Below, piece after piece: positions 1 to 64,000 of a stretch of DNA of 64,000 nt. The notes under the pieces are model-generated. The model saw only the letters and a list, made by a program, of their open reading frames with translations. It did no database searches and was not told where the DNA came from. Numbering within the stretch: position 1 is the stretch's first letter; each line of letters starts with the position of its first letter. Position numbers and translations under genes: made by a program. Origin of the DNA: Cupriavidus basilensis (GTDB lineage: Bacteria > Pseudomonadota > Gammaproteobacteria > Burkholderiales > Burkholderiaceae); contig NZ_CP062803.1 of NCBI RefSeq assembly GCF_008801925.2, positions 1,116,001 through 1,180,000 on the forward strand. Direction: 5' to 3'.

Positions 1-293
1 TGAAGAACGACCAGGTCGAACTGGGTCTCGTCTACACCACCGATGGCCGTGTCAAGGGCTTCGACCTGGTGCTGCTGGAAGACGACCAGCACTTCTTCCC
101 CGCCTATAACGCGGTGCCCGTGGTGCGCAAGGCAACGCTGGACGCGCATCCCGAGCTCGCGGGCCTGCTCAACGCGCTGGCGGCCCAGCTCGACAACGCG
201 GCCATGACCGAGATGAACTACCAGGTCGATATCGACCAGCAGCCGGTCGACAAGGTGGCGCAGGAATTCCTGCGTGGCCACGGCCTGATCTGA
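1..293 (+). CDS. Quaternary-amine (glycine betaine/choline type) ABC transporter substrate-binding protein, C-terminal part
   Basis: Only the last 96 codons are in the window; the reading frame is open from base 3 to the TGA at 291-293. The visible part (VYTTDGRVKGFDLVLLEDD, then a FPAYNAVPVV stretch and a final helical tail) resembles the C-terminal lobe of OsmX/OpuBC-type periplasmic binding proteins, in which a conserved Asp-Asp and an aromatic-rich loop close over a betaine ligand. The permease ATG follows 10 bases after the stop, so it is the upstream member of a binding protein-permease-ATPase operon. The ligand cannot be told from this fragment. Confidence 0.8.
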   Translation, partial: KNDQVELGLVYTTDGRVKGFDLVLLEDDQHFFPAYNAVPVVRKATLDAHPELAGLLNALAAQLDNAAMTEMNYQVDIDQQPVDKVAQEFLRGHGLI

Positions 294-303
294 AGAGGGC
301 CGC

Positions 304-951
304 ATGGACTTGCTGACTTACCTCCAACACAGCTGGCCGACGCTGCTCAAGCTCACCGGCCAGCACCTGGCGCTGGTGGGGTCCGCGGTGGGCCTGGCGA
401 TCGTCGTCGGCGTGCCGCTGGGCATCCTGTGCGCGCGCTTCCGCTTTCTCGCCACGCCGCTGCTGACGCTGGCCACCATCGTGCTGACCTTGCCCTCGAT
501 CGCGCTGTTCGGGCTGATGATCCCGATCTTCGCGCGTTTCGGCCACGCGCTGGGCTACGTGCCGGCGGTGACCGCGGTGTTCCTGTATTCGCTGCTGCCG
601 ATCATGCGCAATACCTGCGTGGCGCTCGCCAATGTCGACGACGGCATCCAGGAAGCCGGGCGCGGCATTGGCATGACCACCTGGCAGCGCATGCGGCTGG
701 TGGACCTGCCGCTAGCCGTGCCGGTCATCCTCGGCGGCGTGCGTACCGCCGTGGTGATGAACATCGGCGTGGCCACCATTGCCGCCATCATTGGCGCGGG
801 TGGCCTCGGGGTGCTGATCCTGCAAGCGATCAGCCAGAGCAACATGAGCAAGCTGGCGATCGGCGCGGTGCTGGTCAGCGTGCTCGCCATCGTGGCCGAT
901 GCCTGCCTGCAGTGGTTGCAGCGGGCGCTGACACCGAAAGGAATTCGCTGA
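304..951 (+). CDS. Quaternary-amine ABC transporter permease
   Basis: This 215-residue inner-membrane protein has about five to six hydrophobic segments and carries the permease cytoplasmic (EAA-type) loop, seen as EAGRGIGMTTWQRMRLVDLP around residues 117-136, which docks on the ATPase. Length and sequence match the OsmW/OsmY and OpuBB family of the betaine/choline/carnitine uptake class. The gene starts 10 bases after the binding-protein stop and ends 2 bases before the ATPase ATG, so the genes are translationally coupled. Many systems of this family have a second permease gene; if it exists here it lies left of the window. Substrate is inferred from family only. Confidence 0.85.
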   Translation: MDLLTYLQHSWPTLLKLTGQHLALVGSAVGLAIVVGVPLGILCARFRFLATPLLTLATIVLTLPSIALFGLMIPIFARFGHALGYVPAVTAVFLYSLLPIMRNTCVALANVDDGIQEAGRGIGMTTWQRMRLVDLPLAVPVILGGVRTAVVMNIGVATIAAIIGAGGLGVLILQAISQSNMSKLAIGAVLVSVLAIVADACLQWLQRALTPKGIR

Positions 952-953
952 AC

Positions 954-2129
<1,176 letters not shown>

Positions 2130-2150
2130 TGCTCAGCTAGCGCGATAGAA

Positions 2151-2178
2151 AAAGGGCCGGAATCTCCGGCCCTTTTCC
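2151..2178. terminator. Bidirectional hairpin terminator
   Basis: An 11-bp perfect stem (AAAGGGCCGGA paired with TCCGGCCCTTT, loop ATC) is flanked by A and T tracts on both sides. It sits between the ABC operon on the plus strand and the aldehyde dehydrogenase on the minus strand, so it can end both transcripts. Confidence 0.8.
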
Positions 2179-2194
2179 ATGGGTGCGCGCGGGG

Positions 2195-3772
2195 TCAGTC
2201 GCGGGCCAGTTGCCCGTCGGTGAGGCGCCACACGTTCAGCGGGTTGCCATCCTGCAGCGCGGGCGGCAGCAGTTCCGCCGGCACGTTCTGGTAGCACACC
2301 GGGCGCAGGAAGCGCTCAATGGCCGATGCGCCCACCGAGGTGGCGCGCGTGTCGGACGTAGCCGGGAACGGCCCGCCGTGCACCATGGCGTACGACACTT
2401 CCACGCCCGTCGGATAGCCGTTGAACAGCACGCGCCCGGCCTTGCGCTCGAGCACGGTCAGCAGGCTGCCGGCTTCGGCACGATCCCCCGCATCCGCTTG
2501 CACGGTGGCGGTCAGCTGGCCTTCCAGGCGGCGCGCCACCGCCAGCATCTCCTCGTGGTCGCGGCATACGACCAGCACCGAGGATGGGCCAAACACTTCG
2601 GCTTCCATGCGGTGGTCCGCCAGAAAACGCTCCGCCGTGGTTTCGAACAGCGCGGGGCGGGCCTGGTTGGGGCCGCTGGCGGCCTGGCCGCTGCCGATGC
2701 GGCGCAGCCCTTCGATATCGCTGAGCTGGGCCACGCCGTTGTCGTAAGCCTGGCTGATTCCGGGCGTCAGCATGGTCGCCGCCGCCTTTTCCGCCAGCGC
2801 CGCAACCGCGCCCTGGCGGAACACGTCCAGCGCCGGGCTTTCCACCGCCAGCAGCAGGCCCGGGTTGGTGCAGAACTGGCCCACGCCCATCACCAGAGAA
2901 TCCACCAGATTGCGCGCGATCTCCGCGCCGCGCGCGGCGAGAGCTGCCGGCAGCAGAAACACGGGGTTGATGCTGCTCATTTCCGCATAGACGGGGATCG
3001 GCTGGGGACGGTTGTTGGCCGTTTGCACCAGCGCCAGGCCGCCGCTGCGCGAGCCGGTGAAGCCCACGGCCTGAATCGACGGATGCGCGACCAGGGCCGT
3101 ACCCACGGCAACGCCCGCGCCCACCAGCAGCGAGAACACGCCTTCGGGCAGGCCGGCATCGGCCACGGCTTTCTGGATCACGCGCCCGACCAGCTCGGAG
3201 GTGCCGAGGTGGGCCGAGTGCGCCTTGACGACGACCGGGCATCCGGCCGCCAGCGCGGATGCGGTATCGCCGCCCGCTACCGAAAACGCGAGCGGGAAAT
3301 TGCTGGCGCCGAACACCGCCACCGGGCCGACCGCGATCTTCTGCAAGCGCAGGTCGGGGCGCGGCGGCGTGCGCTCCGGCAGGGCGGAGTCGAGCGTGGC
3401 GGATTGCCAGCGGCCATCGCGCAGCACGCTGGCGAACAGGCGCAGCTGGCCGGCGGTGCGGGCACGCTCGCCCTGCAGACGTGCAACAGGCAATGCGCTC
3501 TCCGCGTGGGCGCGCTCGATCAGCGTATCGCCCAGGGCTTCCAGGCCGCTGGCGATCGACTCCAGGAACCTGGCGCGGGTTTCCGGCGAGGTGTTGCGGT
3601 AGGTGTCGAACGCGGCTTCGGCCAGTGCGCAGGCACGCTCAGCCTCGGCGGCGCCGCCGCCATGGAATTCCGGTGCCAGGACTTCACCCGTGGCCGGGTT
3701 GGTGGCATGGAGAATCTTGGTGGTGCCGCGCACTGCGCTGGCGCCGATCAGCATTTCGCCGGTAATGGTCAT
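2195..3772 (-). CDS. Alpha-ketoglutaric semialdehyde dehydrogenase (2,5-dioxovalerate dehydrogenase)
   Basis: This 525-residue NAD(P)-dependent aldehyde dehydrogenase should oxidise 2,5-dioxovalerate to 2-oxoglutarate, the last step of non-phosphorolytic sugar-acid catabolism. Key residues are visible: Asn158 ([11 protein letters not shown]), Glu264 ([11 protein letters not shown]) and catalytic Cys301 (GQFCTNPG). The N-terminal pattern and length fit the sugar-acid-induced KGSADH group rather than short betaine or succinate semialdehyde dehydrogenases. The gene lies next to a FadR-type regulator and glucarate dehydratase, which agrees with a glucarate role. A near-perfect palindrome at 3901-3918, about 130 bases upstream of the start, may be its operator. 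Confidence 0.88.
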
Positions 3773-3900
3773 TCGCGTTTCCTGCTATTCAACTGCAATC
3801 AAGTGGGAGCGTGCCGTAGCTTGCGCTTGAGGCGGCGTGGATGTGGCCCTGGGCTAACACGCGGGGCGCGTCAATGGGGATACAGCACCGCCGCGTTTTA

Positions 3901-3918
3901 TTGTAAGACATCCTACAA
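3901..3918. promoter_or_regulatory. Candidate GntR-family operator upstream of the semialdehyde dehydrogenase
   Basis: TTGTAAGACATCCTACAA is an 18-bp imperfect palindrome with TNGT and ACNA ends, the end pattern described for FadR-subfamily operators. It lies between the end of the GntR gene and the start of the dehydrogenase. It shares 12 of 18 positions with the site at 4780-4797. Confidence 0.5.
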
Positions 3919-3983
3919 CAAGCGACGCTCGCCGGGCAAGCAGGAAATCCCGGTTCCCGCCGGGATGCGCCAGCCGCCAGGCC

Positions 3984-4730
3984 CTAGCCGGCTTCCACCG
4001 CCGCCGACGCCTTGCGCAGGCGTTCGCGGCTGTTGGTCAGGTGCATGCGCATGGCGGCCTTGGCGCCTTCGGGGTCGCGCCGCTCGATGGCGTCAAAGAT
4101 GTTCTCGTGCTCGATATTGACGCGCTCGAGGTACTGTTCGCGCTCCTGCGCGCTGACATGCAGCCGGCTGCGCGGGATCACCATGGTGCCGAGGTGGCCC
4201 ATGATGTCCGTGAAGTAGCGGTTGCCGGTGGCGCGCGCGATCAGCAGGTGGAACTCGAAATCGGCACTGACGGAATCCTCGCCGCCCGCCGCCGTGCGCT
4301 TGAGCTCGTCGAGCGCGCCACGCATTGCCGTCAGTTGCTCATCGCTGCGCCGCGATGCTGCCAGGCTGGCTGCCTCGGCTTCCAGGCTGACGCGGAATTC
4401 CAGCATGGCCAGCACGTCCATGGCAGTGCCCATGGTGGCGGGATCGATGCGAAAGGGCGAGCCGTTCTCGGCGCTGCGCGCCAGCACGAAGGTGCCGATG
4501 CCGTGGCGGGTTTCCACCAGCCCGCTAGCCTGCAGCCGCGACAGCGCTTCACGCACCACGGTGCGGCTGACGCCGAGCGCGGCCATGATCTCGGACTCGG
4601 TCGGCAGCTTGTCGCCCGGCTTGAGCTGGCCTTGCTGGATGCGCTCGCTCAGGTTGCTCACCGCCTCTTCGGCAAGCGTACGGCCGCGGCGCCGCAGCGG
4701 GGGAGTGGAGGCAAACATCGGGTTTGACAT
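3984..4730 (-). CDS. FadR-subfamily GntR transcriptional regulator, probably of glucarate catabolism
   Basis: This 248-residue protein has a GntR winged helix at about residues 15-82 (GDKLPTESEIMAALGVSRTV, then LVETRHGIGTFV) followed by an all-helical FCD ligand domain. FCD metal ligands are suggested by the D-x-x-x-H pattern at DFEFHLLIA and by later His residues (INIEHENI and MRMHL). It lies divergent from glucarate dehydratase and tandem with the semialdehyde dehydrogenase, so it is most likely the local sensor of glucarate or a breakdown product. The ATG at 4730 precedes the DNA-binding domain by only about 15 residues, which fits the family. Its Shine-Dalgarno is weak. Confidence 0.87.
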   Translation of the reverse strand: MSNPMFASTPPLRRRGRTLAEEAVSNLSERIQQGQLKPGDKLPTESEIMAALGVSRTVVREALSRLQASGLVETRHGIGTFVLARSAENGSPFRIDPATMGTAMDVLAMLEFRVSLEAEAASLAASRRSDEQLTAMRGALDELKRTAAGGEDSVSADFEFHLLIARATGNRYFTDIMGHLGTMVIPRSRLHVSAQEREQYLERVNIEHENIFDAIERRDPEGAKAAMRMHLTNSRERLRKASAAVEAG

Positions 4731-4779
4731 GGTGATGGGCTGGGACTTGACCGGATCGCAATGGCCTCATTATACTGCG

Positions 4780-4797
4780 TCGTAAGTTATATGACGA
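4780..4797. promoter_or_regulatory. Candidate GntR-family operator in the gntR/gudD intergenic region
   Basis: TCGTAAGTTATATGACGA has complementary outer arms (TCGT and ACGA) and resembles the site at 3901-3918. It lies 50 bases upstream of the regulator start and about 160 bases upstream of gudD, within the divergent promoter region; TATACT at 4771-4776 could be a -10 element. Confidence 0.45.
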
Positions 4798-4958
4798 CCG
4801 ATAACAGGTGTCTCCCGTCGCATTGGCTATAGCAGCCGCTTTGGGACCTGGCAAGCACCGCACACAAGGATCCGGCAGCAGCCGGCGCATCCAACCCGAG
4901 ACAACCCGCAAGGGCCGGCCGCCAACGCGGCGAGCCGCTCTTCCCGCTGGAGTTCAAC

Positions 4959-6317
4959 ATGACCCAATCATCCCTTTGCGCCGCGCCCATGGCAGGCACG
5001 CCCGTGATCACCGAGCTGACGGTCGTGCCGGTGGCCGGCCACGACAGCATGCTGATGAACCTGTCCGGCGCGCACGGTCCGTTCTTCACCCGCAATATCG
5101 TCATCCTGAAAGACAGCGCGGGCAATACGGGCGTCGGCGAGGTGCCGGGCGGCGAAGCGATCCGCCAGACGCTGGAGGATGCGCGCGAACTCCTCGCCGG
5201 CCAGTCGATCGGCAACCACCAGGCGCTGCTCAATCGCGTGCGCACCGCTTTTGCCAGCCGCGACGCGGGCGGGCGTGGCCTGCAGACCTTCGACCTGCGC
5301 ATCGCCATCCATGCGGTCACCGCGCTCGAGGCCGCGCTGCTCGACCTGCTGGGCAAGCATCTGGGCGTGCCGGTGGCCGCGCTGTTGGGCGAAGGCCAGC
5401 AGCGCGATGCCGTGGAGATGCTGGGCTACCTGTTCTATATCGGGGACCGCAACCGCACCACGCTCGCCTATCGCAGCGAACCCGAAGCGGACAACGACTG
5501 GTTCCGCCTGCGCAATGAAGCCGCGATGAATGCCGAGGGCGTGGTACGGCTGGCGCAGGCTGCCTATGAGCGCTATGGCTTCAACGATTTCAAGCTCAAG
5601 GGCGGCGTGCTGCGCGGCGACGAAGAGATGGAAGCCATCCTGGCGCTCGCCGAGCGCTTCCCCAAGGCGCGCATCACGCTGGACCCCAACGGCGCATGGT
5701 CGCTGGCCGAAGCCGTGCGCCTGTGCCGCGACAAGCATGGCGTGCTGGCCTATGCCGAAGATCCTTGCGGCGCGGAGGAGGGCTACTCGGGCCGCGAGGT
5801 CATGGCCGAGTTCCGTACCGCCACCGGCCTGCCCACCGCCACCAACATGGTCGCGACCGACTGGCGCCAGATGGGCCACGCGGTGCGCCTGCAATCGGTG
5901 GACATCCCGCTGGCCGATCCGCATTTCTGGACCATGCAGGGCTCGGTGCGGGTGGCGCAGATGTGCGCCGAATGGGGCCTGACCTGGGGCTCGCACTCGA
6001 ACAATCACTTCGATATTTCGCTGGCGATGTTCACCCACGTGGCCGCCGCCGCGCCGGGCCGCGTCACCGCGATCGACACCCACTGGATCTGGCAGGACGG
6101 CGAGCGCCTGACCAAGGCGCCGCTGAAGATCGAGAACGGCAAGGTGGCCGTGCCGACGGAGCCGGGCCTGGGCGTGGAGCTCGATATGGCGCAACTCGCG
6201 CTCGCGCACGAACGCTACAAGAGCATGGGGCTGGGTGCGCGCGACGACGCCGTGGCCATGCAATTCCTGATCCCGGGCTGGACCTTCAACAACAAGGCAC
6301 CCTGCATGGTCCGGTGA
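4959..6317 (+). CDS. gudD: D-glucarate dehydratase
   Basis: This 452-residue enolase-superfamily enzyme dehydrates D-glucarate (and L-idarate) to 5-dehydro-4-deoxyglucarate. The KxK pair is at Lys212/Lys214 (FKLKGG), metal ligands around Asp242-Asn244 (LDPNGAW) and Glu267-Asp268 (AEDPCG), Asn296 follows in [11 protein letters not shown], and the general base His346 is in SHSNNHFD. Length fits E. coli GudD (446). The ATG is preceded by CTGGAGTTCAAC, a usable ribosome site. A Bug-type receptor follows 58 bases downstream. The next pathway enzyme, 5-dehydro-4-deoxyglucarate dehydratase, is not in this window. Confidence 0.95.
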
Positions 6318-6375
6318 GCCGCATCCGCGGCCCCCGCACGAATACAACAAAACCACCAAGAACCAGGAGACAACC

Positions 6376-7422
6376 ATGAACAAATTCGATGGCCGGCCGG
6401 CAGCGGCGGGCATGCTCGCCGCACCCGCGCGGCGCAAGTTCGGCCGGCTTGCCGCGGCCACCCTCGCTGCCATGGCGGCACTGGCCACCGCAGGCGTGAC
6501 CAGTCCCGCGGCCGCCTCGCCGGCATGGCCCCAGAAGGCCGTATCCGTGGTGGTGCCGTTCCCTGCGGGCGGCTCCACCGATACCATCGCGCGCATGCTG
6601 GCGGTGCCGCTCAATGAAAAGCTGGGCCAGCCGTTCGTGATCGACAATCGCCCCGGCGCTACCGGGGCCATCGGCGCGACCATGGTCAAGCGCGCGCCCG
6701 CCGATGGCTACACCTTGCTGGTGGCGTCGATCGGCGTCTATGCGGTGAACCCGTTCCTGCAAAAGAACCTGGGCTATGACCCGGCCAAGGACTTCGACCT
6801 GCTGACGGTGGCCGTGCGCGCCCCCAACGTGCTGGTCACCAAGCCGGATTTCCCTGCGAAGAACTTGCAGGAACTGGTCGCGTACATGAAGAAGAATCCG
6901 GGCAAGGTGGCGTTCGCCAGCTCCGGGGCCGGTTCGTCGGACCATCTGACAGCCGCGCTGTTCTGGCAAAAATCCGGCACCGACGGCCTCCACGTTCCTT
7001 ATAAGGGTGGGGCGCCGGCCATCTCCGACCTGCTCGCCGGCCAGGTGGACGTCTCGTTCCAGAACGTCAACGCGGTGCTGCAGCATATCCGCAGCGGCAA
7101 GCTCAAGGCGCTGGCGGTGACCGGCGACAAGCGCTCGGCGGTGCTGCCGAACGTGCCGACCATGGCGGAGGGCGGGGTGAAGGACGTGGACGTGTATTCC
7201 TGGCAAGCCGTGGCCGCGCCGCGCGGGCTGCCGAAGGACGTCAAGGCGAGACTGCATGCCGCGCTGGTCGGCTCGCTCAACGAGCCGCAGATGCGCCAGA
7301 AGCTGGCCGAGAACGGCTTCGAGGTGGTCGCCAATACGCCGGAGCAGTTCGAGCAGTTCGAGAAGCAGGAACTCCAGCGCTGGAAGGGCGTGATCGAGGC
7401 GGGCAAGATCAGCATCGATTAA
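6376..7422 (+). CDS. Bug/TctC-family tripartite tricarboxylate transporter receptor
   Basis: This 348-residue periplasmic binding protein has a Tat-like N-terminus (ARRKFGRLAAATLAAMAALA, cleavage likely after SPAAASPA) and the Bug hallmarks: WPQKAVSVVVPFPAGGSTD, then the ligand-loop segments RPGATGAIGA and VPYKGGAPAISDLLAGQVD. A clear AGGAGACAACC ribosome site precedes the ATG. It follows gudD on the same strand and is closed by a terminator, so it is probably the glucarate receptor. No TctA/TctB membrane genes are in the window; orphan Bug receptors are normal in this bacterial group. The ligand is inferred from context. Confidence 0.88.
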   Translation: MNKFDGRPAAAGMLAAPARRKFGRLAAATLAAMAALATAGVTSPAAASPAWPQKAVSVVVPFPAGGSTDTIARMLAVPLNEKLGQPFVIDNRPGATGAIGATMVKRAPADGYTLLVASIGVYAVNPFLQKNLGYDPAKDFDLLTVAVRAPNVLVTKPDFPAKNLQELVAYMKKNPGKVAFASSGAGSSDHLTAALFWQKSGTDGLHVPYKGGAPAISDLLAGQVDVSFQNVNAVLQHIRSGKLKALAVTGDKRSAVLPNVPTMAEGGVKDVDVYSWQAVAAPRGLPKDVKARLHAALVGSLNEPQMRQKLAENGFEVVANTPEQFEQFEKQELQRWKGVIEAGKISID

Positions 7423-7453
7423 GTCCGCGGCATCAGCGCAAGCATTGCGCTTT

Positions 7454-7480
7454 GCCCCGCCTGTGCGCGGGGCGTTTTTA
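7454..7480 (+). terminator. Intrinsic terminator after the glucarate operon
   Basis: GCCCCGC (7454-7460) pairs with GCGGGGC (7467-7473) around a 6-base loop and is followed by GTTTTTA. It lies about 30 bases after the receptor stop. Confidence 0.8.
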
Positions 7481-7569
7481 TTGGCGCGAGCGGGTTCAGA
7501 CGCGGGCCGGCGCGACCTGATAGGCTAGTCCCACGCACGCCTTGCGCGGCTGCACCGCCGACGCCTTCC

Positions 7570-7959
7570 ATGATCCGCTTCTGCAAATCGCCTCCTTGTC
7601 TGCTGATAGAAACAAAGTCACGATGGCTGATTCCGCGCGGCTTCGACGGATTCGCGCCGGGGCCGCTGATCCTGGTGCGGCCGGGCGTGAGCCAGGCGCT
7701 GATCGAGCATGAAAAGGTGCATGTGCGGCAATTCTGGCGCTCAGGCGGCCTGATGGGCGTGCTCTACCTGGCGAGCCCGCGCTGGCGCCTGCGTTTCGAG
7801 CTGGAGGCCTACCGCGAGCAGCTCAGGCATTGCGAGCCCGGCGCCGCGCATCATTTCGCACGCATGCTGGCGCGGCACTATCGGCTGGATATTTCGCAGG
7901 AGCAGGCGTATCGCCTTCTGACAGCGCGGGACGGGCCTGCAATCTCGGAAGAAACCTGA
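7570..7959 (+). CDS. Small protein with HExxH motif, possible metallopeptidase-like
   Basis: I do not recognise this 129-residue protein. It contains HEKVH at residues 47-51, which fits the HExxH zinc-binding signature, and a glutamate-rich helix at residues 77-83 (ELEAYREQ) that could supply the third ligand, as in gluzincin-like folds. A hydrophobic segment (LMGVLYLA, residues 61-68) lies between the two. No signal peptide is evident. The ATG at 7570 follows a weak ribosome site. It stands alone between a terminator and the HD-GYP gene. The metallopeptidase idea rests on the motif only and could be chance. Confidence 0.65.
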   Translation: MIRFCKSPPCLLIETKSRWLIPRGFDGFAPGPLILVRPGVSQALIEHEKVHVRQFWRSGGLMGVLYLASPRWRLRFELEAYREQLRHCEPGAAHHFARMLARHYRLDISQEQAYRLLTARDGPAISEET

Positions 7960-8225
7960 CTCGCCGGCGATTTTGCCGCAAGCAAGGGTTGGCAGGGGCA
8001 TGCACTGTGCTCTGCCCAGTACGCATGGCCGTTCAATTCGCATATTATGCGGATGGAAAACGCTGGCCGGCGTCTGCCCGTCATCCGGCAAGATAGAAGA
8101 CCGATAAGAATAAAAGAATAACGACGAGCATCTGCTTTCCGGGACAGCGCTGCCCTTGGGCGCGCCTGCTGAAGTCACGTCTCTGGAAAATCATCTGGTG
8201 AAGGTGTGGGATTTCGGAGGGGTCA

Positions 8226-11147
8226 ATGGCAACGCGCAGGCATTTCCCGCTGCATATTCATATTTCGACACTGTTCGTCACGCTGCTTCTTGTCGTCGGG
8301 GGACTGATCAGCGGGGTCGGCTATACGCTGTCGAAGGAAATGCTGGAGAGCGAATCCTCCGCCATGACGCAGCGCATGAGCCGTGAAACACTGGGCGAAG
8401 TCCAGAAGCTGATGGAGCCGGCGGAGATGGCCATCAAGCTGATTGGCCGCAGTGCCTTGCCGGATGCCGCCACGCTGCGGGACCGGCTCGCCGGGCTCGA
8501 CATGCTGCGCGCCGCCATCCAGGCGTCTCCGGCATTGAGTGCGCTGTATGTCGGTTATGCCAATGGCGATTTCTTCTTTGTCCGGCATCTGCCAGATGAA
8601 GCGGAGCGGCAGGCGGTCGGCGCCCCCCCGGGAACGCAATTCATTGTCCAGAGCATCGAGCACAAGCCATCCGGCGCGGAAGGCCGCTACCTGTATGTCG
8701 ACACTTCCCTGAAGGTCCTCAAGGAAGCCATGCATCCCGAGTATGCGGCGAGCTTCGATCCGCGCGCGCGGCTTTGGTATCAGCGGGCGCTCGCCAATGG
8801 CGGGCTGGTCAGCACGGCACCCTATGCGTTCTATTCCAGCGGGAAAACCGGCACGACGCTGGCGATCGCCGCCAGGGGCGGGCGCGCAGCCATTGGCGGA
8901 GACATCACGCTCGATGCGCTGGGGCAGACGCTGTCACGCCTGCGCAGCACAAAGGGCACGGCACTTGCTTTGGTGAGTCCCAGCGGCCAGCTGATCGCAA
9001 GTGACAGCGTGGCCGCGAGCGACGTTGCCGCGGTGGGCACAAACCAGGAGCCCAGGCTCAGGCAGGTGCGCGAGCTGGGCAATCCGGTACTCACCCGCCT
9101 GTCCGGCCTGATCCCGGCGCTGGACGGGACACCGAACCTGCACGACACCATGACCGTGGACGGCGAATCCTGGTACACCTCGATCGACCGCCTGAGCTCT
9201 GGAGACGAGGAGCCCCTGTACCTCGTGTCGGCCACGCCCCAGCACGAGGTCCTGCGCACGGCCAACCGGCTGCGCGATACCGGCGTGATGATCACGATCC
9301 TGATTATCCTGGTCGCGCTACCCATCGTCTGGCTGGCTGCCCGCCTGATCTCAAAGCCCCTGCAGTCCCTGGCCAACGGAGCGCAAGCCGTCCAGCGTTT
9401 CGAATTCGCCCAGCCGTTCAACGTCGAATCGCGCATCAGCGAGGTCGAGAAACTTGCCACGGCGCTGGACAGCATGAAGCGGACCATCCAGCGGTTTCTC
9501 GACATCATCCAGGCGCTGGCGGCCGAACCCAGCTTTGACAGGCTCCTGCCGATGTTGCTCAATGAAACGCTGGCTGCCGCCGACGCCGATTCGGGCGTCC
9601 TGTACCTGGTCGACGAGGATGTCCTGCAGCCGGCCTCGGCGAGGAGCCAAAGCCTGTCGGACGTAACCGCTGCGCTCGAGAAGATCCCTCAGGTCAATGC
9701 GCTTACAATGATCCAGGAGGCCATCCGCAATGGCCTGGCCCACACTGGCCAACTGACGGCAGAGGACATCCGCCGGGCGGGGCTGAGTGCGCTATCGCCG
9801 GAGCATGGGCAGCATGGCGTGGCCGTGCCCTTGCTGAACCGCCAGCGCCAGCTCGTGGGGGTGTTCCTGCTGCTGCGCGCCACGGCCATGGAAGACGCTC
9901 AGCTCTCCTTTGTCAAGGCGCTCGCCGGCGTGGCTGCAAGTGCGCTGGAAACGCGGGAGCTGATCAAGGCGCAACGCGATATGTTCGAAGCGCTGATTCA
10001 ACTGATCGCGGGCGCCATCGACACCAAGAGCCCGTACACCGGCGGGCACTGCGCTCGTGTGCCGGCGCTGACCAAGATGCTCGCGAAAGCCGCTTGCGAG
10101 GCCACCAGCGGGCCGTACCAGGCATTCCAGCTGGGCGAGCAGGAATGGGAGGCCCTGCATGTGGCCGCCTGGCTGCACGATTGCGGCAAGGTCACGACGC
10201 CCGAGTATGTCGTCGACAAGGCGACCAAACTCGAAACCATCTACGACCGCATCCATGAAATCCGCATGCGCTTCGAAGTGCTCAAGCGAGACGCGGAGAT
10301 CGCCTGCCTCCAGGCCGTGGCACGTGGGGAGGAAGCTGCCAGTGCGCAAGCGCGTCGCGATGCCGAATGCCGGCAACTCGACGACGATTTCGCCTTTGTC
10401 GCCGCCTGCAATGAAGGCGGCGAGTTCATGGAGCCGGCCCATGTCGATCGACTGCACCGGATTGCGGCGCGAACGTGGCTGCGCACGCTGAACGATCGTG
10501 TGGGCCTTTCACGGGACGAGAAAGCGCGCAAGGACCGCATGCCCGCGGCCGACCTGCCGGCCGTCGAACCATTGCTTGCGGACAAGCAGGAGCACCGCAT
10601 CGCGCGCAGCGGGCAGGACAGGTTCGCCGAGGGCAACCCCTGGGGCTTTCGCATGGCCGTTCCCGAATGCCTGTACGACCGGGGTGAACTGCACAACCTG
10701 TCGGTTGCACGTGGCACCTTATCCGAGGAGGAGCGGTTCAAGATCAACGAGCACATCATGCAGACGCTGGTCATGCTGTCGCAGTTACCGTTTCCCAAGC
10801 ATTTGCGCCAGGTGCCCGAGATCGCGGGCGGGCACCACGAGAAAATGGATGGGACGGGTTACCCGAAGCGCTTGAAGGGCGAGGAGATGAGTCCCCTGGC
10901 AAGGATGATGGCGATTGCGGACATCTTCGAGGCGCTGACCGCGCCGGATCGTCCCTACAAGAAAGCCAAGACGCTGTCCGAGTCCATCCACATCATGTCA
11001 TGCATGAAGCGGGACCAGCACATCGATCCGGCGCTGTTCGAGTTGTTTCTGGTATCCGGCGTCTATCGTGACTATGCCGCGCAGTTCATGAACAAGGAGC
11101 AGATCGATCACGTGGATATCGGGCGCTATGTGCAATCTGCAATCTGA
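8226..11147 (+). CDS. Membrane sensor HD-GYP cyclic-di-GMP phosphodiesterase (sensor-HAMP-GAF-HD-GYP)
   Basis: This 973-residue protein has one transmembrane helix at about residues 8-30, a periplasmic dCache-like sensor to about residue 345, a second helix (TILIILVALPIVWLAARL), HAMP (about 372-425), GAF (about 435-575) and a C-terminal HD-GYP domain. The HD pair is in AAWLHDCGK (near residue 650) and the GYP signature in HHEKMDGTGYP (near 870), so c-di-GMP hydrolysis is expected. Between them lies an extra stretch of about 150 residues rich in charged helix, longer than in standard HD-GYP domains. The start is supported by CGGAGGGGTCA. It is monocistronic. Confidence 0.9.
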   Translation: MATRRHFPLHIHISTLFVTLLLVVGGLISGVGYTLSKEMLESESSAMTQRMSRETLGEVQKLMEPAEMAIKLIGRSALPDAATLRDRLAGLDMLRAAIQASPALSALYVGYANGDFFFVRHLPDEAERQAVGAPPGTQFIVQSIEHKPSGAEGRYLYVDTSLKVLKEAMHPEYAASFDPRARLWYQRALANGGLVSTAPYAFYSSGKTGTTLAIAARGGRAAIGGDITLDALGQTLSRLRSTKGTALALVSPSGQLIASDSVAASDVAAVGTNQEPRLRQVRELGNPVLTRLSGLIPALDGTPNLHDTMTVDGESWYTSIDRLSSGDEEPLYLVSATPQHEVLRTANRLRDTGVMITILIILVALPIVWLAARLISKPLQSLANGAQAVQRFEFAQPFNVESRISEVEKLATALDSMKRTIQRFLDIIQALAAEPSFDRLLPMLLNETLAAADADSGVLYLVDEDVLQPASARSQSLSDVTAALEKIPQVNALTMIQEAIRNGLAHTGQLTAEDIRRAGLSALSPEHGQHGVAVPLLNRQRQLVGVFLLLRATAMEDAQLSFVKALAGVAASALETRELIKAQRDMFEALIQLIAGAIDTKSPYTGGHCARVPALTKMLAKAACEATSGPYQAFQLGEQEWEALHVAAWLHDCGKVTTPEYVVDKATKLETIYDRIHEIRMRFEVLKRDAEIACLQAVARGEEAASAQARRDAECRQLDDDFAFVAACNEGGEFMEPAHVDRLHRIAARTWLRTLNDRVGLSRDEKARKDRMPAADLPAVEPLLADKQEHRIARSGQDRFAEGNPWGFRMAVPECLYDRGELHNLSVARGTLSEEERFKINEHIMQTLVMLSQLPFPKHLRQVPEIAGGHHEKMDGTGYPKRLKGEEMSPLARMMAIADIFEALTAPDRPYKKAKTLSESIHIMSCMKRDQHIDPALFELFLVSGVYRDYAAQFMNKEQIDHVDIGRYVQSAI

Positions 11148-11173
11148 ATCGAATTGACGTGCTGAACCCGGTA

Positions 11174-11551
11174 TCAGCGTTTCCAGGTGATCGGCGCGGT
11201 GATCGAGCAGGCTGTCACCTTGCCGTACCAGGTCTTGCTGGTCGTGAGATGGATGCTTTGCTCGGTCACGGGTTCGATCTGCCGCTGCCGGCGCTCGGCC
11301 AGGCTGTTGGCCACGCTGGCAAGCGCTGCCTTGCACTGCGCCGCGGCCGTGCTGGAGCGCACGGTGAACTGCTCGTAGCGATAATTGACCAAGAGCGTGA
11401 AGCCATCCGCGGTGTAGGTGGTGGTGTACTCGGTGTCCGTGTCATACGTGGACATTTGCAGGCCAGCGTGGGGCGCCGGAGCCGGCGCCGGCGTGGCGCA
11501 TGCTGCCGCTGCGAGGCAGGCTACTGCCGCCAACGCCATCGTGGATTTCAA
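11174..11551 (-). CDS. Hypothetical lipoprotein, TTG start
   Basis: This 125-residue secreted protein is of unknown function. I choose a TTG start at 11551 because it sits 7 bases behind GGAG and gives a compact lipoprotein signal (KSTMALAAVACLAAAAC, lipobox AAAC at about residue 17), followed by an Ala-Pro linker. The mature part is rich in Thr and Tyr (YDTDTEYTTTYTADGFTLLV), predicts beta strands, and has two further cysteines (AAAQCKAAL and VTACSITAP). The frame extends upstream to 11632 but without a better start. It is convergent with the HD-GYP gene, which ends 26 bases away. Confidence 0.7.
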   Translation of the reverse strand: MKSTMALAAVACLAAAACATPAPAPAPHAGLQMSTYDTDTEYTTTYTADGFTLLVNYRYEQFTVRSSTAAAQCKAALASVANSLAERRQRQIEPVTEQSIHLTTSKTWYGKVTACSITAPITWKR

Positions 11552-11665
11552 TTGCGATCTCCAGTGATTCCTTCGAGGGACGCGGGGTGCATCTTGCGCT
11601 CGTGTACGGTGGGGGGCGGGCAGCGGAAGCACGTAACCCGCAGATCTTCATGCGGCGAGGAAATC

Positions 11666-11755
11666 TGGCGGAAGCGGTGAGATTCGAACTCACGGATGGG
11701 TCACCCCATCGGCAGTTTTCAAGACTGCTGCCTTAAACCACTCGGCCACGCTTCC
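11666..11755 (-). tRNA. tRNA-Ser(UGA)
   Basis: A full class II tRNA is readable on the minus strand: acceptor GGAAGCG pairs with CGCTTCC, the anticodon loop CTTGAAA gives anticodon UGA, there is a long variable arm, and TTCGAAT is in the T loop. CCA is encoded at 11666-11668. Total length is 90 bases. Confidence 0.95.
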
Positions 11756-12027
11756 GGAAAAGGAATGGCAGGCATTGTAGCGCGAAGCGGGGAGGTCCCG
11801 GCCCGAGCGGCATGCTGCCTTTGACGCCAGCACGACGGCCAGCGCCGCGCATTATAGCAAGTGCGGGGGACGCACGGCAGGATGCGGCGTGCAAAGTTGT
11901 TTTGTCGGTGTTCGTCGGACAAGACGGAACCTTCGTTTCGTCCGACTGATCCTAATATGCTTGAGGGGACGCATGCCGATGCTCCCCCTCGTTCCACGCA
12001 TTTGCAATCACTTGAGGAGAACAACTG

Positions 12028-12552
12028 ATGAACGGCAAGACTCTGTTGAGCGTGGTGGCGGCCGCTGCGGTGGTTGGCTTGGCGGGTTGCGCGGCGCCCG
12101 GTGGTGGCTATGGCGGCGGCTATGGCGGTGGCTACGGCGCGCCGCAGCAAGCGGCGTACCAGGCACCGCCCCCGCCCCCGGGCACCAATACCTACCAGGC
12201 ACCCGCGAATTCGGTGTTTTATGGCCGGGTGGAATCGATCGAGCCGGTGACGACTCAGCAAAGCAGCTCGGGCTTGCTCGGCACGGTGATCGGCGGCGTG
12301 GCCGGCGGCTTGCTGGGCCACCAGATCGGCGGGGGCACCGGCAATACCATCGCCACCATCGGCGGTGCGGTGGCGGGTGGCGTGGCGGGCAACCAGATCG
12401 AGAAGCGCGCGGGCAGCAGCACCGATACCGTGTATCGCGTCAACGTGCGGCTGGACGATGGCCGCATGGCTACCGTGACGCAGCGCAACGTCAGCAATCT
12501 GCGCATCGGTGCCCGCGCCCAGGTGGCCAACGATATGGCAACACCGTACTGA
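12028..12552 (+). CDS. Glycine-zipper 2TM (SlyB/Pcp-like) outer-membrane lipoprotein
   Basis: This 174-residue lipoprotein has a signal ending in the lipobox LAGC (residue 21), a low-complexity GGYGGGYGGGYG and Pro-rich linker, then a glycine zipper of two membrane-spanning hairpins at about residues 88-132 (GTVIGGVAGGLLGHQIGGGT and ATIGGAVAGGVAGNQIEK). The C-terminal YRVNVRLDDGRMATV is the usual end domain of SlyB/17-kDa antigen proteins. Such proteins support envelope integrity. The ATG is preceded by TGAGGAGAACAACTG. The gene stands alone and is closed by a long hairpin at 12567. Confidence 0.88.
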   Translation: MNGKTLLSVVAAAAVVGLAGCAAPGGGYGGGYGGGYGAPQQAAYQAPPPPPGTNTYQAPANSVFYGRVESIEPVTTQQSSSGLLGTVIGGVAGGLLGHQIGGGTGNTIATIGGAVAGGVAGNQIEKRAGSSTDTVYRVNVRLDDGRMATVTQRNVSNLRIGARAQVANDMATPY

Positions 12553-12566
12553 CCGGCATGGCTGGG

Positions 12567-12610
12567 CGATCAGTGAAACGGCCACCCTCGGGTGGCCGTT
12601 TCACTGATCG
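12567..12610. terminator. Very long perfect hairpin, likely bidirectional terminator
   Basis: A 21-bp perfect inverted repeat (12567-12587 with 12590-12610) is separated by only 2 bases; the inner arm reads AAACGGCCACCC and its complement. It lies between the convergent glycine-zipper and hemW genes. There is no long T tract beyond the internal TTT. Confidence 0.7.
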
Positions 12611-12626
12611 CGGCGTGGCGTGGCGA

Positions 12627-13877
12627 TCAACCTTTCAGGAACATCTCCTGCAGGTCGTTCAGGAAGCGCCGCCCAAGCTCGGTGGGCTTGATGGTGGCCA
12701 GGTCCGCTTCCAGAAGGCCCTTCTTTTCGGCGGCGGCCAGGTCGCGGCTGATGGTGTGCAGCGGCAGCCCGGTGTGGTCGAAAAACGTGCTGGCCGGCAC
12801 GCCGTCGGTGAGGCGCAGCGCGTTGAGCATGAACTCGAAGGGAAGGTCGGCGGCGCCGACATCGTGCTGCTCCTGCACCGCGTTGCCTGCCATGGCCTGC
12901 GCCATATACGTGGCGGGATGCTTGTGGCGCATCTGGCGCAGCACCCGGTGCGGGAACGACAGCTTGCCGTGCGCGCCGGCCCCGATGCCCAGGTAGTCGC
13001 CAAAGCGCCAGTAGTTCAGGTTGTGGCGCGCCTGCCGGTGCGGCCGGGCGTAGGCCGAGGTTTCGTAGTGGACGTAGCCTGCCTGCGCGGTACGCGCTTC
13101 GATCAGGTCCTGCATTTCATATGCGCTGTCGTCATCCGGCAGCGCCGGCGGGAACTTGGCGAACAGCGTGTTGGGCTCCAGCGTCAGGTGATAGAGCGAC
13201 AGGTGCGCGGTGTTGAAGGAGAGTGCCGTCTCCAGGTCCTCGGCGCATTCCGCCATCGTCTGGCCAGGCAGCGCGTACATCAGGTCGAGGTTGACGTTGT
13301 CGAAGTTGTTCAGCGCGATGCCGATCGCCGCGCGGGCTTCGGCGCCGCCGTGGATGCGCCCAAGCGCAGCCAGATGGCGGTCGTTGAAACTCTGGATGCC
13401 GATGGACAAGCGGTTGATGCCGCTGGCGCGATAGCTGGCGAAGCGCTCCGCCTCGAACGTGCCGGGGTTGGCCTCCATCGTGATCTCGGCGTCGGCGTCC
13501 AGCGGCAACAGCGCGCGGATATCCGACAACAGCCGGTCCATGCCGGCGGCCGACAGCAGGCTGGGCGTGCCGCCGCCAATGAAGACCGTGTGCACCTGGC
13601 GGCCCCATACCAGCGGCAGCGATTGCTCCAGGTCGGCGCGCAGCGCGTCCAGGTAGGCGTCTTCCGGGATGTCGTGGCTGTCCGCCGCACCGGGCACGGC
13701 ATGCGAGTTGAAATCGCAGTACGGGCACTTGCGCACGCACCACGGGATATGCACGTAGAGCGACAGCGGCGGGGAGCCTGGCAGCGCAAGCTGGCCCGGC
13801 TGCAGCCACAATGACTTGGTATCGGCGGGGGCGCCGGCGCTGGCGCCCGTGGACGCCAGGGGAATGATCGGGATCAT
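12627..13877 (-). CDS. hemW: Radical SAM protein HemW (heme chaperone, formerly oxygen-independent CPO-like)
   Basis: This 416-residue radical SAM protein has the 4Fe-4S ligand set Cys47-x3-Cys51-x2-Cys54 (PWCVRKCPYC) and the downstream VFIGGGTPSLL and SIGIQSFNDRHLAALGR motifs of the CPO/HemW family, plus the C-terminal HemW domain. HemW is a heme-binding chaperone and lacks true coproporphyrinogen oxidase activity in tested homologues. The frame is open to 14072, but the ATG at 13877 overlaps the rdgB stop by 4 bases, which is the expected coupled start. It is the last gene of rph-rdgB-hemW. Confidence 0.93.
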   Translation of the reverse strand: MIPIIPLASTGASAGAPADTKSLWLQPGQLALPGSPPLSLYVHIPWCVRKCPYCDFNSHAVPGAADSHDIPEDAYLDALRADLEQSLPLVWGRQVHTVFIGGGTPSLLSAAGMDRLLSDIRALLPLDADAEITMEANPGTFEAERFASYRASGINRLSIGIQSFNDRHLAALGRIHGGAEARAAIGIALNNFDNVNLDLMYALPGQTMAECAEDLETALSFNTAHLSLYHLTLEPNTLFAKFPPALPDDDSAYEMQDLIEARTAQAGYVHYETSAYARPHRQARHNLNYWRFGDYLGIGAGAHGKLSFPHRVLRQMRHKHPATYMAQAMAGNAVQEQHDVGAADLPFEFMLNALRLTDGVPASTFFDHTGLPLHTISRDLAAAEKKGLLEADLATIKPTELGRRFLNDLQEMFLKG

Positions 13878-14491
13878 GGGCAGCCCGTTCTGGGGCCGTC
13901 GGCCCGCAGGCGCTCGGTCAGCGCCTTGAGCGCAAGCGCGCGGTGGCTGATGGCGTTTTTTTCCTCGGCGCTCAGTTCGGCCGCGGTCTTGCCCAGGTGC
14001 GGCAGCAGGAAGTGCGGATCGTAGCCAAAGCCGGCGTTGCCGCGCGGCGTGTCGACCACCTCGCCGGCCCACACGCCCTCGGCGATCAGCGGCCGTGGAT
14101 CCTCGGCATGGCGCACCAATACCAGCACGCAGTAGTAGTAGGCGTGGCGGTTGAGCTTGCCGGCCAGCTGCGAGATGAGGTGCGCGTTGTTGGCGGCATC
14201 GGACTTGGGTTTGCCCACGAGTTGCGCATAACGCGCCGAGTAGACGCCCGGCGCGCCATCCAGCGCGTCGACGCAGATGCCGGAGTCATCCGCCAGCGCG
14301 GGCAGGCCGGCCAGGCGGCTGGCGTGGCGCGCCTTGGTGAGGGCATTCTCGACGAAGGTGGCGTAGGGCTCCTCGGCCTCGGCAATGCCGAGCTGCCCCT
14401 GCGGGATCACCTCGAAGCCGAGCGGCGCCAGCAGTGCGCCAAACTCGCCGAGCTTGCCGGGGTTGTTGGAGGCGAGGACCAGGCGTTGCAT
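13874..14491 (-). CDS. rdgB: Non-canonical purine NTP pyrophosphatase (dITP/XTP)
   Basis: This 205-residue Ham1/RdgB enzyme hydrolyses dITP, ITP and XTP to monophosphates, cleansing the nucleotide pool. It opens with LVLASNNPGKLGEF, contains the ADDSGICVDAL substrate motif and GYDPHFLLP, and ends with SHRALALKAL. The start MQRLVLASNN (14491) is chosen over an upstream in-frame ATG because the family begins just before SNNxGK. It lies between rph and hemW and overlaps hemW by ATGA; the stop of rph (14505) is 13 bases upstream of its start. Confidence 0.94.
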   Translation of the reverse strand: MQRLVLASNNPGKLGEFGALLAPLGFEVIPQGQLGIAEAEEPYATFVENALTKARHASRLAGLPALADDSGICVDALDGAPGVYSARYAQLVGKPKSDAANNAHLISQLAGKLNRHAYYYCVLVLVRHAEDPRPLIAEGVWAGEVVDTPRGNAGFGYDPHFLLPHLGKTAAELSAEEKNAISHRALALKALTERLRADGPRTGCP

Positions 14492-14504
14492 GGCGTTCAC
14501 CGTA

Positions 14505-15224
14505 TCAGGCCAGGCCCAGCGCGCGGCGCTGGTGCGCCACCAGTTCGGCAATGCCTTGCTCGGCGATGCGCGTCATCGCATCGAGATCGGCGCGGCTGAA
14601 CGGCACGCCCTCGGCGGTGCCTTGCACTTCGACAAAGCCGCCGCTGCCGGTCATCACCACGTTCATGTCGGTGTCGCAGTTGCTGTCCTCGGCATAATCC
14701 AGGTCGAGCACGGCCACGCCATCCACCATGCCAACCGACACGGCGGCAACGAAGTCGCGGATCGGGCTGGCCTTGATCTGGCCGTCGCGCAGCATGGCGG
14801 AAACCGCGTCATGGGCGGCCACGAAGGCGCCGGTGATGGCCGCGGTGCGGGTGCCGCCATCGGCCTGCAGCACATCGCAGTCCAGGTGGATGGTGAATTC
14901 GCCCAGCGCCGACAGATCGAACACCGAGCGCATCGCGCGGCCGATCAGGCGCTGGATTTCCTGGGTGCGCCCGGTCTGCTTGCCGCGGGCGGCTTCACGG
15001 TCCGAGCGTGTGTGGGTGGCGCGCGGCAGCATGCCGTACTCGGCGGTGACCCAGCCTTCGCCACTGCCCTTCTTGTGGGGAGGCACCTTGGCCAGCACGC
15101 TGGCGGTGCACAGCACCTTGGTGTCGCCAAAGGCACTCAGGACAGCACCTTCGGCGTGGCGGGTGTAGTGGCGGGTCAGAGCAATAGGGCGCAGCGCATC
15201 GGCTGCGCGTCCGCTGGGTCGCAT
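14505..15224 (-). CDS. rph: Ribonuclease PH
   Basis: This 239-residue phosphorolytic exoribonuclease trims tRNA 3' ends. Family motifs include [13 protein letters not shown], the RNA and phosphate binding segment [48 protein letters not shown] and [16 protein letters not shown]. Length matches E. coli RNase PH (238). It is the first gene of the rph-rdgB-hemW operon, with rdgB starting 13 bases after its stop. No truncation is seen, unlike the E. coli K-12 frameshifted copy. Confidence 0.96.
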
Positions 15225-15364
15225 GTGGGAGTTTTCTCGGAAATCGATTCAGGACCCGGATTTTAACGCCGCCGGGCTGCGCGTGCGCGTCCTGCGCCAA
15301 CTCCCCCTGCGGGAGCGTGCGAATTCCCGCGCCATTGCGGCGCGGGCGGTACTTTAGCCGGGGC

Positions 15365-16279
15365 TCAGCGCATGAAATTGCTGGTCTTGTCGATCGCCGC
15401 GCGGATCTCGGCGATGGAGCGTTCGATCTCCTCCTCGGAGAGCAGGTCGGTATCGCCGCCGTTGTTCTCCAGGATCGAGGTGGTGAACGTGTTGAGCGGC
15501 AGGGTTTCGGTGGCGACCGAGTCCTCGTTGGACAGGTGGGCGTCGAGTTCCCACATCATGGCGATGGCTGTCGTGTTGTCGGCGCCGTCGCCGGCGTTGT
15601 GCAGCGCCTGCTCGATCAGGTCCGGGATGGCATGCACCACGGACAAGTTGGTGACCTTCTCGACCAGAAGTTGCTCTTCGATGCTGCCCCACAGCCCGTC
15701 GGAGCACAGCAGCGCTACGTCGCCCGGCTCCAGCCGCAGCGGGCCGCCGATATCGATCAGCGGCAGGTTGGGCGAGCCCAGGCAGTTGTAGAGCTTGTTG
15801 CGCTCGGGGTGGTTGGCCACGTCAATCGGCAGCACGCGCTCCTGCTGCAGCAAGTTCTCGATCTTGGAGTGGTCGCGCGTGCGGGTCAGAAGGTTGCCCT
15901 TGCGGACCAGGTAGAGGCGCGAGTCGCCGGCATGGGCCCAGTGGATCTGGCCGTTCTGGACCAGGCAGCAGACCACGGTGGTACGCGGGACGTCCGCGAG
16001 CTGGTTGGCTTCAGCGTAGCGATGAATTTCCCGGTGGGCCAGCATGATCGTGTCCTGCAGGAAATCGGCAGGATTGCGGATCGAGGGCCGGGCCTGGGCC
16101 TGGAACTGGCGTGCCAGGGTCTGCAGGGCTTGCTGCGCGGCGACTTCGCCCAGCGCGTGGCCGCCCAGGCCATCGGCCAGCACCATCAGCAAGGCATCGC
16201 GCGTGAAGCAATAGCCCATGCGGTCCTGGTTGATGCGGCGGCCGCCTTTTCTGCTTTCCTGGTAGACGGAGAATCGCAT
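15365..16279 (-). CDS. PP2C-family Ser/Thr protein phosphatase
   Basis: This 304-residue PPM phosphatase has all core metal and phosphate motifs: RRINQDRMG (Asp19), LADGLGGHA (Asp36-Gly), HAGDSRLYLVRKG, LLCSDGLWG and GADNTTAIAM. It should dephosphorylate phospho-Ser/Thr and most likely opposes the kinase encoded 170 bases upstream on the same strand. An acidic C-terminal tail of about 70 residues (SNEDSVATETLP and LLSEEEIERSIAEI) is outside the catalytic core. The frame is open to 16336, with only a GTG there; the ATG at 16279 starts right before the catalytic domain. Confidence 0.92.
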   Translation of the reverse strand: MRFSVYQESRKGGRRINQDRMGYCFTRDALLMVLADGLGGHALGEVAAQQALQTLARQFQAQARPSIRNPADFLQDTIMLAHREIHRYAEANQLADVPRTTVVCCLVQNGQIHWAHAGDSRLYLVRKGNLLTRTRDHSKIENLLQQERVLPIDVANHPERNKLYNCLGSPNLPLIDIGGPLRLEPGDVALLCSDGLWGSIEEQLLVEKVTNLSVVHAIPDLIEQALHNAGDGADNTTAIAMMWELDAHLSNEDSVATETLPLNTFTTSILENNGGDTDLLSEEEIERSIAEIRAAIDKTSNFMR

Positions 16280-16448
16280 GGTGGCTGTAGGAGTCAGTTC
16301 TTGAGAGACGGCGGCGTCTGCGCGCTCCACCGGCACAGCGTGCGGGCGGGCCGCGAGGCGACGGTTCTCATCATAGTTGTTATTGATAGCAGAGGGGGCG
16401 GAGGGAGATGGGGCTGCGCACGGCGCGGGGATGGCGCCATTTAGTGCG

Positions 16449-17501
16449 TTATTCGCCGCTCGCGCCGGCCTCCTTGGCCTGGGTTGCGGCGGCTGGCTCC
16501 TCGCGTTTGCGCAGCAGCGTCAGGAACCGGCTTGCCAGGGGGCGCTCGGTGGCGGCCGCGGCTGCGGGCGTGGCCGCCTGCTCGCCTAGGGCATTGGTTT
16601 GTTCGCGCAACTCCTTCTGCAGCCGGAACACGCTCTGCGGCCGCTCGGAAGGGGGCAGGCGCAGGCACCATTCGACCAGGTCCACCAGGCCGTCGGTATA
16701 GCTGGCGCGCAGCCGCGTGATGGAGTCCGCCATGCGGTCGTCCTTCTCGCGCTGGTTGGCCTCCTGGGGTGGCATGCCGGCCATGCAGGCATAGAGCGTG
16801 GCGCCAAGGCTGTAGATGTCGGTCCACGGGCCCAGCTCGGAATGCTTGCCGTACAGCTCCGGCGCGGCAAAGCCCGGCGTGTACATGGGCTGAAAGCGCG
16901 CCGCTTCCATGGTCAGGATCTGGCGGGCGGCGCCAAAATCGAGCAGGATGGGCGATTCGTCTTCGCGCAGGTAGATATTGCCGGGCTTGATGTCCAGGTG
17001 CAGCAGCTTGTGGATATGCACTTCGCGCAGGCCGCTCATCAGGTCATGGAAGACCTTGCGGATGAAGTGTTCGCGCAGCACCTTGGCGCGGCCTTGCTGG
17101 CGCGCGTGCAGGATGTGTTCCTGCAGCGTTTTGCCCAGCTCGTAGTTCATCACCATGTAGACGGTGGAATTCTCGCGGAAGAAATTCACCACGCGCACCA
17201 CGCTGGGATGCGAAATCTTCGCCAGCGAGCGGCCTTCCTCGAAGAAATACTTGAGCCCCAGCCGGAAGGACGCCGCGCTTTCCTCGGGCACCACCGGGAT
17301 CAGCTCGCCCGGCTGGCGGCGTGCCAGCGACGACGGCAGGTACTCCTTGATCGCGACAGGCGAGCCGGTCTCGTCGGTGGCCAGGTAGACGAAACTGAAC
17401 CCCCCGCTGGCCAACTTCTTTACAATACGATAGTTGGACAGCAGCGTGCCGATGGGCAGCGGTGCGCTCTTCGGAGGTGATGCGCCCTTTGGCTCTGTCA
17501 T
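16449..17501 (-). CDS. Hanks-type Ser/Thr protein kinase, soluble
   Basis: This 350-residue kinase has a glycine-rich loop (LASGGFSFVYLA), Lys52 in VAIKEYLP, catalytic HLDIKPGN (Asp170, Asn175), DFG at 188-190 and a PGFAAPE end of the activation segment. The Arg usual in the HRD motif is Leu here, so it is a non-RD type kinase whose activation loop phosphorylation may matter less. No transmembrane segment or PASTA/sensor domain follows; the tail is Ala-rich with a short basic patch. It forms a two-gene unit with the PP2C phosphatase. The ATG at 17501 is chosen because the longer frame adds low-complexity residues. Confidence 0.9.
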   Translation of the reverse strand: MTEPKGASPPKSAPLPIGTLLSNYRIVKKLASGGFSFVYLATDETGSPVAIKEYLPSSLARRQPGELIPVVPEESAASFRLGLKYFFEEGRSLAKISHPSVVRVVNFFRENSTVYMVMNYELGKTLQEHILHARQQGRAKVLREHFIRKVFHDLMSGLREVHIHKLLHLDIKPGNIYLREDESPILLDFGAARQILTMEAARFQPMYTPGFAAPELYGKHSELGPWTDIYSLGATLYACMAGMPPQEANQREKDDRMADSITRLRASYTDGLVDLVEWCLRLPPSERPQSVFRLQKELREQTNALGEQAATPAAAAATERPLASRFLTLLRKREEPAAATQAKEAGASGE

Positions 17502-17680
17502 AGGATTCGGGACCTTGAATGCCTCCGGATTGTCCTGACTAATCGAAGACTTGTAAAGAACACAATAGCGGCCATTTTGGCCTCTCTTTTCGGCGTTCAA
17601 CCAGCGCGGTTGCGGGGCTGCCGGCTCCCCGGGGCTGTTTGAACCCATGCGGCCAGATGGCCATTTCGCGAGACTATTCA

Positions 17681-18622
17681 ATGATCCACAGCATGACAGG
17701 CTACGGCCTGGCGACGCGCCAGGCGCCGCTGACGGACGCGCAAGGCGCGCCCACCGGCAGGACCGCATCCGTTTCGGTGGAGTTCCGCACAGTCAATTCG
17801 CGATTCCTCGACCTGTTTTTCCGGGCTCCCGAAGAGTGCCGCGCCTTCGAGCCGGCGCTGCGGGAAATGCTCATGGCGAAGTTGTCGCGCGGCAAGCTGG
17901 AATGCCGCATCAACCTGCAGCGCGCCGATGCCGGCGCTGGCGGCACCACGCTGGCGCTCAACGATGCCTTGCTGGCGCAGATCCGCTCGATCGAGGCCAC
18001 GGTAGCAGCTACCTTCACGCAAGCCGGCTCGCTGCGCATGGGCGAGATCCTGCGCTGGCCCGGCGTGCTGGTGGAACCCGAGTTGTCGCAGGATGCCCTG
18101 CGCGAGGCCGTGACGGGCGCAGCCAAGGAAGCGCTGGGCCAGTTGCTCGAAGCGCGCCGCCGCGAGGGCGACGCGCTCAAGGCCACGCTGGACGAGCGCA
18201 TCGAAGCCATGCTGGCCATCGTCGAGCGCCTCACGCCCACCATCCCGCAACTGATTGCCCACCACCAGGACAAGCTCACCGAGCGCCTGCAGGAGGCCTT
18301 CAACCTGGTAGCGCCCGGCGGCATGCCCTCGATGAGCCGGGACGAAATCGGCGAGCGCATCCGCCAGGAGGCCACGGTCTACGGCATTCGCATCGACATC
18401 GCCGAAGAGCTGTCGCGCCTGCAGGCCCACCTGAACGAAACCCGCCATATCCTCAAGAAGGGTGGGCAGGTTGGCAAGCGGCTCGATTTCATGATGCAGG
18501 AGCTCAACCGCGAAGCGAACACGCTGGGCTCCAAATCAGCGGCCAAGGAACTGGCCGATGCCGCCATGGAACTCAAACTGCTGATCGAGCAGATGCGAGA
18601 ACAGATTCAGAACCTAGAATAA
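17681..18622 (+). CDS. yicC: YicC family endoribonuclease-like protein
   Basis: This 313-residue protein starts with the family signature MIHSMTGYG and carries [17 protein letters not shown], the C-terminal DUF1732 segment [20 protein letters not shown] and the final [12 protein letters not shown]. YicC of E. coli is reported as an RNase acting on small RNAs. The frame extends upstream to 17639, but the ATG at 17681 matches the family start. It is divergent from the kinase and lies 5 bases upstream of gmk, a common pairing. Confidence 0.94.
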
Positions 18623-18627
18623 TCATC

Positions 18628-19281
18628 ATGAGTGAAACCTCGTCCCACGTCGCCATCGACACCGCCTACCCCGGCAACCTGTTCATGGTGGTGGCGCCTT
18701 CCGGCGCCGGCAAGTCCACCCTGGTCAACGCGCTGCTGGCGCAGGACCAGGCCATTCGCCTGTCCATCTCGCACACCACGCGCGCGCCGCGTCCCGGCGA
18801 GCAGGACGGCCGCGAATACCACTTCACTACCGTGGATGCGTTCCGCGCGGCGCGCGATCGCGGTGAATTCCTCGAGTGGGCGGAAGTGCACGGCAACTAC
18901 TACGCCACCTCGCGGGTGTGGATCGAGCAACAGATGGCCCAGGGCAACGATGTGCTGCTGGAAATCGACTGGCAGGGCGCGCAGCAGGTGCACCAGCGTT
19001 TTTCCAACGCCATGGAGATCTTCATCCTGCCGCCGTCGCTGCAAGCGCTTGAAGAGCGCCTGAACAAGCGCGGCCAGGACGAGCCGAACGTGATCGTGCG
19101 CCGCCTGCTGGCAGCCGGCAGCGAGATGGCCCACGCGTCCGAGTCGGACTATGTCATCATCAACGAGGTTTTCGAGCAGGCGCTCGAACAGCTTCGCAGC
19201 GTCATTCGCGCTACCCGTCTGCGGTTTTCGTCGCAAAAGGCGCGTCACGCCGACCTCTTCATCGAGCTCGGTATTCATTGA
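18628..19281 (+). CDS. gmk: Guanylate kinase
   Basis: This 217-residue enzyme phosphorylates GMP to GDP. The P-loop is [11 protein letters not shown] (about residues 24-34), followed by the GMP-binding [34 protein letters not shown] and [11 protein letters not shown]. The start ATG at 18628 lies 5 bases after the yicC stop; the frame stays open far upstream but only as a shadow of yicC. The order yicC-gmk-rpoZ-spoT links guanine nucleotide supply to (p)ppGpp metabolism. Confidence 0.96.
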
Positions 19282-19365
19282 TCCGGAGCGCGGCGGGAAC
19301 GTTTCTTGCCGCGTGCTGTAAAATAGCCGGCATCGCATAAGGTTTTGTCCCGAGGTGGATTACAT

Positions 19366-19569
19366 ATGGCGCGTATTACCGTCGAAGATTGTCTGAAACA
19401 CATCCCGAATCGCTTCGAGCTCGCGCTCGCGGCAACGTACCGGGCCCGTCAGCTGGTGCAGGGTCACACTCCCAAGGTCGAGGCCAAGGACAAGCCCACG
19501 GTCGTGGCGCTGCGCGAGATCGCCTCGGGCCAGATCGGCATCGAGATGCTCAAGAAGGTACCGACCTGA
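19366..19569 (+). CDS. rpoZ: RNA polymerase omega subunit
   Basis: This 67-residue protein has the omega signature [19 protein letters not shown], then AATYRARQL and the [11 protein letters not shown] segment. Omega helps beta-prime folding and forms part of the ppGpp binding site. The ATG at 19366 is preceded by CGAGGTGGATTACAT. It is short of E. coli omega (91) but typical for Burkholderiales. It lies between gmk and spoT as in many proteobacteria. Confidence 0.96.
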
Positions 19570-19679
19570 TTTTCGGGCGGCGGTGGCCTGTCCTAGCAAC
19601 GCGTACCTTTGCATTGAGACTCTGCTAACGTACTTGTTCGCGTACTTGCTTAACCAGCCAGATTACAGAAGCCGCCCAC

Positions 19680-22244
19680 ATGTCTTCCTCCCAGCCTTCC
19701 TCCCCTGTCGCGACGGCCAGCCCAACGGCCACGCCGGCGCGATCGCGCGGAGAAGCCACTGGTGACGCGAGTGGCGATGCAGTGCCACCCGTCCAGCGCA
19801 AGCGCGCCGTGCCCGGTCAGTCGACCGTGACGGCGCGTACCGGCGCTCCCAATCTTCCCGATCCGCTTGGCAACGATGTCGTTGGCGAGCGTGCCGCGGC
19901 CCCCGCATTGGGGGCAGGCAAGGCACGGGCCGCCCAGGCCGCCGCCGAAAGTGAGCTGAGCGAGGCGCAGCAGGGTGCCGCGCCGGGCGATGCGCTCTTC
20001 ATCGACGCGGTGCTGGCGCAGTCCTATCGTCACTTCTTCGGCCCGACCTCGCAACCCGCAGTGCCCCCGCGCCAGCAGGTGATCTCGATCACCCGGCTGA
20101 TGGAGAAGCTCGCTTATCTCAAGCCGGCGGACCAGGCGCACGTGCGCGAAGCCTTCCAGTTCTCGGACGAGGCTCACCTTGGCCAGTATCGCCAGAGCGG
20201 CGAGCCCTACATCACGCATCCGGTAGCGGTGGCGGAACTGTGCGCTGACTGGAAGCTGGATGTCCAATCCATCATGGCGGCGTTGCTGCACGATGTGATG
20301 GAAGACCAGGGCATCACCAAGAGCGAGCTGGCGGAGAAATTCGGCCCCAAGGTGTCCGAGCTGGTCGATGGCCTGACCAAGCTGGACAAGCTCGAATTCC
20401 AGAGCCGCGAGCAGGCACAGGCGGAGAGCTTTCGCAAGATGCTGCTGGCGATGGCGCGCGATGTGCGGGTGATCCTGGTCAAGCTGGCCGACCGCACCCA
20501 CAACATGCGCACGCTCGATTTCGTGCCGCCGGAAAAGCGGCGCCGGATCGCGCTCGAGACCATGGAGATCTACGCGCCGATCGCGCATCGGCTCGGTCTC
20601 AACACCACGTACCGCGAACTGCAGGAACTGTCCTTCAAGGTTGGTTCGCCGTTCCGCTACGCCACGCTGGAAAAAGCAGTCAAGGCCGCGCGCGGCAACC
20701 GGCGCGAGGTGGTCAAGCGCATCCTCGAAACGGCGCAGAAGGCGCTGGGCGACGCCGGCATCGTGGCGGAACTGTCGGGGCGTGAAAAGACGCTCTACAG
20801 CATCTACCGCAAGATGCACGACAAGCAGCTGTCGTTCTCGCAGGTGCTCGATGTGTATGGTTTCCGCGTGGTCGTGGAAACCCAGATGCACACCTATATG
20901 GCGATGGGCGCACTGCACGGGCTGTACAAGCCCATGCCGGGCAAGTTCAAGGACTACATCGCCATTCCCAAGATCAACGGCTACCAGTCTTTGCATACCA
21001 CGCTGGTGGGCCCGTTCGGCACGCCGGTGGAGTTCCAGATCCGCACCCGCGACATGCACCAGATCGCGGAAGCCGGCGTGGCCGCGCACTGGATGTACAA
21101 GCATCAGGCCGACCAGGCCAACGATATCCAGCAGCAGGCGCACCAGTGGCTGCAGTCGCTGCTCGATATCCAGAGCCAGACCGGTGATTCGCAGGAATTC
21201 CTCGAGCACGTCAAGATCGACCTGTTCCCGGATGCGGTCTATGTGTTCACGCCCAAGGGGCATATCCGCGCGCTGCCGCGCGGTGCCACCGCGCTCGATT
21301 TCGCCTATGCCGTGCATAGCGATCTCGGCAACCAGTGCGTGGCGGTCAAGATCAACAACGAGCTGCTGCCGCTGCGCACGGAGCTCAAGAGCGGCGATAT
21401 CGTCGAGGTGGTGACGGCGCCGTACTCCAAGCCCAATCCGGCATGGCTGGCGTTCGTGCGCACCGGCAAGGCACGCGCGGCCATCCGGCACTATCTCAAG
21501 ACCACCCGGCTCGACGAAGCCATCCAGCTTGGCGAACGCCTGCTGGAGCAGTCGGCGCGACAGCTCGGCATCGAGCTCAAGGCGCTGCCGCAGTCGGTGT
21601 GGGACCGCATGGTGCAGTGGACCGGCAACAAGCACAAGGAAGACATCTTCGCCGACCTGGCGCTGGGGCGGCGCGTGCCGGCCGTGGTGGCCAAGCGCAT
21701 GGAGATCCTGCTGCAGGAGCTATCCGGCGATGTCGACAGCGCGCTGCTGGCGGCCGTGCAGACGTTCGCTGGCGAAGAAGCCCCCGCTGTGCCGATCACC
21801 GGCGATGAAGGCATGTCGATGATCTTCTCGTCATGCTGCCGGCCGATTCCCGGCGATTCCATCGTCGGCTACCTGGGCAAGGGCGAGGGTTTGCAGATTC
21901 ACGTCCAGGATTGCAAGATAGCCAAGCGCCTGCATAGCAAGGATCCGGAGCACTGGATCGACGTGATGTGGGCGAAGAAGACCACGCGCTCCTTCGATGT
22001 ATCGATCAAGGTGATGGTGCGCAACGTCAAGGGCATCGTCGCCCGTGTGGCGGCCGACCTGACTTCAGCCGACGCCAACGTCGCGCACGTGGCGATGGAG
22101 CAGCAGGAGGGCGGCCATCAGGAAGCCACCTACATGCAGTTCATCATCCAGGTGCAGAACCGCCTGCATCTTGCCAACGTGATGCGGGCGCTGCGGCGCA
22201 ACCCCGACGTGATCCGCATCTTCCGCGACCGCAACGACGGCTGA
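19680..22244 (+). CDS. spoT: Bifunctional (p)ppGpp synthetase/hydrolase
   Basis: This 854-residue RSH protein has a hydrolase HD domain (ALLHDVMED, His204-Asp205), a synthetase domain with GREKTLYSIYRKM and YGFRVVVE, then TGS (DAVYVFTPKGHI and beyond) and a C-terminal ACT domain (MVRNVKGIVARVAADL). KFKDYIAIPKINGYQSLH carries the basic RxKD-like motif of bifunctional enzymes rather than the acidic EFDD of RelA. The first about 105 residues are an Ala/Pro/Thr-rich extension absent from E. coli SpoT. It is the last gene of yicC-gmk-rpoZ-spoT. Confidence 0.94.
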   Translation: MSSSQPSSPVATASPTATPARSRGEATGDASGDAVPPVQRKRAVPGQSTVTARTGAPNLPDPLGNDVVGERAAAPALGAGKARAAQAAAESELSEAQQGAAPGDALFIDAVLAQSYRHFFGPTSQPAVPPRQQVISITRLMEKLAYLKPADQAHVREAFQFSDEAHLGQYRQSGEPYITHPVAVAELCADWKLDVQSIMAALLHDVMEDQGITKSELAEKFGPKVSELVDGLTKLDKLEFQSREQAQAESFRKMLLAMARDVRVILVKLADRTHNMRTLDFVPPEKRRRIALETMEIYAPIAHRLGLNTTYRELQELSFKVGSPFRYATLEKAVKAARGNRREVVKRILETAQKALGDAGIVAELSGREKTLYSIYRKMHDKQLSFSQVLDVYGFRVVVETQMHTYMAMGALHGLYKPMPGKFKDYIAIPKINGYQSLHTTLVGPFGTPVEFQIRTRDMHQIAEAGVAAHWMYKHQADQANDIQQQAHQWLQSLLDIQSQTGDSQEFLEHVKIDLFPDAVYVFTPKGHIRALPRGATALDFAYAVHSDLGNQCVAVKINNELLPLRTELKSGDIVEVVTAPYSKPNPAWLAFVRTGKARAAIRHYLKTTRLDEAIQLGERLLEQSARQLGIELKALPQSVWDRMVQWTGNKHKEDIFADLALGRRVPAVVAKRMEILLQELSGDVDSALLAAVQTFAGEEAPAVPITGDEGMSMIFSSCCRPIPGDSIVGYLGKGEGLQIHVQDCKIAKRLHSKDPEHWIDVMWAKKTTRSFDVSIKVMVRNVKGIVARVAADLTSADANVAHVAMEQQEGGHQEATYMQFIIQVQNRLHLANVMRALRRNPDVIRIFRDRNDG

Positions 22245-22262
22245 CGCGGTCTTCCCGCACGC

Positions 22263-22299
22263 AAGCACTGAGCCCGGCCGAGCCGGGCTCAGTGCTTTT
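22263..22299. terminator. Bidirectional terminator between spoT and greB
   Basis: A 16-bp perfect stem (22263-22278 with 22282-22297, inner arm GAGCCCGGC, loop CGA) ends in TTTT on the plus strand and AA-rich on the other side. The greB stop codon lies within the distal arm. Confidence 0.85.
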
Positions 22300-22885
22300 C
22301 CGGCTGCGCGGCGGCGATCGGTCCCGCCTGCTTGCCGGGATAGCTGACTTTCAGGATATCGATCTGCTCCACCCCGGCCGGCGTGCGCAGCGGGACCGTA
22401 TCGCCTTCGCGCGCCTTGAGCAGTGCGCGCGCGATCGGCGAGATCCAGCTCACGTGGTTGCTGTCGAGGTCCACCTCGTCGGTGCCGACAATCGTCACCG
22501 TGGTCTCCTCGCCAGCCTGGTCGGCATAGGTGACGGTGGCGCCGAAAAAGATCTGGTCGTTGTCGCCCTGCAGGGAGGGGTCCACCACCTCGGCCTTCTC
22601 CAGGCGCTTGGTCAGGAAGCGGATGCGGCGGTCGATCTCGCGCAGGCGCTTCTTGCCGTAGTGATAATCGCCGTTCTCGGAACGATCGCCATTGGATGCG
22701 GCCCACGAAACGATCTGGACCACCTCCGGGCGAGCCGTGTCGATCAGGTGCATCAGTTCATCGCGCAAGCGCTGGTAGCCTTGCGCCGAGATGTAGTTCT
22801 TGGTGCCGGGTGGCAGCGGGGTAGCGCCTTCAGGAAGGTCGTCGTCCTCGTCGCCGGACGACTCTTTGACAAATGCCTTGTTCAT
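22289..22885 (-). CDS. greB: Transcription elongation factor GreB
   Basis: This 198-residue factor stimulates cleavage of backtracked RNA by RNA polymerase. The N-terminal coiled coil has the acidic tip ASNGDRSENGDYHYGKKR and IDRRIRFLTKRLEKA; the C-terminal FKBP-like domain has FFGATVTYADQAGEE and SPIARALLKAREGDTV. Conserved acidic residues at the tip (Asp and Glu in DRSENGD) are present. The N-terminal acidic patch GDEDDDLPEG and the C-terminal tail are extensions beyond E. coli GreB (158). It converges on spoT. Confidence 0.94.
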   Translation of the reverse strand: MNKAFVKESSGDEDDDLPEGATPLPPGTKNYISAQGYQRLRDELMHLIDTARPEVVQIVSWAASNGDRSENGDYHYGKKRLREIDRRIRFLTKRLEKAEVVDPSLQGDNDQIFFGATVTYADQAGEETTVTIVGTDEVDLDSNHVSWISPIARALLKAREGDTVPLRTPAGVEQIDILKVSYPGKQAGPIAAAQPEKH

Positions 22886-22990
22886 GATCCGATCACATCT
22901 GCGGGGCTGTCATTATAGGAAGCGGCGGCCTGCCGGAGGGAAAAGCAAAAAAAGTGGGGCAGGGGGGGTTCCCAAATTTCAAAAGTACGT

Positions 22991-22996
22991 TATAAT
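22991..22996 (+). promoter_or_regulatory. -10 element of the tRNA-Arg promoter
   Basis: A perfect TATAAT lies 14 bases upstream of the mature tRNA-Arg 5' end. The -35 region is G-rich (GGGTTCC around 22968) and poorly conserved. Confidence 0.6.
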
Positions 22997-23009
22997 TTCT
23001 TTCTCGAGT

Positions 23010-23086
23010 GCGGCTGTAGCTCAGTTGGATAGAGTACTTGGCTACGAACCAAGGGGTCGTGGGTTCGAATCCTGCCAGCCGCACCA
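23010..23086 (+). tRNA. tRNA-Arg(ACG)
   Basis: Acceptor GCGGCTG pairs with CAGCCGC, the anticodon stem CTTGG/CCAAG encloses CTACGAA with anticodon ACG, and GGTTCGAATCC forms the T arm. CCA is encoded at 23084-23086. Total length is 77 bases. The A at the wobble site would be edited to inosine. Confidence 0.96.
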
Positions 23087-23096
23087 CTCATTGCGA

Positions 23097-23126
23097 AAAG
23101 AGCTTCCAGAAACGGAAGCTCTTTTT
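23097..23126 (+). terminator. Intrinsic terminator of tRNA-Arg
   Basis: AAAAGAGCTTCC pairs with GGAAGCTCTTTT around a 6-base loop, followed by further T residues, 11 bases after the tRNA. Confidence 0.88.
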
Positions 23127-23360
23127 TCATTTTGGCTTCTGCCATCGCTCTCGGTTCCTGCTCTGGCCATTCTACGGCGTTCCGCCGTGCGTCGACGGTA
23201 ATCGCCGCGATTGAGACTTGTCTCATCGTGCGCCGAGCTTCTTCTCGCTAATCTCTATTCCGGTGCGCATCCTTGCGCGTTCATAACCGGATCGCTCTCT
23301 TGCTGCTGCTTCCCGCGCTGCCGGGCCTAGCGATCGCGCTTTCCTCTGGAGCGTCTCGCG

Positions 23361-24206
23361 ATGCGATCGTTGCCGTGGTTCGTCTGTGCCGGCGTGCTCG
23401 CCGTTGTGGCCAGTGCCGCATGCCGTTGGCGTAAGCCGGGCGTGCCGCCAACCGCGTTGCCGCCAGCGGCGAAGCACGGGCCGGGCTTGCAAGGCCACGT
23501 CTGTAGCCAGGCGATCGAGGGCAAGGCTGCGTCGGCCATCGGCGAGCGCACGTGCAGTTTGCTGGTGGGGTTCTTGCATGATGCGCGGCCGACCCTTAAC
23601 GTCAGCACCCTTGCCACCGGTGTGGATCCGCACACGCAGGCGGGCGTGCTGGCTGCCGACTGGCATATCCGTACGGCCGGCGAGGCGCGGGGCACACTGG
23701 CGTGGCTGCTGGAGGAGGGGCACCGCGCGCTGTATCCGCAGGTCTGCCGGATCCTGTTCTCGGTGCCACGCACGGCGCGCGAGCGTGAGATCGTGCTGCT
23801 CAATGATAGCTTCGATCCGGTGCGCCTTGCCCATTGCATTGACAATCTCGAACGCGCCATGCCGGACCTGCGCGCGAGTCGCCTGCTCGGCTCGCGGGTC
23901 GATCTTGCGCGTGGTGTGCTGGCCTGGGACATGAGCCGGGCGATACATGTCGCGCGGGCCGCCTACGACTGTGGCATGCAAACCGAGGCGCAGGCCTGGG
24001 CCGTGATCGAGCAGGCTGCGTCGCAGGTCTTCGCGCAGATGGCGTCCTGGCAGGAGGTTGCGGTGAGCTACCTGCTGGGCCGGGCAATGTGGGCCGGGCC
24101 TGGCGCCGGTTTGCAGCGGCAGCTGGCATTTGTCCGGCACTGCCTCGACGATTCCCATAGTCCTATGCGCGGGGTGCGCTATCACGCTGCGCGCCATGGT
24201 GTATAG
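23361..24206 (+). CDS. DUF1266 domain-containing protein
   Basis: This 281-residue protein has a short hydrophobic N-terminus (FVCAGVLAVVASAAC) that could be a lipoprotein signal or anchor. The body carries the DUF1266 pattern: a WHIRTAGEARGTLAWLLEEG segment near residues 100-120 and LAWDMSRAIHVARAAYDCGM followed by EAQAWAVIEQ near residues 187-217. The function of DUF1266 is unknown; the family includes E. coli YbeU-like proteins. A long opposite-strand open frame here lacks any family match. The gene is isolated, 150 bases after the tRNA-Arg region terminator and with no clear ribosome site. Confidence 0.75.
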   Translation: MRSLPWFVCAGVLAVVASAACRWRKPGVPPTALPPAAKHGPGLQGHVCSQAIEGKAASAIGERTCSLLVGFLHDARPTLNVSTLATGVDPHTQAGVLAADWHIRTAGEARGTLAWLLEEGHRALYPQVCRILFSVPRTAREREIVLLNDSFDPVRLAHCIDNLERAMPDLRASRLLGSRVDLARGVLAWDMSRAIHVARAAYDCGMQTEAQAWAVIEQAASQVFAQMASWQEVAVSYLLGRAMWAGPGAGLQRQLAFVRHCLDDSHSPMRGVRYHAARHGV

Positions 24207-24320
24207 GCGCGCGCCGTCTTGCCGGGCCGGTGCTGGCGGCGTAGGCTGGTTCAGGAGCGTGTTGGGGCGGGCGCCAGGCGCTATGCTTCTTGCTTGCGGC
24301 AAAAACCCTGGGAGGAGCCA

Positions 24321-24602
24321 ATGAGCAATGCGGACTGGCGGGTGGAGGCGTATCGGGGCATGGACGTCTATGTCCTCGTATCGAAGCCGCGTGACGGCGG
24401 CATTCCGGCTTTGGGCAAGGTTGCCCAGTGGGGGTACGAGGTGCGCGTCTGCCAGGAGGGTGCGGATCCCTCCGATGCCGGCGACATCGAGCGCTTGTCG
24501 GGCGATGGCGCGCAGTTTGCTACCCGGCACGCTGCCGAGGTCGCTGCGTTCGCCGCGGCCTACCAGCTTGTGGATAAGCTCGTGGGCCCGGTGACGGACT
24601 AG
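24321..24602 (+). CDS. Hypothetical 93-residue protein
   Basis: I do not recognise this small soluble protein. It is supported by an excellent ribosome site (GGGAGGAGCCA before the ATG at 24321) and a coherent high-GC coding pattern. It starts MSNADWRVEAYRGMDVYVLV, reads as alternating strands and loops (WGYEVRVCQEGADPSDAGD), and ends in an Ala-rich helix (AAEVAAFAAAYQLVDKLVG), so a small alpha/beta fold is likely. The open frame runs upstream to 24219 but without a better start. Two other small genes and tRNA-fMet lie downstream; no operon partner is evident. Confidence 0.7.
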   Translation: MSNADWRVEAYRGMDVYVLVSKPRDGGIPALGKVAQWGYEVRVCQEGADPSDAGDIERLSGDGAQFATRHAAEVAAFAAAYQLVDKLVGPVTD

Positions 24603-24712
24603 CGGGCACAGCGTCCTTGCCGAGCGGGCGATGCGGGAGTGCGCCGTTGTGCGTGCTGCCGCGTGCTGGCGAATGCGCCGCTTTGCAGGTTGTTGCGAAA
24701 TGCGAAACGTCG

Positions 24713-24731
24713 CATATCACGCCGTGATATG
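24713..24731. promoter_or_regulatory. Perfect 19-bp palindrome upstream of a small gene
   Basis: CATATCACG-C-CGTGATATG is a perfect dyad. A second palindrome, CGTGATCACG, lies at 24753-24762 and shares the CGTGAT half. Both are upstream (about 110 and 80 bases) of the gene starting at 24841 and may be operator sites. Confidence 0.45.
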
Positions 24732-24840
24732 TCTTCTTCGTCCATCTTTGATCGTGATCACGGCGTTGAATGTCCTGCGGATCTACTCTGAAACTGAAGC
24801 GCGCAGCCTGTCTGGTGCGCGCGCAGCAAGGAGGTGCATC

Positions 24841-25080
24841 ATGTTGGAGTTCAACGGCTACAAGATCCTCTATGAGGTCCAGTCCCTGCCCAAGGGCAAA
24901 TGGGCAATCGTCATCGAGATCATGCGCACACGGGATGGTGCGCTGATCGCGAAACGCCACAACCCGTTTCCGCACCAGTCCTTCGATACCAAGCTCGAAG
25001 CGCTGGACCGGGTGAACCGTTACCTGAAGGACATGCTGGAGCTGAAAGATGATGAGGCCCGCGCAGCGCGGCGCGCTTGA
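24841..25080 (+). CDS. Hypothetical 79-residue protein
   Basis: I do not recognise this small soluble protein by name. A near-ideal ribosome site AAGGAGGTGCATC decides the start at 24841. The sequence begins MLEFNGYKILYEVQSLP, continues with IVIEIMRTRDGALIAKRH and ends in a charged helix (LEALDRVNRYLKDMLELKDDEA), suggesting a beta-sheet plus helix fold similar to small stress-associated conserved proteins of Burkholderiales. Palindromes at 24713 and 24753 could control it. tRNA-fMet lies about 90 bases downstream. Confidence 0.75.
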   Translation: MLEFNGYKILYEVQSLPKGKWAIVIEIMRTRDGALIAKRHNPFPHQSFDTKLEALDRVNRYLKDMLELKDDEARAARRA

Positions 25081-25167
25081 TGGCGCGCCCGATTGCGGGT
25101 TTTTCACGATGACGTCACAAAGCGATTGCAATGCGCGGCGGGATCCACCATAATCCGGCCTCTCGGA

Positions 25168-25243
25168 CGCGGGGTGGAGCAGTTGGCAGCTCGTCGGGCT
25201 CATAACCCGAAGGTCGCAGGTTCAAGTCCTGCCCCCGCAACCA
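25168..25243 (+). tRNA. Initiator tRNA-fMet(CAU)
   Basis: The sequence begins CGCGGGG and ends CCCCGCAACCA, giving the unpaired C1-A72 that marks initiator tRNA. The anticodon stem has three G-C pairs (TCGGG/CCCGA) around CTCATAA with anticodon CAU. CCA is encoded. Length is 76 bases. Confidence 0.96.
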
Positions 25244-25372
25244 AAGACCTTTTCTGGCCTCCGAAGCTAGTCTCCGGGCCGTCCTGGCCAAGTTCTGCAA
25301 ATTCCCAAAGATACGAAAACCGAGCGTTGCGCGCGATCGGTTTGCATTGCATGCGCCATGAGTTCGCGCTGA

Positions 25373-25828
25373 TCAGTGCCGCCCGCGGCCGCCTCCGCTG
25401 CGTCCGCCTCGCGCGCCTCCCATACCTCCCCAGCCGCCGCCACGGTAGTAGCCGTGCGCCATGCCTGAGTCATAGTGATAGCCGCCGTAGTATCGCGCCC
25501 CGCCCGCGTGGTAGCCGGGGCCGCGATAGTAGCCATAGGCGCGATAGCCGTGATAGCCGTGATAGCTGTAATAGCCGCCGTAACCGTAGTAGAAGGCCGG
25601 GCCGTAGAACCCGCCATAGTAGGGCAGCGCGTAGTCGTACCCATATCCGTAGGCGTAGGTACCAAGGGGATAGGCTACGCCACCCTCGTAGAACCCGTAG
25701 GGATCGTAGGGGTTGTAGGGGTTGTAGGGGTTGTAGCTGTCGTAAGGGTCGTAGTAAGGGTAGCCGGCGCATGCGCCCACGCACAGCACCGTCACTGCCA
25801 ACAACAAGCGGAGCAAGGCGCGGTGCAT
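25373..25828 (-). CDS. Tyrosine/glycine-rich repeat lipoprotein
   Basis: This 151-residue protein has a lipoprotein signal (LLAVTVLCVGACAG, lipobox VGAC at residue 20) and a mature part built almost wholly of Tyr, Gly, Pro and Asp: first YNPYNPYNPYDPY repeats, then YGYGYDYALPYYGGFYG and YHGYHGYRAYGYYRG, ending in GGARGGRSGGGRGRH. The DNA carries a 9-bp tandem repeat (GGGGTTGTA, three times, 25709-25735). No enzyme domain is present. It may be a surface or envelope lipoprotein; the function is unknown. Open frames on the other strand are shadows of the biased composition. Confidence 0.7.
   Translation of the reverse strand: MHRALLRLLLAVTVLCVGACAGYPYYDPYDSYNPYNPYNPYDPYGFYEGGVAYPLGTYAYGYGYDYALPYYGGFYGPAFYYGYGGYYSYHGYHGYRAYGYYRGPGYHAGGARYYGGYHYDSGMAHGYYRGGGWGGMGGARGGRSGGGRGRH
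25709..25735. repeat. 9-bp tandem repeat, three copies
   Basis: GGGGTTGTA is repeated three times exactly and encodes the Tyr-Asn-Pro units of the overlapping lipoprotein. It could change copy number in frame. Confidence 0.75.
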
Positions 25829-25951
25829 GGGGTTTCGGGTTCGCCAACGGATCGCGCCCGGCGGGCGCCGGGCGATAACAATTAGAGGCTCTGATCCGCC
25901 GAGAGGTTCAGTGTCGCGCTGGTTTGCGCCCGCACAGCGCCTGCCAGGGAT

Positions 25952-26239
25952 TCAGGCGGGCGCCCGGGCTAATTCGGCCGCGCGCGAAAACGTGTCTCGC
26001 ACTTGCGGCTGGCCTTCACGCGCCGCTGCCTCGGACCGGGCCGTCAATCGCTCGATCAGCACGCTCAGGTTATTGCCCTGCGGGGCGGTCTTGCTCGCGC
26101 TGCACTGATCGACGGCCTCTCGCACTACCTGTCCGAGTTCCTCGTTGACATCCGCGCCATCGAAGGCGCTGATCGACAGGGCGGAAATCTGCTCGAGGTA
26201 GAGGTTGACCAACGCTTCGTCGTGTACCGGTTCGGGCAT
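25952..26239 (-). CDS. Hypothetical 95-residue protein
   Basis: I do not recognise this small acidic soluble protein. The start is well supported by AAGGAGACGGAA before the ATG. It is mostly helical: VHDEALVNLYLEQISALSI, then VNEELGQVVREAVDQCSAS and a C-terminal region SVLIERLTARSEAAAREG. No signal peptide or membrane segment is visible. It lies divergent from the PKHD hydroxylase, with a Fur-box-like site between them at 26372, so it might share iron regulation, but that is only position. Confidence 0.65.
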   Translation of the reverse strand: MPEPVHDEALVNLYLEQISALSISAFDGADVNEELGQVVREAVDQCSASKTAPQGNNLSVLIERLTARSEAAAREGQPQVRDTFSRAAELARAPA

Positions 26240-26371
26240 TTCCGTCTCCTTTGCAATATGGACTGGGTGCTATTCATTGTAGGAGGCCGCATGCCCGGCG
26301 CATGTCGGCACAAGGCCTACAGGCCCGCTCTCCTGCGCGGGGCTTGCGCCAGGTCAAGGTCAGTTGTTACT

Positions 26372-26390
26372 GATAATGATTCCCATTTGT
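26372..26390. promoter_or_regulatory. Fur-box-like site
   Basis: GATAATGATTCCCATTTGT matches the E. coli Fur consensus at 13 of 19 positions, including the complete first nine bases GATAATGAT. It lies about 90 bases upstream of the PKHD hydroxylase gene. Confidence 0.65.
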
Positions 26391-26478
26391 GTGATCAGCG
26401 GCTTTCTCTTACAATCGGCGCTCGTCTGGGGCACGGCAAGGTGCCCGGGCCAACCGTCTTGCCGAGGTAATTGAAATC

Positions 26479-27162
26479 ATGATGCTGCAGATTCCGGATG
26501 TGCTGACAAAGGCGCAGGTTGCCCAATGCCGCGCCTGGATGGACGCAACGGAGTGGACCGACGGCAACGCCACTTCCGGGCATCAGTCGGCGTTGGCCAA
26601 GCGCAACCTCCAGCTGCCCGAAGGCTCGCCGGTAGCGCGCCAGGTTGGCGACCTGATCCAGGATGCGCTGGGTGCCAATCCGCTCTTCATCTCGGCCGCG
26701 CTGCCGCTCAAGGTCTATCCGCCCTTGTTCAACCGCTACGAGGGCGGGCACGCGTTCGACAACCATATCGACAACGCGATCCGCCACCTGCGCGGCACCA
26801 ACTTCCGCGTGCGCAGCGACCTCTCGGCAACACTGTTCCTGACGGAGCCGCAAGACTACGACGGCGGCGAGCTGGTGGTGGAGGATACCTACGGGCAGCA
26901 ACGCGTGAAGCTGCCAGCGGGGCATATGGTGCTGTACCCGGCCACCAGCCTGCACCACGTCAGCCCGGTTACGCGCGGCGCGCGCGTGTCGTCATTCTTC
27001 TGGATTCAAAGCATGGTGCGTGACGAGGGCCAGCGCTCGGTATTGTTTGAACTCGATACGCAGATCCAGCGGGTCGGCCAGGCTCTGGGGCACAAGGACG
27101 CGGCCGTGGTGGGGCTGACCGGCGTGTATCACAACCTGCTGCGGCGCTGGGCCGACGCCTGA
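26479..27162 (+). CDS. Fe(II)/2-oxoglutarate-dependent PKHD-type hydroxylase (PiuC/YbiX family)
   Basis: This 227-residue protein has the dioxygenase triad His96-x-Asp98 ([10 protein letters not shown]) and a distal His (His159 or His160, SLHHVSPV) plus Arg169 for 2-oxoglutarate. The N-terminal [14 protein letters not shown] and the C-terminal [17 protein letters not shown] are typical of YbiX/PiuC. These proteins are linked to siderophore receptor systems and are iron-repressed; the Fur-like box upstream agrees. No TonB receptor is adjacent. A second ATG follows the first directly; either could be used. A G-rich stretch and short repeats follow the stop. Confidence 0.92.
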
Positions 27163-27172
27163 GCGGCGGCGT

Positions 27173-27214
27173 GGGAAATAAGGGAAGGGGGGAGGGAGCG
27201 AAGCGGGGGAGGGG
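27173..27214 (+). other. G-rich stretch able to form a G-quadruplex
   Basis: Beginning 11 bases after the PKHD hydroxylase stop are GGG, GGG, GGGGGG, GGG, GGGGG and GGGG tracts separated by loops of 6, 2, 1, 8 and 1 bases. At least four tracts are close enough for an intramolecular G-quadruplex in the mRNA 3' end or DNA. Confidence 0.55.
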
Positions 27215-27264
27215 ATGCTTCGGTTTGATGCTTTGGTTGATGCTCTGGCTTGATGCATCGGTTT
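27214..27264. repeat. Four imperfect 12-13-bp tandem repeats
   Basis: Units GATGCTTCGGTTT, GATGCTTTGGTT, GATGCTCTGGCTT and GATGCATCGGTTT follow each other directly in non-coding sequence between the PKHD gene and the next minus-strand gene. An imperfect hairpin with CGCGAAT arms follows at 27271-27302. Confidence 0.7.
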
Positions 27265-27320
27265 GATACTCGCGAATCGCCGGCATCGGCCGGCCATTCG
27301 CGATGCATGGCGCAACGAGG

Positions 27321-27623
27321 CTAACGGCGATCCCGGTGCTGCGGCGGTAACGGGACCATGGCTACGCGTCGTCGCGCGGGCTTGAGCGCGCGCTGCATTG
27401 GCCAGAAAACGTATTGGGTATGCGGATCCATCGGCTTGCCGAAGTAGGACACCCACACCTGCACGCCCTGTTCGGTTTCTGCAACGATGGCAGCCACTGC
27501 GCGGGCTGCGACTGCGGGAGATTTGAGCAAGGTGGCCAGCGCTTCGACACCTTGGACCACGTGGTGCTTGACACCACTGAACCATGCGTATTGACGCATG
27601 GCTGACAACAAACGCTCGGTCAT
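27321..27623 (-). CDS. Hypothetical 100-residue protein
   Basis: I do not recognise this protein. It is predicted soluble and helical in the first half (TERLLSAMRQYAWFSGVKHH and VAARAVAAIVAETEQGVQV) and ends with a basic Pro-rich tail (ARRRVAMVPLPPQHRDRR). The ribosome site is weak (CCAGAG before the ATG). Coding bias on this strand is plausible but the gene is short, so it may be spurious. It could be ended by the hairpin at 27271-27302. Confidence 0.5.
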   Translation of the reverse strand: MTERLLSAMRQYAWFSGVKHHVVQGVEALATLLKSPAVAARAVAAIVAETEQGVQVWVSYFGKPMDPHTQYVFWPMQRALKPARRRVAMVPLPPQHRDRR

Positions 27624-27893
27624 GAACTCTGGTGTTTGGTTGGAAGTAAAGATCAGACCGGAGCTTACACGCTTTGTTCAGTGCGGATTGATGGGACCTG
27701 TCTATCGCTTACCCTGAGTCATCGGATGTCCCTTTCCTGCCCCTGTCCCTGCCGCGGGTGCCGGGCCCCGTGCCTGTTGTCATTGCGTCAACGCGCTAGT
27801 GCGGGTCGGCCACCACATTGACAAGGCAAGGGCCGAGGATTAGCGTCATCAACAGGACGATCCGACCCTTGAGGGCTTCCTGGGAGCTTGCCG

Positions 27894-28205
27894 ATGACCG
27901 AAGACATGCTGCTGCAACTGATGGTGGAAGTCGAGAAGGAAGACCCCATCGACTATGCCGACCTGCCCTTCGACGACGCCACGCTGCGCGCGTTGGTGTG
28001 CCGTCTGGTGGCGCAGCGCTCCAGCGCCATGGAGACGGCCGGCATGCCGGTGGACGCGTTGCTGGCGACCATGTGGGCTTCCACCGCCAAGCTGGTGCTG
28101 GAGAACATGGTACTCAACGCGCGCTTGCTGACGCTGCAGGGGCTGCCGGACGACGCCAACGCGCTGATCGAGCGCATCGCCCGGCAATCCCGCGGCACGC
28201 CCTGA
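27894..28205 (+). CDS. Hypothetical 103-residue helical protein
   Basis: I do not recognise this small soluble protein. The start ATG at 27894 follows GGGAGCTTGCCG. It opens with an acidic part (MLLQLMVEVEKEDPIDYADL) and continues as helices with alternating Leu/Ala (LRALVCRLVAQRSSAMETAG and ENMVLNARLLTLQG). There is no signal peptide, transmembrane segment or known catalytic motif. It has no close same-strand partner; lpxO begins about 200 bases downstream after a repeated CCTCTTGGG tract. Confidence 0.65.
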   Translation: MTEDMLLQLMVEVEKEDPIDYADLPFDDATLRALVCRLVAQRSSAMETAGMPVDALLATMWASTAKLVLENMVLNARLLTLQGLPDDANALIERIARQSRGTP

Positions 28206-28411
28206 GGCGAGGCCTTCCGGCCTCTTGGGCCTCTTGGGCCACTCGGGCCGCTTGCGCCGCCGATCCTGAGCGACGGATCGGCGTGTGGCGTATCGCTATC
28301 ATTCAGCAGGGCGCGTCCCATTTCGATACACTACGGGTTTTCGCCCCCGACACCGTCGCGTTGCTACGCGTATGCAACTGCGCGCGGTACTGCTGATAGG
28401 GAGGATTTCGG

Positions 28412-29314
28412 GTGATCAAGTGGATAATCGTCGCGACGTACCTGGGAGCGATCCTGTACGTGCATTTCCGCGGCAAGGTGAGGCTGCGCATCTGGCGCCA
28501 GTTGCTCGACCATTCGGCCCTGGTGGCCCCGGTCAACTGCTTCATGTACCTATTTTCCGGCGTGCCGCGCACGCCCTACATCCCCGTCGAGCGTTTTCCC
28601 GAGCTGGAGAAGATCCGCGCCGCATGGCCGGAGATTCGCGACGAAGGCCTGGCCCTGACTGCCATGCGCAAGATCAAGGCCGCCGACAAGAACAACGATG
28701 CCGGTTTCAACTCATTCTTCAAGTACGGCTGGAAGCGTTTCTACCTGAAATGGTATGAAGCCCGCCATCCGTCGGCCGAGGTCCTGTGCCCGCGCACGGT
28801 GGAGCTGCTGCGCGGCCTGCCGAGCGTGAAGGCGGCGATGTTCGCCGAGCTGCCGCCTGGCGGCAAGCTGAACCCGCACCGCGACCCGTTCGCGGGTTCG
28901 CTGCGCTATCACCTGGGACTGGCCACGCCAAACGACGACCGCTGCTTTATCGAGGTCGACGGCGAGCGCCATAGCTGGCGTGACGGCGAGGGCGTGGTGT
29001 TCGACGAGACCTACCTGCACTGGGCGGAGAACAAGAGCGACAGCAACCGGCTGATCCTGTTCTGCGACATCGAGCGTCCGATGCGTTTTGGCTGGGCTGG
29101 CAAGATCAACCGCTGGCTGGGCCGCAAGGTCATGACCGCGGCGAGCTCGCCCAACGACGACTCCGACCAGACCGGCATGATCAACCGCCTGTTCCGCTTT
29201 GTGTGGATTTGCGGCCAGTATCGCCGGCGATTCAAGGCGTGGAGCCGGCCAGCTTACTACGTGGTCAAGTTTGGCCTGATCGCCGCCGGCGTGGCGCTGA
29301 TCGTGTACCTGTAA
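28412..29314 (+). CDS. lpxO: Lipid A 2-hydroxylase LpxO (aspartyl/asparaginyl beta-hydroxylase family)
   Basis: This 300-residue membrane-associated Fe(II)/2-oxoglutarate enzyme hydroxylates the 2-position of a secondary acyl chain of lipid A. An N-terminal helix (WIIVATYLGAILYVHF) and a C-terminal helix (GLIAAGVALIVYL) anchor it. The catalytic core has FAELPPGGKLNPHRDPFAGS, YHLGL, and FDETYLHWAENKSDSNRLIL, in which the His-Asp and distal His ligands lie. The GTG start at 28412 is preceded by GGGAGGATTTCG. The gene is alone, closed by a terminator shared with the convergent diguanylate cyclase. Confidence 0.9.
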   Translation: MIKWIIVATYLGAILYVHFRGKVRLRIWRQLLDHSALVAPVNCFMYLFSGVPRTPYIPVERFPELEKIRAAWPEIRDEGLALTAMRKIKAADKNNDAGFNSFFKYGWKRFYLKWYEARHPSAEVLCPRTVELLRGLPSVKAAMFAELPPGGKLNPHRDPFAGSLRYHLGLATPNDDRCFIEVDGERHSWRDGEGVVFDETYLHWAENKSDSNRLILFCDIERPMRFGWAGKINRWLGRKVMTAASSPNDDSDQTGMINRLFRFVWICGQYRRRFKAWSRPAYYVVKFGLIAAGVALIVYL

Positions 29315-29356
29315 CGCTCGAAAGCGCGATTGCTGGAAAGCATGAATACGCAAGAA

Positions 29357-29388
29357 GAAAGGGCCGGCTGATGCCGGCCCTTTCTTTT
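29357..29388. terminator. Bidirectional terminator between lpxO and the diguanylate cyclase
   Basis: GAAAGGGCCGGC (29357-29368) pairs with GCCGGCCCTTTC (29373-29384) around loop TGAT, followed by TTTT on the plus strand and A-rich sequence on the other side. Confidence 0.88.
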
Positions 29389-29404
29389 GCCCATCGGCGG
29401 TTGC

Positions 29405-30880
29405 CTATCGGCGCCGCCGCTCGCGCTCGTCATCGAGCGCCTCATAGTGGGCGCGCTTGGCCTGGTACATGCGGGCGTCGGCCAGCTTGACGGCGTCGCT
29501 CAGGCGCTCCGTTGCGCTACAGCTTGCGGTACCGATCGACAGGCTGAGCGCGGTGCCCGGATAGAACTGGTTGTTGAGCTCCACCACCTGGTGGATCTGC
29601 TCGACCACCGTGGCCGCGCTGCGTTCGTCGCGCGCCGGCAGCAGCACCATGAACTCGTCGCCCCCGACCCGCGCCACGCAGGCCTGGTCGCCCACGGCCT
29701 TCTTCAGCGCCTCGCCGGTGCGGCGCAGGAGCGCATCGCCGTCACCGTGGCCGAGCTGGTCGTTGACCTGCTTCAGGCCGTTGAGGTCGACCGCGATCAC
29801 GCTGACCGGCCACGGGCCCTTGCGGCCCAGCCGCGCGAGTTCGTCTTCGTAGTAGGCGCGGTTGTAGAGCTTGGTCAGCACATCGTGCTTGCCGAGGAAT
29901 TCGACATAGGCCTCGGCCTTCTTGCGCGCGGTGATATCGGTCAGCGACACCAGCACCTGGTCCCATTCCGCCTCGCGGCCGGGAAACACCGACCACTGCA
30001 TGAATACGTCCACGGCCCGGCCATCCAGCGCGTAGTTGATGACTTCGCGCTGCTGCCAGAGTTTCTCGTTCCAGAGGTCGATCAACTGCTCGGCGAACTG
30101 GATGCGCATATTGTCGCGGAACACGTCGCCCAGGCGCGAGAGCAGCTCCTCCTTGGTCGACGCGCTGAACATCAGCAGGGTTTGCTGGTTGACGTCGAGC
30201 ACGCGGATCTCCTGCATGCAGCGCGAAATGAAATCCGGATGCACGTTGAGGAAGGTGCGGAAATCCGAGATGCCCGCGCCGCGGACTTCATCGAGCAGCA
30301 CCTTGACCGCGCTGAAATCCTCGACCCACAGCGAGACCGGCGAATGCTCGAACAGGCCCAGCGCGTACTGCTCGCTGCGGCGCAGCTCGCGTTCGGTGGC
30401 CACGCGCGCAGTGATGTCCTCGATCGACAGCAGCACGCGTTCCCAGGTGGCCTCATGGCCGGGCATGACGGTGGCATCCAGGCGGATGTCCAGCCGCTTG
30501 CCTTCCAGCGTGTAGTTGACGGTCTGGCTTGAAAAGCGCAACCCGCCGTCCCACAGCTGGCCGAGTTCCTCGACGTGCTGGTCGAACATTTCGTCGCGAA
30601 AGACAGTATCGAGGTTATTGACGAGGTCGGCGAGGTCGGCGGCGCGGAAGAGGTCCAGCGTGCGCTGGTTCACGTCCAGCACGCGGATCCGTGCCGAGCA
30701 ATGCGCGACTTCCTCGGGATTGGCGCGCAGGTGGCTGCGCAGGTCGGTCACGCCCTGCGCGCGCAGGGCCTGGAAGTGCTCGCGCACGGCGCTGAAGTCT
30801 TCCAGCCACAGCGAGACCGGCGCCAGCTGGAACAATGCCTTGTACTCGTTGTCGATCCGCGACGTTTCGGTCGTTGCCAT
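29405..30880 (-). CDS. Diguanylate cyclase with two tandem PAS-like domains (PAS-PAS-GGDEF)
   Basis: This 491-residue soluble protein makes cyclic-di-GMP. It has two homologous PAS-like modules, each opening with the near-identical APVSLWLEDFSAV or SPVSLWVEDFSAV and containing RVLDVNQ, which shows an internal duplication. The GGDEF domain follows (about residues 325-485) with the catalytic RVGGDEFMVLL intact. The RxxD inhibitory site, expected 5 residues before GGDEF, is absent, so product inhibition is unlikely. The ATG at 30880 (MATTETSRIDNE) is chosen over a longer frame to 31066. Its leader contains a G-quadruplex motif and no clear Shine-Dalgarno. Confidence 0.9.
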   Translation of the reverse strand: MATTETSRIDNEYKALFQLAPVSLWLEDFSAVREHFQALRAQGVTDLRSHLRANPEEVAHCSARIRVLDVNQRTLDLFRAADLADLVNNLDTVFRDEMFDQHVEELGQLWDGGLRFSSQTVNYTLEGKRLDIRLDATVMPGHEATWERVLLSIEDITARVATERELRRSEQYALGLFEHSPVSLWVEDFSAVKVLLDEVRGAGISDFRTFLNVHPDFISRCMQEIRVLDVNQQTLLMFSASTKEELLSRLGDVFRDNMRIQFAEQLIDLWNEKLWQQREVINYALDGRAVDVFMQWSVFPGREAEWDQVLVSLTDITARKKAEAYVEFLGKHDVLTKLYNRAYYEDELARLGRKGPWPVSVIAVDLNGLKQVNDQLGHGDGDALLRRTGEALKKAVGDQACVARVGGDEFMVLLPARDERSAATVVEQIHQVVELNNQFYPGTALSLSIGTASCSATERLSDAVKLADARMYQAKRAHYEALDDERERRRR

Positions 30881-30893
30881 CAATGCGTCTTTT

Positions 30894-30920
30894 CCCAATC
30901 CCGATCCCCATCCCAATCCC
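30894..30920 (-). promoter_or_regulatory. G-quadruplex motif in the diguanylate cyclase 5' leader
   Basis: Read on the minus strand, five GGG tracts are each separated by exactly 3 bases (ATT, ATG, ATC, ATT), the last tract ending 13 bases before the start codon. The motif covers the place where a ribosome would dock. Confidence 0.6.
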
Positions 30921-31086
30921 GTTCGGCGCGGGCCAGCGCTGGCACGCGTGTGGCACGGCTGGCTTTGCGCCGCCTCGGATCTGCCGGGGCCGCCGCCATG
31001 CTCGCTACGAGCGATAGCATAGGGCAGCAGGGGAGGAAATGGGTAGTGTGTGGCGTAAAAACCCACACATGACGCCCGCCGGCGCG

Positions 31087-31488
31087 TCAGCCCTGGCGGG
31101 ACAGCTCGGCGATGCGCGCCGGGGCATACCGGTGCTGCGTGTTCTCTTGCTCGGCGATCAATTGCAGCGTGGCCGCCTGCAGCAGCGATCCGGCGGTCAG
31201 GTGCGAGGCCAGGGTGCGCAGTTCATCGAGCTTGCCGCTGGCAGCGGAGTTGGCATGAGTCATCTCAGTCAAGGTCTGGACAGGAACCCGGCCGATGGTA
31301 TCGGCAAGCCTGGGGGGGCTGCTTTGTCCGTGGTCATGCTCCGTGCGCGCGGTGTTGTCTTTTGTGTCCTGGCCAGCCCTGGCATCGGCGCGGACCGGCC
31401 GATGCGCCGGGTCGGCGCGGCGGGCGGTGCAAAGGCGCGGGGCGGAGCCCACGGTCTCGATGGCGAGCGAAAGGGAGGGGTGCGGCAT
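31087..31488 (-). CDS. Hypothetical 133-residue protein
   Basis: I do not recognise this protein. The start at 31488 (MPHPSLSLAIETVG) is decided by AGGAGAACCAG just upstream; the frame is open to 31656. The first about 70 residues are low-complexity and rich in Arg, Ala, Thr and His; the last 50 are helical (LDELRTLASHLTAGSLLQAA, LQLIAEQENTQHRYAPARI). No membrane segment or known domain is seen. It lies upstream of and in line with the diguanylate cyclase (207-base gap) and downstream of the MocR gene. Confidence 0.6.
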   Translation of the reverse strand: MPHPSLSLAIETVGSAPRLCTARRADPAHRPVRADARAGQDTKDNTARTEHDHGQSSPPRLADTIGRVPVQTLTEMTHANSAASGKLDELRTLASHLTAGSLLQAATLQLIAEQENTQHRYAPARIAELSRQG

Positions 31489-31662
31489 CTGGTTCTCCTT
31501 GGGAGCGCGGCCTGCCGGTTTCGGCAATGTTCGCAAGGATGCCGGGCCGGTCCGCCGCCGCCTAGCGCGCTGCGATGAACGGCACGATGCCGGGAGCGAA
31601 TGGTGGCGCGCGCTGACGGATGTGGCGCGCCATGCCCATCGCCTGCCATCCGCCATCGGCCG

Positions 31663-33105
31663 CTACGGCTGGTCCGCCAGGCGCGCCACCACCGCGGCGA
31701 GCGTGCGCAACGCGCGCTCGATCTCCGGCGTGAACGGCGTGCCGCAATTGAGCCGCAGGAAATGGTCGAAGCGGTTGGAGTTGGAGAACATCACCCCGGG
31801 CACGACCCGGATGCCGGCCGCCATGGCCTGGTCGAACACGGCCTCGGACGGGACCGAGCCCGGCAGCTCGACCCACAGGTGCAGGCCGCCGTTCGGGTTG
31901 GAGGCACGCGTGCCGGCAGGAAACTCGGCGGCGATCGCCTGCGCCACCTGCGCGCGCTGGCTGCGCAATTGCTCGCGCAGGCGCCGCAGGTGCCGCTCGA
32001 ACGCGCCGGAACCCATGAACTCGGCCGCCGCCATCTGCGCCAGCAACTCGTTGGGCCGCGACTGGCTGTACTTGAGCATTTCCACGCGTGCCTGCCACTT
32101 GCCCGCGGCGATCCATCCCAGCCGCATGCCGGGAGCCAGGATCTTGTGCAGCGAGGCGCAATGGATCACACCGCCGCTGCGGTCCCAGGCCTTGAGGGCG
32201 GCCAGCGGCGCGTCCCCGTCCGCCAGGGCGGAGAAGCAGTCGTCCTCGATCAGCGCGATGGCGCGCGCATCGCACCAGGCCACCAACTGCGCCTTGTTGG
32301 CATCCGGCATGATGCTGCCCAGCGGATTCTGCAGGTTCGGGACCACCACCACCGCGCGGATGTTGTCGTAGGTCTGCGCCGCCAGTTCCAGCGCATCGAG
32401 CGAGATGCCGGTCTGCGGGCTGCTGGGAATCTCCAGCGCGCGCATGCCCAGGCTCTCCAGGATCTGCAGCAGGCCGTAGTAGGTGGGCGACTCCACGGCA
32501 ATCACGTCGCCCGGCTGTGCCACCGCGCGCAGGGCGAGGTTGAGCGCCTCGGTGCAGCCGTGGGTCACCAGGATCTCTTCCGGCGCAACCGTGACGCGCG
32601 AGAGCAGCGCGTTGCGCGCCAGCACGGCGCGAAAGGCTGGATGGCCGCCGGAATCGGCCGCGCTGCCGAACAGCTGCGGGTGCAGGCGCAGCGCGCGCGC
32701 CGCCGCATTGCGCAGGTCTTGTGCCGGGTACAGCGCGGGCGCGGCGCAGGCGCCGGCAAAGTTCACCGCGACCGGTTGCTGGCGCCCGCGCGCGGTGATG
32801 GCGGAGATGCGCTCATGGATGCCCACATATTGAGCGGGGTCCGGCAGCGTGGCGGCAGGCTCTTCGATCGGCGCCAGCGGCTTGTGCCGGCGGTGCCGCA
32901 CGAAGTAGCCCGAGCGCGGCCTGGCCTCGAGCAGGCCATCGCTTTCCATCTGCCGGCAGGCTTGCAGCGCGGTCGACACGCTCACGCCGTGCAGCTCCAT
33001 CAGCGTGCGCACGGAGGGCACGCGGTCCCCCGGCTTCAAAACGCCCGTCTCAATGGCGTGCAGGTAGTGCTGGGCAATCTGGCGGTAGAGGGGGGCGGAT
33101 TCCAT
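31663..33105 (-). CDS. MocR/GntR-type regulator with aminotransferase-like domain
   Basis: This 480-residue protein has an N-terminal GntR winged helix (PLYRQIAQHYLHAIETGVLK, GDRVPSVRTLMELHGVS) and a fold type I PLP-dependent aminotransferase domain with the PLP lysine in SLHKILAPGMRLGW and the NLQNPLGSIM substrate motif. MocR proteins usually sense PLP or an amino acid and regulate neighbouring genes and themselves. The frame runs to 33285, but the ATG at 33105 directly precedes the wHTH. Five half-sites upstream (33141-33193) are likely operators. The divergent DUF2917 gene is a probable target. Confidence 0.9.
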   Translation of the reverse strand: MESAPLYRQIAQHYLHAIETGVLKPGDRVPSVRTLMELHGVSVSTALQACRQMESDGLLEARPRSGYFVRHRRHKPLAPIEEPAATLPDPAQYVGIHERISAITARGRQQPVAVNFAGACAAPALYPAQDLRNAAARALRLHPQLFGSAADSGGHPAFRAVLARNALLSRVTVAPEEILVTHGCTEALNLALRAVAQPGDVIAVESPTYYGLLQILESLGMRALEIPSSPQTGISLDALELAAQTYDNIRAVVVVPNLQNPLGSIMPDANKAQLVAWCDARAIALIEDDCFSALADGDAPLAALKAWDRSGGVIHCASLHKILAPGMRLGWIAAGKWQARVEMLKYSQSRPNELLAQMAAAEFMGSGAFERHLRRLREQLRSQRAQVAQAIAAEFPAGTRASNPNGGLHLWVELPGSVPSEAVFDQAMAAGIRVVPGVMFSNSNRFDHFLRLNCGTPFTPEIERALRTLAAVVARLADQP

Positions 33106-33140
33106 GCGGCATGGTGGCGCGGCGGCGGCCAGCGCAACAG

Positions 33141-33193
33141 ATACAGATCTGGGTCTTCTGTATCGTAACAGATGCTCTGTTATGCCTCTGTTA
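33141..33193. promoter_or_regulatory. Clustered TCTGTTA-type half-sites, probable MocR operator
   Basis: Five 7-bp half-sites occur: ATACAGA 33141, TCTGTAT 33157, TAACAGA 33166, TCTGTTA 33176 and TCTGTTA 33187. They form inverted pairs, and the last two are a direct repeat at 11 bp (one helical turn), as described for MocR proteins such as PdxR and GabR. They lie between the divergent MocR and DUF2917 genes. Confidence 0.7.
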
Positions 33194-33279
33194 CGGTTCA
33201 CAAGCCACAGGCGTGTGCCTGTTTTGGTCCGGCCCGCATCGGTAGTCTGGAATCCTGTCAAAGCCAGGGAGCCGGCATC

Positions 33280-33636
33280 ATGCAAAGCTATCGTTCAGAC
33301 CCGATCATCCCCACTGTCCAGCCCGTGCAGCCCACGCCAGCTGGCGCCAAGCCGCAAGCGCAGGCAATCGACCTCGAAAGCAGCCGCGTGCTGCGTTTCC
33401 ATGCCATGGCCGGCACTACCCTGTGCGTGCTGGAGGGCGAAATCGAACTCACCGAGGCGCCGCGCTGGCTGGCCGGCACCGTGTGGCGGCAGCCGCGCCG
33501 CCTGCCTGCCGGCAGCGTGGTGGCGCTGTCGCCCGGCTGGGTGGAAGTGCTGGCCCGGCAGGCGGCCACGCTGCGGCTGCAGGCACCCGCGGCCGGGCCT
33601 TGGTGGACCCGCTGGCTGCGGCCGGCGCAGGCCTGA
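33280..33636 (+). CDS. DUF2917 domain-containing protein
   Basis: This 118-residue soluble protein matches DUF2917 in pattern: LRFHAMAGTTLCVLEGEIEL, then a WLAGTVWRQPRRLPAGSVVALS segment and VEVLARQAATLRLQ, giving a small beta-barrel or cupin-like fold. The first about 40 residues are Pro/Gln-rich. Function is unknown; in Burkholderiales such genes often sit divergent from a MocR regulator, as here. The start at 33280 is preceded by AGCCAGGGAGCCGGCATC. It is probably regulated by the half-sites at 33141-33193. Confidence 0.75.
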   Translation: MQSYRSDPIIPTVQPVQPTPAGAKPQAQAIDLESSRVLRFHAMAGTTLCVLEGEIELTEAPRWLAGTVWRQPRRLPAGSVVALSPGWVEVLARQAATLRLQAPAAGPWWTRWLRPAQA

Positions 33637-33670
33637 CGCGCCCCTGGCCGGGACGGCCGCCCTGGGGCGG

Positions 33671-33976
33671 TCAGTCCTGCTGGCCGTGCGCGCTCAGCAT
33701 GGCATGGGCCACCAGGTCCAGGGCGGGCCGCGTGTCGCCGTTCTTGTCGGTCCAGACCTTGGGCGTGAGGCTGCCTGACAGCGCGACCGATTCGCCGTCC
33801 TCCAGCGCCAGCAGCCCTGCGCGCACCTTGTCGGCAAACGCGATCACATTGACGATGACGGTGTCGCCATCGTTGATCGCTGCCTTGAGCTTGGCGGTCA
33901 CGTACTGGCTGCCGCCCTGGCCGGAACGTTCGCTGGCGTGGCCGTGGAGCCTGCCGCTGACTAGTGCATCGATCAT
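33671..33976 (-). CDS. Small single-stranded-DNA-binding (OB-fold) protein
   Basis: This 101-residue protein looks like a minimal SSB/OB-fold domain: MIDALVSGRLHGHA at the start, then GGSQYVTAKLKAAINDGDTV, VNVIAFADKVRAGLLALEDG and ESVALSGSLTPKVW. It lacks the acidic C-terminal tip (DDDIPF) of housekeeping SSB, so it would not recruit the usual SSB partners. The start at 33976 is decided by GGAAGAAAG. It is a stand-alone gene with no phage or conjugation neighbours. Function is inferred from the fold pattern. Confidence 0.75.
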   Translation of the reverse strand: MIDALVSGRLHGHASERSGQGGSQYVTAKLKAAINDGDTVIVNVIAFADKVRAGLLALEDGESVALSGSLTPKVWTDKNGDTRPALDLVAHAMLSAHGQQD

Positions 33977-34163
33977 CTTTCTTCCTTGCTGGTTATCTTG
34001 CCGGGGTGCGGAAGATCTCACAATTTCGCACGCTCGTGGCAGAGAATGCGGACCCTGGCGCTAAAAACGATAAAATTGCGGTCCGGCCAGCCCGACGCTC
34101 AACCAGAGTGCAGTCCGCGCCCCTTACAGGGCCGACCCACCGGCCGCAGAATTCCAGGTTCCC

Positions 34164-35786
34164 ATGCTACGTCTATGTGAAGTCAAACTCCCGCTCGACC
34201 ACGCCGAGAGCGATCTCAAGGCCGTGGTCCTCGCCCGCCTCGCCGAGCTCGGCGTCAAGGCCGATGGCCTGACCGGGTTCACCGTGTACCGCCGCGCGCA
34301 CGATGCCCGCAAGCGCTCCGATATCAAGCTCACCTATATCCTCGATATCGCGGTGAAGGACGAAGCCGCGGCGATCCAGCGCATGGCCGGCAAGCCGAAC
34401 TGGAGCGTGACGCCGGACATGGCCTACCGTTTCGTCGCCCAGGCACCCGCACCGGGCACCTCGCTGCGCCCGGTGGTGATCGGCATGGGCCCGTGCGGTT
34501 TGCTCGCCGGCCTGATCCTGGCGCAGATGGGCTTCAAGCCCATCATCCTGGAGCGCGGCAAGGAAGTGCGCGAGCGCACCAAGGACACCTTCGGCCTGTG
34601 GCGCAAGAGCGTGCTGAACCCCGAGTCGAACGTGCAGTTCGGCGAGGGCGGGGCGGGCACATTCTCCGACGGCAAGCTCTACAGCCAGATCAAGGACCCG
34701 AAGCACTACGGCCGCAAGGTGCTCGACGAGTTCGTCAAGGCCGGCGCGCCGGAGGACATCCTCTACCTCGCGCGCCCGCACATCGGCACCTTCCGCCTGG
34801 TCAGCATGGTGGAGAAGATGCGCGCCGAGATTTTCGCGCTGGGTGGCGAGGTCCGCTTCGAGACCCGCGTCGAGGACGTGGATATCGAGGGCGGCAAGAT
34901 GCGCGGCCTCAAGCTGTCCAACGGCGAGTACCTGCAGGCCGACCACGTTATCCTGGCGGTGGGTCACAGCGCGCGCGACACCTTCGAGATGCTGCATGAG
35001 CGCGGCGTGTTCATGGAGGCCAAGCCGTTCTCGCTGGGTTTTCGCATCGAGCATCCGCAGGGCATGATCAACAGCAGCCGCTTTGGCAAGTTCGCCGGCA
35101 ACAAGCTGCTGGGCGCGGCGGACTACAAGGTGGTGCACCACGCCAGCAACGGGCGCGCGGTCTACAGCTTCTGCATGTGCCCGGGCGGCACGGTGGTGGC
35201 CGCGGCCTCGGAGCCGGGCCGCGTGGTGACCAACGGCATGAGCCAGTACATCCGCGCCGAGCGCAATGCCAATGCCGGCATCGTGGTGGGCATCACGCCG
35301 GAGGATTTCCCCGGCGGCCCGCTGGCCGGCATTGCCTTCCAGCGCCATTGGGAAGAGCGCGCCTTCGAACTTGGCGGGCGCAACTACAACGCGCCGGCGC
35401 AGTTGGTGGGCGACTTCATCGCGCGCCGGCCGTCCACGGCGATGGGCGCGGTCGAGCCCTCCTACAAGCCGGGTGTCACGCCGACGGACCTGTCCACCGC
35501 GCTGCCCGACTACATCATCGAAGCCATCCGCGAAGCGCTGCCGGAACTGGACAAGAAGATCGCCGGCTTTGCCATGCATGACGCGGTGCTGACCGGCGTG
35601 GAAACGCGCACGTCGTCGCCGCTGCGCATCCGCCGCAAGGACAACTACCAGAGCATGAACGTGGAAGGGCTGTACCCGGCCGGCGAAGGCGCCGGCTATG
35701 CGGGCGGCATTTACTCCGCTGCCATCGATGGCATCGAAGTGGCCGAGGCCGTGGCGTTGAGCATCGTCAACGGCAAGGCGGTCTGA
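34164..35786 (+). CDS. FAD-dependent oxidoreductase (COG2509-type)
   Basis: This 540-residue flavoprotein has a N-terminal about 95-residue domain (LPLDHAESDLKAVVLARLAE, FTVYRRAHDARKRSDIKLTY) ahead of an FAD-binding Rossmann fold with GMGPCGLLAGLILAQMG near residues 108-124, then ERGKEVRERT, VQFGEGGAGTFSDGKLYS and the terminal EGAGYAGGIYSAAIDGIEVA. This architecture is that of the uncharacterised COG2509 dehydrogenases. Substrate is unknown. It is convergent with a second flavoprotein of a different family that ends 17 bases away. Confidence 0.87.
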   Translation: MLRLCEVKLPLDHAESDLKAVVLARLAELGVKADGLTGFTVYRRAHDARKRSDIKLTYILDIAVKDEAAAIQRMAGKPNWSVTPDMAYRFVAQAPAPGTSLRPVVIGMGPCGLLAGLILAQMGFKPIILERGKEVRERTKDTFGLWRKSVLNPESNVQFGEGGAGTFSDGKLYSQIKDPKHYGRKVLDEFVKAGAPEDILYLARPHIGTFRLVSMVEKMRAEIFALGGEVRFETRVEDVDIEGGKMRGLKLSNGEYLQADHVILAVGHSARDTFEMLHERGVFMEAKPFSLGFRIEHPQGMINSSRFGKFAGNKLLGAADYKVVHHASNGRAVYSFCMCPGGTVVAAASEPGRVVTNGMSQYIRAERNANAGIVVGITPEDFPGGPLAGIAFQRHWEERAFELGGRNYNAPAQLVGDFIARRPSTAMGAVEPSYKPGVTPTDLSTALPDYIIEAIREALPELDKKIAGFAMHDAVLTGVETRTSSPLRIRRKDNYQSMNVEGLYPAGEGAGYAGGIYSAAIDGIEVAEAVALSIVNGKAV

Positions 35787-35802
35787 GCGAGCCCAGGCTG
35801 GC

Positions 35803-37071
35803 TTAGCGCCCGGCAGCCCCGGCCGCTTCCAGCCAGGCCGAGGCCCCCAGCCCGGCCGCGCGCCCGCTGGCAAGGCAGGCGGTCAGCAGGTAGCCGCCGG
35901 TGGGCGCTTCCCAGTCCAGCATCTCGCCGGCGCAGAACACGCCCGGCACGGCGCGCAGCATCAATTGCGCGTCCATCGCCTCGAACGCGACGCCGCCCGC
36001 GCTGCTGATCACTTCATCGATCGGGCGCGCGCGCAGCAGGCGCACGGGCAGCGCCTTGAGCGCCGCCGCCAGCCGCGCGGGGTCGGCAAATTCTTCCTTT
36101 GACAAGCACTCGCGCAGCAAGCCGGCCTTGACGCCGGTGATGCCCAGCTTGCTCTGCAGGTGGCTCGATAGCGAGCGCGCGCCGCGCGGGCGCCGCACCG
36201 CTTCGGCCACGCGTTCGGCCGGCAGGCCCGGCGCAAGGTCGAGATGGATCGTGGCCTCGCCCGTGGCTTCGAGCAGGTCGCGCATTGGCGCGCTCAGCGC
36301 ATAGACCAGGCTCCCCTCGATGCCGCCGGCCGTGATGACGAACTCGCCCTGGCGATAGTGCTCCACGCCATCGCGATCGCGCAGCCCGATGGCCACGGCC
36401 TTGAGCGGGTGGCCGGCAAAACGCGTGCGGAAGTGCTCGCTCCAGGCTACGTCGAAGCCGCAGTTGGCGGGGCGCAAAGGGGCGATGTCCACGCCACGCG
36501 CGGCCAGCAGCGGTACCCATGCGCCGTCGGAACCCAGGCGTGCCCAGCTGCCGCCGCCAAGCGCCAGCACTGTGGCATCGGCCTGGACCAGCAACTCGCC
36601 ATCCGGCGTGGCAAAGCGCAGCTGGCCCGATGCATCGTCCCAGCCCAGCCAGCGATGGCGCATATGGAACCGCACGCCGGCCTCGCGCAGGCGGTGCAGC
36701 CACGCACGCAGCATCGGCGCGGCTTTCATGTCGGTGGGGAAGACGCGGCCCGAGCTGCCGACGAAGGTCTCGATGCCCAGGCCGTGCACCCAGCCTCGCA
36801 GCGCTTGCGGATCGAAGCCCGCCAGCAGCGGCGCGATTTGCGCGCTGCGCTTGCCATAGCGCCCGAGGAAGGGCTGCGCCGCTTCGGAATGCGTGAGGTT
36901 CATGCCGCCGCGCCCGGCCATCAGGAACTTCCGGCCAACCGAGGGCATGGCGTCATACACGTCCACGCGAAAGCCGCGCGCGGCCAGCACCTCCGCCGCC
37001 ATCAGGCCCGCGGGGCCGCCGCCGATCACGGCGACGCTGGCAGCAGGGAGGGAGGCGGTGGGTGCAGACAT
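35803..37071 (-). CDS. HI0933/YhiN-like flavoprotein (TIGR03862-type)
   Basis: This 422-residue protein starts with an FAD-binding motif (VAVIGGGPAGLMAAEVLAAR) and carries GRKFLMAGRGGMNLTH, the signature of the HI0933 family, and a C-terminal FCAGEMLDWEAPTGGYLLTA. These are FAD proteins of unknown substrate, possibly acting on RNA or tRNA modifications. The frame is open to 37116; the ATG at 37071 (MSAPTASLP) is a plausible start a few residues before the FAD motif. It converges on the COG2509-type gene. Confidence is high for family, low for function. Confidence 0.87.
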   Translation of the reverse strand: MSAPTASLPAASVAVIGGGPAGLMAAEVLAARGFRVDVYDAMPSVGRKFLMAGRGGMNLTHSEAAQPFLGRYGKRSAQIAPLLAGFDPQALRGWVHGLGIETFVGSSGRVFPTDMKAAPMLRAWLHRLREAGVRFHMRHRWLGWDDASGQLRFATPDGELLVQADATVLALGGGSWARLGSDGAWVPLLAARGVDIAPLRPANCGFDVAWSEHFRTRFAGHPLKAVAIGLRDRDGVEHYRQGEFVITAGGIEGSLVYALSAPMRDLLEATGEATIHLDLAPGLPAERVAEAVRRPRGARSLSSHLQSKLGITGVKAGLLRECLSKEEFADPARLAAALKALPVRLLRARPIDEVISSAGGVAFEAMDAQLMLRAVPGVFCAGEMLDWEAPTGGYLLTACLASGRAAGLGASAWLEAAGAAGR

Positions 37072-37204
37072 GGGTTGGATCCGGGGCAAGGCGGTCGATC
37101 GCGCAAAGGGGCGCAAGGCAGGGGGCGGCGGATCGGATTATATAGGGCAGGGGCAGCTGCTAATATCGCGCCTTCCCTTGTGCCACGGGTCTCCCGCGCC
37201 TGCC

Positions 37205-37606
37205 ATGCCCTTGCCGTTCCGCTTGTCGTTGCCTCTTCCCGCCGCGCGGGCCTTCGTCCCGGTCTTGCTGGGCTTGTTGGGCTTGCTGGGTCTTGTAGCC
37301 GGCGTGCACCCGGCGCTCGCGCAGGAAACCGCGCAGGGGTTGCAGGAAAAGGCGATGAAAGGCGATTTCCTGTCCCAGCGCAACCTCTCGTACTGCCTGC
37401 AGTCCGGTTGCCTCGGGCTGGAGCGTGACCGCGTCAAGGCCTGCATGTGGCGCAAGGTGATCGTGCTGTCCGGCGAGCGCCATGTCACCGACCTGGACAC
37501 CGCCAACCTGGATTACGTCTGCGCAAAGCTGAGCACGGCCGAGCGCGATGCGGCCATGCGCCAGGCGGACGCGCTGGCCAGGCAGATCTACGGGCCGCGG
37601 CGCTGA
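37205..37606 (+). CDS. Hypothetical exported 133-residue protein
   Basis: This protein has a Sec signal peptide with a leucine-glycine repeat core (VLLGLLGLLGLVAG), cleaved probably after PALA at about residue 39. The mature part (LQEKAMKGDFLSQRNLSYCL, GLERDRVKACMWRKVIVLSG, AAMRQADALARQIYG) resembles a single Sel1/TPR-like helical repeat with a probable disulfide (YCLQSGC). I know no defined function. It starts 134 bases from the divergent flavoprotein and is followed by the DUF1415 gene. Confidence 0.7.
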   Translation: MPLPFRLSLPLPAARAFVPVLLGLLGLLGLVAGVHPALAQETAQGLQEKAMKGDFLSQRNLSYCLQSGCLGLERDRVKACMWRKVIVLSGERHVTDLDTANLDYVCAKLSTAERDAAMRQADALARQIYGPRR

Positions 37607-37685
37607 GCGCCTTCGGCCTGCTTGGGCGGGAGGCTAAAATAGCGGTTTAGCGCGTTTAGCGCCGTTCCCTGCGTCACGCATCGCC

Positions 37686-38252
37686 ATGCCCATCGCTTCG
37701 CCATCCCGCCAGTTCATCGTAGACGCCACCCAGCAATGGCTGGAACGCGCAGTGATCGGCCTCAACCTGTGCCCTTTCGCCAAGGCCGTGCACGTGAAGC
37801 GGCAGATCCGCTACACGGTGAGCGATGCCACCGATACCGAGGGCGTGCTCGCCAATCTCGAAACCGAGTTGCGCACGCTCGCCGAAGCCGACCCCGCCGA
37901 GATCGACACGACCCTGCTGATCGTGCCGCACGCGCTGGCCGAGTTTCTCGACTACAACGATTTCCTCTATTTCGCCGAGCGCTTGCTCAAGAGCCTGCGC
38001 CTGGCGGGCATCCTGCAGATCGCCAGCTTCCATCCGCACTACGAGTTCGGCGGCAGCGAGCCGGACGACATCGAGAACTACACCAACCGCGCGCCTTACC
38101 CCATCCTGCACCTGCTGCGCGAGGACAGCATCGCGCGCGCCGTGGCGGCTTTTCCCGATGCGTCGGAGATCTACGAGCGCAACCAGGAAACCATGCGCCG
38201 GCTCGGCCACGACGGCTGGCGCAAGCTGATGACCGAGGCCAGCGGGACATAA
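37686..38252 (+). CDS. DUF1415 family protein
   Basis: This 188-residue soluble protein matches DUF1415: WLERAVIGLNLCPFAKAVHV near residue 18, then LLIVPHALAEFLDYNDFLYF and ASFHPHYEFGGSEPDDIENY, ending in a helical tail. The conserved Cys-Pro-Phe and the HPHY with nearby acidic residues suggest a metal or redox site, but no function is established. The start ATG at 37686 has a weak ribosome site. It converges on the methyltransferase, with a terminator hairpin right after its stop. Confidence 0.85.
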   Translation: MPIASPSRQFIVDATQQWLERAVIGLNLCPFAKAVHVKRQIRYTVSDATDTEGVLANLETELRTLAEADPAEIDTTLLIVPHALAEFLDYNDFLYFAERLLKSLRLAGILQIASFHPHYEFGGSEPDDIENYTNRAPYPILHLLREDSIARAVAAFPDASEIYERNQETMRRLGHDGWRKLMTEASGT

Positions 38253-38280
38253 AAAACGCGCCGTCGAAGCGGCGCGTTTC
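38251..38280 (-). terminator. Terminator of the methyltransferase gene (also folds on the plus strand)
   Basis: AAACGCGCCG (38254-38263) pairs with CGGCGCGTTT (38270-38279). Read on the minus strand the stem is followed by six T residues, fitting the end of the minus-strand gene at 38325. Confidence 0.8.
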
Positions 38281-38324
38281 CATTTGCGGACAGCCGCGCG
38301 CCATTGGCTTGGCGCGAGCCAGCT

Positions 38325-39212
38325 TCAGCCGGCAGCAGCCGGCTCCTGCGTATAGAAGCGCGCTTCCATCTCTTCCAGTCCCAGCGTGCGCAGCACTTCG
38401 TTCAGCCGCTCGGCCGGGCGGCGGCGCGGCAGGTCCTTGTACTGCGCGATGATGAGCTCGTTCTTCATCGAGTGCTCCCAGCCCACCAGCTCGGTCACGC
38501 TGACCTGGTAGCCATGCGCCTCGAGCTGCAGGCAACGCAGCACGTTGGTCACCTGGCTGCCGAACTCGCGCGTATGCAGCGGGTGGCGCCAGATCTCGGT
38601 CAGCGGATTGCCGGCCAGCAGCTTGCCCTTGTTCTTGCGCAGCACGCCCGCCACCTCGGCCTGGCAGCACGGCACCACCACGATGTACTTGGCGCGCTTT
38701 TCCAGCGCGAAACGGATCGCATCGTCCGTGGCTGTGTTGCAGGCGTGCAGCGCGGTGACGATGTCGATGGTGGGCGGAAGCTGATCGGAGGTGATTGAAT
38801 CCGCCACCGACAGGTTCAGGAACGACATGCCCTTGAAGCCTAGCCGGCTGGCGAGTTCCTGCGAGCTGCGCACGAGTTCTTCGCGCGTCTCGATGCCGTA
38901 GATGTGCGACTGGTCGAGCTGCGCCTTGAAGAACAGGTCATACAGGATGAAGCCGAGGTAGGACTTGCCGGCGCCGTGGTCGACCAGCGTCACGTCCGGG
39001 TGATCCTGCTTGAGGTCTTGCAGCAGCGGCTCGATGAACTGGAACAGGTGGTAGACCTGCTTGAGCTTGCGGCGGCTGTCCTGGTTCATCTTGCCGTCGC
39101 GCGTGAGGATATGCAGCGCCTTGAGCAGTTCGATGGACTGGCCGGGGCGGATTTCGTGGGGGCTGGGCGCCGGTGCGGCGGGCGTCTTGGACGCCGGGGA
39201 CTTCTGGGCCAT
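38325..39212 (-). CDS. Class I SAM-dependent methyltransferase (Methyltransf_32-like)
   Basis: This 295-residue protein has a N-terminal helical part and a SAM-binding motif VTLVDHGAGKSYLGFILYDL at about residues 75-94, followed by IYGIETREELVRSSQEL and the TALHACNTATDDAIRFAL and VVVPCCQAEV motifs of the PF13679-type family. Some members act on RNA or proteins, and this group is uncharacterised in bacteria. The frame is open to 39257 with a TTG; I choose the ATG at 39212. A Cys-Cys in the active region (PCCQ) is typical of the family. Confidence 0.82.
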   Translation of the reverse strand: MAQKSPASKTPAAPAPSPHEIRPGQSIELLKALHILTRDGKMNQDSRRKLKQVYHLFQFIEPLLQDLKQDHPDVTLVDHGAGKSYLGFILYDLFFKAQLDQSHIYGIETREELVRSSQELASRLGFKGMSFLNLSVADSITSDQLPPTIDIVTALHACNTATDDAIRFALEKRAKYIVVVPCCQAEVAGVLRKNKGKLLAGNPLTEIWRHPLHTREFGSQVTNVLRCLQLEAHGYQVSVTELVGWEHSMKNELIIAQYKDLPRRRPAERLNEVLRTLGLEEMEARFYTQEPAAAG

Positions 39213-39399
39213 CTGGGATGTCTGGAACCTGGGGAAAAGCGGTGAGGCGTGCGCCAAAGCCGGACGACGCTGCGCCGGTACAGCGGCAGTTTACCGAAAG
39301 TCGCGCTTGCCCGGGCGAGTGGTGCAACCGGCGCATGCCGGCCCCGCCTTGCCAGGCGCCCCCGGAAAGGCCCCTAAACAAGCCCCCTGAACAGGCCCG

Positions 39400-40353
39400 C
39401 TATAGCAGGCAGTAATCCACGGGGACGAGCGGTGGCGGCAGCTCGGTCTCGCCCAGCGCTTCCTTCATGCCGATCTCGATGGCGCGGCAGAGCGCATCGA
39501 GCGGCAGGTCGTTGGCGCTGCTGCCGAACGGTTCTTCCAGCTCATCGCCCAGCGCATCCAGGCCGAAGAAGGTGTAGGCCACGATGGCCACCACCACGGG
39601 CGTGACGAAGCCGATGGTATCCACCAGCCCGAACGGCAGCAAAAAACAATAGAGGTAGGCGGTACGGTGCAGCAGCAGCGTGTACGAGAACGGGATGGGC
39701 GTGTTGTGGATGCGGTCGCACGCCACCGCCGTGGCCATCATGGCCGACAAGGTGTCGTCGATGCCGGCGGCGAGGCAGGGCTCGACGCGGTGCTGCCGCA
39801 CGCACTGGCCCAGGTCTTCGCCCATGCGCATCATCAGCAAGGCGGGCGCATTGGTGGTGCGCTGCAGGTCGGCGAGCTCTGCCGGGCGCAGCCACGCGGG
39901 GTCCAGGCCGGTGGCGGCGCTGGCGCCGCGTAAGCGGTTGCGCAGCGCGTACGCGTAGGCAATCGTGCGGGAGATCATGCGCACGCGCGCGTCGTTCAGG
40001 CCCGCCGGCTTATGGCCGGCGCTGTCCGGCACGTTGTCGGCGATCAGGCTGAGGCATTGCCGTGCCAGGTTGTGGCTGCGCACCACCAGCTCTCCCCACA
40101 GCTTGCGCCCTTCCCAGAAGCGATCGTAGGCGGCGGTATTGCGAAAGCCCAGGAAGATGGCCAGCGGCAGGCCGATCAGCGTGAAGGGGATGGCGGTGAG
40201 CGTGATCTTGTGCTGGAAGAACGCGCCGTGGCTGAGCGTGACGGCAACCGCTACCAGCAAGTTCACCAGCAGCACGCGCCAGATGCGCGACAGGATCGAG
40301 CCTCGCAGGACCAGGAACAACCTCGGTCCCGATGGGCGGTCTCGCACAATCAT
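39400..40353 (-). CDS. Bestrophin-like membrane protein (UPF0187)
   Basis: This 317-residue membrane protein carries RPSGPRLFLVLRGSILSRIW at the start, four hydrophobic segments (VLLVNLLVAVAVTLSHG, FTLIGLPLAIFLGF, YLYCFLLPFGLVDTIGFVTP, VVVAIVAYTFFGLDAL) and the conserved AAYDRFWEGRKLWGELV and ELEEPFGSSANDLPLDAL. Bacterial bestrophins are pentameric ion channels with a cation or anion preference. The start at 40353 is set by GGGGATCACAG. It is divergent from the DUF342 gene. Confidence 0.9.
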   Translation of the reverse strand: MIVRDRPSGPRLFLVLRGSILSRIWRVLLVNLLVAVAVTLSHGAFFQHKITLTAIPFTLIGLPLAIFLGFRNTAAYDRFWEGRKLWGELVVRSHNLARQCLSLIADNVPDSAGHKPAGLNDARVRMISRTIAYAYALRNRLRGASAATGLDPAWLRPAELADLQRTTNAPALLMMRMGEDLGQCVRQHRVEPCLAAGIDDTLSAMMATAVACDRIHNTPIPFSYTLLLHRTAYLYCFLLPFGLVDTIGFVTPVVVAIVAYTFFGLDALGDELEEPFGSSANDLPLDALCRAIEIGMKEALGETELPPPLVPVDYCLL

Positions 40354-40652
40354 CTGTGATCCCCTGGCATTGCGGCACGGCATTCCGTCGATGGGCAGAA
40401 GTGTACATTTTTCGCCTCGGGCGGTGGGGTGCGGGCTGCGCCGCGGCTCAAGTTTCCGGCGAAACGGCCGATGGTGTTGTGTGCGTCGGAAAGGGACCAA
40501 GATCCCGCGGCGCATCAATGACATCCCCGGCTTCAAAGGCCTGCCTGGCAGGCCACGGGCACCGGGCGGCCGCGCCATGGCGCAGCGGCGGCGCGGCACT
40601 GCCAAGGCCGGGATTGCGGACGACCCCGAGGACGGGGCGGAGCCGTCCGGAC

Positions 40653-42344
40653 ATGATCCATCAATGGAACAACCGAATGGAAAACCGGGGACAAGACACA
40701 GGGGACGGCGGCTTACGGGTTAGCCTGGACGACAGCGCGCGGCAGCTGCGCGCGGCGTATGCCGCCATGCCGGGCCGCATGGCGCCGGACCGCGCCGCGC
40801 TGCAAGAGGCGCTGGCCAGGGGCGGCTGGGCGCAGGCGAAACTGGACACCGCCGCAATCGGCACCTTTCTCGCGCAATGCCAGCGCGCCACCGAGGGGAC
40901 GCCCGTGGAGGCGCTGATCGGCGAGCTGACCGACGGCTACTTCGATCTCAGCGTCAGCAGCGACAACTTGAGCGTGCGGCTCAACCTGCTGCCGCCGCAA
41001 GGCGGGCGCGAGGTGTCACGCGACGAGATCCGTGCCGCGCTGGCCGAGCGCGGCATCAAGGCCGAGCCGGACAGCGCCGCCCTGCGTGGCGCGGTCGAGG
41101 CGGGCTATTGCGACGGGCTCGAGATTGCCACGGGACGCGCGCCGCTGCCCGGCATGCCGGCGCGCTTCGAGAGCCTGCTGGCCCCGCCCAAGCCGCTGGT
41201 TGCCGAGGACGAAAGCGGCCGCATCGACCTGCGTGACCTGGGCACGCTGTTGCTGGTCAATCCCGGCACGCCGTTGATGCGGCGCATCCCGGCACGCCAG
41301 GGCAGCGACGGCATCGATGTCTTCGGCAAGGTGGTGCCCGCCGTGCCGGCCGCCGATCCGCCATTTGCGGACGGCTTGAGCGGCGTGGCGCCGGATCCCG
41401 CCGATCCGGAGGTACTAGTGGCGGCGATCTCGGGCTCGCCGTCCTTGTTGGCACAGGGCGCATCGGTGAGCCCGGTGGTCGATGTGGAAGCAGTGGACAT
41501 GCATTCCGGCAACGTCACTTTCGACGGCACGCTGCGCGTCAACGGCGATATCAGGACCGGGATGACCGTGCGCGTGACCGGCGATGTGATCGTCACCGGC
41601 ACCATCGAGGCTGCCCACGTGGAGGCGGGCGGCAATGTGGTGGTGAAGGGCGGCATCATCGGCAAGGCCGAGGGCACGCATCAAGGCATCCATCAAGGCA
41701 CACAACAGGGCGCCGAGGGCGTCGCGCTGGCGCGGGTGACCTGCAAGGGCTCGCTGCATGCGCGCTTCATCGAAAGCGCGGTGGTCGAGGCTGGCACCGA
41801 GGTCAAGGTGGAAAGCGGCATCCGCCAGAGCGACGTCTGCGCCGGGCGCAGCATCATTGCCGGCAGCCCCAAGGGTGGCCAGGGCAACATCACCGGCGGG
41901 CGCTGCCGTGCGCAACTGGCTGTGCGCACCGCCACCCTTGGCGCCTCCGCGGGCACCGCCACCACCGTGCAGGTGGGCACCAACCCCTACGCCGAAGCCG
42001 AGAAGGCCGAGCTCGAGGCCCAGCGCCGCCAGCTGGAGGCGGAGCAGGCCAAGGTGCAGCAGCTGGTCAGCTTCTTCGCCAAGAATCCCGAGAAAGCGGT
42101 GGGCGACCTGCGCGAAAAGGCGCGCGCCACACTGTTCAAGCTCACCCGCGACTCGATTGCGCTCGACGCCAGGCTGGCCAAGCTTGCCGAGCAGCTTCGC
42201 CCGTCTCCCGAGGCGGTGATCGAGGTGAGCCGGCGCATCCACGGGGGGTGCAGCCTGCATATCGGGCAGAAGTCGATGAAGATCATGGAGGACAAGCCGG
42301 GCGGCCATATCCGGCTGGTGGAGGACCGCATCGCGCTGGTCTGA
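40653..42344 (+). CDS. FapA/DUF342 family protein
   Basis: This 563-residue soluble protein has the DUF342 layout: an N-terminal region with LRVNGDIRTGMTVRVTG-type parallel beta-helix repeats near residues 295-340 (IVTGTIEAAHVEAGGNVVVK), a C-terminal coiled coil (EKAELEAQRRQLEAEQAKVQ) and a last beta segment. FapA-like proteins help polar flagellar assembly in Vibrio. There is a His-Gln-Gly insertion (THQGIHQGTQQG) in the beta-helix. The start is uncertain: ATG 40653 is chosen, and 40677 is an alternative. No flagellar genes are adjacent; the next gene encodes a degenerate receiver. Confidence 0.82.
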   Translation: MIHQWNNRMENRGQDTGDGGLRVSLDDSARQLRAAYAAMPGRMAPDRAALQEALARGGWAQAKLDTAAIGTFLAQCQRATEGTPVEALIGELTDGYFDLSVSSDNLSVRLNLLPPQGGREVSRDEIRAALAERGIKAEPDSAALRGAVEAGYCDGLEIATGRAPLPGMPARFESLLAPPKPLVAEDESGRIDLRDLGTLLLVNPGTPLMRRIPARQGSDGIDVFGKVVPAVPAADPPFADGLSGVAPDPADPEVLVAAISGSPSLLAQGASVSPVVDVEAVDMHSGNVTFDGTLRVNGDIRTGMTVRVTGDVIVTGTIEAAHVEAGGNVVVKGGIIGKAEGTHQGIHQGTQQGAEGVALARVTCKGSLHARFIESAVVEAGTEVKVESGIRQSDVCAGRSIIAGSPKGGQGNITGGRCRAQLAVRTATLGASAGTATTVQVGTNPYAEAEKAELEAQRRQLEAEQAKVQQLVSFFAKNPEKAVGDLREKARATLFKLTRDSIALDARLAKLAEQLRPSPEAVIEVSRRIHGGCSLHIGQKSMKIMEDKPGGHIRLVEDRIALV

Positions 42345-42372
42345 GTCACCCTCGCTTCCCGTAGCACGCCGG

Positions 42373-42398
42373 CCGCCGCGCTCTTGCGCGGCGGTTTT
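42373..42398 (+). terminator. Intrinsic terminator after the FapA gene
   Basis: CCGCCGCGC (42373-42381) pairs with GCGCGGCGG (42386-42394) around TCTT, followed by TTTT. Confidence 0.8.
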
Positions 42399-42430
42399 GC
42401 TTGTGCCGTGCGGAACAATATGCGGAACAC

Positions 42431-42447
42431 GTTACGTGACGCGTAAC
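42431..42447. promoter_or_regulatory. 17-bp palindrome GTTACG-N5-CGTAAC (copy 1)
   Basis: GTTACG and CGTAAC flank TGACG. The same motif occurs once more at 47918-47934. This copy lies about 190 bases upstream of the receiver-like gene. Confidence 0.5.
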
Positions 42448-42635
42448 ATGCCCCGGCCCCGCCCGGGCCGCGCCGCGCGCCGCCCGCGCAAGCGGCAATC
42501 CCTTGCGCCGCAAGGCCTGGCGGCCTGCCCAGCCGCGCGCGGGAACCCGCGTTGGCGGCTGGCACGTGCCTTGCACCGTACCCTGTCAGGCGTCCCCGCT
42601 GGCGCCGTTCCAGAAAAAAAGCAAAAGGAGGAATC

Positions 42636-43145
42636 ATGGACATGGCACTCACCAGCCGGGCAGGCGTAGACAGCATCACCGCGCGAGGCGTCTCGCCGGG
42701 CGTGCCATCGGCCATGTCGGCGCGGCAGGTTGCCAGGCTGCCGCTAGCGTCGCACGGCACGGCGCCGCTCAGGGCGGTGGTGATCGACGAATGCGCGCTG
42801 CTGCGCCTCGGCCTGGCCCGCATGCTGGAGAGCATGCCAGGCGTGGCGCAGGTGGACGGCGTGGATCCCGACGACCTCTCCATGCACGGGGCCACGATCC
42901 GCGAGGCCGGCTTGCTCGTGTTTGGCATGCCGCAGGACGTGACCAGCGGCTGGCGCCTGCTGCGCAAGCTGCGGAGCATGCTGCCCGCCCAGCGCGTGCT
43001 GCTGCTGTCGGACAATATGTGGCTGCACATGCCGCCGCCGGAGATGGGCTACGGCATCTGCTGCTGCCTGCCCAAGACCGCAGCCCTTGTGACCCTGGAA
43101 GCCGCCATCAGCAGCATGCTCGAGGCCGAAGTGCTGGCCGCCTGA
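42636..43145 (+). CDS. Degenerate receiver-domain protein without output domain
   Basis: This 169-residue protein has a receiver-like region at about residues 44-165. The acidic pair (VVIDEC), the Ser before alpha-4 (VLLLSDN) and the switch Lys (CCCLPKTAA) are present, but the phospho-acceptor Asp is replaced: LLVFGMPQD has Gly where LLDLxLP is expected. The 43-residue N-terminus has no known domain. No DNA-binding domain follows. It is probably a phosphorylation-independent pseudo-receiver. The start is decided by AAAAGGAGGAATC. It follows fapA, but behind a terminator. Confidence 0.8.
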   Translation: MDMALTSRAGVDSITARGVSPGVPSAMSARQVARLPLASHGTAPLRAVVIDECALLRLGLARMLESMPGVAQVDGVDPDDLSMHGATIREAGLLVFGMPQDVTSGWRLLRKLRSMLPAQRVLLLSDNMWLHMPPPEMGYGICCCLPKTAALVTLEAAISSMLEAEVLAA

Positions 43146-43250
43146 GCCGCGCTTCAATCCAGGGGGGGCGAGGGGGCAGGGCGTCAACGTGTCCATGCCG
43201 CCGACAGCCTGATGCGCATCTTGCAGCACTCCCAAGTATGAACCACGTTC

Positions 43251-43274
43251 ACATGTCTGTAAATCCAGACATGT
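43251..43274. promoter_or_regulatory. 24-bp palindrome upstream of the gamma-glutamyltransferase
   Basis: Perfect 9-bp arms ACATGTCTG and CAGACATGT are separated by TAAATC. It lies about 130 bases upstream of the gene starting at 43406 and may bind a dimeric regulator or form a leader hairpin. Confidence 0.45.
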
Positions 43275-43405
43275 AGCTATTCAGAATCGTGAATGGCAGG
43301 TCTATGTTGATCCTTCGTCACAACCGCTCCCCCATCAGCAGCGGTTGCGGCGATCGACGAGGGAAGCGTCGATTTTCTGAAGCCTCAACATAAGACAGGA
43401 AGAAC

Positions 43406-45469
43406 ATGCCAAAAACTGCTCACGAAGCGGTGACCTCGCCTATGGATCCGGCGGGCCCCCGATTCACGCCGACCCGGATCAGCGCCATCGCGCTAGCCTG
43501 CCTGGCGCTGACCCTGGGTGCCTGCGGCGGCGACGATCCCGTTGCAACCACAGCCCCGGCTTCGACCACCCCGACGGTGGTCGCGGGCTGCGAACTGAAC
43601 GGCACCACCGGCGGCGAAGCCGTGGTGTTGCCGGGCGACCCCAACGCGCCGGAGATCGCCACCGGCTATGCGCCCAAGAATACGGTCTACGCCAAGACCT
43701 ATATGGCGGTGACCAACAACCCGGTCTCGACCAAGGCCGCCTGCGACGTGCTGAAGAACGGCGGCACGGCAGTGGACGCCGCGGTAGCGGCGCAGATGGT
43801 GCTCAACCTGGTCGAGCCGCAATCCTCCGGTATCGGCGGCGGCTCCTTCATCATGTACTACGACGCGGCCACCAAGCAGGTCACCGCCTACGACGGGCGC
43901 GAGATGGCGCCGGCCGCCGCCGACGGCAACTATATCCAATGGAAGTCCGCCGCCGACCAGACTCCGCCGGCACCTAACGCGACGCACAGCGGCCGCTCCA
44001 TCGGCACGCCCGGCACGTTGCGCGTGCTGGAGCTGGCGCACGGCGAGCACGGCAAGCTGGCCTGGAAGGACTTGTTCTCTCCCGCCATCAAGCTGGCGAC
44101 CGATGGCTTCGCGATTCCGCCGCGCATGGCTGCCGCGATCGCCTCGGCGGTCAGCAACCCGGTGACGGCCGCCAGCATCAAGCGCGACGCCGAGATGGCC
44201 GGATATTTCCTCAATGCCGACGGCACCCCGCGCGCGGTCAACACCATCATCAAGAACCCGGCACTGGCCAATGTGTTCAGCTCGGTCGCCAGCGGCGGCG
44301 CGGATGCGTTCTACAAGAACGGCCCGATTGCCCAGGCGATCGTCGCCAAGATCCAGAACACTTACGGCGGCACCGCCACGCCAGGCCTGACCACGCTGGC
44401 CGACCTCGAGAACTACGTCGCCAAGAAACGCACGGCGGTTTGCACCACCTATCGCGAGTACGAGATTTGCGGCATGCCGCCGCCGTCCTCCGGTGGCATC
44501 GCGGTGGCGCAGATCATGGGCATCGTCGAGAACTACGAGATGTCGCGCTATGCGCCGTCGAACATGGACAAGAACGGCGGCCGCCCGAACGTGCTCGGCG
44601 TCCACCTGATGGCCGAGGCAGGCAACCTGGCCTATGCCGACCGCAACAAGTATGTGGCGGATACCGACTTCGTCGGCCTGCCGGGCGGTAGTTGGGAAAG
44701 CATGCTGAACAAGCCTTACCTGCGCAAGCGGGCAGACCTGATCAGCACGGTGGGCTCCATGACGCTGCCGGTCGCCGCGGGCGACCTCGGCGCCGTGCCG
44801 CTGGCCCCGTCGGTCATCAACGAGCACGGCACCACGCACCTGTCGCTGACCGACAAGTACGGCAACGTGGTCTCGATGACCACCACCATCGAGGCCGGCC
44901 TCGGCTCGTATCACTTCACCAACGGCTTCCTGCTCAATAACCAGCTGACCGACTTCAACGCGGCGCCCGCCGATGCCGGCGGCGTGCCGATCGCCAACCG
45001 CGTGCAGCCGGGCAAACGCCCGCGCAGCTCGATGGCGCCCACGCTGGTGTTCAAGCGCAATGCCGACGGCTCGCGCGGCGACTTCTACATGACCACCGGT
45101 TCGCCGGGCGGCGCCAGCATCATCCAGTACGTAGCCAAGACCCTGGTGGGCGTGCTGGACTGGAAGATGGACGCGCAGCAGGCTGTGTCGATGATCGACT
45201 TCGGTGGCTCAAACAGCGCCACCAGCGGCATGATGGTCGGCGGCGAGCATCCCAACGTGGACGCCACCAAGCCGGCCGGCGGCCTGGCCGGCGACAACGA
45301 TCCGCTGGTCAAGGGCCTGCGCGGGCTCGGCCACGTGGTCAACGTGACGGCGCAGTCGAGCGGCTTGAGCGCCATCATCCGCACCACCGTGGGCGGGTCG
45401 ACGGCACTGGTCGGCGGGGCCGATCCGCGTCGTGAGGGCGTGGTGCTGGGCGATACGTTCAAGCCATAA
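43406..45469 (+). CDS. ggt: Gamma-glutamyltransferase, lipoprotein form
   Basis: This 687-residue Ntn-hydrolase cleaves or transfers gamma-glutamyl groups from glutathione and related peptides. The N-terminus has a lipobox (LALTLGAC at residues 36-39 region) followed by a Gly-Asp linker, so it is likely an anchored envelope protein. The large-subunit motif is GTAVDAAVAAQMVLNLVEPQ with GIGGGSFIMYYD; autocleavage occurs before the Thr of NEHGTTHLSLTDK, then GLGSYHFTNGFLLNNQL. The start at 43406 is preceded by ACAGGAAGAAC. It is longer than E. coli GGT (580) because of the leader and linker. Confidence 0.92.
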   Translation: MPKTAHEAVTSPMDPAGPRFTPTRISAIALACLALTLGACGGDDPVATTAPASTTPTVVAGCELNGTTGGEAVVLPGDPNAPEIATGYAPKNTVYAKTYMAVTNNPVSTKAACDVLKNGGTAVDAAVAAQMVLNLVEPQSSGIGGGSFIMYYDAATKQVTAYDGREMAPAAADGNYIQWKSAADQTPPAPNATHSGRSIGTPGTLRVLELAHGEHGKLAWKDLFSPAIKLATDGFAIPPRMAAAIASAVSNPVTAASIKRDAEMAGYFLNADGTPRAVNTIIKNPALANVFSSVASGGADAFYKNGPIAQAIVAKIQNTYGGTATPGLTTLADLENYVAKKRTAVCTTYREYEICGMPPPSSGGIAVAQIMGIVENYEMSRYAPSNMDKNGGRPNVLGVHLMAEAGNLAYADRNKYVADTDFVGLPGGSWESMLNKPYLRKRADLISTVGSMTLPVAAGDLGAVPLAPSVINEHGTTHLSLTDKYGNVVSMTTTIEAGLGSYHFTNGFLLNNQLTDFNAAPADAGGVPIANRVQPGKRPRSSMAPTLVFKRNADGSRGDFYMTTGSPGGASIIQYVAKTLVGVLDWKMDAQQAVSMIDFGGSNSATSGMMVGGEHPNVDATKPAGGLAGDNDPLVKGLRGLGHVVNVTAQSSGLSAIIRTTVGGSTALVGGADPRREGVVLGDTFKP

Positions 45470-45572
45470 GCCATTTGCTATAAGCCGGAACGGAAGGGTT
45501 TGCGGAAATTTCTCCGCATGCATTGGGAAGTGGCTGATTGGTTGATGCGGCTCCGCTCGCTAAAGTAGTCAC

Positions 45573-45670
45573 TTACCGCTCTCTCCCCGGGGGTGGTTTT
45601 CCCGAGAGGGCCTAATCCCTTGGCCCTCCTTCCGTGGCGCTGCATGCTCTTGCATGCGGCGCTTTTTTTT
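45573..45670 (+). ncRNA. Candidate small RNA with three stem-loops and anti-Shine-Dalgarno-like loop
   Basis: About 100 bases after ggt a compact region contains a stem CTCTC...GAGAG (45580-45607), a stem GGGCC...GGCCC (45608-45626), a single-stranded CTCCTTCC stretch, then a strong terminator hairpin and eight T residues. No open frame is credible. It could instead be a long ggt 3' trailer. Confidence 0.35.
45637..45670 (+). terminator. Strong intrinsic terminator
   Basis: GCGCTGCATGC (45637-45647) pairs with GCATGCGGCGC (45652-45662) with one internal mismatch, around TCTT, followed by eight T residues. Confidence 0.85.
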
Positions 45671-45717
45671 CCGCCTTCCCCCTTACCTTTCCCTCTGCCT
45701 TCCCACCACGGAGTCGC

Positions 45718-46287
45718 CTACCAGACCCGGATCTTGAGTTGCAGCGAGATGCAGCCATCCACCTTCCCCCGCATCGTCGGCACGTAGATCAGGTTCGCTC
45801 CCACGCGCCCATACTCGATGCTGATGACGGGCGCCGCCATTGGCGACCAGCCACCGTGATTGACATCCGGATATCCGCGCACCGCGCCCGCCGTGGCACC
45901 GATCCGTACCGGGCCAAGATGCAGAGGTTGCCAGGTGACGGTCGCATAGGTGGAGTGATCGCGCATGCTGTTGCGGTACTCGCCGGCCGACAAGGTGAAA
46001 TCCTCGGTGATGCGGACATCCGCGCCGATGCCCCAGTTGGCCGCGTTGTAGTGCGCCGCATGATTGAAGTGGTAAGAGAGAAACCCGGCGTTTAGCCAGA
46101 CCTGGGGGCTGAACGCGGGCGCCGGCGTAGCCTGTGCCGGATCTGCCGGGGGGTCTGGCGGCGTGCTGTCATCCGCGCGGGCGGCGGCCGCCCACAGAGA
46201 TGCGCCTAGCGCAAACACCATCACCATCAGGAGCTTGCGCGGAAAAAGGCGATACCTCGCCGCGCCAGGAACTGGATAAGCATCCAT
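45718..46287 (-). CDS. Hypothetical outer-membrane beta-barrel protein
   Basis: This 189-residue exported protein has a signal peptide (LLMVMVFALGASLWAAAARA) and a mature part starting with a Pro-rich linker, then amphipathic beta strands (WLNAGFLSYHFNHAAHYNA, ITEDFTLSAGEYRNS, PVRIGATAGAVRGYP) that end in IRVW, a C-terminal aromatic residue of outer-membrane barrels. The His-rich N-terminal strand resembles small barrel enzymes such as PagP but no catalytic set is clear. It is convergent with the ggt trailer region. An in-frame ATG at the signal (residue 21) is an alternative start. Confidence 0.68.
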   Translation of the reverse strand: MDAYPVPGAARYRLFPRKLLMVMVFALGASLWAAAARADDSTPPDPPADPAQATPAPAFSPQVWLNAGFLSYHFNHAAHYNAANWGIGADVRITEDFTLSAGEYRNSMRDHSTYATVTWQPLHLGPVRIGATAGAVRGYPDVNHGGWSPMAAPVISIEYGRVGANLIYVPTMRGKVDGCISLQLKIRVW

Positions 46288-46755
46288 GGCCGCTTCCTTG
46301 TCGATTGTCTTGGCTGGGAGCTGGCTGGACGCGACGCGAATCGGCGTGCGGGCGCAGCCATCCTGCGCGAGTCCGGCGTGGCGCCGGCGGCCCTAGGTGG
46401 CGGCGGTGTGCATGATGTTCCCCGGTTGCGTGGCAAGTGCGAACGCGTACCGCGTGCTGTGCGGCCGCTTCGTCATCAGTCCCGGCGGCCAATTGGATCG
46501 GCGGGCCGGTCTTGTATTTATCGTGTTACCAGTCTGGTGCTTCGGCGCGAGGGATTCAATCAATCGAATGCCGTAAGCCTATGGAGGGGATTGGAGGGCA
46601 AGCGGATGTCAACGTGCCGGTAATACGGCACGTTCCGCGAGCTTGCGCAGGCAGGCGGGGGAGGGTTGCTATGCCGCTGGCGGCTGCCATGCGGCAGCGC
46701 CAGGGCATGGCGCAATCAGGCAAACACGCGTTTGACGATGCGCGCTTGGGTCAGG
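46288..46755. other. Non-coding stretch of 468 bases with a palindrome
   Basis: No convincing gene is seen on either strand; open frames here lack ribosome sites and run out of frame of the neighbours. The only structured element is a perfect 9-bp inverted repeat at 46611-46634 (AACGTGCCG and CGGCACGTT, spacer GTAATA). Promoter sequence for the gene at 46287 presumably lies on the left side. Confidence 0.6.
46611..46634. repeat. Perfect 9-bp inverted repeat with 6-base spacer
   Basis: AACGTGCCG and CGGCACGTT flank GTAATA. It has the same arm length and spacing as the palindrome at 43251-43274 but a different sequence. It has no T tract and so is not an obvious terminator. Confidence 0.45.
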
Positions 46756-47625
46756 TCATGCGGCAGACGCGCTGGCGGAACCGGCCTGGCTGTGCGCCAT
46801 CGTGCGCCAGGCCAGGTGCGCGGTGCCGGCGGGCGGCTCCGCACGCATGGCTTGCGCGCGCACATCCGGAAAATCCGCTGCGTCGAGCCAGACCGACAGG
46901 AAGGCGCCCATCGCGTCGAGCAGCGTGTCCGAGTTGATGCCGGTCGGCCCGCCCACCTTCGGGCAGATGACCAGTTGCGTGCCCTCGTGCGAATACACGC
47001 GCAGCGTCTTGACCAGGTCTGCCGGCTGCAGGTGATGCTCCGAGCAGGGCACGCCCTGGAAGCCAAACGCCAGCAGGAATTCCTCTTCCTCGGCCTGCCC
47101 CGTGCAGAGAATCACCTTGGGACGCATGCGCCGGCGCTGCTCCGCGATAAAGCGGAAGCGCCCACCCTGGCGGCAGAATTCCACATAGCGCCAGTTCGGG
47201 CTGAGGCACGGGTTGCGGCGAAAGGTCTCGATCTGCGACAGGTCCATCTGCTGCGGCTTGGGCAGAGGGTAGAGATTGATCTTGAACTCCCAGCCGCGCG
47301 GCGCGTAGAGGTACTGGTCGAAGTAGCCGCGCCAGTCCAGCCCCGGCATGGTTTCACGCAGCGTTGCCGCGCGCGTCGCCGCCATGATGCGGGCGAGGCG
47401 CTGGTGCGTTTGCCAGCGCGGCATGTCATGCCGGTGGCGCTCGCGGAATGCGCTGTCCCAGGCGGGCGGCTCATGCACCGGCGCCAGCGAGGCACCCGGC
47501 GTAGACGCAAGCAGGTGGGGCTCCTTATCGCATATCCAGACCGCCGCGCCGATGTTCCCCCCCTCCATGCCGGCGTACGAAGAGAAATACGCGTCCAACT
47601 CCTCGCTGCTGAAAACTGATGTCAT
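46756..47625 (-). CDS. Uncharacterised 289-residue protein
   Basis: I do not recognise this soluble protein. The start at 47625 (MTSVFSSEELDAYF) is favoured by GAGAGAGCAA; the frame runs open to 47886 and a second ATG is at 47637. The first part has GMEGGNIGAAVWICDKEPH, then FDQYLYAPRGWEFKINLYPL and KVILCTGQAEEEEFLLAFG, an alpha/beta pattern slightly like the uracil-DNA glycosylase fold, but no catalytic motif is certain. Several His and Glu residues are clustered in the C-terminal half (CSEHHLQPADL). It has no operon partner. Palindrome 47918 lies upstream. Confidence 0.65.
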   Translation of the reverse strand: MTSVFSSEELDAYFSSYAGMEGGNIGAAVWICDKEPHLLASTPGASLAPVHEPPAWDSAFRERHRHDMPRWQTHQRLARIMAATRAATLRETMPGLDWRGYFDQYLYAPRGWEFKINLYPLPKPQQMDLSQIETFRRNPCLSPNWRYVEFCRQGGRFRFIAEQRRRMRPKVILCTGQAEEEEFLLAFGFQGVPCSEHHLQPADLVKTLRVYSHEGTQLVICPKVGGPTGINSDTLLDAMGAFLSVWLDAADFPDVRAQAMRAEPPAGTAHLAWRTMAHSQAGSASASAA

Positions 47626-48085
47626 TTGCTCTCTCATTCTTCGTGGCCCGTCATGCAAGTCCCTGTCGATGCGCGGCGCGCGACAGGGCTCCCCGAGTAG
47701 CGGCGGCATGGCGCTGCGCGCTCGCGCGTGAATGACAAGGACAAGCGCAATCACCGTGCCATCTGGCCGACGGCGCTTGCTGACGTGGTGCGGTGGTGGT
47801 GCGAGGCGAATGGGGGCAGGCTGGAAGCCGCGCCAGATAAGGGATTGCGGGCGATCTGCCGATGACGGGGAGGGGGCGGATGCCATGGGCCGCCACGCGG
47901 GCGGATGGCGCGGCGGTGTTACGCGTTACGTAACGTGGGCGGTGTGGGGGAACGCGGAGGGTAGCTAGCGTACTGCGCCTTTTGAGCAGACCTGCCCCGC
48001 TGTGAGGCAGTCGGCGAACCGCCGCACGCAGCGCCGGCCCCCAAGGCCGGCAGGCCTAGCCGCCCACAGAAGGTCCGGCGGGCAT
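47626..48085. other. Non-coding stretch of 460 bases with the GTTACG palindrome
   Basis: No gene with a usable start is seen. The stretch holds the GTTACG-N5-CGTAAC copy at 47918 and a GC-rich inverted sequence (GCCGGCCCCCAAGGCCGGC near 48031). It is the upstream region of the minus-strand gene at 47625. Confidence 0.6.
47918..47934. promoter_or_regulatory. 17-bp palindrome GTTACG-N5-CGTAAC (copy 2)
   Basis: The arms flank CGTTA. The motif is the same as at 42431-42447. It lies about 290 bases upstream of the gene starting at 47625. Confidence 0.5.
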
Positions 48086-48433
48086 CTAGACCTTATTCGC
48101 GTCGAAGACTAGCAAGAACGCGGCAACCATGTCTGAGATTTCCGTGGTCAGGCATCTGCTCTTCAATCCTGCCGGGCCGCATTTTGCAAGCATTCGCTGG
48201 CCGATGACCTCGAAGTTGTATGGGCTGAGCGCGGCCTTCGCCCGTTCAAAGCACGCGGCGCCTGGGCCACCTTCATAGACCTTGCCGTATTTCCCATGGC
48301 AGTAGCTGATTGCCGCACTGATTGCGGCGCTGCCAGCTGCTAAGGCAGTGGTGGTTTTGTCATCTAGCGCATGTGCTGGCCTGGTGAGGCAAAGGAGGAG
48401 GCCAAGGGTTATGAGGGTTGTTTTTCTGACCAT
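48086..48433 (-). CDS. Hypothetical exported 115-residue protein
   Basis: I do not recognise this protein. A Sec signal peptide (KTTLITLGLLLCLTRPAHA, cleavage after about residue 22) supports the start at 48433, although no strong ribosome site is present; other in-frame starts up to 48520 exist. The mature part has four cysteines (ISYCHGKYG, AACFERAKAAL, LAKCGPAG, SRCLTTEI), suggesting two disulfides in the periplasm. Base composition around it is a little less GC-rich than the neighbours, and tRNA-Thr lies about 540 bases away, so it may be acquired. Confidence 0.55.
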   Translation of the reverse strand: MVRKTTLITLGLLLCLTRPAHALDDKTTTALAAGSAAISAAISYCHGKYGKVYEGGPGAACFERAKAALSPYNFEVIGQRMLAKCGPAGLKSRCLTTEISDMVAAFLLVFDANKV

Positions 48434-48933
48434 TTTGATCGCAGTGAGTTGGAGCGCTGCCAGCGCCCGCAGTCGGAAATTGAGCATCGCCGGATTCTTC
48501 CACGATTGCTGCTTCTCCAATGTAGTAGCTTCGTGGGGTGGCTCTACTTCTGCGGGCTCCCGCCTTTAACGAGCCACTAACGCAACAGTAGGCCGTTGCT
48601 AAACGTGCCGTGCCAAATCGTGCCTATCCGCGCTACCCGTTGTCTACGCCAAGGACGGTAACCGCTAGGGCATGGAGAGGGTGCTGACGAGTCTTGGCGG
48701 CGGCGGCCTGGCTGCCTGCAAGAAGCGGATGGGTGAATTCGACGCGGCCGAGAAGGCGCTGCTAAACCATCGGGCCGCCCGGTGCGGCGCCGTTGGAAGG
48801 CGGGCACCATCACGCATGTCGATTGCAGGGAGGCCTGCGCCGAACCGAGCAGGCAGACGCCGTGCTCGCGAGGCGCTGAGTCGTCTCCATGGCCCGGGGC
48901 TGAAGTCGAGGCGGCAAAGTGACGCCAGAAAAG
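48434..48933. other. Non-coding stretch of 500 bases
   Basis: No convincing gene. A plus-strand open frame at 48672-48947 lacks a ribosome site and is Arg-rich in a way typical of shadow frames. A repeated CGTGCC element (48607-48628) is the only visible motif. Confidence 0.55.
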
Positions 48934-48960
48934 AAAAAAGCCCTTGAAATTCAAGGGCTT
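48934..48960 (-). terminator. Intrinsic terminator of tRNA-Thr
   Basis: Read on the minus strand, AAGCCCTTGAA pairs with TTCAAGGGCTT and is followed by six T residues, 12 bases after the tRNA 3' end. Confidence 0.88.
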
Positions 48961-48972
48961 AGATCTAATTAA

Positions 48973-49048
48973 TGGTGCCGAAGAGAGGAATCGAACCCCC
49001 GACCTTCTCATTACGAATGAGCTGCTCTACCGACTGAGCTACTTCGGC
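48973..49048 (-). tRNA. tRNA-Thr(CGU)
   Basis: On the minus strand GCCGAAG pairs with CTTCGGC less one position near the acceptor, anticodon stem CTCAT/ATGAG encloses TCGTA with anticodon CGU, and GGGTTCGATTCC forms the T arm. CCA is encoded at 48973-48975. Length is 76 bases. Confidence 0.93.
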
Positions 49049-49174
49049 CCACCATCCGTCAACAACTGGATGAAGCCCGCAATCATAGCAGCGTTTTTTT
49101 TTGCTGTGAAGTCCAGGAGCAAATTTTTTGCCGGGAGTCCCTGCAGGCACGCCGCCGGGTGGCGGCGCGGTCAT

Positions 49175-50623
49175 TCAGGCGGCGTCGTTGGCGGGCAGTG
49201 GCGCGGGCCCGGCACGATGGCGGAACCGGAGCAGGTAGGCCACGCTGAGCACTGCCAGGAAGGGGATGCCTGTGAGCAGCGTCATGCGGAAGGCGTCGGT
49301 AAACAGGGTGGTCAGCATGATGGCCAGCAGCATGCCGGCACCTAGCAGCGTGAGCACGGGGAAGCCGCGCATGCGGAAGGCCAGGGGGCGGTTGCCGGCG
49401 GCGGCCCATTGGCGGCGGAAGCGGTAGTGGGTGACGAAGATCATGAACCAGGTGAAGAGGGCGCCGAACATGGAAATGGCCATCATCAGCAGGAAGGCAT
49501 CGCCGGGGTAGAAGACGTTGAGGCCGGTGGCCAGCGCGATGCCGATGCTGGAGAGCAGCAGCGCGCGCACGGGGATGCCGCGCTTGCTGACTGCGCCGAA
49601 GCTGCGCGGCGCCTGCCCGGCGCGTGCCAGGCTGAACATGGTGCGGGTGGTGATGTAGAGCTGGCTGTTCATGGCGGACAGCGCGGCGATCAGCACGACG
49701 AAGTTGATGATGGCGGCGGCGCCCGGCACGTGGACGGCTTCCATCACCTGGACGAAGGGGCTTTTCTGCGCGCCGGCCTGGTTCCAGGGGACGATGGCGA
49801 GCATCAGCGCGAGCGTGAGCAGATAGAACAGGCCGAGCCGGATCATGGTGGAGCGGAAGGCTTGCAGCACGGCGCGCTCGGGGTCCTGGGCTTCGCCGGC
49901 GGCGACCGCGATCATCTCGATGCTGAGGTAGCTGAAGATCGATACGATCACCGCGACCCACATGCCCCACAAACCGTTTGGCAGGAAGCCGCCGTGCGCC
50001 GTGTAGTGATGGAAGCCGGCGCCGGCCGCGCCGCTGCCGGTGCTGCCGGGCGCGCCGAAGACGATGTAGGCGGCCACCAGGATAAAGGCGACGATGGCGA
50101 TGATCTTGACCATCGAGAACAGGTACTCGACGGCGCCGAAGATGCCTACGCCCACCAGGTTGATCAGGATCAGCGCGGCGGAGAACGAGACGATCCAGAA
50201 CCAGGCGGGCACCTGCGGGAACCAGTACCCCATGTAGAGCGCCACGGCGGTGACTTCGGTGCCGACCGCGAGCACGATCGAGGCCCAGTAGGCGTAGCGC
50301 ACCAGGAAGCCGGCGAGCGGGCTGACATAGTGCTCGGCATAGGCGCCGAAGGAGCCGGAGGTGGGGTGGGCTACCGTCATCTCGGCCAGGCAGCCCATCA
50401 GCAGCAGCGTGACCAGTGCACCGATGGCGTAGCTGAGCAGCACGCCGGGGCCGGCGAAGCCGATGGCAAAGCCGCTGCCCATGAACAGGCCGGTGCCGAT
50501 GGCGCCGCCAATGGCGATCATGGCGAGCTGCGCGGGTTTGAGGCTGCGGTGCAGGCCTTGCTCGCGCTGGACGATTTGCTGGAAGCCTCCGCTTGCGTGG
50601 CGTTGCCCGTTTCCTTGTTCCAT
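49175..50623 (-). CDS. APC-family amino acid permease (GABA/aromatic type)
   Basis: This 482-residue inner-membrane protein has about 12 transmembrane helices. The APC signature is in AMIAIGGAIGTGLFMGSGFA near residue 35, followed by PTSGSFGAYAEHYVSPLAGF and YLSIEMIAVAAGEAQDPERA. It resembles GabP/AnsP/ProY-type transporters. It lies 112 bases downstream of the 3-hydroxyanthranilate operon on the same strand and could carry an aromatic amino acid or its breakdown product, but this is inference. The start is preceded by AGGAGGAGAC. Confidence 0.87.
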   Translation of the reverse strand: MEQGNGQRHASGGFQQIVQREQGLHRSLKPAQLAMIAIGGAIGTGLFMGSGFAIGFAGPGVLLSYAIGALVTLLLMGCLAEMTVAHPTSGSFGAYAEHYVSPLAGFLVRYAYWASIVLAVGTEVTAVALYMGYWFPQVPAWFWIVSFSAALILINLVGVGIFGAVEYLFSMVKIIAIVAFILVAAYIVFGAPGSTGSGAAGAGFHHYTAHGGFLPNGLWGMWVAVIVSIFSYLSIEMIAVAAGEAQDPERAVLQAFRSTMIRLGLFYLLTLALMLAIVPWNQAGAQKSPFVQVMEAVHVPGAAAIINFVVLIAALSAMNSQLYITTRTMFSLARAGQAPRSFGAVSKRGIPVRALLLSSIGIALATGLNVFYPGDAFLLMMAISMFGALFTWFMIFVTHYRFRRQWAAAGNRPLAFRMRGFPVLTLLGAGMLLAIMLTTLFTDAFRMTLLTGIPFLAVLSVAYLLRFRHRAGPAPLPANDAA

Positions 50624-50681
50624 GTCTCCTCCTTGGTTTGCCCACCGCCCGTGCCTTGTCGGGCACGAGCGGCGTCATTTT

Positions 50682-50727
50682 TGGCTTGTCGTTTGTTGCT
50701 TGTCCGTTCGTGGCTTGTCGTTTGTTG
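50682..50727. repeat. 17-bp direct repeat, two copies
   Basis: TGGCTTGTCGTTTGTTG occurs at 50682-50698 and 50711-50727, with related shorter units around (GCTTGTCC, TTCGTCGC). It is in the short gap between the permease and the decarboxylase gene. Confidence 0.75.
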
Positions 50728-50735
50728 TTCGTCGC

Positions 50736-52375
<1,640 letters not shown>

Positions 52376-52380
<5 letters not shown>

Positions 52381-52798
52381 GCGGCAGCGGCCGGTAGGCC
52401 ACGGCCTTGATCTCGATGAGCAGATGCGGGTGCGGCAGCTGATGCACGGCCACGGTGGTGCGGGTCGGGCCGTCGTAGTCGAAGTACTCGCCGTAGACCT
52501 CGTTGTAGCCGCCGAAATCGTTCATGTTGACGAGAAAGGTGGTGATCTCCACCAGGTCGGACAGATCGCAGCCGACGCTTTGCAGGATCTCGCGGATATT
52601 GAGGATCACGGCGCGGGTCTGCTCGCGGATGTCGAGCGCGGTCACGCCCATGGCGTCGGCGCTGGCGCCGGCGAAGCTGTTGTCCGCGCGGCGCGAGCTG
52701 GTGCCCGAGACGAACAGGAAGTCGCCGGCCCGCTTCACGTGCGGGAAGCGGCCGCGCGGGGTGGCCTTGTCGGTCAGGACTTTGGAAAGCGTAGTCAT
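52376..52798 (-). CDS. nbaF: 2-aminomuconate deaminase (RidA family)
   Basis: This 140-residue RidA-fold protein deaminates 2-aminomuconate to 4-oxalocrotonate. It has the signature [39 protein letters not shown] and the C-terminal [20 protein letters not shown]; Arg and Glu of the RidA active site are in [12 protein letters not shown] and LIEIK regions. The gene lies between nbaG and nbaC, as in the nba cluster. A second RidA gene of similar type is encoded at 60970. Confidence 0.9.
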
Positions 52799-52814
52799 GC
52801 GTGGTCTCCGGTGG

Positions 52815-53585
52815 TCAGCGTGTGCTCAGTTCGACTTGCCCCAGCCCGCTCACGCGGGTGCGTACGTGGCAGCCGGGACGCAGCGGCTCGGCCGCGGTGG
52901 CAGCGCCGGCCATGATCAGCGAGCCGGCCGGCAGCACCATGCCGGCCTGCGCCAGCAGTTGCGAGGCCTGCACCAGCGCGCGCAGCGGGTTGCCGAGGAT
53001 GGCCGCGGTAGTGCCGAGCTGCGCCGGGCGGCCGTCGATCTCGAGCTGCACGCCGCGGTTGGCCAGCGCGCAGTCCGGGCGCGACCACGGTCCCACCACC
53101 AGCGCGGCGGACGAGCAGTTGTCGGCGACGACGTCGGCCAGCGAGAACTTGAAGTTGCGATAACGCGAGTCGATGATCTCCATGGCCGGGGCCACCGCCT
53201 CGATGTAGCCGCCGGTATCGAGCAAGGTGAGCGGGCCGGCGATATCGCGCGATGTCAGGAAGCACACCTCGGGCTCGATGCGCGGATGGATAAAGGCATC
53301 GAGCGCGAGCGCGGCGCCTTCCTCGCACAGCATGGCATCGGTGAGCTGGCCCCAGATGAGGCTGTCCACGCCCATCTGGACCATCTTGGCGCGGCTGGTG
53401 AAGCCGAGCTTGATGCCGAGCGGTTGCTCGCCGCGCGCGTGGCGCAGCGCGATGGCGCCGGCCTGGATGGCGTAGGCGTCATCGATGGAAAAGGGCGTGG
53501 CGCCGCCCAGCGGGTCGATGGCTTCACGCTGGCGCGCGGCGCCGTCGAGGCGGGTGGCGTACCGGGTAATCTGATCGGCAATCAT
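52815..53585 (-). CDS. nbaG: 4-oxalocrotonate decarboxylase
   Basis: This 256-residue protein of the hydratase/decarboxylase family converts 4-oxalocrotonate to 2-hydroxypenta-2,4-dienoate. [20 protein letters not shown] and [20 protein letters not shown] align with DmpH/XylI decarboxylases rather than with the DmpE hydratase; the downstream gene at 55665 has the hydratase pattern. Its ATG at 53585 overlaps the aldolase stop by 4 bases. The longer frame to 54719 is an open frame through the aldolase gene and is not real. Confidence 0.88.
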
Positions 53586-54700
53586 GCGGCACTCGCGATC
53601 GGGTTGTTGGTGGGGGCGGCGGTGGGATGGGCGCCGGGATGGGCGCCGGGATGCGCGGGATCGCGCTGGCGCAACAGGTCCAGCGCCACGTCCACGATCA
53701 TGTCTTCCTGTCCGCCGACCATGCGGCGGCGTCCGAGCTCGACCAGGATGTCGACGGTGGCGATGCCGTAGCGCGCGGAGGCAGCCTCGGCGTGGCGCAG
53801 GAAGCTGGAGTACACACCGGCATAGCCAAGCGCCAGCGTTTCGCGATCGACGCGCACGGGGCGGTCCTGCAGCGGGCGAACCAGGTCGTCCGCCGCGTCC
53901 ATCAGCGCGTAGAGGTCGGTGCCGTGCGCAATGCCCGCGCGGTCGATCGCCGCGATGAAGACCTCCAGCGGCGCGTTGCCCGCCCCCGCGCCCATGCCGG
54001 CGAGCGAGGCGTCCACGCGGTCGCAGCCGTGCTCCAGCGCCACCATGGAATTGGCCACGCCAAGCGACAGGTTGTGGTGAGCGTGCATGCCGGTCTCGGT
54101 GGCGGGATCGAGCACTTGCTTGAACGCATCGAAGCGCTCGGCCACGTCGCGCATCGACAGCGCGCCGCCGGAGTCCACCACGTACACGCACTGCGCGCCG
54201 TAGGATTCCATCAGCCTGGCTTGCTGCGCCAGCGCCGCCGGCGTGGTCATGTGCGACATCATCAGGAAGCCCACGGTATCCATGCCGAGCTTGCGCGCGT
54301 ACTCGATATGCTGGCGCGAGATGTCGGCCTCGGTGCAGTGGGTGGCGACGCGCACGGTACGCGCGCCGGCGTCGTAGGCCGCGCGCAGGTCGTGGATGGT
54401 GCCGATGCCGGGCAGCAGCAGCGTGGCCACGCGTGCGTGCTTGAGTTCCGCCGCCACCGCGGCGATCCATTCGAGATCGGTGTGCGCGCCAAAGCCGTAG
54501 TTGAAGCTCGAGCCGTTGAGGCCGTCGCCGTGGGCCACCTCGATGCTGTCCACGCGTGCGGCGTCCAGCGCGCGGGCAATGGCCACGGCTTGCGGCAGGC
54601 TGTATTGATGGCGGATGGCGTGCATGCCGTCGCGCAGCGTCACGTCCGACACATGGACTTTCTTCACGGTCTTGCCTGCGGGATGTGGTGCTGCTGTCAT
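53582..54700 (-). CDS. nbaI: 4-hydroxy-2-oxovalerate aldolase
   Basis: This 372-residue DmpG/BphI-type aldolase cleaves 4-hydroxy-2-oxovalerate to pyruvate and acetaldehyde. The TIM-barrel start [20 protein letters not shown] has the catalytic Arg-Asp and His; [20 protein letters not shown] carries the metal-binding HxH. It should form a complex with the acetaldehyde dehydrogenase encoded just upstream. A Pro/Ala/His-rich tail ([15 protein letters not shown]) is extra. It overlaps both neighbours by 4 bases. Confidence 0.94.
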
Positions 54701-55668
54701 TGGGTTGCTCCTTGCGCACGGGCCAGCTTGTGCTCGGCCACGCGCTCGGCGGCGGCCAGCGCGGCGGACGTCATGATGTCGAGATTGCCTGCGTAGGCGG
54801 GCAGGTAGTGCGCGGCGCCTTCCACCTCCAGGAACACCGAGACCTTGAGGCCGGCCAGGCCGCCGATGCCCGGCAGCGTGAGCGGGTGCGCCGGGTCGAT
54901 GCGCTCGAACTGGACTTGCTGCTTGAGCCGGTAACCGGGCACATAGGCGGCCACCTGCGCCACCATGCGCTCGACCGCGGCGCGGATGGCGTCCTGGTCG
55001 GCATCGCCCGCGGTCAGGCAGAACACCGTGTCGCGCATCAGCAGCGGGGGCTCCGCCGGGTTCAGCACGATGATGGCCTTGCCGTGCGCGGCGCCGCCCA
55101 CTTCCACGATCGCGTTGGCGGTGGTCTCGGTGAACTCGTCGATATTGGCACGCGTGCCCGGGCCGGCCGAGCGGCTGGCGATGGACGCGACAATTTCGGC
55201 GTAGCGCACCGGCGCCACTTGCGACACGGCGCGCACGATGGGAATCGTGGCCTGCCCGCCGCAGGTGACCATATTGAGGTTGGGCGCGTTGAGGTGGGCG
55301 TCCAGGTTGACCACCGGCACCACATAGGGGCCGATTGCCGCCGGGGTGAGGTCGATTACCTGGATGCCGTGCTTCTGCAGCACGGCGTTGTGATGCATAT
55401 GGGCGCCGGCCGAAGTGGCATCGAAGGCCACGCGGATGTCCGCGAAGCCGGGCATGCCGAGCAGCCCTTCGATACCTTCATGCGTGGTGGGCACGCCGAG
55501 GCGCTGCGCGCGGGCGAGGCCGTCGGAGGCGGCGTCGATGCCGACCATGGCGCCAACTTCCAGATGCCGGCCGTGGCGCAGGATCTTGATCATCAGGTCG
55601 GTGCCGATATTGCCGGAGCCGATGATGGCTGCGCGCAGGCGCGTGCGGGATGGCTTGCTCATGCTCAT
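54697..55668 (-). CDS. nbaJ: Acetaldehyde dehydrogenase (acetylating)
   Basis: This 323-residue DmpF/BphJ-type enzyme turns acetaldehyde, CoA and NAD into acetyl-CoA. The Rossmann motif is [16 protein letters not shown] near residue 15, and the catalytic Cys is in [15 protein letters not shown]. It is the channelling partner of the aldolase NbaI, with which it overlaps by 4 bases. It likewise overlaps the hydratase upstream by 4 bases. Confidence 0.95.
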
Positions 55669-56498
55669 GCGCAGGGCTCCTTGCTGGCCGGGGCGAAGCG
55701 GGTGGACAGGCGTCCCAGCCCTTCGATCTCCAGGTCGAAGACGTCACCGGCGACAACCGGCACCATCGGGCCCAGCGCGCCGGTCATGACGATGTCGCCG
55801 GCTTGCAGCGGACGGCCCACGCGCACCATGGTGTCGGCCAGCCACAATGCGGCGTGCAACGGATTGCCCAGGCAGGCGGCGCCGGTGCCGAGCGAGAGCT
55901 GTTCGCCACGGCGCTCCATCACCATGCCGCAGCCGATGAGGTCCAGGTCCGCCAGCTTGACGGGGCGCGAGCCGAGCGCGAACAGGCCGCTGGATGCGTT
56001 GTCGGCAATCGTGTCGGCCAGGCGGATATCCCAGTTGGCCACGCGGCTGCCGACGATCTCCGCAGCGGGCAGGGCGTAGGCGGTAGCGCGGATCAGGTCG
56101 GCGATGGTGTGGCGCTCATGCGCAAGCGGATGCGCCAGCACCAGCGCGATCTCGGCTTCGATCTTGGGCTGCAGCACGCGGCGCAGGTCGATCTCCTCGC
56201 CCTCGGCCACGGCCATGTCGGCGAACAGCATGCCGAAATCCGGCTCGCCCACGCCCAGCTGCTGTTGCACGGCGCGCGAGGTCAGGCCGATCTTGCGGCC
56301 CACCAGGCGGCGGCCTGCGGCGAGCCAGCGCTGCGTGTTGATCTCCTGCACCTGATAGGCGGCCTGTGGATCGGTTTCGCCGATCAGCGTGCGCACCGGC
56401 GCGCACGGCGCATGGCCGGCATGCGCCTGCCACAGCAGGTCGGCGGCCGTGCGGATGGCGGCGCCGGCGTTGGATGGTTGTCGGGTCTCGTTCGTCAT
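55665..56498 (-). CDS. nbaH: 2-oxopent-4-enoate hydratase
   Basis: This 277-residue enzyme hydrates 2-hydroxypenta-2,4-dienoate to 4-hydroxy-2-oxovalerate. [20 protein letters not shown] and [18 protein letters not shown] match DmpE/MhpD hydratases; [20 protein letters not shown] is the second signature. It starts 3 bases after the nbaE stop and overlaps nbaJ by 4 bases. In the P. fluorescens nba cluster an nbaX gene sits between E and H; none exists here. Confidence 0.92.
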
Positions 56499-56501
56499 GG
56501 C

Positions 56502-57971
56502 TCAGAGCTTGATGCAGATGTTCGCCACTTCCGAATAGAAGTCGAGCGAGTGGCGGCCGCCTTCGCGGCCCAGGCCCGAGAGGCCGACGCCGCCGAAGGG
56601 CGTGCGCAGGTCACGCAGGTACCAGGTGTTGACCCAGGTCAGGCCCACGCGCACCTGGCGCGCTACGCGGTGGGCGCGTGTCAGGTTGGTGGTCCACAGC
56701 GCGCAGGCCAGGCCGTAGGCGCTGTCGTTGACGCGGGCCACGACTTCGGCTTCGCTGTCGAACGGCGCGATATGGCAGACCGGGCCGAAGATTTCCTCGG
56801 TGACGCAGCGCGCGCTGTCGGGCAGGCCGGTCCAGATGGTGGGTGTCACGTATGCGCCTTCGTCGCGCGCATCGCCGAACACCGGCACCTTGCCGCCGCA
56901 GACCACGGTGGCGCCTTCTTCCACCGCGAGGCGGAAATACGACTCCACCTTGTCGCGGTGGCCGCGCGAGATCAACGGGCCCATGTCCACGCCATCATCG
57001 CCGGGGTAGCCGAGCTTGAGCGCTTGCGTGCGCGCCTTGAGCGCCGCCACGAAGGCATCGAAGATCGGCCGCTCGACAAATACGCGCTCGGAGCACAGGC
57101 AAACCTGGCCGGCGTTGGTAAAGGACGAGCGCAGCACGCCCGCCACCGCGGCGTCGAAATCGGCGTCGGCGAACACAACCGCGGCGTTCTTGCCGCCGAG
57201 CTCGAAGGAGATTTCCTTCACGCCGTCGGCCACCGCTCGCATGATGGTGCTGCCAGTCCTGGACTCGCCCGTGAACGTGATGGCGTCGATGCCGTCGTGG
57301 CGGGTGAGGAACTCGCCGGTGGAGCCGCCGCCGAAGCCGTGCAGCAGGTTGAACACGCCAGGCGGCACGCCGGCCTCGTGGATGACCTCGGCCAGCAGCG
57401 CGGCGGAGGCCGGGGTCTCTTCCGAGGGCTTGGCCACCACGGTGTTGCCGCACGCGAGCGCGGGCGCCACCTTCCAGGTCAGCAGCAGCAGCGGCAGGTT
57501 CCACGGCGAGATGATGCCGACCACGCCCACGGGCTTGCGCACGGTGTAGTTGAGCGCGCCCGCGCCGTCCGCCGTGGGCGTCTCGTACAGTTCGTTGCCG
57601 GCGGTCTTGGCGAGGTCGGCGAAGGTGCGGAAGTTGGTGACGGCGCGCGCTACGTCCAGCGTGCGGGCCTGGTGCTCGGGGCGGCCGGTGTCTTCCACCT
57701 CGGCGGCCACGAAGGCGTCGAAGCGGGCTTCGATGCCGTCGGCGATGCGGTGCAGCAGCGCGGCGCGCTGTTGTACGTCGAGTTGTCCCCAGGGGCCGTG
57801 CAGCGCGCGCCGCGCGGCTTGCACGGCGCGGTCCACGAGCGCCGCATCGGCTTCGCACACGTTGGCGACAAGGTGGCCATCGACCGGGCAGGTGTCGGGA
57901 AAAGTGCCGGCGCTGGCGACGAACTCGCCGTCGATATAGTGCCGGATGAGTGGAATGTTTTGCTTGGGCAC
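56502..57971 (-). CDS. nbaE: 2-aminomuconate 6-semialdehyde dehydrogenase
   Basis: This 489-residue aldehyde dehydrogenase oxidises 2-aminomuconate 6-semialdehyde to 2-aminomuconate. It has SPWNLPLLLLTWKVAPALAC, the glutamate in ISFELGGKNAAVVF and the catalytic cysteine in TNAGQVCLCSERVFV. The GTG at 57971, 8 bases after GGAG, is the chosen start; the frame extends to 58088 without better signals. It opens the operon; the LysR gene upstream ends 153 bases away. Related enzymes oxidise 2-hydroxymuconic semialdehyde; the operon context favours the amino substrate. Confidence 0.92.
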   Translation of the reverse strand: MPKQNIPLIRHYIDGEFVASAGTFPDTCPVDGHLVANVCEADAALVDRAVQAARRALHGPWGQLDVQQRAALLHRIADGIEARFDAFVAAEVEDTGRPEHQARTLDVARAVTNFRTFADLAKTAGNELYETPTADGAGALNYTVRKPVGVVGIISPWNLPLLLLTWKVAPALACGNTVVAKPSEETPASAALLAEVIHEAGVPPGVFNLLHGFGGGSTGEFLTRHDGIDAITFTGESRTGSTIMRAVADGVKEISFELGGKNAAVVFADADFDAAVAGVLRSSFTNAGQVCLCSERVFVERPIFDAFVAALKARTQALKLGYPGDDGVDMGPLISRGHRDKVESYFRLAVEEGATVVCGGKVPVFGDARDEGAYVTPTIWTGLPDSARCVTEEIFGPVCHIAPFDSEAEVVARVNDSAYGLACALWTTNLTRAHRVARQVRVGLTWVNTWYLRDLRTPFGGVGLSGLGREGGRHSLDFYSEVANICIKL

Positions 57972-58124
57972 GGGTTGGTCTCCGTGCTGCGCGGGGTGGG
58001 GGAAGGGTGCGCAGCGAGGACCAGTATATGGAGCGCCCCCCGGCCTTGCATAATGAAGAAGACGGCCCCAGGTATTCCAAAATGGCATGTCAGGAAGGGG
58101 CCAGGGTGGCCGGCTTCGGGGCGC

Positions 58125-59102
58125 TCAGCGCTCTTGCGACAGTGCGGCGGCTTCGCGCAGGCAGGCGATGAAGTGCGCGGCGGCGGGTGCCGGCGCGCGG
58201 TCCGTGCGCACCGAATAGCCGATGGTGCCAAAGCGCCCGATATCGCCCAGGTCGAGGATGGCCAGCAGCCCGAGGCGCACAAAATGATCGGCCACGTCGC
58301 GCGCCATCAGGCCGATGGCACCGAGATCCTGCATCAGCCCGATATTGGTCAGCAGCGAGAGCGACTCCACCAGGTTGGCGGGCACCTGCAGGCCGGCGTC
58401 GAGGAACATGCGCTCGGCTGCCAGGCGCGCGGGAGATTCGTTCAGCGGGAGGATCCACGGATGCGTGGCCAGTTCGGCCAGGCGCAGGCCTGCGCTGGTG
58501 GCCAGCGGGTTGTCGCGGGCCACCACCACGCACATCGCGGTGTCGTACAGCGCGGTGTGCGTGAGCGCGAACATGCGGGCAAGCGGCAGGTCGCTCTCCG
58601 GCAGGCGGCCGATGACCAGATCCAGCTCGCCGGTGGCAAGGGCGGGGAAGAGGCGGTCGGTGGGGGCTTCGCGCACCGTCACCAGGATGCCAGGGCGGCG
58701 CGTCTTCATCAGCGCGATGGTGCGCGGCAGCAGCCGCGCCGAGGCGGAGATCAGCGTGCCGACGATGACGTTGCCGGTGTCGCCCGAGCGGAAGCTGTTG
58801 AGCTCGTCGGTGAGGTAGCGCAGCTCGGCGATGACGGACTTCACGCGCTCGCCCAGCAGCAGGCCGTAGCTGGTGGGCACCACGCCGCGGTTGGTGCGCT
58901 CGAACAAGGGGACTTCGAGGTCTTCTTCCAGTTCCTGGATCGCCTTGGTGACGGCGGGCTGGGTCAGGCTCAGCTCACGCGCCGCCCGCACGATGGAGCC
59001 GGACTGCAGCACGCGATCGAAGATCAGCAGGGGCTTGAGCTTGAGGCGGCGCAGCATCACGTCGCTCAAGGTAACGGTGGGACGGCTGGACATGAGGCAC
59101 AT
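58125..59102 (-). CDS. LysR-type transcriptional regulator
   Basis: This 325-residue regulator has an N-terminal winged helix (LLIFDRVLQSGSIVRAAREL, LTQPAVTKAIQELEEDLEVP) and a periplasmic-binding-like effector domain (about residues 100-310). The pattern is close to PcaQ/GbpR-type regulators of aromatic catabolism. It lies in line with and just upstream of nbaE, so it probably activates the operon in response to a pathway intermediate. AGGCGGTCAAAGCA precedes the ATG at 59102. Unlike P. fluorescens, where nbaR encodes a MarR-type regulator downstream of nbaD, the regulator here is LysR-type and upstream. Confidence 0.9.
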   Translation of the reverse strand: MCLMSSRPTVTLSDVMLRRLKLKPLLIFDRVLQSGSIVRAARELSLTQPAVTKAIQELEEDLEVPLFERTNRGVVPTSYGLLLGERVKSVIAELRYLTDELNSFRSGDTGNVIVGTLISASARLLPRTIALMKTRRPGILVTVREAPTDRLFPALATGELDLVIGRLPESDLPLARMFALTHTALYDTAMCVVVARDNPLATSAGLRLAELATHPWILPLNESPARLAAERMFLDAGLQVPANLVESLSLLTNIGLMQDLGAIGLMARDVADHFVRLGLLAILDLGDIGRFGTIGYSVRTDRAPAPAAAHFIACLREAAALSQER

Positions 59103-59230
59103 TGCTTTGACCGCCTGGTGGGGCGGAAGACCATGCGCCGATTATAGGGGGGGCGCCGGTGCCGCCATATTGAGGTTTACCGCCGGCGCGGCTCGGGGGC
59201 CGCGCCGGTGTGCCTGTCACCGCTGGTCGC

Positions 59231-60319
59231 TTACTCCGGCTGGATGCCGGCCGCTTCGATCACCGGCTTCCACTTCTTCTGGTCCTGCTTGATGCGCTGC
59301 GCGAATGCCTCGCGCGTCTCACCCAGCGGGATGATGCCGGCCTTCTCCAGGTGCGCGCGGAAATCCGGCTCGGCGATGATCTTCTTCGCCTCGGCGCCAA
59401 TCTTGTCCACGATCTCCGGCGGCATCTTCGACGGGCCGACCAGGCCGTTCCACGTATCCACCTGGTGGCCGGGATAGCTCTCGGCGATGGTGGGCAGCGA
59501 CGGCAGCTGCGGCAGCCGCTTGTCGCTGGATACGGCGAGCAGGCTGAGCTTGCCGGTGCCCGCGTACGGCATCACCTCGGACACGCTGGCGCTGTACAGG
59601 TCGATCTGGCCGGCCAGCACATCGGCCAGCGCCGGCGCGCCGCCGCGGTACGGCACCATGGTGGCTTGCACGCCGGCGCGGCTCAGGAACAGCAGCGCGG
59701 AGAGCTGGGTCAGGCCGCCGTTGCCGGCGTGGCCTACGTTGAGCTTGCCGGGGTTCTCCTTGCCATAGCGCACCAGGTCCGCCACGGTCTTGAAGTTGTG
59801 CCGGGTGCTGGCGGCAAGGATGAAGGGGTTGCCGCCGACGTTGACGATAGGCACGAAGTCTCGCACCGGGTCGTAGCGGATCTTGTTGGTCATCGGGGCG
59901 GTGACGATCTGCGTCATCGTCGACATGAACAGCACATAGCCGTCGGCCGGTGCGCGCGCGACATACTCCGCTGCGATCAGGCCACCGGCGCCACCGCGGT
60001 TGTCCACCACGAAGGGCTTGCCAAAGGTCCTGCCCAGGCGCTCCGCCAGCAAGCGCGCAATCATGTCGGTGTTGCCGCCGGGGGCAAACGGGACCACGAT
60101 GGTGACCGGACGCGCGGGCCAGGGTTCCTGCGCGTGGACCAGCGCGGGCAGCGCGGCCGCGAAGGCGAGTGCCAGGCTTGCGGCAAGGCGGCCGCCGAGT
60201 TTGCCAGCGATGCGCTTGCACGTTTTCGCCGTGCTGGCGGTTGGCGTTGGCTGCGCGATCGGCAGCGCGCCCGCTGCCTTTTGCGTCCATGTGCGGTGGA
60301 CGCTGTGTGTCTTCATCAT
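59231..60319 (-). CDS. Bug/TctC-family tripartite tricarboxylate transporter receptor
   Basis: This 362-residue periplasmic binding protein has an unusually long N-terminus (about 40 residues) before the hydrophobic core (LAASLALAFAAALPALVHA) and then the Bug features WPARPVTIVVPFAPGGNTD, GGAGGLIAAEYVARAPADGY and VPYRGGAPALADVLAGQID. GGAGGAGACAC precedes a double ATG. It is the last gene of the unassigned catabolic set and probably binds that pathway's substrate, likely an aromatic or carboxylic acid. No membrane partners are adjacent. Confidence 0.88.
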   Translation of the reverse strand: MMKTHSVHRTWTQKAAGALPIAQPTPTASTAKTCKRIAGKLGGRLAASLALAFAAALPALVHAQEPWPARPVTIVVPFAPGGNTDMIARLLAERLGRTFGKPFVVDNRGGAGGLIAAEYVARAPADGYVLFMSTMTQIVTAPMTNKIRYDPVRDFVPIVNVGGNPFILAASTRHNFKTVADLVRYGKENPGKLNVGHAGNGGLTQLSALLFLSRAGVQATMVPYRGGAPALADVLAGQIDLYSASVSEVMPYAGTGKLSLLAVSSDKRLPQLPSLPTIAESYPGHQVDTWNGLVGPSKMPPEIVDKIGAEAKKIIAEPDFRAHLEKAGIIPLGETREAFAQRIKQDQKKWKPVIEAAGIQPE

Positions 60320-60388
60320 GTGTCTCCTCCGTGGTGATTGCCGGCGTTCTTCGCTGGGGGAAGCGCCGCGCGCATTGTGTTCGGAAAT

Positions 60389-60973
60389 CTACTCGATGCG
60401 GCAGGCCTGCCCAAACGCGAGCCGGGGCAGCCGTGGGAACAGGCGCGCAGGGTCGCCGCGGCCGAGGTTGCACAGGAAGTTGACGCGCCAGCGGCCATCG
60501 GGGAAGAAGGCCTGGTTGACGGCCCCGGCGTCGAAGCCCGAGAGCGGCCCGCAGTCGAGCCCCAGCGCGCGGGCGGCCAGGATCAGGTAGCCGCCCTGCA
60601 TGGAGCTGTTGCGCATCGCGGTCTCCTGCGCCAAGGCCGCGTTGGCGGCGAACATCTCGTACATCGCCGGGCGGTGCGGGAACAGGGCCTCGGCCAGCGC
60701 ATGGAACTGCGTGTCGTAGGCAACGATGGCGGTGACCGGCGCCTGCATGACCTTGTCCACATTGGCGGGCGCGAGCGCCGGCAAGAGCTTGGCCTTGGCC
60801 TCGGGCGAGCGCGCGAACACCAGCCGCATCGGGCAGCAGTTGGCGCTGGTCGGGCCTTGGCGTACGAGCGCGTACAGGCGCTCCAGCGTGGCGTCGTCGA
60901 TGCTGTCCTCAAGCCAGCCGTTGTGGCTGCGGGCCGCCATGAACAGGGTGTCGAGCGTGGCGGTGTCGATCAT
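60389..60973 (-). CDS. RutE/HadB-like nitroreductase-family protein
   Basis: This 194-residue flavin reductase-fold protein is very close in pattern to E. coli RutE (malonic semialdehyde reductase): ARSHNGWLEDSIDDATLERL, LVRQGPTSANCCPMRLVFAR, LAQETAMRNSSMQGGYLILA and LGLDCGPLSGFD. FMN is expected. It overlaps the RidA gene by 4 bases; the start has GGAGGCCGC. In the rut pathway RutE is paired with RutA and RutB, which are absent here, so it may instead reduce another small aldehyde or a nitro or nitroso compound. The reaction is inferred. Confidence 0.85.
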   Translation of the reverse strand: MIDTATLDTLFMAARSHNGWLEDSIDDATLERLYALVRQGPTSANCCPMRLVFARSPEAKAKLLPALAPANVDKVMQAPVTAIVAYDTQFHALAEALFPHRPAMYEMFAANAALAQETAMRNSSMQGGYLILAARALGLDCGPLSGFDAGAVNQAFFPDGRWRVNFLCNLGRGDPARLFPRLPRLAFGQACRIE

Positions 60974-61383
60974 GCGGCCTCCTCCTCGCGCCATGCGGTG
61001 GCGGTGATCTCCACGCGCATGTCGGGGTGGGGCAGCGCGGCCACCGCCAGGCATGTGCGCGTGGGCACGGCGGCGGGGAAGTGGCGCGCGTAGGCGGCGT
61101 TGAAGGTGTCGTAGTCGGCCATGTCGATGAGGTAGCAGGTCATGGCCACGCAATCGGCCAGGCCCATGCCCTCGCTGGCGAGCGCACGCTCGATCTTGCC
61201 CAGCACGCAGTCGGTCTGCGCGGCAACGTCGTACACGCGCGTGCCGTCGGCGGCCATGCTGACGCCGGCGCAGCCATCGGCCGTGCGCGCGCTCATGCCG
61301 CTGACATGCACATGCCGCCCGGCGCGGCGGCTGGCCGTGTAGCGCGCCAGCGGTGGCGGGTCCTGCTGCACCGGCGCGCTCAT
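60970..61383 (-). CDS. RidA-family deaminase, aminomuconate-deaminase-like
   Basis: This 137-residue RidA-fold protein has HVHVSGMSARTADGCAGVSM, VAAQTDCVLGKIERALASEG and VAALPHPDMRVEITATAWRE, a pattern close to the aminomuconate deaminase NbaF encoded at 52376 rather than to general RidA. It may remove an imine or enamine amino group from a ring-cleavage product. It overlaps both flanking genes by 4 bases (RutE-like and DapA-like), so all three are translated together. Exact substrate is unknown. Confidence 0.85.
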   Translation of the reverse strand: MSAPVQQDPPPLARYTASRRAGRHVHVSGMSARTADGCAGVSMAADGTRVYDVAAQTDCVLGKIERALASEGMGLADCVAMTCYLIDMADYDTFNAAYARHFPAAVPTRTCLAVAALPHPDMRVEITATAWREEEAA

Positions 61384-62294
61384 GCTGGCAGCGCCACGCC
61401 GCGCAGTGCCGGCATGGCGGTGGCCATGGCTTGCGAGAGCTGCAGGGCGGCATCGGCCGCGAGCGGCACCAGCGGCGGGCGCACGTGGCGCCAGCCCGCA
61501 TCGCCCGCCAGCAGCGACAAGGTGTGCTTGACGGCAGCCACCATCGGGAAGCGCTCCGCGGCCTTGCGCACGGCGGTGATGCTGTCGTTCAGGCGCGCGG
61601 CCTCGGTCACTGAGCCATAGGCCAGCGCGATATCGCGCGCGTTGATGTTGTTGGTGGCGGAGATGCAGCCGGCGGCGCCCAGCGCCAGGCTGCGCAGCAT
61701 CAGGATTTCCGAGGCGGGGAAGATCGACAGGGTGGGGAAGCGCTCCAGCATCGCCACCACGTTGTCCCAGTCGCCGCTGCTGTCCTTCACGCCGGCGATC
61801 TGCGCGGGAAAGGCCGCCACCAGCCGCTCGATCAAGGGCAAGGTGATGGGCACGCCCGACATGGCGGGAATGTGATACAGCACGACGCGCAGCGCGGGAT
61901 CGTCCACGCGCTCGATCAGTTCGCGGTAGTAGGCGAACACGCCGTCCTCCTGCACGTTCTTGAAGAAGAACGGCGGCAGCACCAGCACGCCCGCGCAGCC
62001 GCGGTCGATGGCATGGCGGGTCAACGCCACGGCGTCGCCAATGGCGCAGCAGCCGGTGCCGACCAGCACGCGCTCACCCGGGATGCCGGCATCGATCACG
62101 GCATCGACCAGCGCCATGCGCTCCTCGAAGGTCTCCGAGCAGGCTTCGCTATTGGTGCCGGAAATCGCCACGCCGGCGCCGTCGGCCACGAGGCGCTGGC
62201 AGTGCGCGACGAAGGCCGGCAGGTTGATCGAGAGATCGTCATTGAAAGGCGTGACCACGGGCGCGAACACGCCGCGCAGTTTGTCTGCTGCCAT
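61380..62294 (-). CDS. DapA-family class I aldolase/lyase
   Basis: This 304-residue DHDPS/NAL-family TIM barrel has the Schiff-base Lys170 (AGVKDSSGDW) and Tyr140 (VVLYHIPAMSG) in place, and the GTNSEACSETFEERM motif near residue 46. Members of the family condense or cleave pyruvate and an aldehyde, or act as hydratase-aldolases in aromatic catabolism. A biosynthetic DapA is unlikely because the gene lies in a catabolic operon. It overlaps the RidA gene by 4 bases and follows the hydrolase by 26 bases. Confidence 0.87.
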   Translation of the reverse strand: MAADKLRGVFAPVVTPFNDDLSINLPAFVAHCQRLVADGAGVAISGTNSEACSETFEERMALVDAVIDAGIPGERVLVGTGCCAIGDAVALTRHAIDRGCAGVLVLPPFFFKNVQEDGVFAYYRELIERVDDPALRVVLYHIPAMSGVPITLPLIERLVAAFPAQIAGVKDSSGDWDNVVAMLERFPTLSIFPASEILMLRSLALGAAGCISATNNINARDIALAYGSVTEAARLNDSITAVRKAAERFPMVAAVKHTLSLLAGDAGWRHVRPPLVPLAADAALQLSQAMATAMPALRGVALPA

Positions 62295-62320
62295 GGGAAA
62301 GTCTCCTGTCTTGTTGTTGG

Positions 62321-63280
62321 TTATTTCGAGGCGGCGCGTTGCGTGACGACGGTACCGATGAAGTCGCTCAGCGCATCGGCCAGCGCGGTATCCGCGCTGC
62401 CGAGATGCGCCACCACGGAGGTATGGTTGTGGTGCGGCACCTGGACCACGCGCGGCGCGCGCCGCTGCGCCTCGGCGACGCGCGCGGCGTACTGCAGGGC
62501 GTAGAGGTCGAGGTAGGGGTTCTCATGCTCGGCGAACACCACCATCAGCGGCACCGTCAGCCGCTGCGCAAACGCCATCGGCGCACGTTGCTGCTGCTGC
62601 GCGCTGTCCGCGCCGTAGTAGGCGATGACGCCGCCGGCGTTGGGATTGTCCGGCAACGTGTCGGCCTGCAGGCGCGCGCTGACCAGCACCGCGCCAGCCA
62701 CGCCCGCGGCCTTGCCATCGAACAGCGGATCGCTCAATGCGCTGGCCACGTGGCTGCCGCCGGCCGAATGGCCGATGAGCACGATACGCCGCGCGTCACC
62801 GCCGTAGGCGCCCACCGACGCGCGCAGCCATGCCAGCGCCGCCACCACATCCTGCGCGCCGGCGGGATAGGGCGCCTGCGGCGCAAGCCGGTATTCCAGG
62901 TTCACGCCGACATAGCCCAGCCGTGCGAACAGGCGCGGCACGTTGGCGTAGATGTAGGGGCTGGCGTCCTTGTTGCCACGCAGGAAGGCGCCGCCGTGCA
63001 CGAACACCACCACGGGCAGCGTGCTGGCCGGCGTGGCATCGGGCGGCAGGTAAAGATCGAGCAGCTGGCGCGGATCGCCGCCGTAGGCCAGGCCGTCCAC
63101 GCGCCGCACGCCATCGGCGGGCAGCGCCGCGTGAACGGCGTCATAGATCTCGCAGACCTGCTTGCGGTTGCCCTGGATATCGCGCGCCCAGTCACGCCCC
63201 AGCGCGCGCATGGCATCGCGCTGCGCGGGCGACAGGCCTGGCAGGCGCTGGCCACCTGGCGGGCTGGCACCCTGGCTCAT
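62321..63280 (-). CDS. Alpha/beta hydrolase (HSL/BD-FAE-like esterase or C-C hydrolase)
   Basis: This 319-residue hydrolase has the oxyanion HGGAFLRGN near residue 95 and the nucleophile Ser172 in GHSAGGSHVAS; later FAEHENPYLD and VPHHNHTSVVAHLG provide acid and His candidates. The HGG motif puts it in the hormone-sensitive-lipase/carboxylesterase group, including some kynurenine formamidase-like and RutD-like enzymes. It overlaps the VOC gene by 4 bases, implying a role after ring cleavage or on an ester or amide substrate. Confidence 0.85.
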   Translation of the reverse strand: MSQGASPPGGQRLPGLSPAQRDAMRALGRDWARDIQGNRKQVCEIYDAVHAALPADGVRRVDGLAYGGDPRQLLDLYLPPDATPASTLPVVVFVHGGAFLRGNKDASPYIYANVPRLFARLGYVGVNLEYRLAPQAPYPAGAQDVVAALAWLRASVGAYGGDARRIVLIGHSAGGSHVASALSDPLFDGKAAGVAGAVLVSARLQADTLPDNPNAGGVIAYYGADSAQQQQRAPMAFAQRLTVPLMVVFAEHENPYLDLYALQYAARVAEAQRRAPRVVQVPHHNHTSVVAHLGSADTALADALSDFIGTVVTQRAASK

Positions 63281-63870
63281 GCCGCATCTCCGGCTTGCGG
63301 GTCCGCGGGCTGGTCTTCGTCCTTGGCCGGCTGCTTGCCATGCTTGGCGGCGAGCATGGCGGCGGGTGGGGTCACGACGAAGTGCGCCAGGCGATGGCGG
63401 TCGAAGGATTCGAGGTTGCGTTCCCAGGTTTGCGGCTCGTGCTCGGTATCGGTGGCGATGCGCTCCATGTCGGTGTAGATCTCGACGTTGTTGCCGTCCG
63501 GGTCCTTGAACACCAGGAACCAGTTGCCGCCCGGCCCATGCTGGCCGATGCCGCGCTCGATCACCACGCCGTGGCTGCGCGCCACGTCCACCGCGCGCTT
63601 CATCTCGTCCAGAGACTCCACGTAGTAAGAGAAATGCTCCAGGCCCGGGCGCGTGTAGCGCGGCAGGTCGTCGCGCTCGGCGCTGTCCTCGGGCAGGCGC
63701 GAGAGTGCCAGGTCGTGGTGGTCCTCGCCGGCGCGCAGGAACACCATCTGGTCGGCGATGCGGTCCGAGACCTTGAGGCCCATCACTTCCGTATAGAAGC
63801 GGGTGGATCGTTCCAGGTCGCGCACCATCAGCACCAGGTGGCCCAGCTTGCGGGTACGTATCGGGTTCAT
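63277..63870 (-). CDS. VOC-family protein with extradiol-dioxygenase-type metal triad
   Basis: This 197-residue protein is one VOC (glyoxalase/extradiol) module with an added C-terminal tail. The triad of ring-cleaving dioxygenases is visible: His11 (LGHLVLMV), His79 (GLEHFSYYV) and Glu130 (GNNVEIYTDM). The N-terminal start LGHLVLMVRDLERSTRFYTE is typical. The tail (WERNLESFDRHRLAHFVVTP then basic residues) is unlike glyoxalase I. It heads the readable part of the set, overlapping the hydrolase by 4 bases. Dioxygenase activity is inferred from the triad only. Confidence 0.85.
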   Translation of the reverse strand: MNPIRTRKLGHLVLMVRDLERSTRFYTEVMGLKVSDRIADQMVFLRAGEDHHDLALSRLPEDSAERDDLPRYTRPGLEHFSYYVESLDEMKRAVDVARSHGVVIERGIGQHGPGGNWFLVFKDPDGNNVEIYTDMERIATDTEHEPQTWERNLESFDRHRLAHFVVTPPAAMLAAKHGKQPAKDEDQPADPQAGDAA

Positions 63871-63952
63871 GCCAGTCTCCTCCAGGTCGCCGTGGCGATG
63901 CGTGTGGGCGCAGTGTGCCTGCGCCGCGCGCGCATTGCCACGGCGGTGGTGT

Positions 63953-64000
63953 TCAACGCGCCGCCAGCGCCTCTAGCGCCACTGCGTTCTTGATCGAGCC
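63953..64000 (-). CDS. C-terminal end of an unidentified gene cut by the window edge
   Basis: The frame open from the right edge ends with GSIKNAVALEALAAR and TGA at 63953-63955 on the minus strand, 82 bases upstream of the VOC gene. It probably belongs to the same operon; too little is visible to identify it. Confidence 0.5.
   Translation of the reverse strand, partial: GSIKNAVALEALAAR

Follow-up and report, generated by a model that had tools for sequence, protein, structure and literature searches.

A conserved FAH-VOC gene set of Cupriavidus basilensis that probably feeds or protects the 3-hydroxyanthranilate pathway

The window analyzed here is a 64,000-nucleotide stretch of the Cupriavidus basilensis contig NZ_CP062803.1 (positions 1,116,001 to 1,180,000), and all coordinates given below are window positions. 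A set of genes on the minus strand near its right-hand end encodes a single-domain, type-I extradiol-dioxygenase-like VOC protein of 197 amino acids (63277..63870; Pfam, models, and alignments), a 319-amino-acid alpha/beta hydrolase of the BD-FAE/Abhydrolase_3 type (62321..63280; Pfam and models), a 304-amino-acid DapA/NAL-type Schiff-base lyase that scores below the dapA model cutoff (61380..62294; Pfam and models), a 137-amino-acid RidA-family protein (60970..61383; Pfam and models), a 194-amino-acid RutE-like malonic semialdehyde reductase (60389..60973; NCBIfam), and a 362-amino-acid Bug/TctC periplasmic receptor (59231..60319; Pfam). The original prediction had placed these six genes here, and Pfam confirmed the families that it named. 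Its description of the genes as mostly overlapping by 4 bases holds at three of the five internal junctions (VOC/hydrolase, DapA/RidA, and RidA/RutE) and fails at the other two, where 26 and 69 bases separate the genes. It had also proposed that a first gene was missing, and extension of the contig to the right of position 64000 revealed that gene, which encodes a 312-amino-acid FAH-family hydrolase/hydratase on the minus strand (63953-64891, L003:5954-6892; Pfam). Only its 3' end, the last codons (63953..64000), lies inside the window, and the gap between the FAH and VOC genes is 82 bases. FAH accompanies VOC in all 37 loci tabulated, which confirms that the gene set is real and beyond chance. 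The module genes of the window include no ring hydroxylase, and neither Pfam nor NCBIfam identified a FAD monooxygenase among the FAH-to-Bug genes or this genome's divergent genes. Another gene near the module, about 600 amino acids long in translation, had no Pfam match (E ≤ 1e-5) and no NCBIfam match, and the LVIVD-repeat identity considered for it was unsupported by either.

A LysR regulator that is PcaQ-like, below that model's cutoff (58125..59102), lies between the module and an operon that degrades 3-hydroxyanthranilate, a product of tryptophan breakdown; the regulator and all the operon genes are also on the minus strand. The first enzyme gene of the operon encodes a 2-hydroxy/2-aminomuconic semialdehyde dehydrogenase (56502..58088; TIGR03216, 855.9 bits, cutoff 693). 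It is accompanied by genes for a 2-oxopent-4-enoate hydratase-like protein of the FAH family, below model cutoffs (55665..56498), an acetylating acetaldehyde dehydrogenase (54697..55668; TIGR03215, 466 bits, cutoff 282), a 4-hydroxy-2-oxovalerate aldolase (53582..54700; TIGR03217, 583 bits, cutoff 286), a 2-oxo-3-hexenedioate decarboxylase-like protein, below the model cutoff (52815..53585), and a second RidA-family protein (52376..52798), for which operon order suggests a role as 2-aminomuconate deaminase. The gene for 3-hydroxyanthranilate 3,4-dioxygenase (HAO; 51746..52294), which was the query for the co-occurrence test described below, matches the Pfam 3-HAO family and passes PRK13264 (275.5 bits, cutoff 220) and TIGR03037 (252.6 bits, cutoff 146). 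From operon order, we take 50736..51749 to encode aminocarboxymuconate semialdehyde decarboxylase; this candidate had no NCBIfam match at E ≤ 1e-15. An amino acid permease gene (49175..50623) completes the region, and in related genomes the HAO operon ends with kynureninase and then the permease.

The catalytic residues named in the original prediction were found in all three proteins concerned: His11, His79, and Glu130 in the VOC protein, a Ser and candidate His residues in the alpha/beta hydrolase, and Lys170 in the DapA-like lyase. Among the 120 aligned VOC homologues listed, of 417, His79 and Glu130 are present in all and His11 in 117, the other three having gaps. Because glyoxalase-type VOC enzymes have the same His-His-Glu triad, the triad alone is no proof of ring cleavage. 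The second-sphere residues are more telling but mixed, as His52 and His111 are kept in all 120 of these homologues, whereas Val120, also present in all 120, takes the place of the catalytic Tyr. His111 aligns with the corresponding second-sphere His of 1mpy; we take His52 to be the other second-sphere His from its HDxA motif, the alignment leaving it unpaired. Val120 stands opposite the catalytic Tyr in 1mpy and also, when the L076 homologue is used to read the alignment, in 1f1r. The nearest relatives of the VOC protein are extradiol dioxygenases, and comparisons of this kind support its assignment to the extradiol-dioxygenase type. It scores 84.9 bits on the HpaD model (TIGR02295, cutoff 321) and 75.8 bits on the catechol 2,3-dioxygenase model (TIGR03211, cutoff 320). 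With these cutoffs missed and the catalytic Tyr absent, classic catechol meta-cleavage was rejected.

FAH belongs to the FAH superfamily, with a C-terminal FAH domain that scores 255 bits on Pfam FAA_hydrolase (PF01557). The best solved relatives are HpaG/HpcE and 2,4-diketo-3-deoxyrhamnonate hydrolase, with 192 bits to 1gtt and 184 bits to 8gsr, and the best NCBIfam model is 2,4-didehydro-3-deoxy-L-rhamnonate hydrolase at 224 bits, below its cutoff of 500. The superfamily takes in acylpyruvate hydrolases (PMC7056447). In the alpha/beta hydrolase, the Ser lies in GHSAG at 170-174 and the candidate His residues are at 283, 284, and 286; its closest solved relative is the esterase 4zrs (149.9 bits). 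The DapA-like lyase, at 119.7 bits, falls below the dapA equivalog cutoff of 206, keeps Lys170 in VKDSSGD, and also scores on aldolase models. In its YHIPAMSG motif, Met presumably occupies the position of Arg138 of DHDPS. The protein described as very close to RutE passes the NCBI malonic semialdehyde reductase model (283 bits, cutoff 152). A second VOC protein (VOC2), a common member of related loci, has a weak likeness to methylmalonyl-CoA epimerase.

The composition of the module was compared across 37 loci, 20 of which were picked from family hits for diversity; distant or short matches (L027 to L032) were omitted from the table, the ORFs of relatives' loci are annotated in part, and L078 is cut by a contig end. 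Only FAH and VOC are invariant (37/37), which leaves FAH as the one enzyme that always accompanies VOC. Common members are the second VOC protein (28 loci), a 2-hydroxyacid dehydrogenase (27), the alpha/beta hydrolase (26), and the DapA-like lyase (25). The steps of RidA deamination and RutE aldehyde reduction do not generalize as originally supposed, and both were rejected as core steps: RutE occurs in 10 loci, and an in-operon RidA in 5, all Cupriavidus (the five at ≥67% identity, five rows having hit the HAO operon's own RidA at 37 to 40% identity). Nor does Bug appear to be a dedicated receptor, as it is present in 16 loci and an NMT1-type ABC importer takes its place in the other 21. Porins occur in 25 loci and dedicated importers in all 37. 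In a second Pigmentiphaga locus (L114, L115), RidA adjoins the alpha/beta hydrolase. A second Pigmentiphaga locus also has a FAD monooxygenase, which was rejected as a general upstream hydroxylase since, with four candidates scored per genome, 12 of 398 genomes had relatives (E ≤ 1e-70) and G047 was the one VOC-positive genome in this group. The amino acid permease and kynureninase were likewise rejected as fixed partners (6/37 and 2/37 loci, in table stretches that often end before the HAO operon).

Across 398 genomes of the family, HAO was found in all 42 VOC-positive genomes and in 40 of the 356 VOC-negative ones (Fisher p = 3.5e-34, uncorrected for kinship; the best eight candidates per genome were scored, and a few negatives may be false). 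The HAO query and the remote copies L117, L118, L119, and L122 pass curated HAO models. In the genus itself, 13 genomes are HAO positive, and these include all 5 that are VOC positive (p = 2.4e-4, assuming that all 60 genomes of the genus are in the family draw). HAO is also held by 12 of 12 additional VOC-positive genomes, among them Achromobacter and Pigmentiphaga. Controls were run on 80 genomes, 40 from each group (of 42 VOC positive and 356 VOC negative). HpaD was unassociated with VOC (1 versus 5 genomes), whereas gentisate dioxygenase was found in 31 VOC-positive versus 10 VOC-negative genomes; lineage thus explains part of the HAO association. No HAO hit was obtained in two (L027 and L029) of the three genomes examined (L027 to L029) with distant VOC relatives (30 to 39% identical).

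The two genes are also physically linked. Distances were computed for 21 of the 42 VOC-positive genomes; VOC and HAO lie 7.6 to 19.3 kb apart in 17 of them, in at least two arrangements, and 0.9 to 1.1 Mb apart in the 4 genus g4 genomes of this sample. When the operon was read out, kynureninase and the amino acid permease were found beside the module or ending the HAO operon in 12 genomes, pointing to kynurenine-type compounds. Kynureninase was detected in 13 of the 16 VOC-positive genomes searched; the three with no hit (G061, G374, and G790) hold HAO, so that 3-hydroxyanthranilate there needs another source. The window's own genome has one kynureninase hit, elsewhere, at C1:3344879. The earlier suggestion that the gene set may feed the 3-hydroxyanthranilate operon is strengthened by this co-occurrence and linkage, and the broader claim of an uncharacterized catabolic set with an extradiol-type VOC protein, tied to that operon, is supported.

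These results suggest that the module probably feeds or protects the 3-hydroxyanthranilate pathway. The gene set in the window is one form of a Burkholderiales import-and-cleavage module with FAH and VOC as its invariant pair, and our tentative preference, offered as a possibility, is that the module turns an imported acid into 3-hydroxyanthranilate and a C3 unit for the HAO operon. This reading builds on the genes observed, on the constancy of the FAH-VOC pair and of the VOC active site, and on the co-occurrence and physical linkage with HAO. The imported substrate would be an aromatic or heteroaromatic acid with a 3-hydroxyanthraniloyl-type ring, perhaps derived from tryptophan, such as deaminated or cyclized 3-hydroxykynurenine. 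VOC may carry out an O2-dependent cleavage that does not need the catechol Tyr; the alpha/beta hydrolase could remove an acyl or formyl group or open an ester; and FAH would split a 2,4-dioxo acid with release of pyruvate, acting on the keto acid as the counterpart of kynureninase on the amino acid. Small fragments might be processed by the DapA-like lyase and the 2-hydroxyacid dehydrogenase, and by RutE and RidA at the loci that have them, and the HAO operon would then degrade the 3-hydroxyanthranilate. A more specific version, in which xanthurenate or another deaminated or cyclized 3-hydroxykynurenine derivative is imported and passes through oxygenation by the Tyr-less VOC and cleavage by FAH as aroylpyruvate hydrolase to 3-hydroxyanthranilate and pyruvate, is quite unlikely as it stands; if true, this kynureninase-free branch would be a gene set for bacterial catabolism of quinoline-type tryptophan waste products. 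Several observations count against the preferred reading. Lineage confounds the association, as the gentisate dioxygenase control indicates; VOC and HAO are far apart in the g4 genomes; two of the three distant VOC relatives examined are in genomes with no HAO hit; the window's module genes include no ring hydroxylase; a DapA-type lyase, FAH, and two VOC proteins exceed the needs of a simple acylpyruvate route; and where kynureninase is present it already makes 3-hydroxyanthranilate from 3-hydroxykynurenine, making a second route dispensable.

Quinolinate and picolinate form spontaneously from ring-cleaved semialdehydes, cinnabarinate-type phenoxazinones from 3-hydroxyanthranilate, and xanthurenate from 3-hydroxykynurenine. 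It is conceivable, if rather unlikely, that the module degrades such compounds, thrown off by the HAO route or its substrates, and is useful only with HAO. This would account for the one-way dependence on HAO, and it agrees with the formation of picolinate in Burkholderia xenovorans on 2-aminophenol and its inhibition of that organism (PMC3790839), and with the molybdenum-hydroxylase-type large subunits, below model cutoffs, that two VOC-positive genomes (L119 and L120) have close to HAO. However, 40 VOC-negative genomes hold HAO without the module, the window's module genes lack a hydroxylase, and the porins and dedicated importers suggest the import of an external compound, not repair within the cell. 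It is unlikely that the module is instead an independent meta-cleavage route, with VOC opening a polyhydroxylated ring, FAH and the DapA-like lyase then yielding pyruvate and a small semialdehyde, and RutE reducing malonic semialdehyde at the loci that have it. The linkage with HAO would in that case come from common soil and root niches and not from common metabolites. Such a route would fit the closeness of VOC to extradiol dioxygenases and of FAH to HpaG/HpcE, as well as the sizeable association that lineage alone yields for gentisate dioxygenase. It also has a precedent in the DntD-DntG route of 2,4-dinitrotoluene degraders, where VOC and FAH-type enzymes lead to pyruvate and a malonate-type semialdehyde. 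It does not predict that every VOC-positive genome holds HAO (42/42 and 12/12) or the repeated adjacency, and the Val in place of the catechol-type Tyr throughout the aligned homologues and the lack of a hydroxylase among the window's module genes also argue against it.

The route originally proposed, in which VOC cleaves an aromatic or heteroaromatic amine and hydrolysis, deamination by RidA, and splitting to pyruvate by the lyase follow, with the aldehyde reduced by RutE, is very unlikely, even though all its genes are in the window and RidA adjoins the hydrolase in the second Pigmentiphaga locus. The scarcity of RidA and RutE means that neither is in the common route at the locus, and the constant partner, FAH, lies outside the window and did not enter the model. 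Least probable is a route without ring cleavage, resembling sugar-acid or keto-acid metabolism. Here FAH would hydrolyze a diketo acid, the DapA-like protein would be an aldolase for keto-deoxy acids, the divergent gene would encode a 2-hydroxyacid dehydrogenase, and VOC would serve as an isomerase or epimerase. The best NCBIfam match of FAH, the scores of the DapA-like protein on aldolase models, and the epimerase likeness of VOC2 are consistent with it, but VOC has His52 and His111 beside its metal ligands, as in extradiol dioxygenases, and the linkage with HAO points to aromatics.

These findings link the module to a single defined central pathway, that of 3-hydroxyanthranilate, and narrow the search for its substrate from aromatics in general to a limited set of compounds able to end in 3-hydroxyanthranilate. 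If confirmed, the preferred reading would give a function to two subfamilies found in many soil and root bacteria, one of FAH proteins and one of VOC proteins that lack the catechol-dioxygenase Tyr. No description of the FAH-VOC module was found among the matches listed in the open-licence PMC literature.

Comparison with known systems places the module beside several of them. It shares with the Rut pyrimidine pathway a reductase that passes the malonic semialdehyde reductase model, but its RidA, at 49 bits, is far below the RutC cutoff of 169, on which grounds the Rut pathway was rejected; no RutA, RutB, or RutF was recognized by eye among the ORFs listed around the locus. VOC has the fold, the metal ligands, and the two further His residues of type-I extradiol dioxygenases such as XylE and homoprotocatechuate 2,3-dioxygenase, but unlike these it is a single domain, has Val120 for the catalytic Tyr, and scores below the cutoffs. 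The fde (naringenin) and ifc (isoflavone) clusters of Herbaspirillum and Variovorax also use a glyoxalase-type protein, for A-ring dioxygenation, and ifc likewise has an alpha/beta hydrolase (PMC11069340); however, they have a FAD monooxygenase and cupin proteins, whereas the module in the window has neither of these and has FAH and a DapA-like lyase. In the onb/nba system of Cupriavidus sp. strain ST-14, which degrades 2-nitrobenzoate via 3-hydroxyanthranilate, onbC-J match the operon of the window in gene types (HAO, decarboxylase, semialdehyde dehydrogenase, deaminase, and lower meta-pathway), whereas the FAH-VOC module is outside the ten core structural genes with described roles, a set that leaves onbX1, onbX2, and onbX3 aside (PMC5817917). 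The kynureninase route, which converts 3-hydroxykynurenine to 3-hydroxyanthranilate and alanine, is represented by the kynureninase and permease of the linked island in 12 genomes; the module would differ from it by putting FAH to work on a keto acid.

All six genes proposed in the original prediction, which encode a single-domain extradiol-dioxygenase-like protein (VOC), an alpha/beta hydrolase, a DapA-like lyase, RidA, a RutE-like protein and a Bug receptor, were recovered on the minus strand by open reading frame listing and Pfam searches. The first gene, which had been predicted to be missing, was found to the right of the window and encodes a 312-aa fumarylacetoacetate-hydrolase-family enzyme (FAH; window 63953-64891, minus strand; Pfam FAA_hydrolase, 255 bits). 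Overlaps of 4 bases, claimed for most junctions, were present at three of the five internal junctions and absent from the other two. Divergent from FAH, or just past it, the 8.94-Mb genome, in which the window spans C1:1116001-1180000, encodes a D-2-hydroxyacid dehydrogenase, a second VOC protein (VOC2), a GntR/FCD regulator and two Gram-negative porins. The same region also encodes a protein of ~600 aa, which matched neither Pfam nor NCBIfam models; a porin and this protein lie at L003:11249-14304, to the right of the window.

In order to evaluate conservation, gene content was tabulated by BLAST for 37 loci with VOC proteins 53-100% identical to that of the window. The loci were drawn from a VOC contig search and from genomes of the order (4 of 399, including the window's own; VOC E ≤ 1e-30), the genus (5 of 60) and the family (42 of 398). 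FAH was present in all 37 loci and GntR in 35, followed by VOC2 (28), the hydroxyacid dehydrogenase (27), the alpha/beta hydrolase (26), the DapA-like protein (25), the porin (25) and the ~600-aa protein (15, with some stretches ending before it). An NMT1-type ABC importer (21 loci) and Bug (16 loci) were mutually exclusive. RutE was found in 10 loci and the module RidA in 5. By stressing RidA, RutE and Bug, the chemistry originally predicted was partly wrong. All three Achromobacter loci retained the gene order of the window minus RidA, and six Pigmentiphaga-type loci (L019, L020, L022-L025) had FAH-VOC-Bug with GntR. Three loci (L035, L076, L081) have an alternative DapA-type protein beside FAH and VOC, joined in the last two by an alternative alpha/beta hydrolase. 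Replacement of these proteins by other versions suggests that their activities are needed.

Two further arrangements were observed. Genus g4 has a second version of the module (L076:6550-14954, L081:4270-13436), in which both the DapA-type lyase and the alpha/beta hydrolase are distinct and a porin is present; one genome (G602) carries both versions. Two of the genomes with Pigmentiphaga-type loci have a second locus (L114:5107-11018, L115:8830-14108) encoding a hydroxyacid dehydrogenase, VOC2, Bug, an FAD monooxygenase, an alpha/beta hydrolase and RidA, with GntR adjoining it in L114. It looks like a sister module that includes a hydroxylase.

VOC was closest by sequence to extradiol dioxygenases and scored far under the cut-offs of the curated extradiol models (76-85 bits compared to about 320); its closest named relative in the contig search, 95% identical, was from Cupriavidus basilensis OR16. 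Among 120 aligned homologues, those listed of 417 found, His52, His79, His111, Val120 and Glu130 were invariant, and His11 was kept in 117, the other 3 having gaps. The Tyr of catechol 2,3-dioxygenase aligned with Val120, and that of homoprotocatechuate dioxygenase with the equivalent residue of the L076 homologue. It is possible that the VOC substrate, for example an aminophenol-like compound, does not require the catechol Tyr. The DapA-like protein kept the Schiff-base Lys170, scored under the cut-off of the dapA model and lacked the Arg of DHDPS. The alpha/beta hydrolase resembled esterases, and the RutE-like protein cleared its NCBIfam model. FAH was closest to HpaG/HpcE and 2,4-diketo-3-deoxyrhamnonate hydrolase.

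The neighboring operon contains a gene for 3-hydroxyanthranilate 3,4-dioxygenase (HAO) that cleared both curated HAO models in a profile test. Its acetaldehyde dehydrogenase and 4-hydroxy-2-oxovalerate aldolase also cleared their own curated models, and its aminocarboxymuconate semialdehyde decarboxylase was named from operon order only. The LysR regulator between the module and this operon was PcaQ-like, under the model cut-off. VOC was detected in 42 and HAO in 82 of the 398 family genomes (each at E ≤ 1e-30), with HAO present in 42/42 VOC-positive versus 40/356 VOC-negative genomes (Fisher P = 3.5e-34, kinship ignored). The within-genus P value, on the premise that the family draw included each of the 60 genus genomes and ignoring kinship, was 2.4e-4. 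HAO was also found for 15 of 17 further entries with VOC, 2 of which repeated genomes already counted; the others with HAO were all 12 new genomes encoding a close VOC and one of the three whose VOC was distant.

Two other aromatic dioxygenase families, HpaD and gentisate dioxygenase, served as controls in searches of 40 genomes with VOC and 40 without it. HpaD was found in 1 and 5 genomes, respectively, never above the model cut-off, but gentisate dioxygenase was found in 31 versus 10 (Fisher P = 2.4e-6). Thus, lineage or genome size yields a real, though incomplete, association with an unrelated pathway. In the same genomes HAO was found in 40 VOC-positive versus 6 VOC-negative (P = 8.7e-17), and among the genomes examined the close form of the module occurred only where HAO was present.

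VOC and HAO were 7.6 to 19.3 kb apart in 17 genomes measured and 0.9 to 1.1 Mb apart in 4 genomes of g4. The LysR and semialdehyde dehydrogenase genes of the HAO operon, or the dehydrogenase gene alone, directly followed the module in 4 of 5 Cupriavidus loci and in those examined from genera g6, g176 and g177; in G017 (L021) HAO was on a different contig from the module. In genus g5 (G702, G750, G758 and G781 read) the operon was on the opposite flank, past the ~600-aa protein. Co-occurrence and physical linkage bear out the suspected connection to 3-hydroxyanthranilate. The module is a real, conserved and uncharacterized catabolic gene set that is strongly tied to the 3-hydroxyanthranilate pathway.

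The simplest reading is that the module makes 3-hydroxyanthranilate; the next simplest is that it clears away a by-product of the 3-hydroxyanthranilate route. FAH is the sole constant enzyme partner of VOC, which suggests that the key C-C bond is broken by hydrolysing a dioxo acid, with pyruvate as a product. Judging from the chemistry of the family, this reaction would parallel the alanine-releasing one of kynureninase. FAHD1 is reported to have acylpyruvate hydrolase activity (PMC7056447). As substrates, xanthurenate, phenoxazinones and hydroxyindole acids are no more than candidates.

Genes for a kynureninase and an amino acid permease were present in the island in 12 genomes. The kynureninase of L086 was identified by TIGR01814 (317 bits; cut-off, 246) and the other island copies by their 83-95% identity to that protein. 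In G000, G023 and G047, which form the clade of the window, the operon has kept the permease but lacks the kynureninase, and each genome has one kynureninase elsewhere. Kynureninase was detected in 13 of 16 VOC-positive genomes searched and not in the other three (G061, G374, G790), all of which have HAO. In five g4 loci (L073, L074, L075, L077, L082) the permease was near the DapA-like gene of the module, with a porin between.

Other HAO neighborhoods were also observed. Near HAO in two VOC-positive genomes (L119:9617-18988, L120:9453-14148) were a DapA-like gene, a periplasmic receptor and a molybdenum-hydroxylase-type large subunit, an arrangement different from that at the window. In G061 an aspartate-dehydrogenase-family gene was immediately upstream of HAO (L122:2673-3488). 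The HAO operon of g4 (L084:6671-7636, L096:13011-13883) includes a branched-chain-type ABC importer of its own as well as an HSL-type alpha/beta hydrolase, which in L096 is 28% identical to the hydrolase near VOC in L081. In some VOC-negative genomes (L090:3360-7646; also L092, L095 and L103) an acyl-CoA ligase, a transporter and a thiolase-like gene preceded the HAO operon, with the profile search of these genes run for L090 only; this set is perhaps another route into 3-hydroxyanthranilate.

No description of the module was found among the matches listed from the open-licence PMC literature. Among the components tested, the Rut pathway has RutE alone in common with the module. The chemistry of the HAO operon of the window is the one described for the onb pathway in Cupriavidus sp. 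ST-14, whose ten core structural genes, as described, do not include FAH-VOC (PMC5817917). According to another study, the fde/ifc flavonoid clusters have a hydroxylase and cupins, unlike the module, but they too use a glyoxalase-type protein, in their case for opening the A-ring (PMC11069340).
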